Of a stretch of DNA of 64,000 nt, positions 1-64,000 are shown piece after piece. Origin of the DNA: Oehlia diaphana (Eukaryota; Glomeromycota; Glomeromycetes; Glomerales; Glomeraceae); assembly GCA_003833135.1 (NCBI GenBank), contig QZLH01000235.1, forward strand, positions 59,477-123,476, given 5' to 3'. Each line of letters begins with the position of its first letter. Position 1 is the stretch's first letter. A program made the position numbers and the translations under genes. A model generated the notes under the pieces. It had not been told where the DNA came from and did no database searches. It saw only the letters and a program-made list of their open reading frames with translations.

Positions 1-1320
1 AAATGTTTTTAGAAAAAGGTAAAAAAAAATGGGAAGTTATTTCCTTTTCAATCAAAAAAAATCCAAAAAACGTTAGCTTCGCTATACTAACATTTTTATA
101 ACATTATATAAAATTAGTTGAATCCAAATTTTGGACTTATGGTTAGATTAAATGCAAAATCTAATCCATAAAAATGCGCAAATTTTCACAAATTTTCAAC
201 AAATGATTGTCAATGATCTAATGCATTCCAGGATATGATCAACATTTTTCGAATTATTTGATATGAGAATTAATAATAATACATCATTTTTGAGACTGCG
301 GTGGCAACGTAGTTTACTAGTTTACTACTTACAGTGTTCAGAAACGTGATAGCTTTTTATAGATGCATAATCTTACCAATGAACAACTTATATGATTCGA
401 TAATAAAAGATTAAAGGTTAGGCTGCATAATTACTTCAAATACTTCAATACGCAAATATCTTAATTTACTAAAGGTGTTGATAGATGACGTGATTGAACT
501 CTAGAGTACACATTTCTCTGCTCATTTTGATCAAAGCAATAGTAATTAGTAAGAAAGTAACCAAGAAAGAGAATAAGTTATCACTTGTAATTTGTATAAA
601 AATTTTTAATATAAAAATGGACTTTTCATATTTACAAGAAATTTTTAACGTAAAAAAATTCATATGATCGCATAAAATAATTTCTTTGGTTCATATTGTT
701 TTCTTTCTATTGTTTTTGTAACTGAATCTTAATCAATCAAGGTGGCTTTGTATTAATTTTACCATATTTAACTTTTATGAATGTTAAGAAGTATTAGATA
801 AATAGATTTGCTATAATTACTATTTATGATTTTGAAGTTTTTTTGATCTTCTGTCGATTTTTTAATTAATTGAAGAAATCGATCAGTTTTTTTTATAAAA
901 AAAATTATATATATAAACATATTATACAAATATTTTGTACTAGAAGACTATAACACACAAAATATAATTACTTTTTCGTGAATGTTTAAACGTTTTCAGG
1001 AAAATAAAGTTATTTATCAATTAACATCAGTTACTTGAATGTTAAAGTGATATTATCATAGAAGAAAAGACATTTAAAAATAAAAAGAATTTTTTGTTTA
1101 AACGTTTATTATTTAATTTTTATATTTATCGCAACAATAGGTGACGTGGCAAAAGAATTTAAAATAGAAACTATACCCAATCAAGAATCGAAGATGATAT
1201 TATTCAACGTCTAAGTTTTATTTTAAACATTTGTCATTTGTATATTCGAGTGTAAATCAGAATATCTATTAAGTTTCCTGATGAAATTTAATAAATAAAT
1301 AAAAAAAAAATTCTCATTTT
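1..1320. other. AT-rich gene-free DNA
   Basis: No open frame in either strand carries recognisable protein similarity, a signal peptide or consistent splice sites. The stretch is dominated by A/T runs and I see no RNA gene in it. Confidence 0.5.
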
Positions 1321-1324
1321 CATT

Positions 1325-1440
1325 GCGCGATAAAGTGATATTCACTATCATTTCTATCATTTTCGGCGAAATGAAATTCGGTGAAATGGCTTCGGTGAAA
1401 TGGAATTCAATAAAATTTGTGCCAGCAAAGTGTGATTCCA
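1325..1440. repeat. GGTGAAATG-type short repeats
   Basis: Several imperfect copies of CGGTGAAATGR occur in close succession. The same words form the terminal inverted repeats of the element at 52052-52239, so this may be a broken end of that family. Confidence 0.4.
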
Positions 1441-1566
1441 AATTTTACCATTACTCCTGATTTTTCAGAAGGGGGTTAAAAGGGAGTAAGAAAGCTATTT
1501 CTAAAAAAAAAAAAAAAATAAACGAAATAGCGTGTAAAAAGTGTGACGCATGTGTAAACAAACTAA

Positions 1567-1814
1567 GGCCATTCCAAATTAATTTTTAGTTTAACATTTT
1601 CCTCCCTCCCTCTCTATTTTTTGAAAATTTTAAAATAATTACATACTGTATGTTCAAATTTGTTTAAAGCACCCCCTCTCTTTTCTGAAATTGGGTGTAC
1701 CGAATATTTCCCGATTTTACCAAAACTTCCGAAAATTTAATATGTTTAAATATCAGGTCCCCAAATTTTTTAGCCAGAAAGGATGTTAAACTAATTATTT
1801 AGTTTGGAATGGCC
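1567..1814. mobile_element. MITE-like element, GGCC-ended TIRs
   Basis: A 248-bp segment is bounded by inverted repeats: GGCCATTCCAAATTAAT at the left, and the reverse complement of GTTTGGAATGGCC at the right. It has no coding capacity. It is related, in opposite orientation, to the element at 42319-42546, which has similar ends and similar internal C-rich words (CCCCCTCT type). The flanks are TAA on the left and AAT on the right, so the target-site duplication is not clean here, whereas the second copy has an exact TAA. Confidence 0.65.
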
Positions 1815-1871
1815 AATTATAAATGTACAATACGTTTCATGGATGACATTCCATATGTGTGATTTTACGAT

Positions 1872-2046
1872 CCATATAAAAATTTTATCCATTATTTGTA
1901 AAAATGATTCTTTCACGGATCCATTCACGAAAAATGTAAATAATTTGATAAATTCCGTAATATAAGGCTATTAATTCCGGAAATATGAGCCTTTTACGGA
2001 AAAAAGATGGAATATAAAAAAACGGAAAGACTTTTTTTAAAGGGGA
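1872..2046 (+). repeat. Dispersed repeat, copy A
   Basis: This block contains GGATCCATTCACGAAAAATG, CCGTAATATAAGG and TTTTACGGAAAAAAGATGG in this order. The reverse complement of the whole block is present at 58722-58916, so this is one of at least two copies of a dispersed non-coding repeat. It lies just upstream of the secreted-protein gene at 2206. Confidence 0.75.
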
Positions 2047-2205
2047 TTTTAGAATAGGACTTACTCACATTATATGAATTCTGCAGATCGGCAGATATGA
2101 TCTGCAAAGAAAATGTTTTATAAAGGCCATAAAATTTTCACATTTTTTTATATTTCTCAACGACTCTTTTATCATTACTTACTAAGAAAACGTGAATTGG
2201 CCAGT

Positions 2206-2667
2206 ATGAAACTTCTTATTTCCTTCTCCTTTATCATCATCCTTTGTGTCTTAATGAATGGCTTAACATCTGTTCCGGTCAATGCAGGTAAACTTCTTGA
2301 GCATATATAGCGATTATTAAGTAATTAAGAATAAATTTAATTTTTAATTTATTGGTGTATAGCCAATGAACTAATTGTTACCATCAAAAGGGAATTGGCC
2401 GATTATACATTATGTCGACTTTGGGTGACAGATGAAAATTTGAATTACATAGCCGGTAATACGAATAATAAAGAGTGTGATAGTGATGATGCCGTTTTTC
2501 AATTACCGTCAGGCACAAGCAAATACTTTATTTTTGCGCATGTACCTGGTAGTTTTGAAGAAGATAAAAAACGTGGTCCATATAATGGAAATAGTTGTCT
2601 TAGTATACATGGGTCTTTAGATGTATGGAAATTTAATGATATTCCATCTTTTAACTGCTATCATTAA
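2206..2667 (+). CDS. small secreted cysteine-containing protein
   Basis: Predicted two-exon gene, exons 2206-2287 and 2363-2667, with a 75-bp GT-AG intron in phase 1, giving 128 residues. The ATG at 2206 is preferred over the upstream in-frame ATG at 2113 because it opens directly into a typical signal peptide: MKLLIS, a long I/L/V/F core, then VPVNA as a plausible signal peptidase site near residue 27. The predicted mature part is about 100 residues and hydrophilic. It has four cysteines (CRLW, KECD, SCLS and a terminal NCYH), enough for two disulfides. No catalytic motif or known domain is recognised. Size, secretion signal and cysteines fit a candidate secreted effector or cell-surface protein; that role is inference. 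The intron sequence has an in-frame stop, so splicing is required for the full product. Confidence 0.75.
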
Positions 2668-2894
2668 CTTATTTTTTAATCTCGCAAATTTCTGCTGTCA
2701 TTTCAATTTTCAATTTTCTTATTTGTAATTAATAATTCCTATTTGTATTTTTGCATAATTGTTATAATTGTTAAGCATTTTTAAAGTTATATGCCTATTT
2801 TTTTCTCATATTATATTAATTACGTAATATTATTAATAAAGGAAACACATTTTTGTGTCAACCTTGGAATTCGTTTCTTAAGACTCGGATTTTC

Positions 2895-3101
2895 AATGTA
2901 ATAATCCGATGTGACTATAAAAGAAATCGCTTGTTCATGTCTTCATTTAAATTACTTGATTTAGAGGGCTGTAATGATATTAGTAAAAAAGCTGTAGATT
3001 AGCTTGCTTTGCTTAATCTAAATATCCATATCGAGAATTTCGGGGGAAACAGCTGGTCTGATCCTGAATCCGAAACCGAATCAGAAGATGGGGCACACTG
3101 A
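2895..3101 (+). pseudogene. leucine-rich-repeat (F-box/LRR type) gene relic
   Basis: Translation gives TIKEIACSCLHLNYL and then, after a one-base frame change, LLDLEGCNDISKKAVD, a TAG stop, and LALLNLNIHIENF. The pattern CxxLxxLDLEGCxxIS is the classic cysteine-containing LRR of Grr1/Fbl-type F-box proteins. It is followed by an acidic, serine-rich tail ending at a TGA (3099-3101). Only the last repeats survive, and no start or upstream F-box is visible. The frameshift and in-frame stop argue for a dead fragment. The assignment rests on the repeat pattern only. Confidence 0.55.
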
Positions 3102-3212
3102 TATCCCACCGAACAATTTTATTTCAGCATTCCAAGGTTATCTAAGATAGCCCCGTCATTATTAATAATAGTGTTCTCGGAACACTGGTTAATAATCACG
3201 GGACCCCAAAAT

Positions 3213-3543
3213 AGAGATCTACAAACGGGACGGAAACCCCAACCCGGCCCGGACCCGGATCCGGGTTTGGGCCGGAAAATTTTCTTCAAAATCCACCCGG
3301 GCCGGGTCCAGGCCGGCACATGATTTTTCGTTAAACCCGGATTTTCGTAATTCTGGCCAAAATCGTCTTAATTCCGGCCGAAATTAAACTGGCCAAAATT
3401 AAGTTGGCCGATTTTTTTGTTTTTACAACAAAATGATATAATAAAAGTCCGGGCCAGTCCGGGCCGGGTTTTTAGTATATTAAGGTTAATTTCCAAGTGC
3501 GGGACGAGCTGGGTTGTAAAATAGGAGTCAATACAGACCTCTA
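3213..3543. mobile_element. non-autonomous hAT-like element with 8-bp TSD
   Basis: The same 8 bp, CCCAAAAT, stands immediately outside both ends (3205-3212 and 3544-3551). The ends are imperfect inverted repeats, AGAGATCTAC at the left and GACCTCTA at the right. The left subterminal part is full of CGGGCCGGGT-type words, and the middle carries four GGCC motifs of the AATTCTGGCC family. An 8-bp target duplication with subterminal motif clusters is characteristic of hAT elements. The open frame at 3119-3319 on the minus strand crosses this element and is not a gene. Confidence 0.75.
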
Positions 3544-3599
3544 CCCAAAATATATGTAGGGTCAGACCAACTATTTGCTTCTACACTTAGGAACCTTAC

Positions 3600-4170
3600 C
3601 CGATATTCTGGATTGTTTCCCTCAATTCCATTCTTCTTTTAGCGGTCAAAATTCGGTCGTAAAGCTTCAACGATATAATGTTTTGATCAGCATTTCTCTT
3701 TTTTTTTAGTTGGTTCAGGAGAAGTTCTAAATTTGTTGCAATCATCAGTAAATGTATTTTTAATATACAATATGTGTAATTATCAGTGAACGTATTTTTT
3801 ATATGATCTATATATCTGTTACAGATATGTCTTGGAAAAATACCTTTTATCTCTCACAGGTACGTGTGTTCTTCATTTATGTAATCACAATTTAAATTAT
3901 TTTATATAAGGTATATCCGGAAAACATCTAAATGTTTTTATTATCCTTGTATTAATAACATTTAACCAACCTATATAGTAATTTAAATCATTCATCTGTC
4001 CTTTTAACCATTTGTTCAAAGAATTAAAAAATTGTTTTAGAGAATTAACAATTCCGTCCACATAGGAATTTCTTACAACTTTTTATTTTATACATGACAT
4101 TATGATCGTCAGATAGAGGATAATTTTGAATTATGAATAAACTGGTTACTTCTTTCTTATTTATCTCTCA
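3600..4170. other. AT-rich gene-free DNA
   Basis: No coding frame, RNA gene or terminal repeat could be supported here. A short internal near-repeat (GTATTTTT...ATA, about 3750-3805) is the only structure noticed. Confidence 0.4.
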
Positions 4171-4579
4171 TGCCAAGCTCCTCATGGAAATGATCTCTTG
4201 TTAAAATCATGATTTGTTAAATTTTACAAATTAATCAATAAAATAATATATTATTCTTTTCAAAATTTTCAAAAATAGATTAAATCAATATATTATATTA
4301 AAATTAATATTAAATTTATCAAAAATAAGTTCTCATATCATCTTTTCATTGATATAAAATGTTAGAGCATTTAGGAACGCTCAGCGATAACCAGCAATAG
4401 GATAAGCTTTTCCTCCAAAAGTCCCTCCAAATCTAGTAAATGCATAGGTATATAATGGGACTTTTGGATTATATCAAAAATAGAAACATCAATAATGTGT
4501 GCTTCAAAACTACAGTCCGTATCACTGGTTATACCGGACCTGTATATACCGAAAACTCGTTATATTGAACCAAGATTTT
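4171..4579 (+). repeat. ~410-bp direct repeat, copy 1
   Basis: Highly similar along its whole length to 8641-9050, in the same orientation and exactly 4,470 bp apart. Shared landmarks are GATCTCTTGTTAAAAT, AGCATTTAGGAACGCTC, GATAAGCTTTTCCTCC and TATACCGGACCTGTATATAC. It ends with ACCGAAAACTCGTTATA, which resembles the terminal words of pogo-like elements. No coding capacity was found. Confidence 0.85.
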
Positions 4580-4936
4580 CAGAGCCAATTTTTTTATAAT
4601 TAATTACACTGGTTATAACAAATTTTTACAATAAAATGCTATATACTGTATACCGAACCCTAGGAAATCCATATTATCCCGGAAGTTTGGTATTCCATTT
4701 TTTTCTAGTAAAAATTTCGCCTAGAAATTGGCTAAAAATTTGTCAAAGTCTAGATCCCAAAAATACTAAGAAATTCTAGAAAAATTTTCCGCAGAAACTT
4801 AAGTGCATGAGAAATTCCAATGATTCTTCATCAAATCTTCGGACCCAACCTCATAGCCCCATCTGCGTCATCCATCAAAATATACCTTGCTAGGCTTTAC
4901 TTCGGTGATCACCAATTTCCAGCATTTAAAACGGGT

Positions 4937-5095
4937 CTGGTACGAAATCCCGACAGGTACGAAATCCCGAACTCCAATGCTGGTCGCACACATCACGTGA
5001 CTCTGCATAATTCTGCATAACGCGGGCCATTTGTCGGGATTTCGTACCATTCGGGATTTTGGACCGTCGGGATTTTGTACGGGTCCCCGGATATT
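4937..5095. repeat. inverted-repeat element around GGTACGAAATCCCGA
   Basis: GGTACGAAATCCCGA occurs twice at the left (4939-4974). Its reverse complement, TCGGGATTTCGTACC, follows at about 5037, with degraded repeats CGGGATTTTGGACC and CGGGATTTTGTACGGG after it. The arrangement forms a hairpin or short TIR element. The two overlapping open frames on opposite strands here (4820-5020 and 4868-5161) are by-products of the palindrome. Confidence 0.6.
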
Positions 5096-5169
5096 GATAG
5101 GATTGGGTACAGTTTTATTATAAATCTTGTCTAATATGATCTTAACCATTTCACCGGACACCGGGCATA

Positions 5170-5860
5170 TTTATTAGTAAATTGGTGATTTTATAGCGAT
5201 TTCAGTGATTTTTAACGTTTTTATTGATTTATAGCAGTTTGAACAAGTATATTATAATAAATAACAGATTCATTTTTATTTGGATTTAGTAAAGGCCCGA
5301 TATAGGCATATACAAGTTAAAAAATATATTTTATTTGTGAATGATAAGCATACATGACTATTTAATAGTAAAAACATGGAAAAACTTCGGCAAGTGTGAA
5401 ACTTGAGTAAAATTTGGCGCAGTTTTTATTTTTTCATCAAAGAATTCAATAACATTATGATACATTTCACACTCGTATACTGTGTATGTAGAAAACAAAT
5501 GCAGGCGAAATAGTATTTACGTAACGATATCACGACGTCAGCACAGTGAACATAAATCGTGATTGGAAATGTTGTAAACTGATAGGAAAACATTTGGTCT
5601 AGTACATATTGAAGTAATGTAAAGAACAATAGCATGCTTTCGGCTAATTATTCTGATGCACATTACATACCAATACTACCCGCAATCATGTTAAAAAATC
5701 ATGAATTTGAACAATAAATGATTTATTAATTACATATTTTTTCAGAAACCTCGTAAAAAGTTATAATATATATATATATTTTTAATTAATTATCTACTGT
5801 AAGAACACCTCAGCATATTTCACAAATTGCATTATATCCTTCGTAAGTATTATATTATTT
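5170..5860. other. AT-rich gene-free DNA
   Basis: Only short, compositionally unconvincing open frames are present. I see nothing I can support. Confidence 0.4.
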
Positions 5861-5868
5861 ATGTTATT

Positions 5869-7560
5869 TCACAAGTCAATCTTCAAGACATACTGTAGGC
5901 GATCATTAATCCAATCCGGTATTCTCCGAGCTAGCTCATCTTTGGAGTTATGGATAGGTTGCACTGCATACTTTTCATACAAGTGTGCAGGTGTGCAGGT
6001 ACAACAAAATAAAAGGATATTTCATTTTCGTCACCTAATTTGTTATAAAGTTTTTTAAATCCATTCATTTTAATAGGATGGCACTTGGCGATAGTCATTT
6101 GAAATAACTTATCGGGAGCGATGATGGAATCGATTGATGGGAAATTCTTACTTTCTGGCTGATAATACTTTCCGTCTTCAATTAAATCAATACCATTTTC
6201 AGAAAATTCAAGTATCTCATTCTGATTATTTATAGTGACGATTGACTCTGTATTGAATTCTAGATGACGAAACTGAAAATTTTCTCCATTTCGCAAGATT
6301 CTGTGAGCAATCTGCTCAAATACTTGACCCAGTAGTGAATTCTTATGCCTGCTTCAAGGCTTAATTTCGTTCCATCCGCAGTTTCTTTTTTATATCCGTT
6401 TCAAGTTCATTAATTACCCTGCCTTTCACATAATTAGATGCAAATTTTACAATTTTCTTTGTATAAGCTTGTCTACCATATTGATCCAACAGTTGCGTAT
6501 TATCTGCAGAACGAATAGATTCTACTCTTTCATCATTTTCGACCTTATCATCATCAGCAATTGGGAGGTTTACGTAGATATGGACAATCTTGTGACTCAT
6601 ATCTTCTTGTTCCACGGTTTCACCAATAAAATCAAATATTTCCATTTTGCAACTTTTAATTGCTTCTTCAAGTGTATCTTGTTGAGTAACATCAAATGCA
6701 TCCTTTAAAATAAATCGAGGGTTCCCTCCCCACATAGAGTACAACTCCCGACCATATCTTTGGGAATATAATCATAGATTATGTTTCTGCATAGATCAAT
6801 TTCTTTTCGTGTCCACACTGGCATGAACCGCTTCGTTACCAAGGGATACTTATCAAAGTTTCTATAATGATCTTTCCTGAGAGAACAAAGAAGAATTGTC
6901 TTAGCTCTGTATTCTTTTGCTTTCCGGCCATCGACAACATACCAAACTTCTGGATTATTTAGGTAGTTTTTGAATGCATGAATGTCTTTATTATCACCTG
7001 AAAAGGTGGTTTTCTCACTAAATACAATTGGAGCACATCCAACTTTGTGATATACAACCGTTGCATTTTGTCTCGCGAGGCAATAAAGCAGATAGTAACC
7101 AAAAAAGGGTTTTCCTATCCCAGGATTGCCTGAAATGCGCAATCTTCTTATTCTCCAGAGAAAAATAACATTTCCCAGTCCACGTAACATTTGCGGATGA
7201 ATAGAATAGAAGGCTTATTTGTATCACCTAAAAAATTAGTGTTGTGAGGCAGTTTGAGGGACATTTTATGTTCATATGTTCATCATATTTCGAATTTTTT
7301 AAGAATTTCCAAAATGTCTTCAGATCTTCATCACCTGCAACTTTTTCACAATTATCAGGAGACTCTGTATTGGTATGAGCCATAAAATCAAAGATTAGCG
7401 CGTCACGTTCATGTTGACCAATCATTACGATACAAAGTGTCAGCAAAAAAAATGTGTAGCTCAGTTCTTTCTTTATTAGTGAAAGGAAGCTCGTTAATAT
7501 TCGTAAAGATAGAACTTGCATTAAACATTTTTTTTTATTTTTACGAGTTAAGAAATAAAT
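5869..7560 (-). pseudogene. Crinkler (CRN)-family protein, disrupted
   Basis: Minus-strand frames read in order through a P-loop region (SGNPGIGKPFFGYYLLYCLA), a central region and a C-terminal region ending near 5869. The order and motifs match the P-loop ATPase plus C-terminal part of Crinkler-type proteins, which Rhizophagus shares with oomycetes and chytrids. The Walker A Ser/Thr is replaced by Pro (GKP). The frame is broken at least upstream of the P-loop near 7150, at about 6740, at the stop near 6361, and near 5985, where an 8-bp tandem duplication (GTGTGCAG twice) shifts the frame just before the natural C-terminus. No N-terminal ubiquitin-like header is clear. The family is known for proteins acting inside host or own nuclei; this copy is unlikely to make a functional product. 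Confidence 0.7.
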
Positions 7561-7609
7561 GTTAAAAGAAGAAATAGATAAGACTTTAAAAAGGAAAAAC
7601 AATTTTCTG

Positions 7610-8640
7610 AATATAATTTAAAATTAACTTTATTAAGCTATGTGAACATGTCTTAAATCTTATTAAACTTTATTAAACTTTGATTATTATGAGGACGCGT
7701 TTTGTAAGCAGGCTCTTATTAATATTAGCTGATATATTGATTCAGTGATTATTAAATTTGAGTCATCGTATATAGAATCCCAGATTATATCATCTAATAC
7801 ATAATATGACCTATTTTTTTTGTTATTATTAATTACATCATATAGTTAAAAAATTAATCGATTGAAAATTTATTAAAAAATTTTGAGAGAATGCCGGAAA
7901 AGCAAACGAAATACATGATGCTATCAAAGAGGGGGGAGTACGCATCATTTAATGTGAGTCCCAGAATCAAATTATTTCTTTGCTCTCAGTTTTATTGTGA
8001 ATTTCTATATTAATTGTTTTGTTTCTATCATATTATAGTATAATTACGGAGTATTAGCAACTGAGATAAAAAAAAAAATACAAGACAATATTATCAACTT
8101 ACACTTAACATCACGATTCACTTTCACATAATTCCATTCCGCCTCATATACAAGAAATTTATCGCTTTGAGTTATCATCGGTACGATACTGCGATACTGC
8201 GCAAAGTTTAAAGAATTCGACATGTTGAAGGTGCCATTGCCGGAAAATTTGATATACTGCGCCAAATTTTGCTGATGCTGGAAATCATATGATACAGCAA
8301 TTTTACTGCACTATGAGACAGTTGAGACACGTGGAGTCGATTAGAGTAAATAATATTTTTGTGATACTGCTAGTTATTTCACTGCGCCTATTATACGCAT
8401 GATGATTGTCAAAGATTTTCTCGGCGAAGATCAAAATGCTGATATATAACAATAAAAGTAATATGTCCGTTTATTTTGGAACATCTATGGAGGCGGTGAT
8501 AAGAAGCTAGCTGAGTGATTAACTATCCTACCTTAACATGCATTTTATCTATACCAACTTACCAAGTACAGTATAGACGTATAGTTAACATCATACTTCA
8601 TTTTTTTGCAACAACTTTCACTTAAAGACCCCTAGAAACA
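7610..8640. other. AT-rich gene-free DNA
   Basis: No supported gene. The minus-strand frame at 8044-8265 has no recognisable features. Confidence 0.4.
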
Positions 8641-9050
8641 TGTCAAGCTCCCATGGAAATGATCTCTTGTTAAAATTATGGGTTGTTAAATTTACAAATT
8701 AATCAATAAAATAATACATTATTACGGTATAAATAGATTAAACCAATATACTATATTAAATTAATATTAAATTTATCAAAAATAAGATCTCGTATCATCT
8801 TTTCGTTGATATAAAATGTTAAAGCATTTAGGAACGCTCAACGATAACCAGCAACAGGATAAGCTTTTCCTCCAAAAGTCCCTCCAACTGTAGCAAATGC
8901 ACAGGTATATTATGGGCTTTTGGATTATCAATTATATCAAAAATAGAAACACAATAATGTGAATAATGTGTACTTCAAAACTACAGTCCGCACCACTGGT
9001 TATACCGGACCTGTATATACCGAAAACTCGTTATACTGAACCAAGATTTT
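8641..9050 (+). repeat. ~410-bp direct repeat, copy 2
   Basis: Second copy of the block at 4171-4579, same orientation, with scattered substitutions and small indels. Immediately to the right the sequence continues with further pogo-like terminal words (ATACCGAACCC, TATATACCGAACACC). Confidence 0.85.
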
Positions 9051-9310
9051 ATACCGAACCCACTTTAACAGCCCAGAAATATCAATCATATATTCATATA
9101 TTTCACGAACGGTCACGTGACTAAATAGTGTATATATATTTATATATGTAATTCTGGCCAGATTTATAGTACTGGCTAGAATTAAGATTTAATTTTGTTA
9201 CACGGTTATAATTCCGGCCGGCATTACATATTTGGCTGAAATTACCAAGGCTGAAAAATCAAGTTCGGTATATTATATACCGAATTCACTCTATATACCG
9301 AACACCTTTC
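9051..9310. repeat. GGCC-motif cluster flanked by ACCGAA words
   Basis: The sequence carries AATTCTGGCCAGA, TACTGGCTAGAATTAAG, AATTCCGGCCGGCATTA and GGCTGAAATTA at spacings of roughly 25-60 bp, followed by CGGTATATTATATACCG (palindromic) and TATATACCGAACACC. It is probably the remainder of one or more short DNA transposons. No target duplication was identified. Confidence 0.5.
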
Positions 9311-10000
9311 GGAACTGATCTTTTTCGTTTGCTATATCGATATCTAAAATGAACGTATATCTACATTTATTTGCTTCATATCAGTATGTTAACAGAATAA
9401 TCACTTATCACTTATTTAACAACAAGATAATGTTATGTCATATATGTGCAGTAAACTTTCCAAAGATATTACAATTATTGAACAAGGCATTTGCTAAGCG
9501 AAAGACGTAGTTGTTGTAAATCACATATTTTTTTATAATTTGTTTATATTGTATTTCTTTATTTATAGTATTTTCTTTTATTTTTATTATATTTATTTTT
9601 TTTTCATTTCAATAGATACTTCCGCCGATGCGTGAGGCAAATTGTGTCTCCCAATATGCGTACTTTATCAATGGATGGATTTCAAAATCATAATGAAAAA
9701 AAGATGAAAATCATCAAATGTAAGATTAAATAATTTATATATTTTTATTAAAAAAGTTTCCTAATTTTTAGGAATTTTACAGGAATTAGGAATTTTTTTT
9801 TGGAAAAATACATTAGAATTGTGTAAAATTCCTAAAAATTGATAGAAAAATACATGATTATGTAAAATAATTAAGATTTTTGTAATATTTTCAATTAAAT
9901 CAATAATGAATAAATATTACTACAATTTTTTATAGCCAATTATAATATTGTTGTTGTTCATTGTTTGTAATTCCAAAATTTTCTAAATAATTGACAGATT
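9310..10000. other. AT-rich gene-free DNA
   Basis: Nothing supportable on either strand except A/T runs. Confidence 0.4.
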
Positions 10001-10084
10001 TTTGTATTGCCAATTTTATTTGATTCAGTTTGTAATAAGCCATTTTAATTTAATCTTTTCATTTTCCATTATCTCTTTACTCTC

Positions 10085-10520
10085 CTGTTTAATTCTCATT
10101 TTGTCTCTCATCGCTCCTTTTCGTCTATCATCACTTCTCTTCATCTTCCCATCACTTCTTTTCGTCTCCTATCACTCCTCTTCATCTTCTCATCACTTCT
10201 TTTCATCTCCCATCAATCCTTTTCGCCCCCATCACTCCTCTTCATCTTCCCATCACTTCTTTTCGTCTCCCATCACGCCTCTTCATCTTCTTATCACTCC
10301 TTTTCGTATTCCATCACTCCTCTTCATCTTTTCATCCTCTTCATCTTTCCATCACTCCTCTTCATCTTTTCATTACTCCTCTTTATTTTTCCATCATTCC
10401 TCTTCGTCTTTCCATCACTCCTCTTCATCTTTCTATTACTCCTTTTCGTCTCCCATCACTCCTCTTCATCTACCATTATGCCATATTTCTCTTTTTTGTT
10501 TCCTATCACTTCTCACTACT
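10085..10520. repeat. pyrimidine-rich tandem repeat, ~20-21-bp unit
   Basis: About twenty degenerate units of the type CATCACTCCTCTTCATCTT, alternating with CATCACTTCTTTTCGTCTCC, make the plus strand almost pure C/T for over 400 bp. The long Ser/His/Phe-rich open frame (10002-10643) exists only because the repeat lacks stop codons; it has no plausible protein character. Confidence 0.85.
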
Positions 10521-10561
10521 CTTTTTTACTCCCTTTCATCTTCTATTACTTTCCATTACTT

Positions 10562-10830
10562 TCATAGCATCTTCTTGATCATTATAATTTACTTAACTTT
10601 TTATTTATTGCTATTGTTTCTTTTATTTGTATCAATTCATTAAAAATACGGTGATTTTTTTTTAAAAATCGTAAATATGTAATAAAATTTCATTAGATAA
10701 GATATTTTGGTTAAATATATTTGCAAAAAAATTTTTTTTTAAAATATCTTTTGCGATAAAATTTTAAGTTTAGCTGATCAAAAATTAGCTAAATTAAAAA
10801 AATCGGCCGTCAGCCGTATCGCATAGTTGT
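10562..10830 (+). repeat. dispersed repeat, copy 1
   Basis: The order of landmarks (ATTGTTTCTTTTATTTGTATC, TTCATTAAAAATAC, AAATTTCATTAGATAAGAT, ending at GTCAGCCG) is repeated at 26372-26630. Both copies end in a CGGCTGA-type word that also opens the segment at 26033, suggesting they are right-hand parts of one transposon family. Confidence 0.75.
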
Positions 10831-10849
10831 TATAGAGAGTCCCGTGATT

Positions 10850-11540
10850 ACCTGCAGTTTTTTTTTTTTTTATAATTTATATGAATTATATAAAATAATG
10901 AGACATGAAATTCTATACCTAGCGCTATAAGTGAATTTAAGTTCGAATTTTAATTAATGTAAAAACTAGGAACGCAAGTTTTATTGTTGTACATCGTCAC
11001 GCGCCAGAAGGACAACAAGGACATTTAGTGTAATAAACTCAAGTATTAATTAATTGTCTTATTCAAACGCAACTGAAATTTTATTTAAAAATGAAGTGAA
11101 CATCCTACATTTTTTAAATTACAGTACTTTATAGCCAAAAAAATATTTATTAGTCTATAATATTTGCGTAGAAATACTGTATGTAGTCCTTCGTTACACT
11201 TCAGACTAATTACACTTCAGAATTGCGTAATCATGGCGTACTTCACTATTCGCAATTTCTTTAAAAAAGCAATATAATTGGTTATTGTATTTTAGAAGTT
11301 TCCAAAAAGAAAACAAATTTTAAAGATGGTAATTAATAGTGCCACAAGTAGTGCCATGTGAAAGCGCGTTTTAAACTATATATAATATTAAAGTTGATTC
11401 GTTACTTTAAAGGAGTAATAGATGAAACTTATGAAAACAAATGAAAATACACATCCAATTTTTTGAGAAATACACTGTAAGATCACCGCTTTCTGATTTT
11501 GTAACCTCCAATACAGTGCCCGATGACAATTGCATAGATC
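10850..11540. other. AT-rich gene-free DNA
   Basis: No gene supported. The stretch leads into the higher-GC relic that follows. Confidence 0.35.
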
Positions 11541-12300
11541 AACTCCACTTTGACTAACCGATATCTTTGACATATTTGATTGCTTTGGTCACTTGATCAC
11601 TTGGCTCACTTGATTCCTGACGTTTCAGATGGTACAGGACTTCTCTATCAATTACAGCAACAACGAAAGTGTTCATCACAATTCTAAAAATTAAAAGGGA
11701 TGGTTAGCTTTCGCTAAGTACTCTACTTAAGAATTTTGTCCCACTATCTGGTAGTGACGTGAGGCAGTATCCTTCTAAAGTATCAAGTTTCATAACGAAA
11801 ACAGTTCGGATCTTCTTCCTATATATTAGTGTCGATATTTTCACCATCCGGCCCTGAAAACTGCACAATAAAAGGTAAAGCTACAAGAATCTGTTTGAAA
11901 GGAACTTACAAAAACACAGCTTTAGATTATTGTGTCCTTTCACTGCTGACATCTCTCCTGGGCACACAGAGATTTGTTATCATCCAGAAATTCTGAAAAC
12001 AGAGAAGGACGTTCACAGTAAAACTGTGGCCATGAAGCGCTTCCAGTTCACTGAATCCAAAAGTACTCAATGAGAACAAATCAATTGCATGAATATCAAA
12101 AAAATTGATGTTGAGGAAGGTACATAACTATTCCTCATTGTGGAATAGCAGACCTCAACACTGAGAAGATCTTATTCATATCTCAGCCAGGTTTGTCACG
12201 TATCATTGCATCCACTTGTTCACCTTCACCAGAAACAAGAGTAATGCAGGCAAAGCCCACTCTCTTTAGCTTCACAAAAACAGTTTGACATACCTTTAAT
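11540..12300 (-). pseudogene. unrecognised eroded protein-coding region
   Basis: GC content rises and the minus strand reads as consecutive protein-like stretches: LKRVGFACITLVSGEGEQ, then FSLSTFGFSELEALHGHS, then MKLDTLEGYCLTSLP and FVVAVIDREVLYHLKRQ. They are separated by TGA or TAA codons, frame changes and possible introns (one near 11690, ending AG before an isoleucine codon). Codon use and the mix of residues are unlike random AT-rich translation. I do not recognise the family. It is most likely the remains of a multi-exon gene, but a functional gene with several short introns cannot be excluded. Confidence 0.4.
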
Positions 12301-12329
12301 ATTGTATATGTAAACTTTCTTTATTTTTA

Positions 12330-13500
12330 GGAATGACTCTCTCAACCTTTTGCGAGTTCTACTTCTGCATTTTATTTGTACGTATTATATTTTCATCTCC
12401 TTTTCATATTACTTTCTCCTGGTTTGAAATATATAAGTTTATAAAAAGGTTTCTGAAGGTTTAGAAGTATATTTTTAAAAAAAGTTCAATTTCTAAAGTT
12501 TCTAATTAAGAGAGAGAATAAGAAAATTCAACAAAAAAATATTGGATTTTTATATCTTTTTCGGTTATACAAACTTTTCCATAAATTAGTCATGACATGT
12601 AAAAGTGAGTATATACAATAATACATCATGAGTCATTATTTAAAATTTGCAATGACTCATTACAGTACTTACTGATCAAATTGATCAATCTATCCAAAAA
12701 TATCATCACGTAATAATTTATACACGGTTTTACGCGTTTACGCGTTCTTCATAACAAGATAATCAGATATAACAGAGATAATCAGATAATTAATAAAAAT
12801 ATTTTCAACTAAAGATATCCATTATATTGTTATAATATGATAATAAAATATAATTTTCGGTCGGATAATTTGACGGCTAATTTTTGTGAGAACATCTCAA
12901 GAGCTTTTCTTTCTTTTTTTATTTTTTCTTTTTAAGGCGAGCCTTCATTTCTTTTTAGACGATTCTTTAATTTTATGCGCGATTCTTATTTCATTTATCT
13001 GAACGATTCTTGTTTCATTGATTTATTTCCTTATTAATTAATGTAAAATAATCATTTATTTCATTATTTTATTTCAATTAAACCAAATTTCAAGAATAAA
13101 CTGCATGCGTATAAATCATTAAGGAACTAATCTCAGAAAAGAATATTCTGGAAAATCCCTCTGGTAGCCAAATAGGGACAGGCTCATTGATCATCGTGTT
13201 ACGTTTATGAATACAATTTTTGAATATATATGGTTTCTTTTCTTCTTTTACTTTTTTTATTTCCTTCAAGTCTAATTAAGGTAATTTAAACAGAGTGAAA
13301 AAAAAACTACGCTTCATTGAAAACGTCCATGTTTCGTTTAACATATTCATTTAGGTCACTTTCAAAATCTCCGAATTTATTTAAATTACGGTATGTTATT
13401 TATGTTATTTCGGATATTTCTAAATCTTATTAAAAAAGCTATTTTAGTCAACCAAATTTTCAAAATTGTAAAATCATAATTTTTTCAGTTACCCAATTCT
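12330..13500. other. AT-rich gene-free DNA
   Basis: No supported gene or repeat boundary. Confidence 0.4.
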
Positions 13501-13513
13501 CAAATTTTATACC

Positions 13514-13648
13514 ATGGATAAACTTTCGGGTGAAGAACCTACAACTAAGAGAATAAAGGTTTCACCCCATGAATGTGACACTTGTTCGTATTATTATATT
13601 TCTTCTAATGGATCATCACAGTTACGTCATAATGGTCCATTGGTTTAA
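13514..13648 (+). CDS. short 44-residue hypothetical protein
   Basis: ATG at 13514 to TAA at 13646-13648. The product has a basic patch (TTKRIK), then HECDTCSYYY with a CxxC pair, then SSQLRHNGPLV. The composition is protein-like and less A/T-driven than its surroundings. The final TAA sits in a context (GTT TAA ACC CGT) where loss of one base would keep the frame open, so it could be a truncated exon of a larger gene. No family is recognised. Confidence 0.3.
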   Translation: MDKLSGEEPTTKRIKVSPHECDTCSYYYISSNGSSQLRHNGPLV

Positions 13649-13947
13649 ACCCGTATTGGATAATAAACAAATATTTTGTGACTATCTATATACAAAAAAA
13701 ATAAAAATTAAAAATGGACAAAATGGACAGTTCTACTGATACGTAATTTTATCATGATAGTATTGGGCTTCAACTTTTAAAATATAATATAATTTTTATT
13801 ATTAATCAATTATAGAACGTTACTATTCAAGTTGAAATCAAAAAAGTACAAGGTAAGTCAAACTTCTATTTTGCAAATTAGTAAAATATGATTACTTCAA
13901 ATTCTGAAAAAAATGATTTTGTTTTGAAAAAAATTATAGCTCTTAAT

Positions 13948-14161
13948 TAGTGTTTTGATCCGGATAAAATCTTAAATATTTTAAATGAGATTATTGCCGA
14001 AAAAAGATTGTAAATCTCAGCTCTGAATAGACTATAATTTCGACCAGAATATTTAATATATTATGAATCAAAAAATTGGTAATTCTGATAGTTCCATCCT
14101 GAATTAACCGAAACGGATACCGGATAAAAACCGGATAAAACCGCTTCGGATCCAAACACTA
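13948..14161. mobile_element. non-autonomous hAT element (MITE), perfect 8-bp TSD
   Basis: A 214-bp element flanked on both sides by CTCTTAAT (13940-13947 and 14162-14169). The left end is TAGTGTTTTGATCCGG, and the right end reads TAGTGTTTGGATCCG on the opposite strand. Subterminal ATCCGGATAAAA and ACCGGATAAAA words are repeated. The same terminus (TAGTGCTTCGATCCGGATA) and motifs occur at 61280, next to a hAT transposase, so this is probably mobilised by that family. Confidence 0.88.
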
Positions 14162-14355
14162 CTCTTAATGATAAATGTGCATGATATTATTTCATACTAA
14201 TAATTTCTAATATCTACTGTATATTGCATTGATTTTTGTAATCCAAAAATTTTATTTGATTTATTAGTTTAAAAGTTTCGCTTTTACAATAGTTATTTCA
14301 AGCAAACATGTGTTTTAATATCATTCTTTTCAATTTGTTTCATAAAAATAGTTTG

Positions 14356-15170
14356 GATTTTTTATTGGTGAACTTTTTATATCAAAAGGAGCAATATTGA
14401 ACAATGTGGACCTATATTTAATTATCAGTTATATGAATAAAAAATTCTTCAATTCCTTTATAACAGGTGGTTATTATCAAACTGAAAGTTTTTATGAATA
14501 ATAAAATATATAAAGGAATATAGTTAATACAATCAGTAATTCTACGCTGAATATTATACTACATGCGTTACATATGTGCGTTGGTGTACAATATCTTTAA
14601 TTATGACATTATTAATCGGAATGTAATATTTTTCAATGTAAAGTGATACAAAATGTCTTGTCGAATAATGATTGCTTTAGTTTCTATATTGATTTAAAAT
14701 CATTGCTTCAGGTTCGCATAAAAACATTTCTACACACTATTCTACACACTTTTGATCAATATTTTCACGTTATTATAATTAGTAAAAATTTAAAAGATGA
14801 ATTTAACCATACTTATATTATAAGTCTTATTACAACAATTTCGTATTATTAAATATTTCTTTCCCTATGAATAATATATCGTCTACAATTTCATAATTTT
14901 TCATACAAGTTCGTATGTAAACCATACAATTATTGCATAAAATATTTTGTTTATATATTAAAATATAAGATATTTGTACGATGTATGATTTGATTATAAT
15001 CATACAATTATATAAAAAATCCTCAATTTTGTATCTGTATTAACTCTAAATAAAGTGTGATATACGATTATTTCATATCTATCGAAATTAAGTAAATCTT
15101 GGACATAAATTCATAATAATGACGTCACAAATGGTCCACATTACATTTTAAATAAATTAGATCACATAGC
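14356..15170 (+). repeat. dispersed duplicated segment, copy 1
   Basis: Shares ordered landmarks with 24405-25060: TATTGGTGAACTTTTTATAT, AGTAATTCTACGCTGAATAT, GGTTCGCATAAAAACATTT, TTTCGTATTATTAAATATTT and GTCACAAATG(G/A)TCC. The copies differ by many indels. No coding capacity is supported in either. Confidence 0.65.
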
Positions 15171-15189
15171 ATAAGTTGGAATTTCACCC

Positions 15190-17580
15190 CTATTCTATTC
15201 TTATCAGCGATCTAGTATTATTAATAGCTGAAATTACTTCATTATTGAAAGATGTATTAGAAATTGATGAATATATTCTGTTATATGCACTATGCAGTTC
15301 CATTAAACTCTTCATGATTAGTTTTAAATCATTATAAAAGATATAAAAGTCATTCATCTTTCTGTTATTTAACGTTAAACGACATGCACATGTTCTGGTA
15401 AATATTAATAATAACTTATATATACATACAGTTTATATTTTCGGAAGGAGGGATTCTAGTTATTCCTGTAATAAATCTAGAGAAGATTTCAGAAATTTTT
15501 ATTGGTTGCAAGCGAATCCATTGCTTTAACCAATTGAAAGTTTGACGTCAAGATGATATTTGTAAATGTATTTCTGCTATGGTAATTTCAATTTGTCAAA
15601 TAACAAATTGATTAACTATCCAAGCTTAGATGCAATTCTTTTCAATGCGTGATCAGCTATATAATTTGAAATCCTAAGTAATAATATAATAAATATTAAA
15701 GTGATTAGTTTAAAATATTTAAATATTGCAATTTTTTCAAAGTATACTACCTCTAAAGATCACTAGTATTAAATTCTTCTTTTAATAATTCGAGATTTTT
15801 TTAGTGCTTTGTAATAATTTCATATTCAATAATGAAGTTTACTAAAGTTATATCATCATACAAGAAGATTTCATCAAATTGTTGATCTTTAACTATAAGA
15901 ATTATCAATAATTAATTGTAAAATTGAAATTATACCTACATCAATGCCATGAAATTCTATCCAGTGTTTTATATCTTCTTGCCATTCATTTCTACGAGTT
16001 TCCTTAATATAATTTATAAGTTAATACAAATATAGAATATAATTATGCAAAATATTTGAGCATTACTAAATACATTCCATAAATTGCATATTGAGGGTGA
16101 ATTCAAGATCCTAAATGGATCCATGACCAAAACAGCAATTTTCCGATGGTCCATGCATAGTATATTGCCCATTCAATTAGCGTTACATTTTGTTGTATCA
16201 AACAAACCTCATCATCATCTAAATAACTTCCCACCAAAAGATCTTGTGATTTAATTTGTTGCAGCTAGCTCTCTAAAAGATGCCACCAGTAAATGATTTG
16301 TTTAAAATTAGAAATTATTTATTTTATTGATTAAATAATCCAAAATTACATATTATTTACATACTTTTCATTCAAGAATTTATTGGTCTTGCGTAAGAGC
16401 TTCTCATTCGTCATACTCATTTTCCAACTCATACGCAAGAGTCCATACTTTTAATTTAAATAAATGTCGTATCAAGTTATCAAGTTGAATAATATTATAT
16501 CTACTCAGTAATCCATATCTGAATTTATTCACTGTTCTATTGTCAATATTAGTATTAATACTATAAGAATTTGAGATATTATTGATATATATGAGTCCGT
16601 GTATTGAAAATTAATTGGTAAATCTAATACTTCTGAACGTATTCTATAATTTGTTAAAATTGGGATTCAATGATGTATGTTCATTTTGTAATGGAGTATT
16701 TATTCATTGGCCCAATATACAGCCTTTTGCGTTGAGTTGTAGCCCTATTTCAACTTCTTCAGCTGGTGAATTTTTATTAAAAGTCACTGTTTTAATTAGA
16801 CCAAGATCAGTAAAAAATTTTAACTTATTCTAATAAATAGATAGCAATGGGTTAATAAATTTATTTAATAAAAGATTTGAAGATTATATTTAGAAAAAAT
16901 AATATACTCACAGTCTGGTTTCAATAATAACAATAATCTTTGTTATTATGAATATATGGGAACATTACAACTTTTAATGTAAGGGATTCTGATCTATTTA
17001 TACCAGAATTAGATCCAATATTCTTAACATCTAGATTATAAATACTTCTTTCATTGAGGGATAAAGAGTTTACAGAATTATTTCTTGTTTCATATTCTCA
17101 AAGTCTAATAGTAAATCAGCAAACTGTTTAAAAAATTTTTTTGTTTATCAAGAAATTGCCCTGGATTTTTAAGCTATATTGGATTGTAAAATATTAATTA
17201 AATATGCTTGTTCGCGTTGTCCTTCAAAGTGCTCACAAATAGCACAGATATTTGTATGATTACTTTAGGAGCAAGAAGAGCATGCATAACATTTTTTAGG
17301 AAGATTATTAATGGAATACATCTTGAAACGACAGTTTAGAGAATATTAGAGTTTAAATTTCTTTCTTCTAAAGTATAATAATATATAGTTTCAAGTTTAA
17401 ATATGAGGAGAAACTCCAGACAATATTATATTAATATATCCGTGAGAAAAAAATAAGCTGTAGGTTGTATATTTATAATTTTGTACATTTAATTTTTCCA
17501 TAATAGGAGTATTATTAGCCTGTTCATTTAAATAGAATAGAAAATCGTGTTTGTGTTATCCTATATGTGGCACAATGCAG
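15190..17580 (-). pseudogene. large eroded multi-exon gene, family not recognised
   Basis: The minus strand contains a series of protein-like open stretches in a consistent order. From the 5' side: NEQANNTPIMEKLNVQNYK; a cysteine cluster CYACSSC...CAICEHFEGQREQAYLI that could bind zinc; NNSVNSLSLNERSIYNLDVK with SESLTLKVVMFPYIHNN; LGLIKTVTFNKNSPAEEVEI; LIEWAIYYAWTIGKLLFWSW; KETRRNEWQEDIKHWIEFHG; and a last exon (about 15361 to TAG at 15190) reading LMELHSAYNRIYSSISNTSF. Plausible intron borders lie between several of these, but in-frame TGA and TAA codons interrupt others. I infer one decayed gene, or possibly two. No enzymatic motif is visible. Confidence 0.45.
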
Positions 17581-17699
17581 AACTTTTATTAGAATGAAAC
17601 ACAATATTCTTAATACTCTTTATATCAGTAAAATTCTGCTATCTCTCTTAGTCCTATACAGTATTATTAATCAACAATAATCCAGGCTTTTGAAAGGAT

Positions 17700-18600
17700 A
17701 AATTGAATGATAAAATAACTATTGACACTTGAACAAAATACATTTATCAATAAAAAGTGTTTTTTATTAAATTTATATCCTCATATCCTCATATCCTTCT
17801 TATTCCTTGCATAATTATTATTACAACTCTCAATTTTTCAGTCCTATCTTTCATTTCGGGCATTATGAGCTTCATATGCCGTAATTAATTCCGACGGCAA
17901 GTATAAGTTAGTTAAAACTTTTTTTTTAATTATTTCACTTCGCCATCCTCCTTAGCACTGTATGAACAGCCACAGCTTATTTATTATTATTTCCTTTTTT
18001 TTATTTCTTTTTTTTAAAGAAAAAATAAATTTTTTTTTTATATTTTTTCTTATATGTAATGTTTTTTTTATCTTTTATATATATACTGTAATTGTTATTT
18101 ATTATGTCTTTTAGGTTATTTTTCACAGTAGTTGCTTATAAATAAATTGGGTACTTGTGTTAGAGCAATTTTTGGATTGTGATTAGAAAAAGATTTGTTT
18201 TTTCTTTTAAAAATTAAAGAATCATTTGAATTACAGAACACTTAGATTTTGATTTTTTTTTTTTTAAAAAAAAAAATCGTCATAATTATATAAACTTTGT
18301 AATATTTCAATTATCTGTAATTTGATTTTTTATTAAAATAGTAACTGATTATTGTTTTTAAATGATTAGTGAAATTTTCTAATCATTGTAAAGTTGTAAA
18401 GGCATAATAATAAAATTTTTTCTTTTGAACGTTTTTTTTACTTGGTAAATTATTGTGTTTAAATTTCATTGGCTGATCATTGTTGATCAACATGTGATGC
18501 AAGTGTTTTCGGTATTTTATTATTTTCAGATCAAATCGAAAACAGCGATAATGTTCATTATAATGGTTTCAACTTATCCACCTTTTGTCTTTCCCTATAA
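17700..18600. other. AT-rich gene-free DNA
   Basis: Long A and T runs (18000-18060, 18250-18280) and no supported feature. Confidence 0.4.
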
Positions 18601-18704
18601 AGCTCTTTTAAGTCCATCTATTGCATCATAATTCTGCCTTGTTATTCGTGCTTAATCTCTTCACGTGCCTGTCGCAGCCATTCTCACAGTCGCTCGAAAG
18701 TCTT

Positions 18705-18920
18705 TCAATATATCTCAAAGAACGATCTGGCACAACTTATTAATGACGTTTTTGTAGTTGTTCTTTGCAGTCCTGCTGTAGACTTTCGTATTGGCTCTAT
18801 AAAACTATCTTCTACTCCGTTCGTCGTTATATCTCTGCGGGTCGTATTTCGAATATTTTCTAATATAAAGTTTTTACTATCTTTTAAGAACTTATATGTA
18901 AAATTGTACGCTGACTCCAT
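18705..18920 (-). CDS. short hypothetical protein, 71 residues
   Basis: ATG at 18918-18920. The product begins MESAYNFTYKFLKDSKNFIL and is of balanced composition, unlike the surrounding A/T runs. Just past its TGA another frame reads SLRYIERLSSDCENGCDRHV to a stop near 18625, so the true C-terminus may lie beyond an intron or a frameshift. No domain is recognised. It may be a real small gene, a first exon, or a relic. Confidence 0.3.
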   Translation of the reverse strand: MESAYNFTYKFLKDSKNFILENIRNTTRRDITTNGVEDSFIEPIRKSTAGLQRTTTKTSLISCARSFFEIY

Positions 18921-19208
18921 TTTTCATGTTATTATCGTTTGTTTACTTAATAAATTTTCCTTTAAAACACTTTTTCCTTCCTCTAAAATTTTGGTCGGAG
19001 GGATCAGCAGTAAGAGTTCCGAATGTATCACTTCTATAAATAAATTAATACACTAACTAAAAAAGTAAATTTCATAATTAGATAAGTGTGGCTGTAATAT
19101 GCAATGAAAAAATGTAACGTTATGCAGATTTTATTAAAAGCACAATAAATAAATAAAAATTTAATCCTGCGGTGAAAAATTTTTTATATACTTTTACTTT
19201 ATTAAACA

Positions 19209-19298
19209 ATGTCTAATAACTCTGAAATTAAAGTTACTGATAATTCAAATGAATGGGCTGATTTTGGATTTAAGATGATGTTGCAAAAATTATTTTAA
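19209..19298 (+). pseudogene. 5' relic of a kinase-type gene
   Basis: The 29-codon frame begins MSNNSEIKVTDNSNEW. It is nearly identical to the start of the kinase relic at 36291 (MFNNSEIKVTNNSNEW). In both, the following DNA (TTATTTTAAATATTAC) would encode the conserved pre-kinase segment if a TAA codon were a lysine codon. No kinase domain follows here before the separate gene at 20345. Confidence 0.5.
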
Positions 19299-19399
19299 AT
19301 ATTACTAAAGAACAAGGCAACGAAAATTCCAAAAGACCGAAAAAATCCAAAGAGCAAAAAATCCTCAAAATAAAGCTAATAGTCGTCTTTTTTTGTATT

Positions 19400-20140
19400 C
19401 CTAAACCTCTGTTACTTTTTTTGGGTTTACACTTTTGGCAACGTATACACTAACGTAAAAATTTTATATCAACGTGTTTGTAAAGGAGTGAATAAGCATT
19501 TCGTGATTTCGAAATGCGTTAAAAATGTAAACTCTACATACTTTTTTGAACTCTTCCACCTTTTGTTCCGTCCTAAAAAAAATTTCCAACTCCATTTTTA
19601 GATTCATAAACTATATATATTCCGCCGATTTCAGGTTTACCAAAATTATTAATATTTTAAGATTTTTCAATTAAGCACCTTTTTCAACAATAAATTAATT
19701 TTGTAAATTTTTCTGTCACATTAGTTTTCTCAAACAAAAATCCATATCAAAAAATTCAAATGGATTTATTAAAAAATTTCCATAAACTTTATAAAAAAAA
19801 ATTTTTCGTTAAATTAATTAAAAAGATTTTAGATGAATATTAAAAAATCTTACAATAAATCACTTTTAATTTGACTTAACTGGAAAATTATATGGTAAGT
19901 TTATTTATTACAAAATTAGGTCCTAATATTATATATATTCTTCTATTATAATAAAATTAAACACTTTGTAAAAAAATTTTTTGTTTTTTTTTACTAAATT
20001 TATTGTAATATAATTTAATTTAATAATTAGAAATGAAAATAATCCCAAGTAAAATTTTGGAATATAATTACTTAATAATTGTTATTTTATTTTTTTTATT
20101 TTGTGATATTACAAATTGAATAACAATCATTGATTTTTGT
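19400..20140. other. AT-rich DNA upstream of kinase gene
   Basis: No gene supported. It probably includes the promoter of the kinase at 20345, but no distinct element can be singled out. Confidence 0.35.
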
Positions 20141-20344
20141 TTATTATTAAGTATGACAATCAAATTTGTTAAACGAAATGGTAGTAATATTTTTCCTTTT
20201 TTGGTTATGAGGCGTAAAATATTACGTCTCAAGTTTAACAAAATTTATGATCAACAATTTGCATTTACTGCATTTACTAATTTATCAAGTGAATGGAACT
20301 TAAATTTTAAAATAATTCATTCTTTCTTTCTTATTGATTACATT

Positions 20345-23127
20345 ATGTCCACCCTTCGATATGAATTAATTGGTGCAACAATGAGTAGAGTAACACTGTT
20401 AACAGATACTAATATTTACAATGATATACACAAACGATTTGAATTTCAAAAACAAACAGTCCTTGCTGATAAAATTCTTACAAATGATGAAAAAACTTAT
20501 GCAATAAGATGGATAACTAGAGATTATGATCGAAATAAAGTTAATTTTAATTCAGGAACAAAAAGAATTTGTGAAAATTGTAAGCAAGAATGTTTAGCCA
20601 CATTATATTGTGAATATTGTGTTCGAAATTATTTAAAAGAAGATTTTTCAAATTGGACATCTGGAAATGATGATATTGATAATTTAATACAGAAATGTCA
20701 AATGGAATCACTCATGCCGTATAATATTGTTGAATGGATCCCATATAGTAATTTAGAAAATATTAAATATTTAACAAAAGGTGGATTTTCTGAAATTTAT
20801 ACTGCAGATTGGATTGACGGAGCGTATGAAGAATGGGATTCTGAAAAAAAAAATTTAACAAGACTTGGAAATCTCAAAGTAATATTAAAAAAATTAGAAA
20901 ATGTTGAAAGTGCAAATCAAAGTTGGTTTGAAGAGGTTTGTATTATTGTATTCCATATTTTATAAAATTGTTGTAATTTTTGTATTAGAACTATCTAGTA
21001 TTTTTACAAATTATTGTCTTTTAGGCTAAATCACATTTAACTATAAGTAATAAATGGGCGGATGTTGTTCAATGTTATGGTTTAACGCAAAATCCATCAA
21101 ATGGAAATTATATGCTTGCAATAGAGGAAATGGATATAGATTTAAGAAAATATTTACAACAAAGTCATAATAAACTTACATGGAAAGATAGAATGAAAAT
21201 TGTTGATGAAATAACTCTTGCACTTTATTATATTCATGAAGAGAAAGCTATGCATAGAGATTTACATTCTGGAAATATATTATATTCTGTATTAAATAAT
21301 ACTTGGCGTATTAGTGATCTTGGATTTTGTGGACCTGCTGATAAATGTTCAACANNNNNNNNNNNNNNNNNNNNNNNNNNNNNNNNNNNNNNNNNNNNNN
21401 NNNNNNNNNNNNNNNNNNNNNNNNNNNNNNNNNNNNNNNNNNNNNNNNNNNNNNNNNNNNNNNNNNNNNNNNNNNNNNNNNNNNNNNNNNNNNNNNNNNN
21501 NNNNNNNNNNNNNNNNNNNNNNNNNNNNNNNNNNNNNNNNNNNNNNNNNNNNNNNNNNNNNNNNNNNNNNNNNNNNNNNNNNNNNNNNNNNNNNNNNNNN
21601 NNNNNNNNNNNNNNNNNNNNNNNNNNNNNNNNNNNNNNNNNNNNNNNNNNNNNNNNNNNNNNNNNNNNNNNNNNNNNNNNNNNNNNNNNNNNNNNNNNNN
21701 NNNNNNNNNNNNNNNNNNNNNNNNNNNNNNNNNNNNNNNNNNNNNNNNNNNNNNNNNNNNNNNNNNNNNNNNNNNNNNNNNNNNNNNNNNNNNNNNNNNN
21801 NNNNNNNNNNNNNNNNNNNNNNNNNNNNNNNNNNNNNNNNNNNNNNNNNNNNNNNNNNNNNNNNNNNNNNNNNNNNNNNNNNNNNNNNNNNNNNNNNNNN
21901 NNNNNNNNNNNNNNNNNNNNNNNNNNNNNNNNNNNNNNNNNNNNNNNNNNNNNNNNNNNNNNNNNNNNNNNNNNNNNNNNNNNNNNNNNNNNNNNNNNNN
22001 NNNNNNNNNNNNNNNNNNNNNNNNNNNNNNNNNNNNNNNNNNNNNNNNNNNNNNNNNNNNNNNNNNNNNNNNNNNNNNNNNNNNNNNNNNNNNNNNNNNN
22101 NNNNNNNNNNNNNNNNNNNTTAAAAGACCCGATACTGTTACACTTCGGGGTAAAATAAGAGAAATTAATTTATTTTATCAAAATATGCCGGATGAATTAT
22201 TCAAATCAGAAATAGATAATTTGGAAATGAATAAAGTAGAAGAAAATTATACGAGTAGCAGATTATCTACAAGTAAAATTCACAACTTTGAAAATCTACC
22301 TGAACCGAGAAATGCAACAGAAGGTATAAGTTTATAATATTTTATTAATGAATATATTTATTTAAAATATATTATTAATGTTATCTTTTTATTATAATAG
22401 AAGAACAAGAAGGTATAACTGTATAAATAATAATTTCTACCATTTTTAGTTAATGTAATAATTTGGTTTTAAATACTTTATTTTACTGCTAATTAGCATT
22501 TCATAGTAAATTGTATGATTTTAACATTCCTAACAATAGTAAGTATTTAATAACATTATAGCGTTGAATTATCATATAATGATGCTTAATAATTAATTTT
22601 TTTTTAGTTGACGACTTTAATAAATCAGATGAGCAGAATAGTAGCAAATCATCAAAAATAATTACTATTTTTAGAGGTAATATATTTTAATTATTGTCAA
22701 ATCGAGATCGATTTATATATTAATTCTATATCTTAATTTTTAGATAGTAATAAAAAATTATCTAAATTATTTAAAAAGTTGCAAATAAAGTCAAATAGTA
22801 AGTTAACAAATAAAGTTACTATATCAATTTAATTTATTAAACGCGACTTTTATTTAAAATTTAGATGACGAAAAAGAAAAAACTCAAAAATATGTCGATG
22901 GTAGGTGAAAATTTTACGTAATAACGAATGATTTTAATACTATTTTAATTCTATTTACTTATCTATTACAGATGATGACGAAGCATATAATAATCCAAAC
23001 TTTCATTCAGAAGAACAAGATGAACTGGAAATTCCAGATGGTAAGCTCTTAAAATAAAGTAGAAAAAAATAATTTTCTTTATAAAGCAAATAAATTAATC
23101 TATTTTTTATCTTTAGATGGATTTTAA
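20345..23127 (+). CDS. TKL-type protein kinase with zinc ribbon and micro-exon tail (contains assembly gap)
   Basis: Proposed exons: 20345-20935, 21025-gap-22323, 22401-22412, 22608-22676, 22744-22797, 22865-22900, 22972-23040 and 23117-23127. The start at 20345 (MSTLRYELIG) is chosen over the upstream ATG at 20153 because similar fungal kinases begin this way (inference). Residues 76-92 hold five cysteines (CENCKQEC and CEYC), a zinc-ribbon-like module. The kinase domain starts near residue 142 with the glycine loop TKGGFSEIYTADW. LKVILKK carries the likely ATP-anchoring lysine, the catalytic loop is MHRDLHSGN (HRD about 274-276), and the metal motif is DLG rather than DFG. The 765-bp gap removes the C-lobe. 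After it, a low-complexity tail is spread over six small exons, all with phase-1 introns, ending HSEEQDELEIPDDGF. Likely a serine/threonine signalling kinase; substrate unknown. Confidence 0.78.
21355..22119. other. assembly gap (765 N)
   Basis: Run of N inside the kinase gene. Open frames reported across it are artefacts of the unknown bases. Confidence 0.99.
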
Positions 23128-23726
23128 ATTGTCTTTTGATAAATCAAATTAACATTTTTTTTTATATTTTAAATTATTATCATTTATTATTTATTTATTT
23201 ATCATGGATTATTTAAACACTAATATTAGAGTAGTAAATGTTTTACAAAATTCTTAGTTTGTAATTTAAATAATTTTAATAAATTTATTCAAATTATTAA
23301 ATGTATAAAAACCGTATATTGATTTAGTATACTATTTAAATTATTCAAAATTTTTTGATGTTGTTCTATTATAATAATAAAAAAAAAGTTAACATTTCGA
23401 TGGTAATAGCTAAAGTTTAGATTCGAGTATTCAACAAAATTTTATTTTTACAAAGAAAAAAAAATCAATAAATATTAATAAACAATGCTTTGTTTAAGAT
23501 TGGACATAATATTACGGCAAGCGGCGAGAGTTTCATTTTTTTTTAAATTTTTTTTCTGATAATAACAATAGATTAGTATAATACATAAGACAGGTATTGT
23601 GTAAATAAAAATTTCTGATTTTTTTTTTAATAATGCCAATAGATCGCTATAGAGAATTTATTTTAAAATTTTTTTTTTTCTAATAATAGGTACAATACAT
23701 AAGACGGTATGGTATAAATAAAATTA
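23128..23726. other. AT-rich 3' flank
   Basis: No gene. There are two similar short stretches near 23540-23600 and 23625-23720 (TTCATTTTTTTTTAAAT..., ATACATAAGAC...GTATAAATAAA) that look like a local tandem duplication. Confidence 0.4.
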
Positions 23727-23945
23727 TGAAAAAGGTATTGGAACTTAATGATAGACAAAAGGCATTTGAACTATATCAAAAAGCAGCAAATTTATTTAGC
23801 CCAATACAATCTTGCTTTAATGTATGAATATAGAAAAGGCATTAAAAAGAATGTTAAATATAGCAAATTATTGGTATGAGAAATCTGCTAGGCAAGGATA
23901 TCAGTATGCTCAAAATAAATAAAATAAATTAAAAAGGGCTTTGGT
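23727..23945 (+). pseudogene. Sel1-repeat gene relic
   Basis: Reads RQKAFELYQKAAN and, after frame changes, AQYNLALMYEY-like and YWYEKSARQGYQYAQNK-like segments. These are the canonical Sel1-like repeat words seen intact in the gene at 53984-56518. Frameshifts and stops separate the pieces, and no kinase domain adjoins it. It is a decayed 3' end of a kinase-Sel1 gene. Confidence 0.7.
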
Positions 23946-24404
23946 GAAAGCTTATTGTTATTTATTATGTTTAATAAAACTTGGGTTCTTGTTTTTTCTG
24001 CAGTAATGACTATATTTGCATGGGTTAAAATATCTGATATGGTAATAGTATTTAGATCTTTAAAATTGATAAAATTGGTATTTATTTGTTTATTATTATT
24101 TTTTTTAATTATCATTAAATATTTTTTTTGTAATACAATAAAATTGAAAAAATTCTATAATTCATGTGGATTGCAGTATGAATTTATGATCTTTTTAAAA
24201 TTTGCTTTGAACTATTATATGCAAATTTGTGAATAATGCTTATTACTAAGGTTGCAGGGAAGGCACTCTTTGTCTTTGAACAGTTTCATTAAACATCATG
24301 TTTAAGAATGATTTTGTTCTCCAGAATACTTAATAAAAACGGAAAAGTGAATAATAGACTTGACAAATATTAACTATGATCACGTGATACAGAACCGCTT
24401 TGTC

Positions 24405-25060
24405 CCTTTATTGGTAAACTTTTTATATTAAAAGCAGTAATATAAATCAGTAATATTGAACAATGATGCTGAAATGTATAAAGTAATATAGTTACCGTCT
24501 TACCGGTAATACAATTAGTAATTCTACGCTGAATATCATACTACGTACATTACTACATTACGTGCATCGGTACATAATATCATATTATAATTATTATATT
24601 TCGAGTTTAGTATTTTGGCATATTATTTTATAATTATAAAAGTTCAATAAATGACTATCGTCTGATGTATGTAGAAATTAGAAATTAAAGCTCATTCTGA
24701 TTTGTAATTTAAAGTATAAATTTAATCACAATAATTTGATGTCATATCATTAAACAATATTGGATATTCGGTTTCATCAATGTTGTTTAGAAAATAAGTA
24801 GTTAAGGGAACAAATAAGAGTTTGCACGCACTAGTTCAGTGGCGATCGCTCTCTTGATGATTGGAATGTAATCTGCTATTGCACAATAACGGATTCGCAT
24901 AAAAAACATTTTCTACATATTATTAATCAAATTTAACTTATTTATATTATAAGCCTTTGTTGAAAACTATTACATCAATTTCGTATTATTAAATATTTCT
25001 TTCATCATAATGTCTACTGGATTCACAGAGTTAAACGTCACAAATGATCCAAGCTTTTTG
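24405..25060 (+). repeat. dispersed duplicated segment, copy 2
   Basis: Diverged, indel-rich copy of 14356-15170 in the same orientation, about 10 kb away. The short open frame at 23955-24236 lies just before it and is not convincing as a gene. Confidence 0.6.
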
Positions 25061-25666
25061 TTTTGTACTACATCACATTTTATATTTTGTTTTATTATAA
25101 TAAAAAATTTACCGATAACCAAAAAAAATTACAATAAAAATAATAACAATAAAAAAAAAAAGGTAACCAGATAACTCAATAATTGCAAAAGTCTAATTAA
25201 ACTTTTTTTCGTTAGCATTATCTATTTATAGCAAAAATAGGAATATACACATGAATTTGATAGCCAATCAAATTATTCTAATCTAAATCAGGCGCAGACA
25301 TATCATGCTACAAAGGAACTTTTTGTAGAAGATTGTTTTACATTTAAGCAATTTATTATGTAAATTTTACAATATCAGATATCAGATATGCATGCTAATA
25401 AAATTAATGGTTATTTAATACTAGAGGTCACCGTTATAACAAGATTATAAAGAATGACTATATGTTATGAAATTATAAAGAAAATATTAATACGAAATTG
25501 CTATGAACTAATAATGAAAGTCGTTGATAACAGCAAACGATAATAACAATCAACAAATATCTGCGTGATTTCTTAATAAATTTATGTTCGAAATTTTCCT
25601 TCACAATTGTTTGTTTACAATATGATTGGTTATATTTAGAATAATATAAATTATATTATTTAAATA

Positions 25667-25802
25667 CCGTACGGTTCCGAAATTAAGCAACCCCCGAAAA
25701 TAAGTAACCCTGGCCCGCATTAAGCCGATTTTGGCCGGAATTATGAGGACTTTGGCCAGAATTAAGTGCAAAAAATGGTTGCGTAATTTCGGAACCGTAC
25801 GG
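25667..25802. mobile_element. 136-bp MITE, TA target site, 26-bp TIRs
   Basis: The left end CCGTACGGTTCCGAAATTAA matches the right end on the opposite strand with a single mismatch over about 26 bp, and each end is flanked by TA (25665-25666 and 25803-25804). The interior contains GGCCCGCATTAA, TTTTGGCCGGAATTA and TTTGGCCAGAATTAAG. A TA duplication with precise TIRs suggests a Tc1/mariner- or pogo-type origin. Close identity of the two ends implies a relatively recent insertion. Confidence 0.9.
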
Positions 25803-25804
25803 TA

Positions 25805-26030
25805 TATTAAGAATAATTAATGATTGATTTTATCTATAAATTTATTAAAATTGTAAAATTTAATAATAACTTTTCCAATAAATTTTAAAAGTTCTAAATG
25901 AAATTCTCCATCAAAAAAAAATATTCCACCGAAAATCTTCAATCAAGAAACATATTTTCCCTCCTGTGCCACTTTCGTTGCAAGTTAAGTTGAACTTATT
26001 GACACCATTATAACATATTTTTTAGAAAAA
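25805..26030. other. AT-rich gene-free DNA
   Basis: No supported feature. Confidence 0.35.
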
Positions 26031-26032
26031 AC

Positions 26033-26630
26033 ATATCGGCTGATTGGAAAAATCAAGCCAATTAATATTTAAGCTCAGTTGATGGGTTCATTATATAACT
26101 GATGGGTTAATTAGCATATAAAATTATGGGGGTCACCTGACCCATTTGATCTGAAATAAATTCTTTAAAAAACGCAAAGTTCAGTGTTTAAATTAAAAAA
26201 CATTGTTTTTCTTTACTTATTTTAATTAATAATTAAAAACGTCAAAATTGATGTTTTTAATTAAAAGAAAAAATACTTTTTTATTTATCTCAATTAAAAA
26301 TGTCAAATTAGACGTTTTAAATTAAAAAAACAATTTTTCTAAATAAAAAATGTCAATTTTGACATTTTTCCATTACTCTTAGCATCTTTCTCCTTGATCA
26401 TTGTAGTTTACTTATCTTTTTATTTATTGTTATTGTTTCTTTTATTTGTATCACTTCATTAAAAATACAGTGATTTTTTTCTTTAAAATCGTAAATGTGT
26501 GACTTAAATCTTAATATTTGCAAATAAAATTTCATTAGATAAGATTATTTTGAATAAATATGCAAAAAAATTTTTTTTTAGCCGATCAAAAAATTAGCTG
26601 TTAAAAAAATCAGCTGTCAGCCGATCTTGT
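26033..26630. mobile_element. possible TIR element ending in ATCGGCTGA
   Basis: The left edge ATCGGCTGATTGGAAAAAT and the right edge TCAGCCGAT (preceded by AAAAATCAGCTG) form an imperfect inverted pair about 600 bp apart. Inside are three AATTAAAAACGTCAAA-type words (26160-26365). No transposase and no clear target duplication were found. Confidence 0.4.
26372..26630 (+). repeat. dispersed repeat, copy 2
   Basis: Second copy of the block at 10562-10830, same orientation, about 15.8 kb away. It forms the right part of the putative element 26033-26630. Confidence 0.75.
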
Positions 26631-26639
26631 ACATCATGT

Positions 26640-27420
26640 GACATATTTGAAAAAAAACCTCAGGCGACAATCACCCAGGTGATGTTTAGCAATTCCCTTA
26701 AATTTTTACTATTTTACTATTTTAACTTATAATAAACCGAAATCTGCCATTTATCTATACTTAATTTATTCATTTTAAATAGAAAACATCATTTGTTTAT
26801 TCATTTTATTTAAGAAAAAGCTAGATTTAAAAAATTTATTTTAACGAAACTTATTTATAAAAGAGAGATCAACAATTTGCATATTTATAAATCATTTTTT
26901 TTTTTTTTACAGTAACTTTCACTTAAAAGATCTTTTAAAAGCATGCCAAGCTCTCCCATCTCTTGTGTAGATCAAAATCAAAAAAGAGTATACGTTGCGA
27001 TGATCATTTACCATGGTCACTTTAATTTAAAAAAAATTGTAATACAGTATTTTAAAGAGTACAACAGATTACCAAACAGGAAAAAGTTATTGTCTGTTTT
27101 TACTCGACGATAAAGTATAACTAAACTGTAAAATTAAAAGATTTAATTTGGTGATATTTAGACGATAAAAAAAATATCAATTATTTAGCTATTTGTTGTA
27201 GTACATCACCTGATAACTTTGTTTATATAACACAGAGACAAAAACGTTAATATAGGGTAACGTGACGAGAACGAATCAGATCTTAACATATTCGTATTTA
27301 TTTATTTATCTACTCGGACTTTTTTCATTTCTGTTTTTCCTTTTTCTCTGATAGAATTCGTTGAACTATTTTTCGTTTCTTGCTTTTTTTTTCCTTTGAT
27401 AGAATTCTCTGGACTCTTTT
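26640..27420. other. AT-rich DNA upstream of Hsp70-like gene
   Basis: A short segment near 26905-26965 (AACTTTCACTTAAAAGATC...GCCAAGCTC) matches the flank of the 410-bp repeats at 4171 and 8641. Otherwise nothing supportable. Confidence 0.35.
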
Positions 27421-27427
27421 TCCATAA

Positions 27428-29254
27428 ATGGATGATGTTTGTGTCGTAGTATCCATTGGTACAGTAATTATCTAAATTCATTTTTTAAATACTACTATTA
27501 TTTAGAAAATCATTGCTAAAAAAATTCATTTATTCAAACCAAAAGATTTTGGAACAACATATTCTGTAAGTTATTTTATTTAATCTTCTTATTTTAAACT
27601 ATTGAATTTTCATTAAATCATCGCAAAATTTTTAGGGATTTGCATATGCACATAGATTAAATACTGAAATTATTACGAATGATACTTGGCCCGACAAAAT
27701 CGGTCCATTAAGAACAAATACAACATTACGGTATGATAAAAAATTTCAATTTGTCGAAGAATGGGGTTTTGAAAAACCAAAAAAAAGTGGAAGAAAGTCA
27801 AAAAATCAGTTTGTGGTTGAGTGTTTTAAATTACATTTATATAATATTCCTGATAATGAGAAACCTTTTCTGCCTAAAGGCATAAATTATAAGAAAGCCA
27901 TCACTGATTACTTGAAATGTATGGGAAAAGTAAGCATTTTTGTATTTATTTAAGTATGATCTTTTTTGTTATTGAAATTTTTTTTTTCATTTTTATTGGA
28001 TTTCTTTACTTTATAAAAAGTTAATCAAGGAGACAATAGCAACTGGATGGCCGCATATAAGATTCATGGAACAAGTTTTGATCATATTAACAGTTCCCGC
28101 AGAATTCTCCGATCAAGCGAAGGCAATAATGAGGGAATGTATTTATGAAGCGGGTTTAATTAACGTAAAAAGTTCTGAAAAATTACAATTTATTACTGAA
28201 CGTGAGTTTATATTTCAATGTTTTACGTCTCATATCCGATTTTAATTTATAAATTATCAATAAACTTTTTCATTTTGGTTTTAATAGCTGAGGCAGCTGG
28301 TAAGTAATATCAAGTTCAACTACAAATTATTATTTGGAATTTGTCTAACGTTTATCTTTCAAAAAAAAAAAAAAGCTGTATATTGCATGAATGTGCTAAA
28401 GGAGCACATTTTAGGTATCGTGGGAAGTATGTATATTTAATTTTTCTAATGCTTATTTCAGAGTATGAAATAATTACTAATAAATTTGATAAATTTTGAT
28501 TTAGCCAACTTCTTAATTGTTGATTGCGGAAATAGCACAGTGGATTTAGCCACATGGCAGTTAATGGAAAATGATAAATTGAGAGAAAAAACAATTAGAG
28601 CAAGTGGATTTTGTGGAGGAGTTTATGTTGACGAAGGATTTCTTGCTTTTATTGCAAGGAAAATAGGACCTACGGTTTTGACATTGCTTCACGAAAATCA
28701 TTACGATAAACTACAATATGTGGTTCAGGAATTTTTAAAAAATGTAAAGAAGGTGTTTACAGGGAATAAGGAAGAGTATATATCTTTCGAATTGGATTTA
28801 GATGATGTTTGTCCAATTATAAAACAATATGTCACGGGTGATAGATTAGAACAATTGGAAGAAGATAAATGGATCATAGAACTTAAATTTGAAGATGTTA
28901 AAAGAATGTTTGATCCTGTAATTAACAAGATTATTAAATTAATATATGAACAACTTAATAATAGTGGTCCCATTTCTGCTATGTTCTTGATCGGAGGTTT
29001 TAGTGAATCTAAGTATTTACAAAAAAGAATTAGAGAAGAATTTTCGAGTAAAGTCAAGAACATTAATATTTCCGTACCATCCCAACCAGCGGCTGCCATT
29101 CTCAGAGGAGGTAATCGTATATTGACATTGTAATTTTTGTTTATTGATAAAATCTAAATAAATTTATTACAAAATTAAAGCGGTTGAATATGGTCTTGAT
29201 ATGAAGAAAATTAAAATCAGAAGGTTCTTACTAAGGGTAGGGTCTTTTTGTTGA
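27428..29254 (+). CDS. Hsp70-like ATPase-domain protein (ends doubtful)
   Basis: Exons recognised: an upstream exon ending 27565 with DFGTTYS, then 27636-27929, 28021-28201, 28288-28299 (only 12 bp), 28376-28426, 28505-29110 and 29181-29254. Internal phases all agree. Motifs follow the actin/Hsp70 fold: DFGTTYSGFAYA (phosphate 1), LTVPAEFSDQAKAIMRECI, LIVDCGNSTVDLATW (phosphate 2) and FLIGGFSESKYLQKRI (adenosine). The 5' end is damaged or unresolved: an ATG at 27428 gives MDDVCVVVSIGT, but the link to DFGTTYS contains stops. The 3' end stops shortly after AVEYGLDMKKIKIR with a changed frame, where related proteins continue. The substrate-binding half is therefore missing. It is either a divergent, ATPase-only gene or a young pseudogene. 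Confidence 0.62.
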
Positions 29255-29448
29255 TATTTAGTTGATGATCGTGTAACCCGTTTAAATAATTATTTTTTTA
29301 TAAAAATTTATCATTTCGATAAAGATAATTATTAATTTAAATAAAATATTTATAATTTTATTTTACAAACCTTTTGTTCATTATTATTTTATATACAAAT
29401 TCCAATTTTTTGCTAAAATCAAATCTTCGCCATTTTCATTAACTCCTT

Positions 29449-30590
29449 CTATTCTACATATAAAGTCAATATTGAGGAATCTGAACGTAGTTCAATAAAT
29501 TGGTATATAATTTCTTCAGTAATTAACCAATCAAGCAGGTACTGTACATACCAACTTTGTGGCCGTAACCTAGTTTGAATACGAGCTTCTGAATATAAAG
29601 ATAATTTATTCAGATTTTTTTTTTGGTTGACATTGTTATTTTTGTTATTATAGAAAAAATCAATTATGTCTTATCGTGTAATATAATGCATGTTATGTTT
29701 TTATTACAGCATATCAGAACCCCAAAATAATTATTCGTATCATTCGCACAGCTTTCAGGCTGTGCGTCATATATTGACGGTGTATCCTTTTCTCGGCGCA
29801 AACAATTATCACAAATCATACATTGTAAAATTGGAGGATCGTATAACCATTGGAACGATTGGTATGTAAGTTACTGACGGCATTCATAAATGGAATCTGC
29901 ATACAATGCCATTAACATAATTTTTCTCTTTTTTATATTTAGGGTCACGTTGTGACGTTGGTATCTTATAAATGATACATTTTCTCATAATTTGACAAAC
30001 CAATATTTTTTAGTATTGGATTTACTTACTTTTCCTGTCTTCCACCAATAATTGCTAATAAAGTACGAATGTCTCCACTTGAATAGAACATTATGGCTTT
30101 TGATCCTTGGGCTAAACAACCAACACGCCCAATTTCTTGTACATATTATTGTTCATTTAATAAAGGTAAAGTGGTATGTATTATTAAAGTAACATCGCAT
30201 TTATTCCCATTCCAAATGCAGATGTTGCTGACATTATTTTAATTATTCCATTTTTCCACGCATTAGACATCTTTCCATGATACATAGCTACAATAGAAGG
30301 GACAAATACTTTTCGCAATTCATCAGTAATATCAATACAATGTTGAATGGTAGCGGAAAATATAATTACTCGTTCTCCTCTTTCATGATTATCTAAAAGA
30401 TTAAACACTTGCCTGGTAAAGTTTTTTTTCCTTATTGGTTTTGGTTGAACTTCCAATGCAATATACTGATGATGAATTATAGGACTTCTAATAACTTTCA
30501 TGTTTGGTCTTTCTAAGACTTTCCTAATTTTAACTGCATCTTGGTGAACATGTAGCTGTTAATGCAAATAAAGGAATAGGGGGAAAATCT
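29449..30590 (-). pseudogene. RecQ-type DNA helicase relic
   Basis: In minus-strand order: PPIPLFALTATC (helicase motif III); a frameshift; KVLERPNMKVIRSP; RGERVIIFSATIQHC and VAMYHGKM (second RecA-like domain); IMSATSAFGMGINA (motif V-like); then VQEIGRVGCLAQGSKAIMFY (motif VI, arginine present but the following residues altered); CMICDNCLRREKD (zinc-binding cysteines of the RecQ C-terminal domain); and a final stretch ending near 29449. Frame changes near 30540, 30180 and 29880, plus in-frame stops, interrupt it, and the first RecA-like domain with Walker A is absent. It is a 5'-truncated, disabled copy. Confidence 0.72.
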
Positions 30591-30599
30591 TGTTATTAA

Positions 30600-31150
30600 C
30601 AAAAATAGATATTTTTTTTTTTTTTTTTTAGTATAATGATTATTTAATCAACAAATGATAAAGTTTCAAGAAAAATTCATACAAATTATATTAGGAAAAA
30701 TAAATTCATTTTTTTTATTTTTTTTTTTTAAAAAAAAAAAAATAAAATTACTTTCAATAAATATATTTTTTGATTTTTTTGTACAATAAATACAATAAAT
30801 TATTTTTATTTAATTAACATATAATTTTGGCGGTTATTTTAAAAAAAAATTGAAGTTAAAATATGTCACTTGATTTATTAATTTTGTTTTTTTTTTTTAC
30901 TTTACCATACAAAATTATTTTTTTTTATTTTTTATACAATAACTGATAATTAAAATTGTTATTAAATATTTAATATAGAATAACAACTATTATAAAATTA
31001 ACCAATTAAAATTTAGGACTTTTACGATAATAAATTCTACGTGAACAAAATTTCAATAACTAGCTTTAAGGAATACTTTGGTCACATTTTTTCATTACGT
31101 TCTATATTTTATCTTGCCAAAGATATCAATCTAATTTCTCGGAACTGACA
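30600..31150. other. A/T homopolymer-rich gene-free DNA
   Basis: Contains several runs of ten or more T or A (30605-30630, 30705-30745, 30885-30900). No gene is seen. Confidence 0.45.
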
Positions 31151-31158
31151 AAAATTAA

Positions 31159-31374
31159 AATATTATTCCTGATGTTGACGTTGTTACCGCTGGTAAAATT
31201 GTTGAAAAACGGCCATACCGTAATTTAGATGATTTCTTAACCAAACATAATAAGCGTATCAAGCGTAAAAAGCTTGATGAAGCTAATATAAAGTTTGAAT
31301 CTTTCCTTTTGATATATAAAAGTGATAGAGGTATTCACAAATATGTTTTAAAAGAACTAAGAATAGAAGCGTAA
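31159..31374 (+). pseudogene. open coding fragment, family unknown
   Basis: A 71-codon open stretch without an initiating ATG ends at TAA (31372-31374). It includes PDVDVVTAGKIVEKRPYRNL and a lysine-rich segment (HNKRIKRKKLDE). Composition and continuity suggest former coding sequence. I recognise no family, and there is no clear splice acceptor or neighbouring exon. Confidence 0.35.
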
Positions 31375-31553
31375 TTCTGTAATACATTTCCAACCACTTT
31401 ATGCTTTAATAAACTTGGGATCAATATTGTTAAAATCAGAAGTTCAAAAAAACTTTTTTTTCTGACGCATTTTTTAAATTTCATAACTTACAATCGAATA
31501 TAAAAAATTTTATAAATTTTATATATTCAACGCATATTTCATCTTTCGAAATT

Positions 31554-33445
31554 TCACTTAACTCTCCTCTTTTCGATAATAATTCCACTAGGACTTGGGT
31601 ATGCAGTTGGACCGTACATCTTTCTTCCTTCAATTTTACCACTCTCCGTACAAATATTATATTTTAAGATAATGTTATGCATAAAAAATTTGATTTCGTT
31701 TATAGCAAAATGTCTTCCAGGGCATCTAAATAATTTAATAATATACAGTAATTTAAATTAATTTTAACATATTTGCAAAAAAGTAAATTAAATATTATTT
31801 TATAAACTTACGCGTGTTTACCACCTCCAAATAGTATAAAATTTTTACTAATTTTTGACGCAGGAACATTTTTATCTACATGTCTAAATGGTTCAAATGA
31901 TTTCGGATTTGGACCTTGTAATAATTCATCTTGATAAATATCATCAACATAAATCTTAACTGTATGATCTTTTGGTAATTGTAATCCATTAGAGAAAGTG
32001 TAATCTTTTAATACAGAATGATCAAGTGCTAGTATATGACCAGTTAATCTTAAAGTTTCTCTAATAAAACTATCTAATTTCTTCATATTATCAAGAGTTT
32101 CAAATGGAAGCAAACCATTCTCATCAGCTTCTTTATGTACTTCCAATTGTTCTTCATATAATTCTTGTATATATTGAAGACGAGAAGCTAAATCCATTAA
32201 AGCATTTGCACAAACGTTTGATGTCGTATGAATTGAAGCGAAAAGAAATGCAAGTATTTTATCAGCTAATGATGGATAATTAACATGATTATTAAGATCA
32301 ATATTTTCTTGTTCTATAATATCTTGAAGTAAATCATCGGGACGCTTCCAAGAATCACCATATTTTGCTTTCCCTTGCAAACGGTTACAAACTTGATTTT
32401 TAATATATTTAATTAATATATTTCTATGTTTAATTGCTGGATTATAAAATCCTGAATTCACGAGAATGCGGTTGAGGAGTCCTGGATAATAAAAATTAAG
32501 TAATGGTGGAATTTTTTGAAATTTCAATAAATCACTTATAAATCCTGCAAATGTTGTTATAACTTCATCATGTTTCGATTCCTCCTATAAAAAAAAAAAG
32601 TAAATTTTGAAAGGAAATAAATATTTAATAAAAAAATTTTTTTAAAATTAATAAAATATATATAAGTATTGGACGCATATATACTTACTTCACCAATAAA
32701 AATATTTGAAACAGGAGTAGAAATAATTTTAGTCATTAAAAGATGCATATTATTAAAAACTTTTGGACTATCCTGAACATTTGTATCAATATATTTTTGA
32801 GTGGCAGAATGAAGACATTTTTGCATTCGCTCAGAATAAAAGTTTAATTTACAAAGAATATGATCTTTAAGCAATTTTGGACCATTTATTATACCCGCAT
32901 GTTTAAGTAATAAGTCAAGCGGAATTGTTTCGATAAATGCTTTCCCAAAACTAAACGCATCGTCTCTTGATAATACCTCTTGCGAATATTCTTTTCCTAT
33001 TAAAGTACATATAATATTTTATTGGACATAAACATTATTTATATACAGTATATATATTAAAATGTATTACCGACGATTGTTCTCACTTCACCCCATACAT
33101 ATATACTAAAGATTTCACCATACTAATTAATACGAAAATTAAAATTGTTAATAGATTTGACGCAAAAAAAAAGAAACCAAAAAAAATTTTTTTTATTATT
33201 TTATTAACCTCATTTTTGCATTGTTTGATGAATTCTTCGGAATTAAACATATAACTATAAGTATGACCGATAATTGGAATTTTATAACGAACAAGAGGTG
33301 GCATATTCTAAAAAAATAATGAATAAAATAAAATATAAAAAAAGGATTAATAAGATAATTAGCTTACGAGTTTTGGTTTGCGAAAACGCTTTAAAATATA
33401 AAATGATACCAATAGAATGGATCCTAGAATGATCATTTGATACAT
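31554..33445 (-). CDS. cytochrome P450 monooxygenase
   Basis: Six exons with matching phases (33368-33445, 33209-33307, 33071-33122, 32689-32996, 31812-32584 and 31554-31725) give 493 residues, the normal P450 length. The N-terminus (MYQMIILGSILLVSFYILKR) is a membrane anchor followed by a basic stop-transfer and a proline-containing linker (KPKL, MPPLVRYKIP), so the enzyme should sit on the ER facing the cytosol. The I helix reads FLFASIHTTS (about 294-301), a variant of AGxxTT with the proton-relay threonines kept. The ExxR of the K helix is RETLR (E355, R358). The haem loop is FGGGKHACPGRHF with Cys438 as axial ligand. No stop or frameshift is seen. It needs a P450 reductase encoded elsewhere; the substrate cannot be read from sequence. 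It is the best-preserved gene in this part of the window. Confidence 0.93.
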
Positions 33446-33454
33446 AGTTTTTTG

Positions 33455-35480
33455 ATATGGAGAAATAAAAGTAAGTAAAATGAAATATAGAAAATTCTAA
33501 TTTAATATAGATAGACTTTTTAAGGGAGTCGATAATTTTTTGCGGGAAATAAATACGCTTTTTTACATCTACAGTACTTTTGAACTTACCAAAGTATTGT
33601 TTAACAGATGATTGTCACAATCAGTTCAAGCCACAAGATCAAACCTAAAATGGTAAATCAATTAATAAGCTTATCATTATGTCTTTTTCTCCGCAGTATT
33701 ATATTATGTGAATGAATGTAATTCTAGTAAACACTATTGTAGTTTTAAATTAATTAAGGCAAAAAAATATATAATTACAATTGAAAAAAAGAAATTGTTT
33801 ATTACAAAATTTCATTTTTAAGGTAACACAAATTTCTTGGCGGAATTATATTACGTTAATTATTATTTTATTGATTTTTTTTTTTGTTTGATCTTTATGA
33901 AAAAAACGTACCGTATAGTACTATTTTAACATTTTTTATTTTTATTTAATAAAAAAATCTTTTTTTATTTAATATAAATAAAATGATGAGAAAATTTTTG
34001 CAAATATTTTTTCATTTGAAAACTTATCAACAAAATCCCAAAACAATTACTAATAAATTTATTATATAGTACTTAACTTTTTAGATAATCAAAATAATTT
34101 TTATTGGTAAAATTAAGTGTATAATTTTGGCTGGAATTTATGGATTTTACCTGAATTATGCTACCAGTTTTTAAATTCGAAAAATTATTTTTTTTTAGCA
34201 GTTGTTCACAATAAATGTATACCAATAACTATAGATTAAGCATAATAAAGGACAAAAATGTATCACAATAAATATAAATTAAGCATAATAAAGGACAAAA
34301 ATTACAAATTAAAATTATAAGAGATTATAATGATAATAAGTTTGATTTCCATTGTCGTGGACTCGTGGTCATCAAAATTTCTGCGCCACTACCATTATGG
34401 TTAGTTCCAGATATCTGAAAAAATAAAATTATCCGGGCTCATTTGGTTGAACCTGGTAATGGATTGAAACACTAAAGATTTCAACTTCGTATTAAATAAT
34501 TAATTTTTCTTAGAAATTTTAAAAATCTGTATATATGTAAATATTTGTATTTCAAATTCATTTTCATATTTTATTTCGAGTTTAAATTTAAAGTCATATT
34601 TTCTTTGATATTGTTACCGGCTATAACGGTAATTAAGAGTTGGATAACTAGCGATTGTTATTGTTTTTACGAAATTAATTAATGAAAAAAATATAGAAAA
34701 ATAAAAAATTTTGCAGTAAAATTGATAATTAATTCAAAAGTATTTACTGTATTTACTACGTAAATTACAAAATCGAGTATCCAGCATGCAGAGTGGCAAC
34801 CTGTTTCCTCACATAGTTATTAGCTTATTCATTAATTTATTTTTATCTTTAAATATCATTTAAATACATACTATCATTTATGATTTTAGTGTATGATAAT
34901 CTATTTCATCAGGAATAATCATATTCAGTGCAAAAAGTGTTTTATAGCAGATTTCGTTATTATCATGAATTGGTTCACATTAGAGAAAAGCTATGTACAT
35001 TCACGTGTACAGGTTTGGTATATAATTAGTTTTATCCATAGCTACATACAGTATGCATTTTTTTATGTAGTAAACGTAAATAAATAATATGATGTTAAAA
35101 TTATAGCAACTAGTGAGAATTTTAAGATTTACAATTTAGACATACTGACTGTAATTATAATCTTTATTCAACAAATATTATTATAATAATAAATAAATTT
35201 TCTATAAAAAAAGAAAAATAAATAATAACTTAATAAAAGCAGAACATGATCACAAAAGTTTCTATTCATAAGATTCTGTGTTAACATTGTTACTAATTTT
35301 AATATACATTCCTTTTTTTAAAAATAAATAAATAAAACAAAATAAAATAAAAAAAATGACAAAAAATTTATTAGTAATATCTTCAGTTGCATTTTATTTC
35401 CTTGGATTTATTGGACTTACTACATAATGAATTGATCAAAACAATTATTAAAAGCAATAATAGAAAACATTTAATTGTAC
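33455..35480. other. AT-rich gene-free DNA
   Basis: About 2 kb without a supported gene. It holds one tandem duplication (34207-34303) and a degraded GGCTGGAATT/ACCTGAATTA pair at about 34128-34165. Confidence 0.45.
34207..34303. repeat. two-copy tandem repeat, ~57 bp
   Basis: CACAATAAATRTA...ATTAAGCATAATAAAGGACA occurs twice in tandem, the second copy being shorter in the middle. Confidence 0.7.
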
Positions 35481-35482
35481 CT

Positions 35483-36060
35483 TTAAATTTCATTTATATC
35501 AAACTCATATTCTTTTGTAATATATTCTAAAGAAGAAGAATCAAGTAATTAATAAATTCCTTTACGTACTGACTTTAATACCTTTATTGTTGATTGGTTC
35601 TTCAATAAGTTTATTATCTAAGATGATTAAATGTTAAAATGTTGTAAATATTGACCAAATTTATATAAAAATAATGTTTACATACTTAGTTTCATAAGTG
35701 GACCAGTTAAAGAACTTAATGATCTACTTTTATAAATTGCTTTGGATGAGATTTTTCATTAAAATCCGGTCCAAGCATTTTGATTTTATTAATTCTAGTC
35801 TTACTTATTCCTTCAGCTTGATTAAAATATTCGGCATTCATTCCCATATTTGACCAAGAATTAAAAATTTCACAAACATCAGTTATTGAAGGTCTCTTTT
35901 TAGAATAAGGATTCCAACATCTTTTCATTAAATTAGCAAAATCTTCAGAAGTGTCATCAATAATATGAGGTCATTTTTCATCAATAATTATATGTCCAAC
36001 ATTAGCAATAGAGTTGTTAATTCCCACATAATCATGCCCAGCCCATACAATAAATATCAG
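35483..36060 (-). pseudogene. kinase C-terminal relic
   Basis: The minus strand reads DFANLMKRCWNPYSKKRPS, the sub-domain XI signature (RCWxxxxxxRPS) of TKL-type kinases, then TDVCEIFNSW and a linker. A frameshift at about 35730 separates this from the family's usual serine-rich tail (SRSLSSLTGPLMKL in the next frame). A last exon-like piece, LLDSSSLEYITKEYEFDIN, ends at TAA (35483-35485). Upstream a stop (near 35970) and loss of the N-lobe show that only the tail of a former kinase gene remains. Confidence 0.68.
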
Positions 36061-36290
36061 ATGATTTAGAAAATTTAACGTCTTACAATAATCACAAAAT
36101 GATAATCATGTCATACAGTAATTCAGTATGAATTTGCCGATCAAATCATAAGAATTACGTGCCGCAAACAAGTTAATCTAAACGTCACTGTTACACAGGT
36201 AGATGCGAATATGGTCATAGCTTAGTTAAGCCACAAAAAATCAAAAAAATTTCCTTGTAGAGAATTTTCTGCACTTTAGGCACTTTAAAA

Positions 36291-37560
36291 ATGTTTAATA
36301 ACTCTGAAATTAAAGTTACTAATAATTCAAATGAATGGCTGTTACAAAAAATTATTTTAAATATTACGATTATAAACATTTCAATAATATCTAAGAAATT
36401 GGTTTCGGAAGTTGTGGAAAAATATATCGCGCTAATTGGAAAATTTTCGCATTTAAATCTTTTTTATAATTAAAAGCATCACGATTAAAGAAATTAATAA
36501 TGAAGTAATTATAATATATAAATGTTTTATCTTAAATTTTATATATATATATATTACGTTCATGATTTAAAATTTTATTTATTTTAGCTTAAACTTCAAC
36601 GTGGAATGGATTTTCATGAGAATATTATTCGGTTTTATGGTTACAACAGGTATTAGAAATATTTCAAAGTATTATTTTAATAAGAATGAAAAAATCTAAA
36701 ATAATATCTTTCTCTCAAAAGAAAATCAAAATGATAATTCAAAAAAATATTTACTGGTGATGGAATGTGCCAATAATGGTACCCTTCGAAATTATTTAAG
36801 TGAAAATTTTGAAATCTTACTTGGAATGATAAATTAAGTCTGGCATTTCAGTTAGCTCATGTTGTAACATGCCTACATGACGAAGAGATATTCAGTTACA
36901 TCGTGATTTAGTAAGTTATTCATTTGCTTAATTGTATATTTATTTATTAAATTATATACAATCATTTATTTTATTTATTACTTTATAATAGCATTCCAAT
37001 AATATTTTAAGTCCACCAAAATACTATCAAATTGGCAGATTTTGGATTATCCAAGAGAATCGAAGAATCATTCAATGTTTAATCAAAATTATTTGGAATG
37101 ATTGCTTTCATTAATCCACAAATATTTAATAGAAAAAGGTGCGGCAATAACCAAAAACAAATATATTAATTACATAAAAAAAAGTGATTTTATAGTATTG
37201 ATATAATCTTTGTTATGAAAGTGGTATTGGAACTAGTATTAACAAACAAAAGGCATTTGAGCTAATTTAAAAGGCAGCAAATTTGGGAAATGCAAGTGGA
37301 ATAAACAGCTTAGGAGTATGATGTGAAAATGGTATTGGAACTGAAATTGATGAACAAAAGGCATTTGAAATATTTTAAGAAGCAGCAAATTTAGGAGATT
37401 ATACAGCTCAATATAATCTTGCTTCAATATATGAATATGGAAAAGGAGTCAAAAAGGATATAAATCATGCCAATTATTGATATGAAAAATCTGTTAAAAA
37501 AGAAATCGGGATGCTCGAGATAAATTAAATAAATTAAAAGAATTTTGGTGAAAGTTTTTT
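36291..37560 (+). pseudogene. kinase-Sel1 gene, full-length but dead
   Basis: The 5' end MFNNSEIKVTNNSNEW leads into a kinase domain recognisable in shifted frames: a glycine loop encoded as GFGSCGKIYRANW (one base lost), YLLVMECANNGTLRNYLSEN, VTCLHDEE before a damaged HRDL, then SNNILSPP-like and LADFGLSKRIEESFN. Further on, two or three Sel1 repeats read GIGT(S/E)I(N/D)(K/E)QKAFE...AANLG with TAA or TGA inside. The exon-intron layout is the same as in the intact gene at 53984-56518. Multiple stops and indels leave no usable frame. Confidence 0.75.
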
Positions 37561-37564
37561 GTAT

Positions 37565-38310
37565 TTGATTTGTTTATTAAGTGTTTAATAAAGAAATTAC
37601 CAAATTTTATTATTTTTCTTTTATTACAGGTGACCTATTTTGATAAAATTTTGGACTTCTTGTTTTTCTGCAGTAATGGATATATTGTGTGGATTAAAGT
37701 GTGCTAGTATTATGCTAAATATTTTGGATCTTGAAAATTTATAGATTGATATTTATTTTATTTGTTATTTATTTTATTCTTATTTTATTTATTTATTATT
37801 TGTAAAATGCCAATTCTATCATTAAATATAACATTAATTCATGTGTATTATAAGAATAGAAAATAAAAATTATTATATTAAATTTTTTAAAAAATTGTAA
37901 TTTCTGTAATATATAAGCTATAAAACATTATTTATATATACTATATATATATATGAAAATTATATAAAGGATAAAATAAAATTTTTTTAATTTCTTTTTT
38001 TAGTTGTTTTTAAACTGAGATACAAATTTTTTATTAATACTGCAGTCCTATATACTGTTTCATCAAAAATGCTTAAGAATAGAAAACGGGAGCATTTTTC
38101 ATTCTCCATTTGCGAGATTTATTATTGGATCAATTCGATATTGTTCTTTTTTCTGTTGATATGATGTACAGTATGTGTATTAAATAATAAAATGTAATAA
38201 TAACTAAATTTAAATAGATTAACAATAATAAGAGACTTCATAGTTCAATAAAGTGTAAGATACATATATAATAGTATTAATATAATTTTTTATTTTAGGA
38301 TTGATCAGAT
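37565..38310. other. AT-rich gene-free DNA
   Basis: No supported feature. Confidence 0.4.
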
Positions 38311-38314
38311 AATT

Positions 38315-38648
38315 TAATGGATAATTAGACAATCCGTCAACTTGATTGTTTTTTGGATTTACGTCTGAAATGATCAGCACCAATGATTAATATGAATTTA
38401 TTAATTGAAAAAGTGCGTATGTATCTTTATATAATACATTACATACCTTGAAAAAATCATCAGTCTTGATGTAATATTGTTGAATTTGGAAATATTTTTT
38501 GTAACAAACTAGCAAATGTCTGTATATATGTTAGGAAAAAAAAATATTTTATTAATTTATAATCAAAAAAATATATTTTTCTTTTTTTTTCTTTGCAAAA
38601 AAAATTTAAAATATATTACATACCGTTTTACCGGTAAAAGAAGCACCG
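38315..38648 (-). pseudogene. P-loop kinase relic, nicotinamide riboside kinase-like
   Basis: A 25-bp exon (38624-38648) encodes GASFTGKT, a Walker A motif (GxxxxGKT). It is joined across a GT-AG intron to 38447-38519, TFASLLQKIFPNSTILHQD, followed by two stop codons where a small indel has disrupted the DDFF motif. A further piece across another intron reads VNPKNNQVDG. The order GKTT, LLxxIFPNSxxxHQDDFFK is that of fungal and animal nicotinamide riboside kinases, which phosphorylate the vitamin precursor in NAD salvage. The 5' and 3' parts are not found. A separate open stretch upstream (38700-38835, LTVTPLQLRLITGTLSYV) looks membrane-like and is not explained by this family. Confidence 0.52.
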
Positions 38649-38849
38649 CTATATTAAATAAAATAATTCATATAAGTAAAACAAAAATTTTATAAATTTT
38701 CTTATTTATATGCTTAAATGCTGAAATCATTCCACATATTCCACATGTAACGTATGACAATGTTCCGGTTATTAACCGCAGTTGCAGAGGTGTAACAGTT
38801 AATCTTTCACAAATTAAGTATGGATTTTATTTTGTATAAGGGCTATCTA

Positions 38850-39160
38850 AAAAAAAAAGAAAAAAATTTCTATCTGTACACAAACACGGGTTTCCGAAAA
38901 AGTAAATTTTCTATGCTGATCATTTAATAAATAAATTTAACGAAAACAGGAAGAAAAAAAATAAATCAAAATTGACATTCAAAAACAACTTTGACGCTTT
39001 AAGTAAACTTGCTGAAAAGGCAAAAATACACATACTAAAATTATTTTAAAATTATATTTATTATAAATTTTTCTTTTACATAACTTTTTAATAAAGTCAC
39101 GTGATACGTGTATGAACACTCCGTATAAAATTAAGAAATTTTCTTTGATTAATAATATCA
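38850..39160. other. AT-rich gene-free DNA
   Basis: No supported feature. Confidence 0.35.
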
Positions 39161-39169
39161 TAAAATTCA

Positions 39170-39460
39170 ATGATGGAATTATTAAATAGTTCTCCAATAT
39201 TATCTATTATAAATGAGCAATATTTTTTAAGCATACCACAATATGCCAATGTGGTCTTTATTACCATGCTTTACCCACTGTTAATTAGCTTTATTATGTT
39301 TAGGATACACTTACTATGGGCATTAAGTACCAACGTCAGTAATACTTCCAAGATGGGCAAAAAATTCATAGGGTGCTGCTTCTAAGGAATTTAAAGAATT
39401 TTATAGAGAATACACTAAGAATGTTTTCAATTAATGTGTCATAAATTATTTGAAAATTTC
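39170..39460 (+). pseudogene. possible HMG-box gene relic
   Basis: One frame reads FRIHLLWALSTNVSNTSKMG. After a frame change comes GAASKEFKEFYREYTKNVF and then a stop. This order (basic or hydrophobic helix, lysine-rich linker, then A-x-x-EFK-x-FY helix) recalls the compact HMG boxes abundant in Rhizophagus. The match is loose and the pieces lie in different frames. If correct, it is a dead copy. Confidence 0.3.
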
Positions 39461-39469
39461 ATCTTAAGC

Positions 39470-40315
39470 ACGACATAAAAAAAACAAAGTTAAAGAATAA
39501 TAAAAAAATATTATGAGATATTAACATGAAAATTCTAAGTTTAGGACTTTTAGGCGGTAAAGCTTCAACATCTGATATATTAATTATATCATATAATAAA
39601 TGACGTTTTTCGTATCATATTTTTTAATTTTTTAATAGAGTCTATAGTATCGATAAAGAATAAATAATGACGTAATCAGTTTTTGCATTTCTAATTAAAC
39701 CAAGTTTGTTTTCAAGCGAATGTTATTACAAGCGCCACAATATGTTACACAAGAACGAACCTTATTATTTATTTATCTTTTTAGTATACCTCAATGAAAA
39801 ACTCGAATTCTATTCTAATTTGTTACACGCATAAAACGCATAAAGGTTACATCCGAATTTGAATAAGCTTCTAAGAAAGGTAATAAATAATAAGATATTG
39901 ATTGATAATAGAATGGTTCGAAGATTCGATTATCGACTTATGTACGAGATTGTATATTATTTCAAATAGAGTATTAACCCATAAAGTTTGAATAATTTAG
40001 TATAATTTACGAGATTTTATTAAAATTTTTATTATTTGACCAAGAATTTCATACAAAAAAATTCTTATAATAATTACCGAAATCGGCAATATGTGTACAA
40101 TGATTGTTGTTTTTCTAAATGTGGATATAGTTATAATTAGAATAACGGGAGATAACTCTTTTGAGATTATTATTATATGATATAATAATATGAAGGCGTA
40201 ATTATATTCTTCTTCTTTTTATTCTTTATCTATCTAAAAGAAGTTATATTTCATTGACATGAGTTTAAAGGCGTTTTTTTTAACGGATAACGAATTATAA
40301 TTTTCTCCGTTTTTT
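39470..40315. other. AT-rich DNA upstream of ML-domain gene
   Basis: No gene supported. The right end holds the promoter of the gene at 40394. Confidence 0.4.
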
Positions 40316-40319
40316 AACA

Positions 40320-40327
40320 TATAAATA
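40320..40327 (+). promoter_or_regulatory. candidate TATA box
   Basis: TATAAATA lies 66 bp before the ATG at 40394. It is followed by a C/T-rich leader (CATCACTTTC, TCCCTTTTTC), as is common before fungal start codons. This is a position-based inference. Confidence 0.4.
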
Positions 40328-40393
40328 TGGTACAATTCTGTTCGTATTTCATCACTTTCAAATTTATCCCTTTTTCAAACAGTCTTTATAAAG

Positions 40394-40960
40394 ATGAATA
40401 TTTTACTTTTTATCTTCTTGTTTTTTACAACATTCTCATCATCATCAACTCTTATAAGTCGTCAAGAAGCACTCGGTGGCTTTAAGCCGTGTGTTGGAAC
40501 TTTTCCAAATGAAATTACCACATATGGTTTAACGCCGAATCCAATTATCATAGGCCAAATGGGTACTGTTCATATTGCTGGCAAAGCAACTGTACCAATT
40601 GAAAATGGGGCGTTATATAATACGACATTATTTCATGAGAATCAAGTAATTCACCAGCACGGCCATGAATTTTGCCAAATGTTTGTTATACCAAATGGTT
40701 CCACCTGTCCAATAAATGGTGATTATGATTTTACCATAAATTTCCCGACAGAATCATCAACAAATGATCCCGTAAATATTTCAGTCGAATCTGATGCAAG
40801 AATACATAGTTAGTATTTTAATTTTATTATGTTTTTTTTTTTTATAAAGTTTTATTATAAAGTATTTTAATTATTAATTTTGATTTTTTATACAGTCATA
40901 AATCCTGATGGTAACATTCTATCATGTATTGAAGGAAAAATCACGTTTCAGTATCCCTGA
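40394..40960 (+). CDS. secreted ML-domain (NPC2/PG-PI transfer-like) protein
   Basis: Two exons, 40394-40808 and 40896-40960, separated by an 87-bp GT-AG intron in phase 1, give 159 residues. The N-terminus MNILLFIFLFFTTFSSSS is a clear signal peptide. The mature part begins near a dibasic or polar stretch (ISRQEALGGF). It reads as an ML-type beta sandwich: FKPCVGTFPN, a central VHIAGKATVPIENGALYN, EFCQMF, STCPINGDYDFTINFP and a C-terminal strand LSCIEGKITFQYP that needs exon 2. Four cysteines can form two disulfides. The CP-hydrophilic-G-x-Y-x-F pattern is typical of the lipid-binding ML family (NPC2, phosphatidylglycerol/phosphatidylinositol transfer protein). Likely role: lipid binding outside the cell or in the vacuole; the ligand is unknown. 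A candidate TATA box lies 66 bp upstream. Confidence 0.87.
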
Positions 40961-40964
40961 TATT

Positions 40965-42300
40965 GTTAGATAATATTGTTAGAATGATTTTGTTAGTACA
41001 TAAGATGATATTGTTAGTGCATAAGATTATTTTTGTAATTTTTGTATCTTTTACATACTAAAATTTATTATATCGACATTTTTTATAATAATTTCATTTG
41101 TACTTTTTTATTAAAAAAAAATTATATTTTAATATATCATAATATTATTATAAAAGTTCTATACAAAATTTTAAGTTACCACTTTCGCGTATTGAAATAT
41201 AATTTTATCAATATTTTCTTTGTATAAGGACATGTATGTGATTATATTGTATTAGCATTTTTTAAAAAATATTATGCAATTTATGCAAATTTGTTGAGTG
41301 TCATTAAGATTAATGTTACTTCGACGTTAAGCCGTAAATGACCAGTAAAAATATGTCGAAATTTTACTTCATTATTACTATATACCATATGGTAATCTGC
41401 TAAAGTTGCATTGACCATATGATAAGGACTGACGTTTCCTAATAATAAAATAAGGTCATATGTTAAATCTATCTCATTTATTATAAAATTACAATTGATC
41501 GTTAGCATTTGAATGCATCTTTTAAAAATAATCTTTTTTGAGAAAATAAATAATTTTTTACTCTATAAACTGAAATTTGTAGCCTATATATTTTTAAATT
41601 TCAATACTAGTAAGGTACTACTTTTTTTTTGTACTTATAATATATTTGCAAGCGAATAATATTTCATGTTCAAAACTTTCTAATAATAAATTGTTATCTT
41701 TATTCTTTCGAATTGATATTAATTATTTTATTCAATCTGATATGTTTAAGATTTCCTGTTTTTAGAATTTATCATATTATTTATAATTCTTAATACTAAT
41801 ACTCTTGCATCTCCAATATCTTAAAGCAAAGAATACTTCTTTGGTCAATTAAAAGTTCTCTTGCCTCTTTTTAAGAAGTTTCTCAATTCAAAGATTAAAA
41901 GATTATTGAGGTCTTTCCAGATATTACTCGAGAATGAAGAGTATAATATAACTTTTTCTTTACATTGTTACATATACTTGTAAATTTGAAGTATATGTTG
42001 ATAAAAAGCTGGTTTATATGATTATTTCATTGCCAAGTTCCTAGTAGACTATTAAAGTTTGACATGTAGGTTTAATTATTTTAATATATTATAATCTGCA
42101 TTTGGTATAACTTTTTAATATGTATAGGAATTGCTCATCTACTATAAAGAGGTGTTATATGCTTATTATTAAATTATGTCTATGAGGCATTTTACTATAT
42201 ATCTGATATAGTATTGATGTTGAATAATCTGTATAAATTTAATATGTACCAAGTCATATTATTCATCATTTTTATTTAAAATATATTAATTTATTTATTA
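40965..42300. other. AT-rich gene-free DNA
   Basis: The open frames here (41042-41227, 41281-41508) are composition-driven and lack any protein feature. Confidence 0.4.
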
Positions 42301-42318
42301 TGATGTTGGTAAATGTAA

Positions 42319-42546
42319 GGCCGCTCTAATTTGATTGTTTGTTTAACGTCTAGAATTTATAAAGAGTTTGAGGGGAGAAAGGGTCTACAATAAACAAAAT
42401 AATATAATATAACTTTTGGAAAAATTCAGGAAAATTTAGAGGGGGTATTTAAACATATTTATTATTATATGTTTAATAGGATCCAGATTTTTGAAAATAA
42501 TAGAGTGGGAAGGGGTACATAAAACAAATAATTAATTGGAGCGGCC
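42319..42546. mobile_element. MITE-like element, GGCC-ended TIRs, TAA target
   Basis: A 228-bp segment with ends GGCCGCTCTAATTTGATT and, on the opposite strand, GGCCGCTCCAATTAATT. TAA flanks both sides (42316-42318 and 42547-42549). The interior is non-coding and resembles, in reverse orientation, the interior of 1567-1814. A 3-bp TAA or TWA target is typical of PIF/Harbinger-type MITEs, which would fit. Confidence 0.78.
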
Positions 42547-42607
42547 TAATTATAATTATTATTAATAAGAATTTTATGAGATTTGCTTGGCATATTTTCT
42601 ATTTTTT

Positions 42608-42702
42608 TTTTTACTTGATATGTGTATAGTCCCTGGCAAGGTTTCTTCGTTTTTTTTTACTTGATACATGTATAGTCCCTGGCAAGGTTTCTTCATTTAG
42701 CT
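42608..42702. repeat. two-copy tandem repeat, ~50 bp
   Basis: ACTTGATA(T/C)(G/A)TGTATAGTCC followed by CTGGCAAGGTTTCTTC occurs twice in tandem with very few differences. Confidence 0.85.
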
Positions 42703-42709
42703 CACATTG

Positions 42710-43860
42710 GCAAACCGGGATTATAGTTTTTCTTTGCATAGTGCTTTATTAATATTCTATGGCAGATAATTTCCTTATTCTACTATACTACTAATTTTTA
42801 TTAAAATGAATCTATTATATTTATCCAAAAATCCAAAAGAAAGAATAATTTATCTATATATTATTTATAAACATTTGTTTGTATCTAATATTTAATATTA
42901 AAATTAAAAAATCTATATGAATAATTTATTATTATAAAACATTATACCATTGTTCATGTGTATTTTTCTTTAATATGTTAAATGGTACCTGGTCATTTTC
43001 ACTTGGAATTAATTGATATAAACTATATACTTTATTATAATTTCTTAATTTATAAATGTTTATGCAAAAAAATAAAAAATAAATATTTTAATAATTTTTT
43101 TTGATTTTTAATTAATTCAAAGCTAAGTTATATACATATTATATATTTTTAGTTTGATATATATATATATAATACTTATTTATAAAATGGTTGTTATTTC
43201 TTAATTAATTATTAAATAAAGTTCATAATTGGAAATTTCTTTGTAATATAATGGAAATTATTTTATTCCAAAAATGGTATTATATACAAAATACAAAATT
43301 TGAAGAAAAATGCTTTGATTTCATACAAAATTGAAGTAAATAATTTGATGAAATTATAATATAAGGATATAAGGATATAATAATCTAATTTTACTTTTAT
43401 AAACACTTGGTTTTTTTTTTATACTAAAACAATATTTTAATTTTCAAATATTTTAAACTTTTTTTAAACATTAAAAAAAATTATTCTTATTTTACTTAAA
43501 AAAAAAAAATATTATTATTATTAATTTAAAAACAAATTTTCTTTTCTGCCTAATATACTGTATATGACAATAATTGCCAATGTATATAATAATTTATCTG
43601 CAAAATAATAATTGATGGGCAATCATTTATCCGAAAAATAATGAGAATAGGTAGATAATTAGCACAGAATTTATAAAAAGAAAATCAGAAATAAACAAAT
43701 ATGTAAAGTATATACTGATAACTTTAGTATTCCGGAGTTAATTTTTATATTTATAGCTAAGTGGAACTTGTATATGTCAGATTCATGGAGTAGATGAATG
43801 AATCAATTCATTGACATAAAGTTAGTATGTGCAATAATAACTTTAATATTTTTATATCTT
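42710..43860. other. AT-rich gene-free DNA
   Basis: No supported feature; dominated by A/T runs. Confidence 0.4.
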
Positions 43861-43869
43861 AATCCAAAA

Positions 43870-44210
43870 TAATAATTCCATAATCGTTTATTGCTTACAA
43901 TTTGCGGCAATAAAATTCTTCCTCTTTTCTATTCCCTTTTTTATTTTAAAATATTTTTTAAAAATCTGCTAAAACAATAAAAAACGCTAAACAATAAAAT
44001 GAAGTATGAAATATTGTTATACACGTGAGTGTTTTTTTTCTCATAATATAAGTTTTTATAAATTATATTAATATTCTACATTTATTTTCAGCTAAATGAA
44101 ATAGGTCTAAGAAGGTTGTTCAGCAAACGTGTGGAACCGCTCAAATACTAATCTTTATCAAGTTACAGTAGCTTGAATATTCTTCAAAATATGAATATTT
44201 TATGTGGAAT
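43870..44210 (+). repeat. dispersed duplicated segment, copy 1
   Basis: Shares an ordered set of words with 60540-60990: AAAATTC(T/N)TC...TCTTTTCTATT, TTTTAAAATA, AACAATAAAA, AAGTATG(A/G)AATATT and GCTCAAATA(C/T)TAAT followed by TTATCAAG or TTGTCAAG. This copy lies upstream of a kinase relic, so the block may be a former promoter region of that gene family. Confidence 0.55.
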
Positions 44211-44352
44211 TACACAGTTGTTTTTCATTTTACAGTGTAGTTTTGGCAAGATTATGCTGTACATCTTATATTTCTCATCAATATGACTCTGGTGCACTAG
44301 AACAATGTGTTAAGACCACATTTTTGATTAACTTGGACGGAGCCTGTCTAAA

Positions 44353-44517
44353 TTAAGCAAAAATGCAGACAAATACCATTTAAAATATTATAAATACAAT
44401 GATTTTAATCAAATAAAAGAGATAGGTGGTGGATTAGTTGGTAAAGTGTATAAAGTAAATTGGAAACAAAATGGCAAATGTTTAGTGGATAAATTCGTTG
44501 AAGGATATCAGCCGTAG
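44353..44517 (+). pseudogene. kinase N-lobe relic
   Basis: A 54-codon open stretch reads KYYKYNDFNQIKEIGGGLVG and then KVYKVNWKQNGKCLV. This is the glycine loop and first strands of the TKL-type kinases seen elsewhere in the window (compare FHNIKKI...GKVYRANW at 53984). It stops at TAG right after DKF, where the family has the ATP-anchoring lysine. No further kinase sequence follows. Confidence 0.65.
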
Positions 44518-44783
44518 TATTGATAAAATTGACTTTTTTGATACGAAAGCCTTGTAAGCATCTAATTTACCTTTAAAGTCCAGAAATCCGGAATCCCTAG
44601 AATAAAAATAAGAAATGAAACATTAGAAACAGTTACCCAACGGATCCTATACTATGTGTCGAATGCAGACAATTCAATGACAACAATGGATTATGTATTA
44701 ACCACTCCATTAAAATTCATGTCACTTTACACAAATTCAAATCAATTTTGTTTGATATTTACATAAACACGCCACTGGTTTAA

Positions 44784-45352
44784 CTTTCTGATCTACGACA
44801 AAGAATCAACGATTCTTTATTATTCAATACTCCAAATAGTAACACATTTCCGAACGCTTTACCAATTACTCATCCATGTTATTTGTTAGTACACAATTTT
44901 ATACTTGCTGAATTAACCACTTATTCTACAACAATATTGGAAATCGCCATATCCGCGATTCCGCTTTCCATTACTCCATTCATAAAAGAACTTACCGTAA
45001 AGTCACGAATATAAGCACCCCTGAATATAAGCACCCCAGATTTTTATATTGCCCGAACACTATGATAATTTGGGCCAATACTATAATATACCAAATATAT
45101 AAATTTACCCAAATAAAGCACCCCTATAAGTAATTCGGCCACATGGACCGAACGCTCCACCGTCTTCAACAATGGGAAATCGCTCAAGGAATAATGAAAA
45201 ATAGAAATAACGTTATCACTATTATTTCAAAAGAAATCGTAAAAACACTACACATACCAACGTTGCTAGCTCTCGGCCTAACAGAGTCTTTTGCTTTACA
45301 ACCTTATGATAGGATAGACGGACGTGTACCATATTCGATGGACGTCGAGTAA
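44784..45352 (+). pseudogene. unrecognised coding relic split by inserted repeat
   Basis: An open stretch of 76 codons (44784-45014) contains LRQRINDSLLFNTPNSNTFP and LTTYSTTILEIAISAIPLSI. Around 45000-45140 the sequence changes to repeat-like words (AATATAAGCACCCC twice, TTTGGGCCAATA, AAAGCACCCC). After that, 45143-45352 reads MDRTLHRLQQWEIAQGIMKN and ends YDRIDGRVPYSMDVE. Both flanks have more balanced composition than the surroundings. I infer one former gene interrupted by a short element. The protein family is not recognised, and 45143-45352 could be a small gene on its own. Confidence 0.35.
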
Positions 45353-45916
45353 TTTTTTGCATTCGGGTACTTGGGAAACCTATAGGGATACTTTGTTGTT
45401 TAATATATGTTTATCTATATAGTTTTTTTTATGATTTTCTTTATTTACCTACAATTCACATAGACATTAATTATTATATTTTATTTCTCTCTTTCGGTAT
45501 GTTATAATTAACGATATGAGAGCAGTATTATATTATAAATTAATTAAATCAACATTTTTTTCAGACGAATATTATGATATAATATTTATGTGCAATTGCA
45601 CAAAGTTATAAAGGCGGTGTTTACTACATAGATATGTCTCTTTAAAATTATCTTGAATTAAGGATAATATAAGAAAAATGTGTGCAGTTAAATAAATCAA
45701 TAAAATATTTTTAAGCTGCTTGTAAATTATATGGTTTAATAATTATTTATTTAAATAACATATCAGATATAGTTATAAATACAGATAATTGGAAAAAGTA
45801 CAAAAGATAGAGTTTTAAAAAAAAAATAAATGAAATTTTTGTACAAAATTTTTCACGACGGGTTTTAGTATACATATTATGAATTAAAAAAGCTGAATAA
45901 TTTTTGAATATTAAAA

Positions 45917-46538
45917 TTAACCTTCATATCCTTCATATTGCGTTTCTGGTTCTGCGTCACGTTTATTAAAGTCGTCCCGTTTGTTAAAGTCGTCCCGTTT
46001 GTTAAAGTCATCTCGTTTGTTAAAGTCATCTCGTTTGTTAAAGTCGTCACGTCTATCATAGCCTGGTTCTGCGTCACGTTTGTTAAAGTCGTCACGTTTG
46101 TTAAAGTCGTCCCGTTTGTTAAAGTCGTCCCGTTTGTTAAAGTCGTCCCGTTTGTTAAAGTCGTCCCGTTTGTTAAAGTCGTCCCGTTTGTTAAAGTCGT
46201 CCCGTTTGTTAAAATCGTCCCGTTTGTTAAAGTCATCTCGTTTGTTAAAGTCGTCACGTCTATCATAGCCTGGTTCTGCGTCACGTTTGTTAAAGTCGTC
46301 CCGTCTATCATAGCCTGGTTCTGCGTCACGTTTATTATCACCTCCTCTGGGTTCTGCGTTTGCGTCACGTTGCTTCCACGCTTCTGGTTCTGCGCCTGCG
46401 ACAATGGGTGAATTAAAATATTATTAAAAGAATTTGTTTGACTAATTTGATAAAAAAAGAAAAAAAAATTTTAATAATTTATTTACTCGCTAAAACCATA
46501 GTAATGCCGAAAATCAACAGTAAGTGTTTTAATTGCAT
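45917..46538 (-). CDS. secreted KR-repeat protein, SP7/KEX2-repeat effector-like
   Basis: Exons 46487-46538 and 45917-46395, with a 91-bp GT-AG intron in phase 1, give 176 residues. Residues 1-17, MQLKHLLLIFGITMVLA, form a signal peptide. Mature residues start SAEPEAWKQRDANAEPRGGD. Then come three 15-residue blocks KRDAEPGYDRRDDFN, thirteen 6-residue units KRDDFN (nine between blocks 2 and 3, four after), and the end KRDAEPETQYEGYEG. Each unit starts with the dibasic KR (or has RR), the cleavage site of Kex2 in the Golgi; processing would release DAEPGYD- and DDFN-type peptides. Signal peptide plus hydrophilic imperfect repeats resembles the SP7 family of Rhizophagus symbiosis effectors and fungal KEX2-repeat precursors (recognised from general knowledge, not checked). 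Other frames of the array are also open but have no start signal or sense. Confidence 0.82.
45960..46330. repeat. 18-bp tandem minisatellite inside coding region
   Basis: Near-identical copies of GTTAAAGTCGTCCCGTTT, interrupted three times by a longer insert (GTCTATCATAGCCTGGTTCT...). Copies differ mainly at one or two silent positions (GTCCCG, GTCACG, ATCTCG), so selection on the protein frame KRDDFN is plausible. Arrays of this type expand and contract easily. Confidence 0.95.
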
Positions 46539-46544
46539 GATTCA

Positions 46545-47185
46545 TATAATATATTTTTTTTTTTGTGTTATGTATAACTTTTAATTTGTTGTTTGTTTAA
46601 TTTGATTTGAAGAAATTTTCATTTTCTCAAGGTGTTTATATAAGAAAATTTTTCTATAATAACAAATATTTCAAATTATTTCATGATTAACATTTTTCAT
46701 ATTTGTAAAGAAGACGTACAAGAGTATTTTTACCACGATTTTTTACATTGCGCCCATTGCGCCACAATTTGAACGAACGGTCGGTGTCACTTTGAATTAA
46801 TAATGTGGAAATAGATGATTGCTTATTTTAAAAAAAACAATCGTGTGTATAATTGTAAATATGCCACATTTTTACATAATGAATCATGTTTTAGCTGGTT
46901 TTGAATAATTGGCATCATACTATTATATTTACTTAAAATAAAACATTTGTTTTCATTTCACAGCCACATTAAGTGGAATCACATTATCATGTGATTTGCC
47001 AAACATATATAGCTTCCCCAGTAACACCAACAAATTTTCCACCCCTCATATTCATCACCGGCATCACACCCCAGCGCGTTTTCACTGTTTATATTTATCT
47101 GAGGGACGGACAGTTTTTTTTGCCTCACAAAAAATTTTTTTTCACATCCTTTAAATGTCACCGGTCACGTGGGGTGGAATTTTAG
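46545..47185. other. AT-rich DNA upstream of KR-repeat gene
   Basis: Probably includes the promoter of the minus-strand gene. No discrete element is recognisable. The overlapping short frames at 46973-47185 and 46979-47161 lack support. Confidence 0.35.
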
Positions 47186-47190
47186 TATTA

Positions 47191-47623
47191 CAGTCGGACC
47201 TCGATATACTGTACCGATACTTCCGGTTTGGGGAAAATATATCGGTAGATCGAATTATCGGTACATACCGTCATCAGTGAATCATAATGCGGGCCAAAAT
47301 CCAATTCTTGCCAGCATTATGCAAACTCCAGATAGCAAATATATTAAAATGTCACGTGATTTGGATGGAACTTTTATGTTAACTCCGGCCAAATTAATAG
47401 CGTTGGCCCGAATTAATACCAGTGTAACCTAAAGTATCGGTACATCTTACTACGTATTGATTATAAAGGGGCAAAGAAAAGTATCGGTACATGTTACATC
47501 GTGAAATTATATATAATATCGGTACAACGAGGTTTTTTTATTAATTGTGAAACGGGACATAGAAAATTTATCGGTACAGGCAATTATCGGTACATAGGAT
47601 ATCGGTACATAGAGGTCTGACTG
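47191..47623. mobile_element. pogo/Tc1-like non-autonomous element, TA target
   Basis: A 433-bp element flanked by TA on both sides (47189-47190, 47624-47625). The ends CAGTCGGACCTCGATATAC and, on the opposite strand, CAGTCAGACCTCTATGTACC form TIRs of the CAGT(C/A)..ACCTCGATATA type known from pogo/Tigger elements. ATCGGTACAT-type words recur at least six times, mostly in the right part. The interior contains GGCC motifs (GCGGGCCAAAATCC, CTCCGGCCAAATTAAT, TTGGCCCGAATTAA). No transposase. The open frame at 47169-47432 is a by-product. Confidence 0.88.
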
Positions 47624-47652
47624 TATTTATTTCATGGGGAGTTGGGAATAAT

Positions 47653-48231
47653 NNNNNNNNNNNNNNNNNNNNNNNNNNNNNNNNNNNNNNNNNNNNNNNN
47701 NNNNNNNNNNNNNNNNNNNNNNNNNNNNNNNNNNNNNNNNNNNNNNNNNNNNNNNNNNNNNNNNNNNNNNNNNNNNNNNNNNNNNNNNNNNNNNNNNNNN
47801 NNNNNNNNNNNNNNNNNNNNNNNNNNNNNNNNNNNNNNNNNNNNNNNNNNNNNNNNNNNNNNNNNNNNNNNNNNNNNNNNNNNNNNNNNNNNNNNNNNNN
47901 NNNNNNNNNNNNNNNNNNNNNNNNNNNNNNNNNNNNNNNNNNNNNNNNNNNNNNNNNNNNNNNNNNNNNNNNNNNNNNNNNNNNNNNNNNNNNNNNNNNN
48001 NNNNNNNNNNNNNNNNNNNNNNNNNNNNNNNNNNNNNNNNNNNNNNNNNNNNNNNNNNNNNNNNNNNNNNNNNNNNNNNNNNNNNNNNNNNNNNNNNNNN
48101 NNNNNNNNNNNNNNNNNNNNNNNNNNNNNNNNNNNNNNNNNNNNNNNNNNNNNNNNNNNNNNNNNNNNNNNNNNNNNNNNNNNNNNNNNNNNNNNNNNNN
48201 NNNNNNNNNNNNNNNNNNNNNNNNNNNNNNN
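47653..48231. other. assembly gap (579 N)
   Basis: Run of N; all open frames spanning it are artefacts. Confidence 0.99.
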
Positions 48232-48239
48232 TGGAGCGT

Positions 48240-48790
48240 GTCACTCATTAAATATTAACTATTTTAACTATTTTAAACTAAAATTATTAATTTCCCGGCT
48301 ATCTATATGAGACCGGGAAATAACTAAACGAAGATTCCCGGTCATTTATAAACTCAGCTAATCACTCGCAATTTTTAAAATTAGTATGAAGGTGATCATG
48401 AGTGACACTTAGTGCGACGGGGGATTAATAATAAAATTGTTGGCGTTATAACGGGACATAACATATATCGACCCTAACTCCATCAAAAAAAGCTCGGACA
48501 TGTGATTTGAGCATGTGATTTTGTTACATACGGCGCAGTTTGTGGCAAAAATAAAAAACGTTAATAGTATTGGGTATGTACAATTTTTTAATAATACATA
48601 TCAAGTTATAAAACACTACTAGCGCCAGTACTATATTTCGACAATACACGCTATTTATATAATATTAATAAACATTTTGTTGAAATAAAGCTGTAAAAGC
48701 ATTAAATGGTTTTATTTTAATAGTTTTGATAATGACGATTACTGTTTGTATTATTATGCACACAAATATGTTGTTATTTCCTTCAAACAA
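48240..48790. other. AT-rich gene-free DNA
   Basis: CCCGGCTATCTATATGAGACCGGG (48294-48317) is an imperfect hairpin. Otherwise nothing is supported. Confidence 0.35.
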
Positions 48791-48796
48791 TTCCTA

Positions 48797-50224
48797 TTAT
48801 AATACGTCTTGCTCATAATTCCAAAAACCATTATCATGATAATTATATCCAATAACTCCTTTTATTTTATGGTTTTCAATAAACTCAAACCAATCATTAT
48901 TATGATTATCATGATAATATAAGTGTAAAGTTTTTTTATTCATAAGATTCCAATTTTTAAAAAATAATTTTAAAGATTTTATATTAAAATTTTCAAATTC
49001 ATTATGAATGTGAATTTTGTATAAAGTGAGTGGAGCTAATTTAATCAACAAATCCAGGAATTTATCAAGATATTTATGCTCAATATACTCGTCCATATCT
49101 ATTGCTTCCAAGTGTTGGCACTTGATGAGGATATTCTTTAATTCTTTCAGAGTATTATTTCTATTCAAAAATATTGTAACATATTTTATATTTGGACAAT
49201 ATTTATGAATTGTCCGATTATATTCTTTTGCTTGATCGCAATCAGAATATCTAATTTTAATTTTATAAAGATTTCCATTGGTATTTTTAATTATTTTTAT
49301 GACTATATGAAGTGGTATAGATTGTAGATCAAGTATTTGAAGTTTATAATAACTTGCTTTCATTATGTACTTTTCAAAATTTTCACTTATTTCATACATC
49401 CTTTTATTAAGTATTTTTAAGAATTGCAAATTAATTAATTTTGAAAAGGAAAAATGTAGGGAAGAAGTATGCATAATTACATCTATATAATTTATTGAAT
49501 TCACATGTTTTTCTAAAGATTTGATAATCCTATCACATTCATCATTTTCATCTAGTAAACGTTCATTTCGTTCATCTAGTATACTTATATATTTAATTTG
49601 TTTTTGCATTTCAATTAATTCCACAATTTCATCAAACTCATCATTTCTAACTTTGTAAATATTTATTCTAATTTTTTCTATTGATCTGCATATTTGTGCC
49701 AATTCATGATAAAAATAAAAAGATTTCTCTTTTATATCACAATTTAGCTCATATAGATTTGAAAGTGAAATATTTGCTCTTGGATATTTATATAATGGAT
49801 AATATAACATATCTTTACTTAAACATTTTATTGATGAACATTCTCTAATAAAATGTTTATAAATTTTTTTCCTTAATAATCTTGATTCATTTGGAAAAAT
49901 TATCTCAATATTATTAAGATATTTGCAAAATCTAATATAATTAAATAAAAGATTTTGTTTTTGAAAATTTGCTTTAATAATATTTTTAATTATTAAAAGG
50001 TTTATTATTTTATCTGATAAATGTGAAATGATAATATTGAATAATAATTTTTCATTATAAACATATTTATAAGGATAACTCCATAAAATTGGAATCATAA
50101 CTTCATACCAAAGTTTATTAACTAATAAACAAGGGAATAGAGATATTCTATATTCTCTATTTTGATTTAAATCATTTAAATCTTGAAAAATGTGTTCAAG
50201 AATATCACTATTTAATTTTGACAT
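48797..50224 (-). CDS. F-box protein with C-terminal LRR-like region
   Basis: A single exon, 475 residues, from ATG at 50224 (MSKLNSDILEHIFQDL) to TAA near 48797. The longer in-frame version would need a TTG start and adds only a lysine run, so the internal ATG is preferred. Residues 1-50 match the F-box pattern: LxxDILxxIFQDL, then LFPCLLVNKLWYEVMIPILW. The rest is leucine, isoleucine and asparagine-rich with repeated units (LQFLKILNKRMYEISENF, LQILDLQSIPLHIVIKII, CQHLEAIDMDEY), consistent with degenerate LRRs that would recruit substrates. By family knowledge such proteins link Skp1-Cullin1 ubiquitin ligases to targets; the target is unknown. The reading frame is clean and AT-rich. F-box genes are strongly expanded in Rhizophagus. 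Confidence 0.88.
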   Translation of the reverse strand: MSKLNSDILEHIFQDLNDLNQNREYRISLFPCLLVNKLWYEVMIPILWSYPYKYVYNEKLLFNIIISHLSDKIINLLIIKNIIKANFQKQNLLFNYIRFCKYLNNIEIIFPNESRLLRKKIYKHFIRECSSIKCLSKDMLYYPLYKYPRANISLSNLYELNCDIKEKSFYFYHELAQICRSIEKIRINIYKVRNDEFDEIVELIEMQKQIKYISILDERNERLLDENDECDRIIKSLEKHVNSINYIDVIMHTSSLHFSFSKLINLQFLKILNKRMYEISENFEKYIMKASYYKLQILDLQSIPLHIVIKIIKNTNGNLYKIKIRYSDCDQAKEYNRTIHKYCPNIKYVTIFLNRNNTLKELKNILIKCQHLEAIDMDEYIEHKYLDKFLDLLIKLAPLTLYKIHIHNEFENFNIKSLKLFFKNWNLMNKKTLHLYYHDNHNNDWFEFIENHKIKGVIGYNYHDNGFWNYEQDVL

Positions 50225-50239
50225 TTTTTTTTTTTTCTT

Positions 50240-51130
50240 TCCAGGCAAAATGGATGAAAATAAGTAAAGAAAAGAATTAATATTTATTTATGATAAATTG
50301 TCATAATTTCATTGCATGATCCTATAAACCATGATTTTGTTTGACTAATTTTTTCATCAATAGTTTTTACATCATACAATATTAGTAAATAATAAGAACA
50401 TAAGTGAAGTAATCAAGTACCCTATGTAAAGCACGATCTGCATTAGTAATTACATTAGTAAAACGTCATTTCAATCAATTTCAAATATGTCAGATATCCC
50501 TTGTTATAACGAATCTGCCAATTAAATTCTTTAAATTCTTCACTATATCGAGGGCTGACTGTATGCTTCTTTTTATATTAACTAACCATCATTTACTACC
50601 CTATAATGCATATTTTCAAAGTCAAACCTCGTGATATGAGAAAAAGAATGAGCATTACAATGACCAATCATTTTGTTTATTTTTAGGGTTGTAATATCAT
50701 TCATTTTACCATTATTAAATTCTTAAAACTCGTAATTTTACATCTTGTTTAAGTATTGTATATAATATTCAGTTTATTTTTAAAACTTTTTTTTATAATA
50801 GGGATCACAATAAGTGTCAATTTATTTATAAAATACAAAATTTAATTCATAATGTCTTAGCGATGGATGTCTTAGCAATAATACATTTGATCAGCTAAGT
50901 ACAGTCAAGTAGCAAGAAAAAAAGATGAAAAGCATATATTTTTAAGACAAAAAATGATTCATATTTTATATTTATGTATGCCAAATTTCAGAAGTTTTAT
51001 TTTGTCACAATCAAAGCACTTAGATTGTGATATGACAGCTAACAACCATATAAGCTATTTTACTAAATTGAAACAGTAGTATGAGAAGGAAGTTTAGTAA
51101 TGAATTTTTGGGATATAACTAGTGTGAGCT
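50240..51130. other. gene-free DNA with one stray pogo-like terminus
   Basis: CTATATCGAGGGCTGACTGTA at about 50543-50563 resembles the right TIR of the pogo-like element at 47191-47623, with TA at its edge. No partner end was found. Nothing else is supported. Confidence 0.4.
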
Positions 51131-51319
51131 CAAAGTAGAGTTGCGACTCGTCAGAATTTCTGGGATCCGGATCATACCCAAATCACTACCCGACTCCATA
51201 ACAGGTATTACTCGTTTATGCCCGTTTACCTTTTTATCAGATATGACTCAAGTAATATCCGGGTATTATTGTTTAAATTTCTAAAAAAAAAAAAAATTAT
51301 CAAATAAGTGTTGTTAAAG

Positions 51320-51432
51320 GTCACTGAGGGAAATGAAGGGAAGGGAAAGGAGAGGGGAAGGCGATGGGGAAAGGGAAACGAAGGGAAGGGAAAGGGGATA
51401 TCGAAGGGGAGGGAAAGGGAAAGGGAAAATGA
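51320..51432. repeat. purine-rich GGGAAA-type tract
   Basis: Over 110 bp of almost pure G/A composed of GGGAAAGGG and GAAGGGGA words. It is embedded between CCGGGTATTATT (left) and a GGCC-motif cluster with CCGGATAATATCCGGG (right), suggesting it sits inside a transposon remnant. Confidence 0.75.
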
Positions 51433-51459
51433 AGGGGAACTAGTAGTGACCGTTACACC

Positions 51460-51630
51460 ACTTAATTCTAACCGCCGAACATTATAATTTTATAATAATT
51501 CGGCAAAGAAAAAATCCATATAACCCTAAATTCTGGCCGGCTTTAAAATTCTGACCAGAGTTACAGCAACTCTGGCAAATTTTAATTTTCGGTGGGGTAG
51601 TTACCCGGATAATATCCGGGTATATGTGTT
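51460..51630. repeat. GGCC-motif cluster
   Basis: Contains AAATTCTGGCCGGCTTTAAAA, ATTCTGACCAGAGTTA and AACTCTGGCAAATTTTAA within 70 bp, followed by ACCCGGATAATATCCGGGTA. Such pairs of palindromic words are typical of the interior and subterminal parts of the short elements in this window. Confidence 0.55.
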
Positions 51631-51659
51631 GTAACATCTGAACTTATCTAGTGAATTTG

Positions 51660-52045
51660 TTAATTTTGGGGCGCAATATATAATTAACTACACTATATAT
51701 TATATAAAATTGTTGAAGTATTTAAAATATACTGCGTCAGCAATGACGTAAAACCGTTTTCAAACATTTGTTTATAAAATTAGAAGTAAATGATTTTATT
51801 AGATTTATATGGGTTTGTTTAGATAAACTTGTTTATGGAGATTCGTATTACACCATAAGGTATATAAGCTGAAAATCATGAATTTTTGAATGGAACTTAA
51901 TCTTCGCTCATTACCTTTAAAATCGATTCTTTTTGCTTTTTCTTATGATGAAAAAGTGCTACATTGATTATTTTAATTAATGGTTTAAAGTAGTTAATAA
52001 TTGGGGGAGAATTATCGCATTTTAATGTTAGTATTTATAATTGGT
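51660..52045. other. AT-rich gene-free DNA
   Basis: No supported feature. Confidence 0.35.
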
Positions 52046-52051
52046 AGAAAT

Positions 52052-52239
52052 GGGTCGCATTCATTTCATCGATAATCATTTCACCAACAATCTTCTCACC
52101 GACAAATGAATTTAGGATTAAAGTTAGGTTAGGTAAGAAAATCAGGGTTAGGATTAGGCAAGTATTAGGTTAGGAGGGTAAGTGGATTAGGATTTCAAAA
52201 CTGTCGGTGAAATGATTGTCAGTGAAATGAACCAGACCC
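52052..52239. mobile_element. 188-bp TIR element with TTAGG-like core
   Basis: Left end GGGTCGCATTCATTTCA...AATCATTTCACC and right end read in reverse GGGTCTGGTTCATTTCA...AATCATTTCACC give inverted repeats of about 39 bp with some mismatches. The core between them is a run of TTAGG-like words (TTAGGATTAAAGTTAGG, GGGTTAGGATTAGG, ATTAGGTTAGG). No coding capacity. The target duplication is not clear. Confidence 0.72.
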
Positions 52240-52481
52240 TATTTTTTCTTTTTGTAGGGACGCCAGACTTTTTGGACGAACGGACTTAAACATTAAGGTT
52301 AATTGAAAAAGGGAAGAGTATAAATTAAGAAATGATTTTCTTTTATTATTAGGACTAGCCTGTGTTTTTTGAATTGAAACATGCCGAAACTATCAAAACT
52401 ATGTTGAACTATGGCAGTTTCAGTTATCAACCTTATTAACAATACATAAAAAAGCTTGAGAAATTTTATTCAAATTATTAT

Positions 52482-52790
52482 TTAATCGCTAACAATTTTA
52501 ACATCGTCATCTAACTCTTCTAAATTTTCTTTTTCATACTCCACAATCAATTTATCAATTTCTTCATAAACCACCTCTGACCCACTTCTTTTAATTTCTA
52601 AATAGTTGATACTACACTTGAATTATCATTATAGACATTAGCTTTCTTGTAATTCTTTTGTATATTCATCATTTTTACACATTTCTTCTAGCATTCTTTG
52701 TCTTTCATCTATTTCTAACATTTCTTCACTATCAGTCTATAATTTTTCAAAATCCTCCCATCCTTCATTATCTAAATAATGCTACAACTT
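52482..52790 (-). pseudogene. acidic C-terminal coding relic, unknown family
   Basis: The minus strand reads YLDNEGWEDFEKL, a stop, then TDSEEMLEIDERQRMLEEMC. After stops and a frame change comes EVVYEEIDKLIVEYEKENLE and DDDVKIVSD before TAA (52482-52484). This is the strongly acidic, charged composition of a coiled-coil C-terminal region. At least three stops interrupt it. No function can be assigned. Confidence 0.45.
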
Positions 52791-52799
52791 ATGTTAGAG

Positions 52800-53980
52800 G
52801 ATGGAGACAACCAGAAAAAAAATTACAATAAAAAATGAGCAATAAAAAAAATAATAGCAAAAAAGTCTTTTCTTTTTATTGAGATTAATTATAGTAAACA
52901 AAAATTTAACAAAATGTATAATAAAATAAAATCTATTTAACAATAAGAATAAAAATCACAAAATCAGAAAAAAATTTTTTTTTTTTTTTTGAAAAATAAG
53001 ATTTGAAAAAAATTTATTTTAAATAAAACTGATCTGCTGCGGCCAATCATAATGAAAATGACGTCACATGATTTCGAATAGGCGGTTTACATTACACGAT
53101 TCAAATTATTTATACATACTACGCCACACAAGTGTTCAACGATATATAGATAATGTACTTATTTAATTAAGTGTGAACGACGAGTTATCTTTAAATGTAT
53201 TTATTACAAGAATAATATTTTATTATTTTAAGAATTGAAATTCAATAAATGTTACGCGTTACGCGCAATATTCGGACGCCACGGAAAAGTCCCACTTTAT
53301 ATTGTTAACAATTATAAATTTAACATTCTTGTAATAATAACTAACTACTTCATTTCATTCATTTACCACAGGCGATATTTTGTCATATGGCGGTGTTCGC
53401 TATTAATATTGGAGTAACCCGAGGTGGTGCGTCCAGATTTATTATTACGGTAGAAGTTTCATACTTATAATTTTCACACAGTATAGGAGAAAAACTACAA
53501 ATATAAAAAAAAAAACATAATATGAAAATTTTAGTCATATATTCTTTAAACAAGAGAGTTGCGAATAAAATAAATTTTACTGTCGAAAGTAATAAACTTT
53601 ATTTGCGTAATTATTCATTATTATTCACTACTGTTTCTTCTGACAGCACGTTTGTTAATTAGGTATCACAAAACATTTCATTGAATGATTTCATTGCAGA
53701 TCATTTTCTTTTTTGGCGCAGCATTATTTTGAATATAAAAAATTCCGATTATTTAGATATTTTTATAAATAAAATATTTACCTTTTCATTGCCACTTTCA
53801 GAAATGTTGGCGTTTCGAATATAACAATTAAATAAATAAGTAATTAGAAATTCGTGTGACTTATGGTGCATGAGCAGATCTTTCGTGTGACTTATTTTAA
53901 CCAAAAACGTCACTTTTTTTTTTTTTATAAAAGAAAAATGTAATGTGCTCGAATTTTTTTTTATTTTCTTGCAAATAATA
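52800..53980. other. AT-rich DNA upstream of kinase-Sel1 gene
   Basis: No gene supported; the 60-codon frame at 53235-53417 has no protein character. GACGTCACATGA near 53060 and similar GACGTC words occur but cannot be tied to a gene. Confidence 0.35.
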
Positions 53981-53983
53981 ATA

Positions 53984-56518
53984 ATGTCTGATAAAAATGA
54001 AAATGAACAAATTAATTTAATTGAAGAAGCTATTTCTAGTAAACAAATAAAATATTATGAATATAAACATTTTCATAATATAAAAAAAATTGATGATGAT
54101 GCTCTTGGAAAAGTTTATCGTGCGAATTGGAAAAATTTGGAAAAATATGTTATTTTAAAATCTTTTTTTAAATTTAATAATAATGTTGTAAAAGAAATTT
54201 TACATGAGGTAATAATTTATAAATTTACTAAAATACATAATATATTAATTTATTTAAAATTACGTTTATAAAATTATTAATATACATATATATATTTAAA
54301 AATAATTTTAGCTTAAACTTCAATGTGAACTTGACTTATATGATAATGTTATTCGATTATATGGGATTACAGAAAAAGGTATAACTAATTATTTAAATTT
54401 TGTTTATAAACAGGTTAATAAAATAAAATTAATTTTTTTATCATTTTAAAAAAATTAGGAAGTCAAAACGTAAAATCAAATAAATATTTATTAGTAATGG
54501 AGTATACTGATGGTGATTCTCTTCAAAATTATTTGAAAAAAAATTTAAAAAATCTTACATGGCCTGATAAATACAGATTAGCATACCAATTGGTTTGTGC
54601 TATATCATATTTACATGATGAAGGAATTATCCATCGTGATTTGGTAATTTTACTTTATTTCATTAAATTATTTGTATTTTTTTTTTTAAATTAATAATTA
54701 TACTTATATATTTTTATTATTATTTCGAAATATATTTTAATAAGCACTCCGACAATATAATAGTACATCAAAACAATATTAAATTAGTTGATTTTGGATT
54801 ATCAAAAAGAATTAAAGAAATATGTAAACATCAGACAGACTTATTCGGTTTAGTTCCTTACACTGATCCAAAAAGGTTCACTGGTAGTAACAAATTAACG
54901 CAACCATACTTATTAAATAAGAAGAGTGATGTTTACAGTATTGGCGTACTTTTATGGGAGATATCAAGTGGTAAATTACCATTTGAAGATGAAGCGTATG
55001 ATGCTGGTTTAGTCATGCGAATTTTACAAGGTTACAGAGAAACGATTGTTCCAAACACTCCTTTCGATTATTCTAATCTTTATACTGGTAAATATTTTCA
55101 ATATTATTTGTTCGTTATTTTAATTTTAAATCTTTACTAAATTAATATACATATTAGAATGCTGGAATAGTGAACCAGATAATAGACCAACTATGGATCA
55201 AGTAGTTGTGAAATTAAAAGAAATTATTATGAAAACAAATGTAATAGTAAATTCTCAAATACAAATTGATTCAGACAATGTTGATAAATCAAATATTAAT
55301 TTATTGTATGAGAAGAATATGACATTGATTGATTTAAGTAATTTGGTTGATGAATTGGTTGAACTTATTTATAAGAAACTTAATGAAGGAAATAATAAAG
55401 AAGTAATAAAACAAAATGTTCTTTTTAATATTAGTAATCATAAATTAACTTCAAAAGATATCTATACTTGGTTATTAAATAATCAAAATAATTCAAATTC
55501 TATTACTTTACTTGGATATTTTAATTATTATGGAATTGAAACTGATATTAATGTGAAAAAAGCGTATGAATTGTTTCAAAAAGCTGCAGATTTGGATAAT
55601 AATGTAGCACAACTTTATCTTATCTATATATATATTATTGGTCAAGGTGTTGAAAAAAATTACAAATTTGCTTTTGAATTATCTAATAAATTAGCAAAAC
55701 AAGAATCTGCTTGTGGAATTAATTATTTAGGTTATTGTTATGAAAAAGGAATGGGAACTGATATTGATAAACAAAAGGCATTTGAATTGTATCAAAAGGC
55801 GGCGGATTTAGGAAATTCAAATGGGATAGGTAATTTAGGATATTGTTATGGGAGAGGAATTGGAACTGATGTTAATATGCAAATGGCGTTTAAACTCACT
55901 CAAAAAGCAGCTGATTTGGGGAATTCATATGCAATGGATAACTTAGGACAATGTTATAATAAAGGAATTGGAACTGATATTAACACACAAAAAGCATTTG
56001 AATTATTTCAAAAATCTGCAGATTTAGGAAGTTCAACTGGTATAAGTAGCTTAGGAACTTGTTATGAAAAAGGAATCGGAACTGATATTAATCTGCAAAA
56101 AGCATTTGAATTAAATAAAAAAGCAGCTGATTTAGGAAATTCACATGGAATGAATAATTTAGGACGTTGTTATAGAAAAGGAATTGGGATTGATATTAAT
56201 TTACAAAAAGCATTTGAATTTTATCAAAAATCAGCAGATTTAGGAGATTCATATGGAATGAATAATTTAGGAAATTGCTATAGAAAGGGTATTGGAACTG
56301 ATATTAATAAGCAAAAAGCATTTGAAATATATCAAAAAGCTGCGAAATTAGAAAGTGATGTAGCTCAATATAATCTTGCTTTGATGTACGAAACTGGTGA
56401 TGGGATTAAAAAAGATATTGATCAAGCAATTTATTGGTACAAAAAATCTGCTGAACGGGGACATAAAAATGCACAAAATAAATTATTCGAATTAACAAAT
56501 ACAGATGTTATGTTATAG
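53984..56518 (+). CDS. TKL-type protein kinase fused to Sel1 repeats
   Basis: Five exons, 53984-54208, 54312-54378, 54459-54643, 54745-55087 and 55158-56518, with matching phases, give 726 residues. The ATG at 53984 (MSDKNENEQI) is preferred over the upstream in-frame codon because it begins the hydrophilic leader usual in this family. The kinase domain spans about 30-300: the glycine loop is degenerate (KIDDDALGKVYRANW lacks the first glycines), the likely lysine is K59 in YVILKSF, HRD is at 156-158 (IIHRDLHSDN), and DFG at 175-177 is intact, followed by sub-domain motifs SDVYSIGVLLWEIS and CWNSEPDNRPTM. From about residue 388 to 722 come roughly nine Sel1 repeats of the form LGxCYxKGIGTDIxxQKAFE, an alpha-solenoid for protein binding. 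Likely a cytosolic signalling kinase with a scaffold arm; the odd loop may weaken ATP binding. Confidence 0.92.
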
Positions 56519-56519
56519 A

Positions 56520-57040
56520 TGTTTATTCATAGTATACTGAAAAGATATTTTAAATATAGGGTTTATTTATTATATTACACGAACGGTAATTGTTGGTTTA
56601 GAAATTTATCTGTGATAAATCTCTGATAAAAAAAAAATAAAATTTGGGAGCAATTTTAGCTTATTATCATAATACTTTATTTGAATAATTGATGCTAAAT
56701 AAATATTAAGCTAATCATATTTTATAATGTGTTCGATAAAAATTTATAAAAAAGAATTGACACGATTATCAGTGAATCATATATTACTAAATAAAATATT
56801 ATATTCCTTAAGATTTTTTCTAGATTAGATAAATTCACGATAATTAAATTTCTTAATTTTTATGTGTACTGCTCTTTATCGCTTTATCGATGACCATAGT
56901 ATCATAGATTTATAAATATATATGTATAGAAAACACGCTCTCAGCTTAAAATAAAATAATAATTTTATTAAATCGCGCGCTGCAACTGAAAATTTTAAAA
57001 AACAAAACTTTTCTAAGTATTAATTAACATAAATTTGATT
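56520..57040. other. AT-rich 3' flank
   Basis: No supported feature. Confidence 0.4.
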
Positions 57041-57059
57041 CTAATTTCTCTGATTTAAT

Positions 57060-57740
57060 AGATTAACCAAACTTTGTATAGCATCATGACATCCGTTTTT
57101 TACTGCTTTCTCATACCAATATCACCTTTTTCATATAAGAATATTGTGCATCCTTATTTTCTCCTTTAGCTGCTTCCTCATACAAATTCAATTGTCCACT
57201 TTTTATATACATAAATTTGTTTTTTCCATTAATACAGTATCTCTTTTATCAGCTGCTTGTTTATAAAATGCAAATGCTCTAATATTATTTTTATAAACAC
57301 CTTTTCCTAATTCATAAAGTTCTCCTAACTTATATAATGCAACTTAATTATCATTTTCTGCTGATAATTAACTTATCTAAATCATTATTTATCTCTTCTT
57401 TATTTTTATAAAATGACAAAATATTACGTTCTTCATCCTTTCCAGATGCTTTATTATATAACTCAACCCCTTTTTTCTTATTAATTACATAATAATATCT
57501 AAGTAAAAAGTTTAATTACAAAAATCCTAGTTCACTGGATTTTTTGTAAAGATCAATTGCTTTTAAAAGATTTTTACCAACACCAATTCCTAATTCATAA
57601 CATTGGCCTAAATTATATAATGCAACTTCATTAGTATCACTACTTTTTGTTGCTTTATTATACCAATAAAAGGCTTTCATAAAATTCGTTTTTACACCAT
57701 CACCATTTTTACTATATAAATTACCGATGATCTATTTCAG
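57060..57740 (-). pseudogene. Sel1-repeat gene relic
   Basis: The minus strand reads GNLYSKNGDGVKTNFMKAFY, YNLGQCYELGIGVGKNLLKA and IDLYKKSSELGF before a TAA, later KKGVELYNKASGKDEERN, and in other frames LYEEAAKGENKDAQYSY. These are Sel1 repeats of a type different from those of the neighbouring gene at 53984-56518 and on the opposite strand. Several stops and frame changes disrupt it, and no kinase domain is nearby. It is the decayed repeat domain of another gene. Confidence 0.7.
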
Positions 57741-57769
57741 CTGATTCTGTATGACATACACAATATCAT

Positions 57770-58160
57770 GTATATACCACTTTGATCGCAAACATATCAG
57801 AACATTTAAGAAGTGTCATATTTGTAACACTTGTACTATCTAAATTAAAATAAAAAAAATAATGTAAGTATTTTTAATACAAATATTCTTAATCACTATA
57901 AAAATTTGTATTAGTAACTAAATTCTAAACTAGATTTAAAAGATTTATCAAACAAAATAAAATATTAAGTTGCTAATAATTTTGGCTAAATTATCATAAT
58001 TAGCTCGATAATTATAATTCTGGCAGAAATGATTGGCAAAGATCTTTTTTAATTTTATAGTCCTTACCATCATTATCTTACATTATCATTTAAATTTGAT
58101 TTTCATCTAAAGAATTGTTGAACATTAAAAATCAATAATTAGTACCCTTCCATAACTTTA
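57770..58160. other. gene-free DNA with weak GGC motifs
   Basis: TAATTTTGGCTAAATTA, TAATTCTGGCAGAAATGA and ATTGGCAAAG occur at about 57975-58040. Nothing else is supported. Confidence 0.35.
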
Positions 58161-58165
58161 TATTA

Positions 58166-58375
58166 GGTATGGGTTTAAAAACAATTTTTAACCGGTTAAA
58201 ATGCCAAAAATATTTTGTAATTCTGGCTAAATTTACAATGCCGGCCAGAATTATAAATCACGGGACTTCAGATAAAAGTTGGCCTAATCCTGGTCGAATT
58301 TTAATGCTGACTAGGATTGTGTTTTAACCAGTTAATTATTAAACTAGTGAAGATTTTTCGAACCAGTTCCAACCT
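58166..58375. mobile_element. probable hAT-like non-autonomous remnant
   Basis: The left part holds TAGGTATGGGTTTAAAAAC and TTTTTAACCGGTTAAAAT; the right part holds TTTTAACCAGTTAATTA and CGAACCAGTTCCAACCTCT, giving subterminal AACCGGTT words in both orientations. The middle carries TAATTCTGGCTAAATT, ATGCCGGCCAGAATTA and CCTGGTCGAATTTTAA. The ends are imperfect and no target duplication was found. Confidence 0.4.
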
Positions 58376-58379
58376 CTCA

Positions 58380-58715
58380 GGAGTCAGGATCTACCGGCTA
58401 ATCATATGATAGGCGTGAACATTTACCACAAATGACGGCATTTTTTTTTTTGTAGTTATGAGTAGCACATTAATTTATTATGTGTTTAAACAAAATATAA
58501 CAAATACATAGTTATAGGGTTATCATTGTCCGATATTACTTCTAACTAGTCTATCTAAAATAAATAAATAATGCGCTAAAAGAAAACACCAGACGACCAT
58601 CCAAATCTAAACTAAAATGAAAACAAAAAATCAACTAGCTTCACTCAGGGATGTAGAAACATAAACTACTGACTCCAACTAACTCCTGCTGGTCTTTCAT
58701 CACGAACTTCCGGAG
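58380..58715. other. gene-free DNA
   Basis: No supported feature. Confidence 0.35.
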
Positions 58716-58721
58716 AATGAC

Positions 58722-58916
58722 CCCCTGTAAAAAAAGTCGATCCGTTTTTTATATTCCATCTTTTTTCCGTAAAAGGCTCATATTTCCAGAATTAATAACC
58801 TTATATCACGGAATTTTCGAATTATTTACATTTTCCGTGAATGGATCTGAATGGATCTGGGAAAGGCTCATTTTTACGGAGTTTTTTCAGAAATAATGGA
58901 TAAAATTTTTTATAGG
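58722..58916 (-). repeat. Dispersed repeat, copy B
   Basis: Reverse complement of 1872-2046, about 56.7 kb away. Shared words include CCATCTTTTTTCCGTAAAAGG, CTTATATCACGGAATT and TGGATAAAATTTTTTATA. This copy is slightly longer because GGATCTGAATGGATCTGG is locally duplicated. Confidence 0.75.
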
Positions 58917-59175
58917 TACCCATGCATACCACACCCGTCGTGACTGACCTTTCTCTAGCTAGGTCACAAAAAAAAACATAAAATTAAACTAAAATAAACA
59001 GATGAAGACATGATCTATTGCGTTATATGTAATACACTTTGCTTATAATTTTTTATGGCATATTTAAATAAGCGATTAGCATAAAAATTAAATACCAAAG
59101 TTCGAGTGTTTTAGCCCGTGATACATGCTGTGTCATAAATTGTGAAGACTCTTCTCACTATTTATTTTATAATTG

Positions 59176-59465
59176 CAGTCAGACCTCATACTGTTGTTTC
59201 GAAAAAAATACATCAGTATATCAAATTATCGTTACATCAGTGAATCATAATGCGGGCCAAAATCAAATTATGCAAACTCCGACTAGGTAGAAGTATTTTC
59301 TTATAATTCTGCAAAGTAATTGTATATTGAAAAATCACGTATAATAAAAAATTTTGAGTATCGTACCTATATTAAAATGTCATATGATTTGGATGGTTCC
59401 TTTATGTTAATTTCGGCCAAATTTATAGTGTTGACCCGAATTAATACCAGTGTAACCTAAAGTAT
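59176..59465. mobile_element. truncated second copy of pogo-like element
   Basis: Starts with CAGTCAGACCTCATACTG and follows the left two-thirds of 47191-47623 in the same orientation (GAATCATAATGCGGGCCAAA, GATTTGGATGG, ACCAGTGTAACCTAAAGTAT). The right end with the repeated ATCGGTACAT words and right TIR is missing. An 85-bp insertion (about 59285-59369) is present relative to the longer copy. Confidence 0.82.
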
Positions 59466-59619
59466 ATTGTAATTATTCATATTATAGATGCCACCCAGAA
59501 AAAAAATAGTTCCTATAGGTATGATTGTTTGTGGAAGATTTAGATGTCATAATACAAAATACAGAAATAGAAGGAAGGAAAATTTGTTTCAAAGAAATTT
59601 TTATGACGTAAAAATGTAA

Positions 59620-60030
59620 AATAGAAGCTTGATTCTTTTTTAATAAATCTCTAATTAGTTAAATCTGCGATTTGATTTTAAATATTGTAACCCTAAATTG
59701 TTTTTAGTATGTTTTCATTTTACACTCCCGCGCCAAAAGTTTAGGACCACTCTATTTTTATTATATTAAATAAAATTTTATTCTTATTTATATAAATTTT
59801 TTTAAATCAAAATTCTTTACATTGTAATTTCTTGAATAAATATAAAAAATTATCATATTGATCTTTATAAATCATATAATACAAGGTTTTTTTCTCAATG
59901 ATAAATTTTTAACTTTTCTACCAGAGTGATTACAACAAAAATAAGTACAAAATTTAAATAGTTAGGTAAAAATAAGATTATATTTCAAATTTCGTAAAGA
60001 TCGAATCAGTAATAGGAAGTGAAGTATATA
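59620..60030. other. AT-rich DNA with a Tc1-like terminal word
   Basis: CGCGCCAAAAGTTTAGGACC at about 59730-59750 resembles known Tc1/mariner termini; no matching opposite end was found. No gene is supported. Confidence 0.3.
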
Positions 60031-60032
60031 AC

Positions 60033-60455
60033 TATTTTTCTAGTGTTAACCTTTTTAAATATTTACGTGTAAAAAAAATTGGAGCATGTGGGACTGTTCG
60101 TAAAAATAGTACTAATTTTCCTCAAATTCTTAAAGTAGATAGAAGATTGGATTGGGATATCCTTTCTGGAGTAGTTGTCAATGATGTATTAGCTATTTAT
60201 GGATGGATAACGTCCAGTAACTATGCTTTCAAATTAATGAAGATGAAAATTGAATTGAAAGAGTGCATCGTTAACTTTAAGAACCAATACTAATGCAACT
60301 AAAGTTCGAGCAATTTTTGGAACTGCAAGTGAAAAATTCTTTATTTATACCCGTTGTAATTTATGACCTTTAGCAGTACGAAGGACTTGGATACCATAGT
60401 TTTTTTGGTTACTAGATAGTGCAATAATCAATTCATATTTAATATTAAAAGAGTA
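60033..60455 (+). pseudogene. piggyBac-type transposase relic
   Basis: Translation gives IGACGTVRKNSTNFPQIL, a hallmark stretch of the piggyBac (DDE_Tnp_1_7) family. It is followed by DWDILSGVVVNDVLAI, a frame change in the next conserved block (LWMDN), then NTNATKVRAIFGTASEKFFI, and in another frame AVRRTWIP, a stop, FFWLLDSAIINSYL. All correspond in order to the C-terminal half of piggyBac-derived transposases. Frameshifts and stops prevent expression. The N-terminal half and the element's own termini were not found. Confidence 0.75.
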
Positions 60456-60539
60456 ATGCAAGTGTTTCTCATATACTTGCCGCCCATTTAAATGAATCCC
60501 ATATCCCATCCCATTTGTATCTTCCCCATTCGTTACAAC

Positions 60540-60990
60540 AAAATTCTCTCTCTTCTATTTTCTTTTTCATTTTTCACTTTAAAATAATGTTTTAAAAACC
60601 TATTAAACAATAAAAAGTTAAATATTATTGAAAAGTTAAGTATGGAATATTATTATAAGAGCTGTTTTATTTATAATAAACGTGTGTTTATTATTAGTTT
60701 TTTTTTTAGATTTTATAATATTAAATAATATTAATTTTAACACTTTAGTAATAAATAAAGCAGTCTTGAAACTAAGTAAAACAAGTATGTAAACCTTTAT
60801 TCACAAATATCTCAGTGGCTTTAATAAATAAACAGATTTTTTTAATGAAATTAACTTGTTTTACATTGTTTTCAATTTTATAGCGTAATTTTAGTACTTT
60901 AGTTAAATTAAAGAGACGTCAGAAGCTTATTTCAGCAGACATAGAAGTGCTCAAATATTAATTTTTGTCAAGATATCCTGAATACTTATG
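60540..60990 (+). repeat. dispersed duplicated segment, copy 2
   Basis: Diverged copy of 43870-44210 in the same orientation (see that entry), about 16.7 kb away, with extra AT-rich insertions. Confidence 0.55.
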
Positions 60991-60994
60991 GAGT

Positions 60995-61275
60995 AATTAG
61001 TATTTTTACAATAGTATTAATATTTGAAGTTATTTTCGTTAAAAAAGTGGTTGTTTATTTATTTATTAAATTTAATAAAGTGTAAAGAGTCATTTTTAAA
61101 TGTTCTTATAATAAAAACAATAAAATTATTTTAATATTTTAAAGAAAATATGGGTGTTTTTATTTTTTCTTTTCGTTGTCTTTTTTTTCCTAAGATAAAT
61201 GTTGCCACACAAAACAAATCAATGAGCCAATCAAAATTTGGACGCCACAAAAATCACGTGGGGTGAAAATTTTGG
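60995..61275. other. gene-free DNA left of hAT element
   Basis: No supported feature. The 8 bp directly left of the hAT terminus are TTGGTGGT, the expected target copy; the right copy lies outside the window. Confidence 0.35.
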
Positions 61276-61434
61276 TGGTTAGTGCTTCGATCCGGATAGA
61301 AACCGTTATCCGGATAAATTAAAAAAATTATCCGGTTTTTATCCGGATTATCCGGATCGGATAAAAATCCGGATATATCCGGATAGAAACCGAAATCCGG
61401 ATAGATTTATATATAAAAAATTTTTTTTGTAGAT

Positions 61435-61660
61435 CGATCTTAACAAATAAATTTCATGGCACCTGACAAATAAATTTTGTGACACACTACAAATTAAGGC
61501 TTTAACTAAATTCGTGGCACTTAATTAAAATCGTAACATTTATTAGTTAAAATCATGGCTTTTATTTGATTAAATTTGCGGCTTTAAATTTAATTAAAAC
61601 CGTGGCATTTATATAATTAAATTCGTGGCATTGATTAAATTAATGGCTTTAAATTTGTGG
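61435..61660. repeat. degenerate ~30-bp tandem repeats inside hAT element
   Basis: Repeated words such as AAATTCGTGGCAT, AAAATCATGGC, AAATTTGCGGCTTT and AAAACCGTGGCATTT succeed each other at about 25-35 bp between the two ATCCGG arrays. Confidence 0.65.
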
Positions 61661-62143
61661 CTTTATTTAAATCAGAGTTTGGATCCGTTCATCCAGATAT
61701 CCGATTTGATATTTATCCGATCAATCCGGATTGAACGGATAATTTATCCGGATAATATCCGGATATCCACAATTTATCCGGATATCCGAAATTTATCCGG
61801 ATATCCAGATATTATCTGATCCGATGTCCATTATGTCAATCATCAATATCCCGTTGTCTGTGATATTTGATCGATCCTTTAATGCAGTTATAAAATTTAA
61901 AAATAATACTTAAATTAATGGCACTAGTAATGATCATTTGATTTAATAATTATGAATGTGGCAAATTTTAAAGATTGAAATACATGTTCATATAATTTAC
62001 TCATTATCTATTAAAATTCTATGAAGATTTATTGATTAAACTGATCAAAATTTTGATCGTCACATCCACCTTTATTTTATTATATTGTGTAATTACAAAA
62101 ATATAATGAATTATGAAAAATTATTTCAGTATTGATATACTAA

Positions 62144-64000
62144 TCATTCATCTGGAAAAATACTGCCAACTATATGCCAATTTCGTTTGCAAAATATTAA
62201 GTGTTCAAAGGTGGAGGGTAATAAATTTATATGCCTAACTGTCATTACATTCCCAGCATCAGAAAACAGTCGTTCGCTGGCTGCAGAAGTTGCTGGGATG
62301 GCTAAATATTTTTTTGCTAACTCAGATAGGATGGGAAAATTTGATGCTTGGGATGCCCACCACTTGAAAGGACAAATATCTACATCAATCTCTTCAATCA
62401 TCATATATCTTTCAATTTCATCAGCTTGTCTTTCACGGCGATGACGATTTGCAAATATATTTTGAAGCAAAGTATTACTAACTTGGGGTTGTGCGCGTGA
62501 TACTTGTTGAATTGTACCTAATTCTTGCTTTTTATTATTATAAATTTCTTTCAAAAGATTTCTTGCTTGAATTTTTTGTAATTCATCTGCAAAATTTAAA
62601 GATTTGCACCTTGGATCCAATAAGGTAGCTATCATTCCTTCATCTTGAGGTACACTCCAATAATGGTTCATTGCTGTATATAAAGCCAATTTAACTTTCT
62701 TAATTAGATCCTTACAGTCTTGTGGTATATTTATTAAAATTTTACGCCGTTTTGGATGATCATCAACTTCATCATCATCATCATCAGGATCTTCAATACC
62801 AACATCATCATCAAAAACTGTAGTAAAGCTAGTGAGATCAATATCTTCAGGTTCCATTTCGTAAGTACAACAAACTCCTTTCTTAATTTCTGTAATTGCA
62901 TCATACATAAAACTTATTGTTGCATATTTACTTCCTTCAAGAAGTTCAGTTCCTGATGCAAAAGGTTCAAGCACTTCAATTAGTTGCTTGATTGCCGCCC
63001 ATTCATCTTCACTAAGATTAATTTTACTAAGTCTTTTTCCATCTTTTCGTGTTGTAGGATCTGGATCTCTAGACATAGTCACTGCCATTACATCAATATA
63101 ATCACGAATTTTTTCCAGTCGTTTCCAGGAAAGATAAGATGAATTCCAACGGGTATTTACGTCAGAAATAAGTCGGAGATAGTGATCATTTTCACTTAAA
63201 TCCTAAATTTAATAAATCAATAGAATAAAATCAATAAAATTTAAAATTAAATAAAAATAATTAATATAAAATAATAAATAAATTAGAAATGTAATAATTG
63301 ATTATTAAAGTTTTACCTCATGTTGATTTACATTTTTCATGCTTTTTTGAACTTCAACTAGCCTTTCAGTTTGTTTTGGTGCAGTAAAAAAATTAATTAA
63401 ACGTTTTGCTCTTGCAACCAACCTTTCAGCTGGAAGAAGGCCCTTTCCTACTACAAGTTGCAAGGTATGGGCAGTACATGGAAATCGTGTGATATTGTTA
63501 TTTTTTTTAAGCAATTTACCAGCTTTAACCATGTTGCTTCCATTATCTGTAGTGATAGTAAACACCTTTCCTTCCAAATTCCATTCATGAATTATTTGAT
63601 TGAGATATTCAACGATAGTATCACCAGTGTGTGGGTATTTGAGATATTTAATTGCCAAAATAGCTTCATGAAGTTCAAACTGAGCGTTTACAAATGAACA
63701 AGTTACACCTAAATAGCCAGCACGACTTCTTGAAGTCCATAGATCTAAGGTTAAAGAGCAAGAGGTAACACCTTGTTCAAATTGATGAACAATTTCTTGT
63801 TTGCAATGATTATAACCATCAACTAGTAATTCTTTAACTTTTTTGTCACTTGGTAAATCATAAGATGGATCTAATTCTTCTACAAACTCTCTAAATCCTT
63901 CATCATCATGGATACTCAATGGCTGGTTATCTTTTACAATAATTCCAACATATTTTTTATCTAATCGATTTTTTCTAACAGGATTATTAATCATATATCG
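62144..64000 (-). CDS. hAT-family transposase (5' end outside window)
   Basis: Two exons are visible: 63317 to beyond 64000, and 62144-63203, joined by a 113-bp GT-AG intron (HE/DLSEND). The frame stays open to the window edge, where the N-terminal part, usually with a BED zinc finger, must continue. The first exon holds CSLTLDLWTSRSRAGYLG (first catalytic Asp of the RNase H-like fold) and FTITTDNGSNMVKAG (second Asp). The second exon holds DVNTRWNSSYLSWKRL, an acidic insert (about 62790), and the C-terminal dimerisation region LAIPATSAASERLFSDAGN with the catalytic Glu in SERLFS. No stop or frameshift is seen in over 580 codons. It cuts and pastes its own element. The preserved frame and nearby terminus suggest a recently active copy. 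Confidence 0.92.

Follow-up and report, generated by a model that had tools for sequence, protein, structure and literature searches.

The closest described systems to the locus reported here are the KEX2-type repeat proteins (KEPs) of Rhizophagus irregularis. According to the accessible part of PMC6339444, three repeats are the fewest with which a protein counts as a KEP, and the R. irregularis KEPs are numerous, with Tyr-rich peptides and, in most cases, with STE13 signatures, which that study termed surprising. In the available text of PMC5293756, KEX2-type repeat proteins including SP7 and its relatives are described, some of which are expressed mostly in planta. A count of 357 KEPs is given for Mucoromycota in the accessible sections of PMC7329392, 0 of them with an adjacent DUF3328 gene, proteins whose repeats are all shorter than 8 aa having been excluded. 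Arbuscular mycorrhizal fungi show signs of a mating machinery, yet the available portion of PMC3834313 reports STE3 and no peptide pheromone gene, while allowing that short genes may have been missed.

Here we describe a locus in a stretch of 64,000 nucleotides of genomic DNA, analysed at its full length and hereafter called the window. The locus quite probably holds a protein-coding gene whose product is a secreted precursor of multiple peptides, of the KEX2/STE13 type and with a build like that of alpha-pheromone precursors. This reading follows from homology, from the layout of the repeat units and from a family of loci that have the same leader.

Structure of the locus

The proposed gene lies on the minus strand, and its spliced model, read from the sequence, encodes a protein of 176 aa, from an ATG at 46538 to a TAA stop at 45917, with exon 2 running from 46395 to 45917 and ending in that TAA. 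Its parts, and a downstream stretch that is discussed with the A4 relative, are as follows.

46539..46718 (-), upstream leader, 180 bp 5' of the ATG, conserved among family members
46632..46641 (-), TATA-like ATATAAACAC, ~100 bp 5' of the ATG
46487..46538 (-), exon 1, 52 nt: signal peptide MQLKHLLLIFGITMVLA and the first base of the split codon
46396..46486 (-), intron, 91 bp, GT-AG, phase 1, GTAAATAA...TCGCAG, with the donor GT at 46486 and the acceptor AG ending at 46396
46328..46395 (-), start of exon 2: pro-segment (S)AEPEAWKQRDANAEPRGGDNKR as far as the first Kex2-type site
45959..46327 (-), repeat payload: 16 [KR]RDDFN and 3 KRDAEPGYD units, an 18-bp and a 45-bp minisatellite
45917..45958 (-), C-terminal peptide DAEPETQYEGYEG and stop codon
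44922..45209 (-), counterpart of the last exon of the A4 gene model, ~0.7 kb downstream, with stops here (tblastn of P0001 against window 44001-47200)

The payload reads KRDDFN thirteen times, RRDDFN three times and KRDAEPGYD three times, with an RRDDFN after each KRDAEPGYD. Past the signal peptide the protein has 20 [KR]R sites; all units of the array are bounded by KR or RR, and X-Ala or X-Pro dipeptides precede the GYD and ETQYEGYEG segments. The signal peptide, a hydrophobic leader that is kept across the family, was assigned by eye and by homology. Retention of the intron brings a stop two codons past the signal exon. TRF places the 18-bp array at 45955-46259 and the 45-bp array at 46239-46337. 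The TATA-like sequence, a putative promoter element, is exact in 11 of 20 aligned loci and present as variants in the remaining loci. A preliminary description of this DNA had proposed a signal-peptide exon spliced through a phase-1 intron of 91 bp into the KR frame, with thirteen copies of KRDDFN and three of a second unit; its coordinates and both counts agree with the sequence, and the junction is matched by the A4 protein P0001 described below.

It had also held that the longest open reading frames over the array lie in other frames. The longest stop-to-stop frame is indeed one of 197 aa on the minus strand that is not the KR frame, whereas the plus-strand frame, at 167 aa, only ties with the KR frame, which has the same stop-to-stop length. 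Because the 18-bp unit keeps several frames open, an open frame over the array is weak evidence. A codon test compared the 16 units, among which there are 14 substitutions that fall into 6 kinds. Read in the KR frame, 11 of these (5 of the kinds) leave the amino acid unchanged, compared with 9 of the 54 single changes that could occur; the three that are not silent are one identical Lys to Arg change adjoining GYD, which leaves the dibasic site in place and perhaps goes back to a single event. The 197-aa minus-strand and 167-aa plus-strand frames were rejected as the product, with 0 of 14 substitutions silent in each and no continuation of the leader into them. An antisense frame (LKSSRL) has all 14 substitutions silent, yet stops split it into pieces of 46 aa and 68 aa. 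Since that frame passes equally well, the codon test does not set the KR frame apart and was not taken as proof on its own. Stronger evidence for a gene comes from the apparent family of loci with a common leader, intron and dibasic layout, and by homology the window locus is very probably a real gene.

Other features of the window

A second minisatellite lies at 10105-10471, with periods of 20, 21, 41, 101 and 142 bp among its TRF rows. It sits in a plus-strand open frame (9987-10643) that is rich in Ser, His, Phe and Leu and has no Pfam match at E <= 0.001. Elsewhere, 54667-56518 holds a kinase frame and, after it, a Sel1-repeat frame whose DNA has a period of 108 bp, and a hAT transposase frame (PF05699) occupies 62144-63202. 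An ML-domain-like protein at 40325-40813 scores 21.8 bits against a Pfam cut-off of 22.7, and its start resembles a signal peptide by eye. Runs of N are found at 21355-22119 (765 bases), in a frame that is kinase-like by eye, and at 47653-48231 (579 bases).

A relative in R. irregularis A4

Within the length range of 97-308 aa that the protein search covered, none of the annotated proteins found equals the window gene. The sole relative at E <= 0.001 in that protein search was P0001 of R. irregularis A4 (RhiirA4_423602), in which 42 of 44 N-terminal residues are identical across the proposed splice junction. P0001 passes from RGGDN directly to KRDAEPEAQYE, which stands at the position of the C-terminal peptide of the window protein, and has no DDFN or GYD unit. 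Its lack of the DDFN array may be a true loss or an assembly collapse, and P0001 lends no support to conservation of the window payload. The expected homologue, alike in signal peptide and KR-repeat layout, was borne out for the signal peptide and the junction, and not for the DDFN/GYD array.

The last exon of the A4 model maps to the downstream stretch at 44922..45209, which was excluded from the window gene on account of the stops inside it. This mapping suggests that the A4 locus is syntenic with the window locus, and the A4 gene model is probably mis-fused.

A leader family in the genome

When the leader DNA (window 46372-46720) was searched against the same 108.8-Mb assembly, 37 matches were returned, including the query itself; two further members used as queries gave 34 and 26 matches, mostly at the same places. 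A leader profile made from a 16-row alignment matches 36 distinct places, drawn from 85 cut-out loci of which the remainder are overlapping cut-outs of the same places. At 20 of the 36 the model is intact and contains one or more [KR]R, a count that was not made blind, as the model script preferred acceptors giving KR and an intron near 88 bp. The layout of an intact model is a signal-peptide exon, a phase-1 intron, usually [ND]AxP, and then KR. Its general form is MKFKxLLLIFAFTIxLA[ND]AAPxxxKR, often with DADAEA, followed by a short peptide. The pro-segment starts with [ND]AxP in 17 of the 20, and with SAEP in the window gene. Throughout the 16-row alignment the donor GTAAATA is invariant; the acceptor AG is invariant too, partly by selection, as the loci were chosen by it, and the differences in exon 1 length are multiples of three only.

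The 20 intact precursors range from 29 to 231 aa, and 17 of them are tiny, with 29-74 aa and one to three predicted peptides each. L040, L047 and L065, all counted as intact, end no more than seven residues past the KR. Long arrays are found in three intact members, namely the window gene, L038 and L039, the latter two with KRDAEPEAYGY units. Some leader copies are grouped, with four on contig C426, three on C93 and five on C50. The 16 places without an intact model comprise L037 with an early stop, four without a dibasic site (L051, L053, L063 and the second C426 copy), L082, which is uncertain, and ten that the script left unmodelled. Leader matches on C30, C1501, C216 and C861 lie outside the family models.

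Three of the unmodelled loci (L080, L077 and L084, on C1397 and C280) look by eye like a further leader subfamily, with an MKLKYSLLLIF-like start, and L080 and L084 have an EDKRDAEPQYxLWKR frame in exon 2.

Searched as a pattern, KRDAEP occurs at 25 sites, against 1 for the reversed control; those on C957 and C1459 (L033 and L035) had no leader match in the profile search. A profile built from 14 short members matches at least 25 annotated proteins with E <= 1.7e-5 (23 from R. irregularis, one from R. diaphanus and one from G. cerebriforme), a lower bound, the candidates scored being the 8000 that had the most words in common. In this set P0025 does not begin with the leader, P0021 and P0024 carry the leader internally, and P0009 from R. 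diaphanus (C1646_812511) is identical over 50 aa to the C426 member. On the strength of that identity, the window DNA probably comes from R. diaphanus, which NCBI now lists as Oehlia diaphana, or from a very close relative. The preliminary description had missed that the gene appears to be one of a large family with a single leader and many payloads.

The closest paralogue by leader, L037 (C351:83198-83525; 92%), has a stop after six exon 2 codons and no repeat array, and the pair that it forms with the window gene is an apparent case of birth and death within the family. The window locus could itself be a decaying copy, in which a real leader precedes a minisatellite expanded by slippage and expression or selection has been lost. 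The broken L037, the payload not common to A4 and the 16 of 36 leader places without an intact model by the criteria used are what such decay would produce. However, the leader, splice sites, dibasic sites and stop of the window gene are intact, and the sole amino-acid change among its units is Lys to Arg, although openness itself is a weak argument where the unit length is divisible by 3. We consider decay unlikely and retain the reading of the locus as a precursor gene.

Conserved leader and variable payload

Identity was compared among 21 genes, the 20 intact members together with the second C426 copy; as this copy lacks a KR, it was left out of the comparisons around the first KR (n = 20). 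Averaged over all pairs, exon 1 has an identity of 0.78, the intron one of 0.553 (0.271 when shuffled) and the 180 bp upstream of the ATG one of 0.497 (0.269 when shuffled, and 0.19 in DNA 1.0-1.2 kb upstream); exon 2 is at 0.265 and the 150 bp past it at 0.213. The pN/pS of exon 1 is 0.50 (17 copies, 52 nt each). At the protein level, the signal peptide has an identity of 0.651, the segment between it and the first KR 0.459, and what follows that KR 0.13. Comparisons between species give the same picture. For example, L048 and P0002 of R. irregularis have the first 27 residues in common, the DADAAP repeats of P0002 being absent from L048, and L042 and P0016 have a common leader and C-terminus and differ in the middle. 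Judged from these alignments, the family keeps its putative promoter, signal exon and intron, while the predicted peptide payload changes fast, in part apparently by gain and loss of repeats.

Proposed processing and role

The window precursor would enter the secretory pathway, where a kexin would cut after KR or RR, a carboxypeptidase would trim the basic residues and a dipeptidyl aminopeptidase would remove DA-EP, with the release of up to 16 DDFN, three GYD and one ETQYEGYEG. A KEX2-processed, dibasic-repeat secreted precursor had been suggested in the preliminary description, and the 16 [KR]RDDFN and 3 KRDAEPGYD units, the homologue and the many paralogues uphold it. Of the peptides that it expected to be released, the DDFN type stands as a prediction, whereas DAEPGYD would become GYD if a Ste13-type enzyme acts.

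Scripted cleavage of the 20 precursors yields 81 predicted peptides, with lengths of 3-22 aa in the family and 3-9 aa in the window gene. An X-A or X-P dipeptide starts 59 of the 81, which breaks down into 35 of 35 in L038 and L039, 20 of 26 in the 17 tiny members and 4 of 20 in the window gene, where it stands before the three GYD and ETQYEGYEG and before none of the 16 DDFN. Where the dipeptide is QP or YP, it may be part of the peptide core instead of being stripped. For the enzymes, the genome contains one match to the kexin P-domain, covering 57 of 86 positions in a frame with a stop that is perhaps an intron, and two DPPIV_N loci.

The likeliest role of the window gene would be diffusible signalling, from fungus to fungus or from fungus to root. 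The peptides might instead act at surfaces or form part of the wall, in the manner of Ustilago maydis Rep1, as KEX2 repeat proteins with structural roles do exist (PMC4617103, in its accessible part). The Rep1 peptides are, according to the same source, mostly 35-53 aa long and amphipathic, and for peptides as short as those predicted here such a role seems very improbable.

As a special case of the precursor reading, the peptides could be true alpha-factor-type mating pheromones of Glomeromycotina. STE3 matches are present in this genome, and the available text of PMC3834313, with its STE3, its lack of a pheromone gene and its proviso on short genes, would accommodate such peptides. The build is also alpha-factor-like, with a signal peptide, KR, DADAEA-type dipeptides and short peptides often containing Trp, Tyr or Pro. 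However, alpha-type peptides are sensed by STE2, not by STE3, and STE3 is the receptor matched here; the search for STE2 gave no match in this genome, the positive control likewise being without a match in any genome. Many differing payloads would, moreover, be unusual for a single mating signal. We therefore regard mating pheromones as a rather unlikely identity for these peptides, and the role in diffusible signalling is discussed further in its general form.

We tentatively propose, as an idea that falls somewhat short of probable, that this dispersed and partly tandem Rhizophagus family of putatively secreted peptides, with its constant cassette and fast-changing peptides, is an evolving vocabulary of diffusible signals. 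The constant cassette would consist of promoter, signal exon, phase-1 intron and Kex2/Ste13 pro-segment, and the payloads would span single cores (WSPLIPI, (YP)PWWQPHMKI) to minisatellite arrays (DDFN). If this is true, the vocabulary would serve hyphal self/non-self recognition or the dialogue with the root, in a fungus from which no peptide pheromone is known, and its genes, being short, spliced and repetitive, would be easily missed. A leader-based DNA search catches even tiny single-peptide genes and supplies candidate signals in the form of a definite list. The locus also illustrates how a junk-like minisatellite may be the payload of a secreted precursor.

Comparison with known systems

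The SP7-like effectors, as described in the available part of PMC11333574, are like the window gene in being secreted, in their hydrophilic KR repeats, in their several paralogues and in an intron before the first repeat, the last a likeness in position. The same source describes a conserved sequence island at the end of each SP7-like repeat. The preliminary description had invoked the SP7 type and, as one option, a repeat protein that acts whole. Such a protein would be a disordered effector of SP7-like type working in the nuclei of plant cells, in which KR pairs direct nuclear import instead of marking cleavage sites. This fits the signal peptide, the intron before the first repeat and the KR in each repeat of SP7-like proteins (PMC11333574), and KEX2 sites occur in SP7 itself (PMC5293756), as far as the accessible sections of both sources go. 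The assignment to the SP7 type nevertheless finds no support in composition, since D+Y+K+S+G make up 75-80% of SP7-like proteins (PMC11333574, same part) and 45.3% of the window protein past its signal exon (L038, 43.3%; L039, 43.9%). A simple rule found no bipartite-NLS-like pattern in the window protein, an NLS being present in several SP7-like members and not in all. Furthermore, 17 of the 20 intact members, at 29-74 aa, have no long repeat domain that could work uncut, and X-A or X-P after KR would suit processing rather than import. We judge it quite improbable that the protein acts whole, and the comparisons below take the window gene as a precursor.

Ustiloxin-type KEX2 RiPP precursors (PMC7329392, accessible sections) resemble the window gene in their KEX2 repeats and Tyr-containing cores. 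A protein-domain identity was considered and rejected, as all Pfam matches were below the curated cut-offs (for the window protein PF07271, E 0.0037; for repeat members PF02822 and PF15576, among others; for single short members PF17499 and PF00807). At E <= 0.01 there was no matching PDB chain.

The alpha-type pheromone precursors of Ascomycota have, like the family, a leader, KR, (X-A)n and a short peptide, with single or repeated cores. In contrast to them, payloads differ among the paralogues of the leader family, and DDFN and GYD fall below the length of 9-24 aa given for Ascomycota alpha pheromones in the accessible part of PMC6339444. The Pfam alpha-factor family gave no match at E <= 1 with the 14 short members, the 3 long members, which include the window protein, or the window protein alone. 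Weak matches to annotated proteins, a Wickerhamomyces alpha-factor (P0037, E 0.057) and an Acaulospora protein (P0030, E 0.84), were disregarded.

The R. irregularis KEPs, as presented in the available parts of PMC6339444 and PMC5293756, are like the window gene in their signal peptide, their near-identical units bounded by [KR]R, the X-A or X-P after many sites, their small Tyr-rich peptides and their origin in the same genus. With more than three near-identical [KR]R-separated units the window gene falls within the KEP definition. It is a putative new KEP with a partial STE13 signature; unlike the R. irregularis KEPs with STE13 signatures, it has a main unit, DDFN, without the STE13 dipeptide. 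A family defined by one leader and many payloads was not found described in the titles and abstract openings searched. As far as the literature covered goes, what lies beyond the published work is thus this leader-defined family, mostly of mini-precursors: the KEPs in the accessible part of PMC6339444 need at least three repeats, whereas in the leader family a precursor typically has one to three predicted peptides, which for the most part differ from one another.
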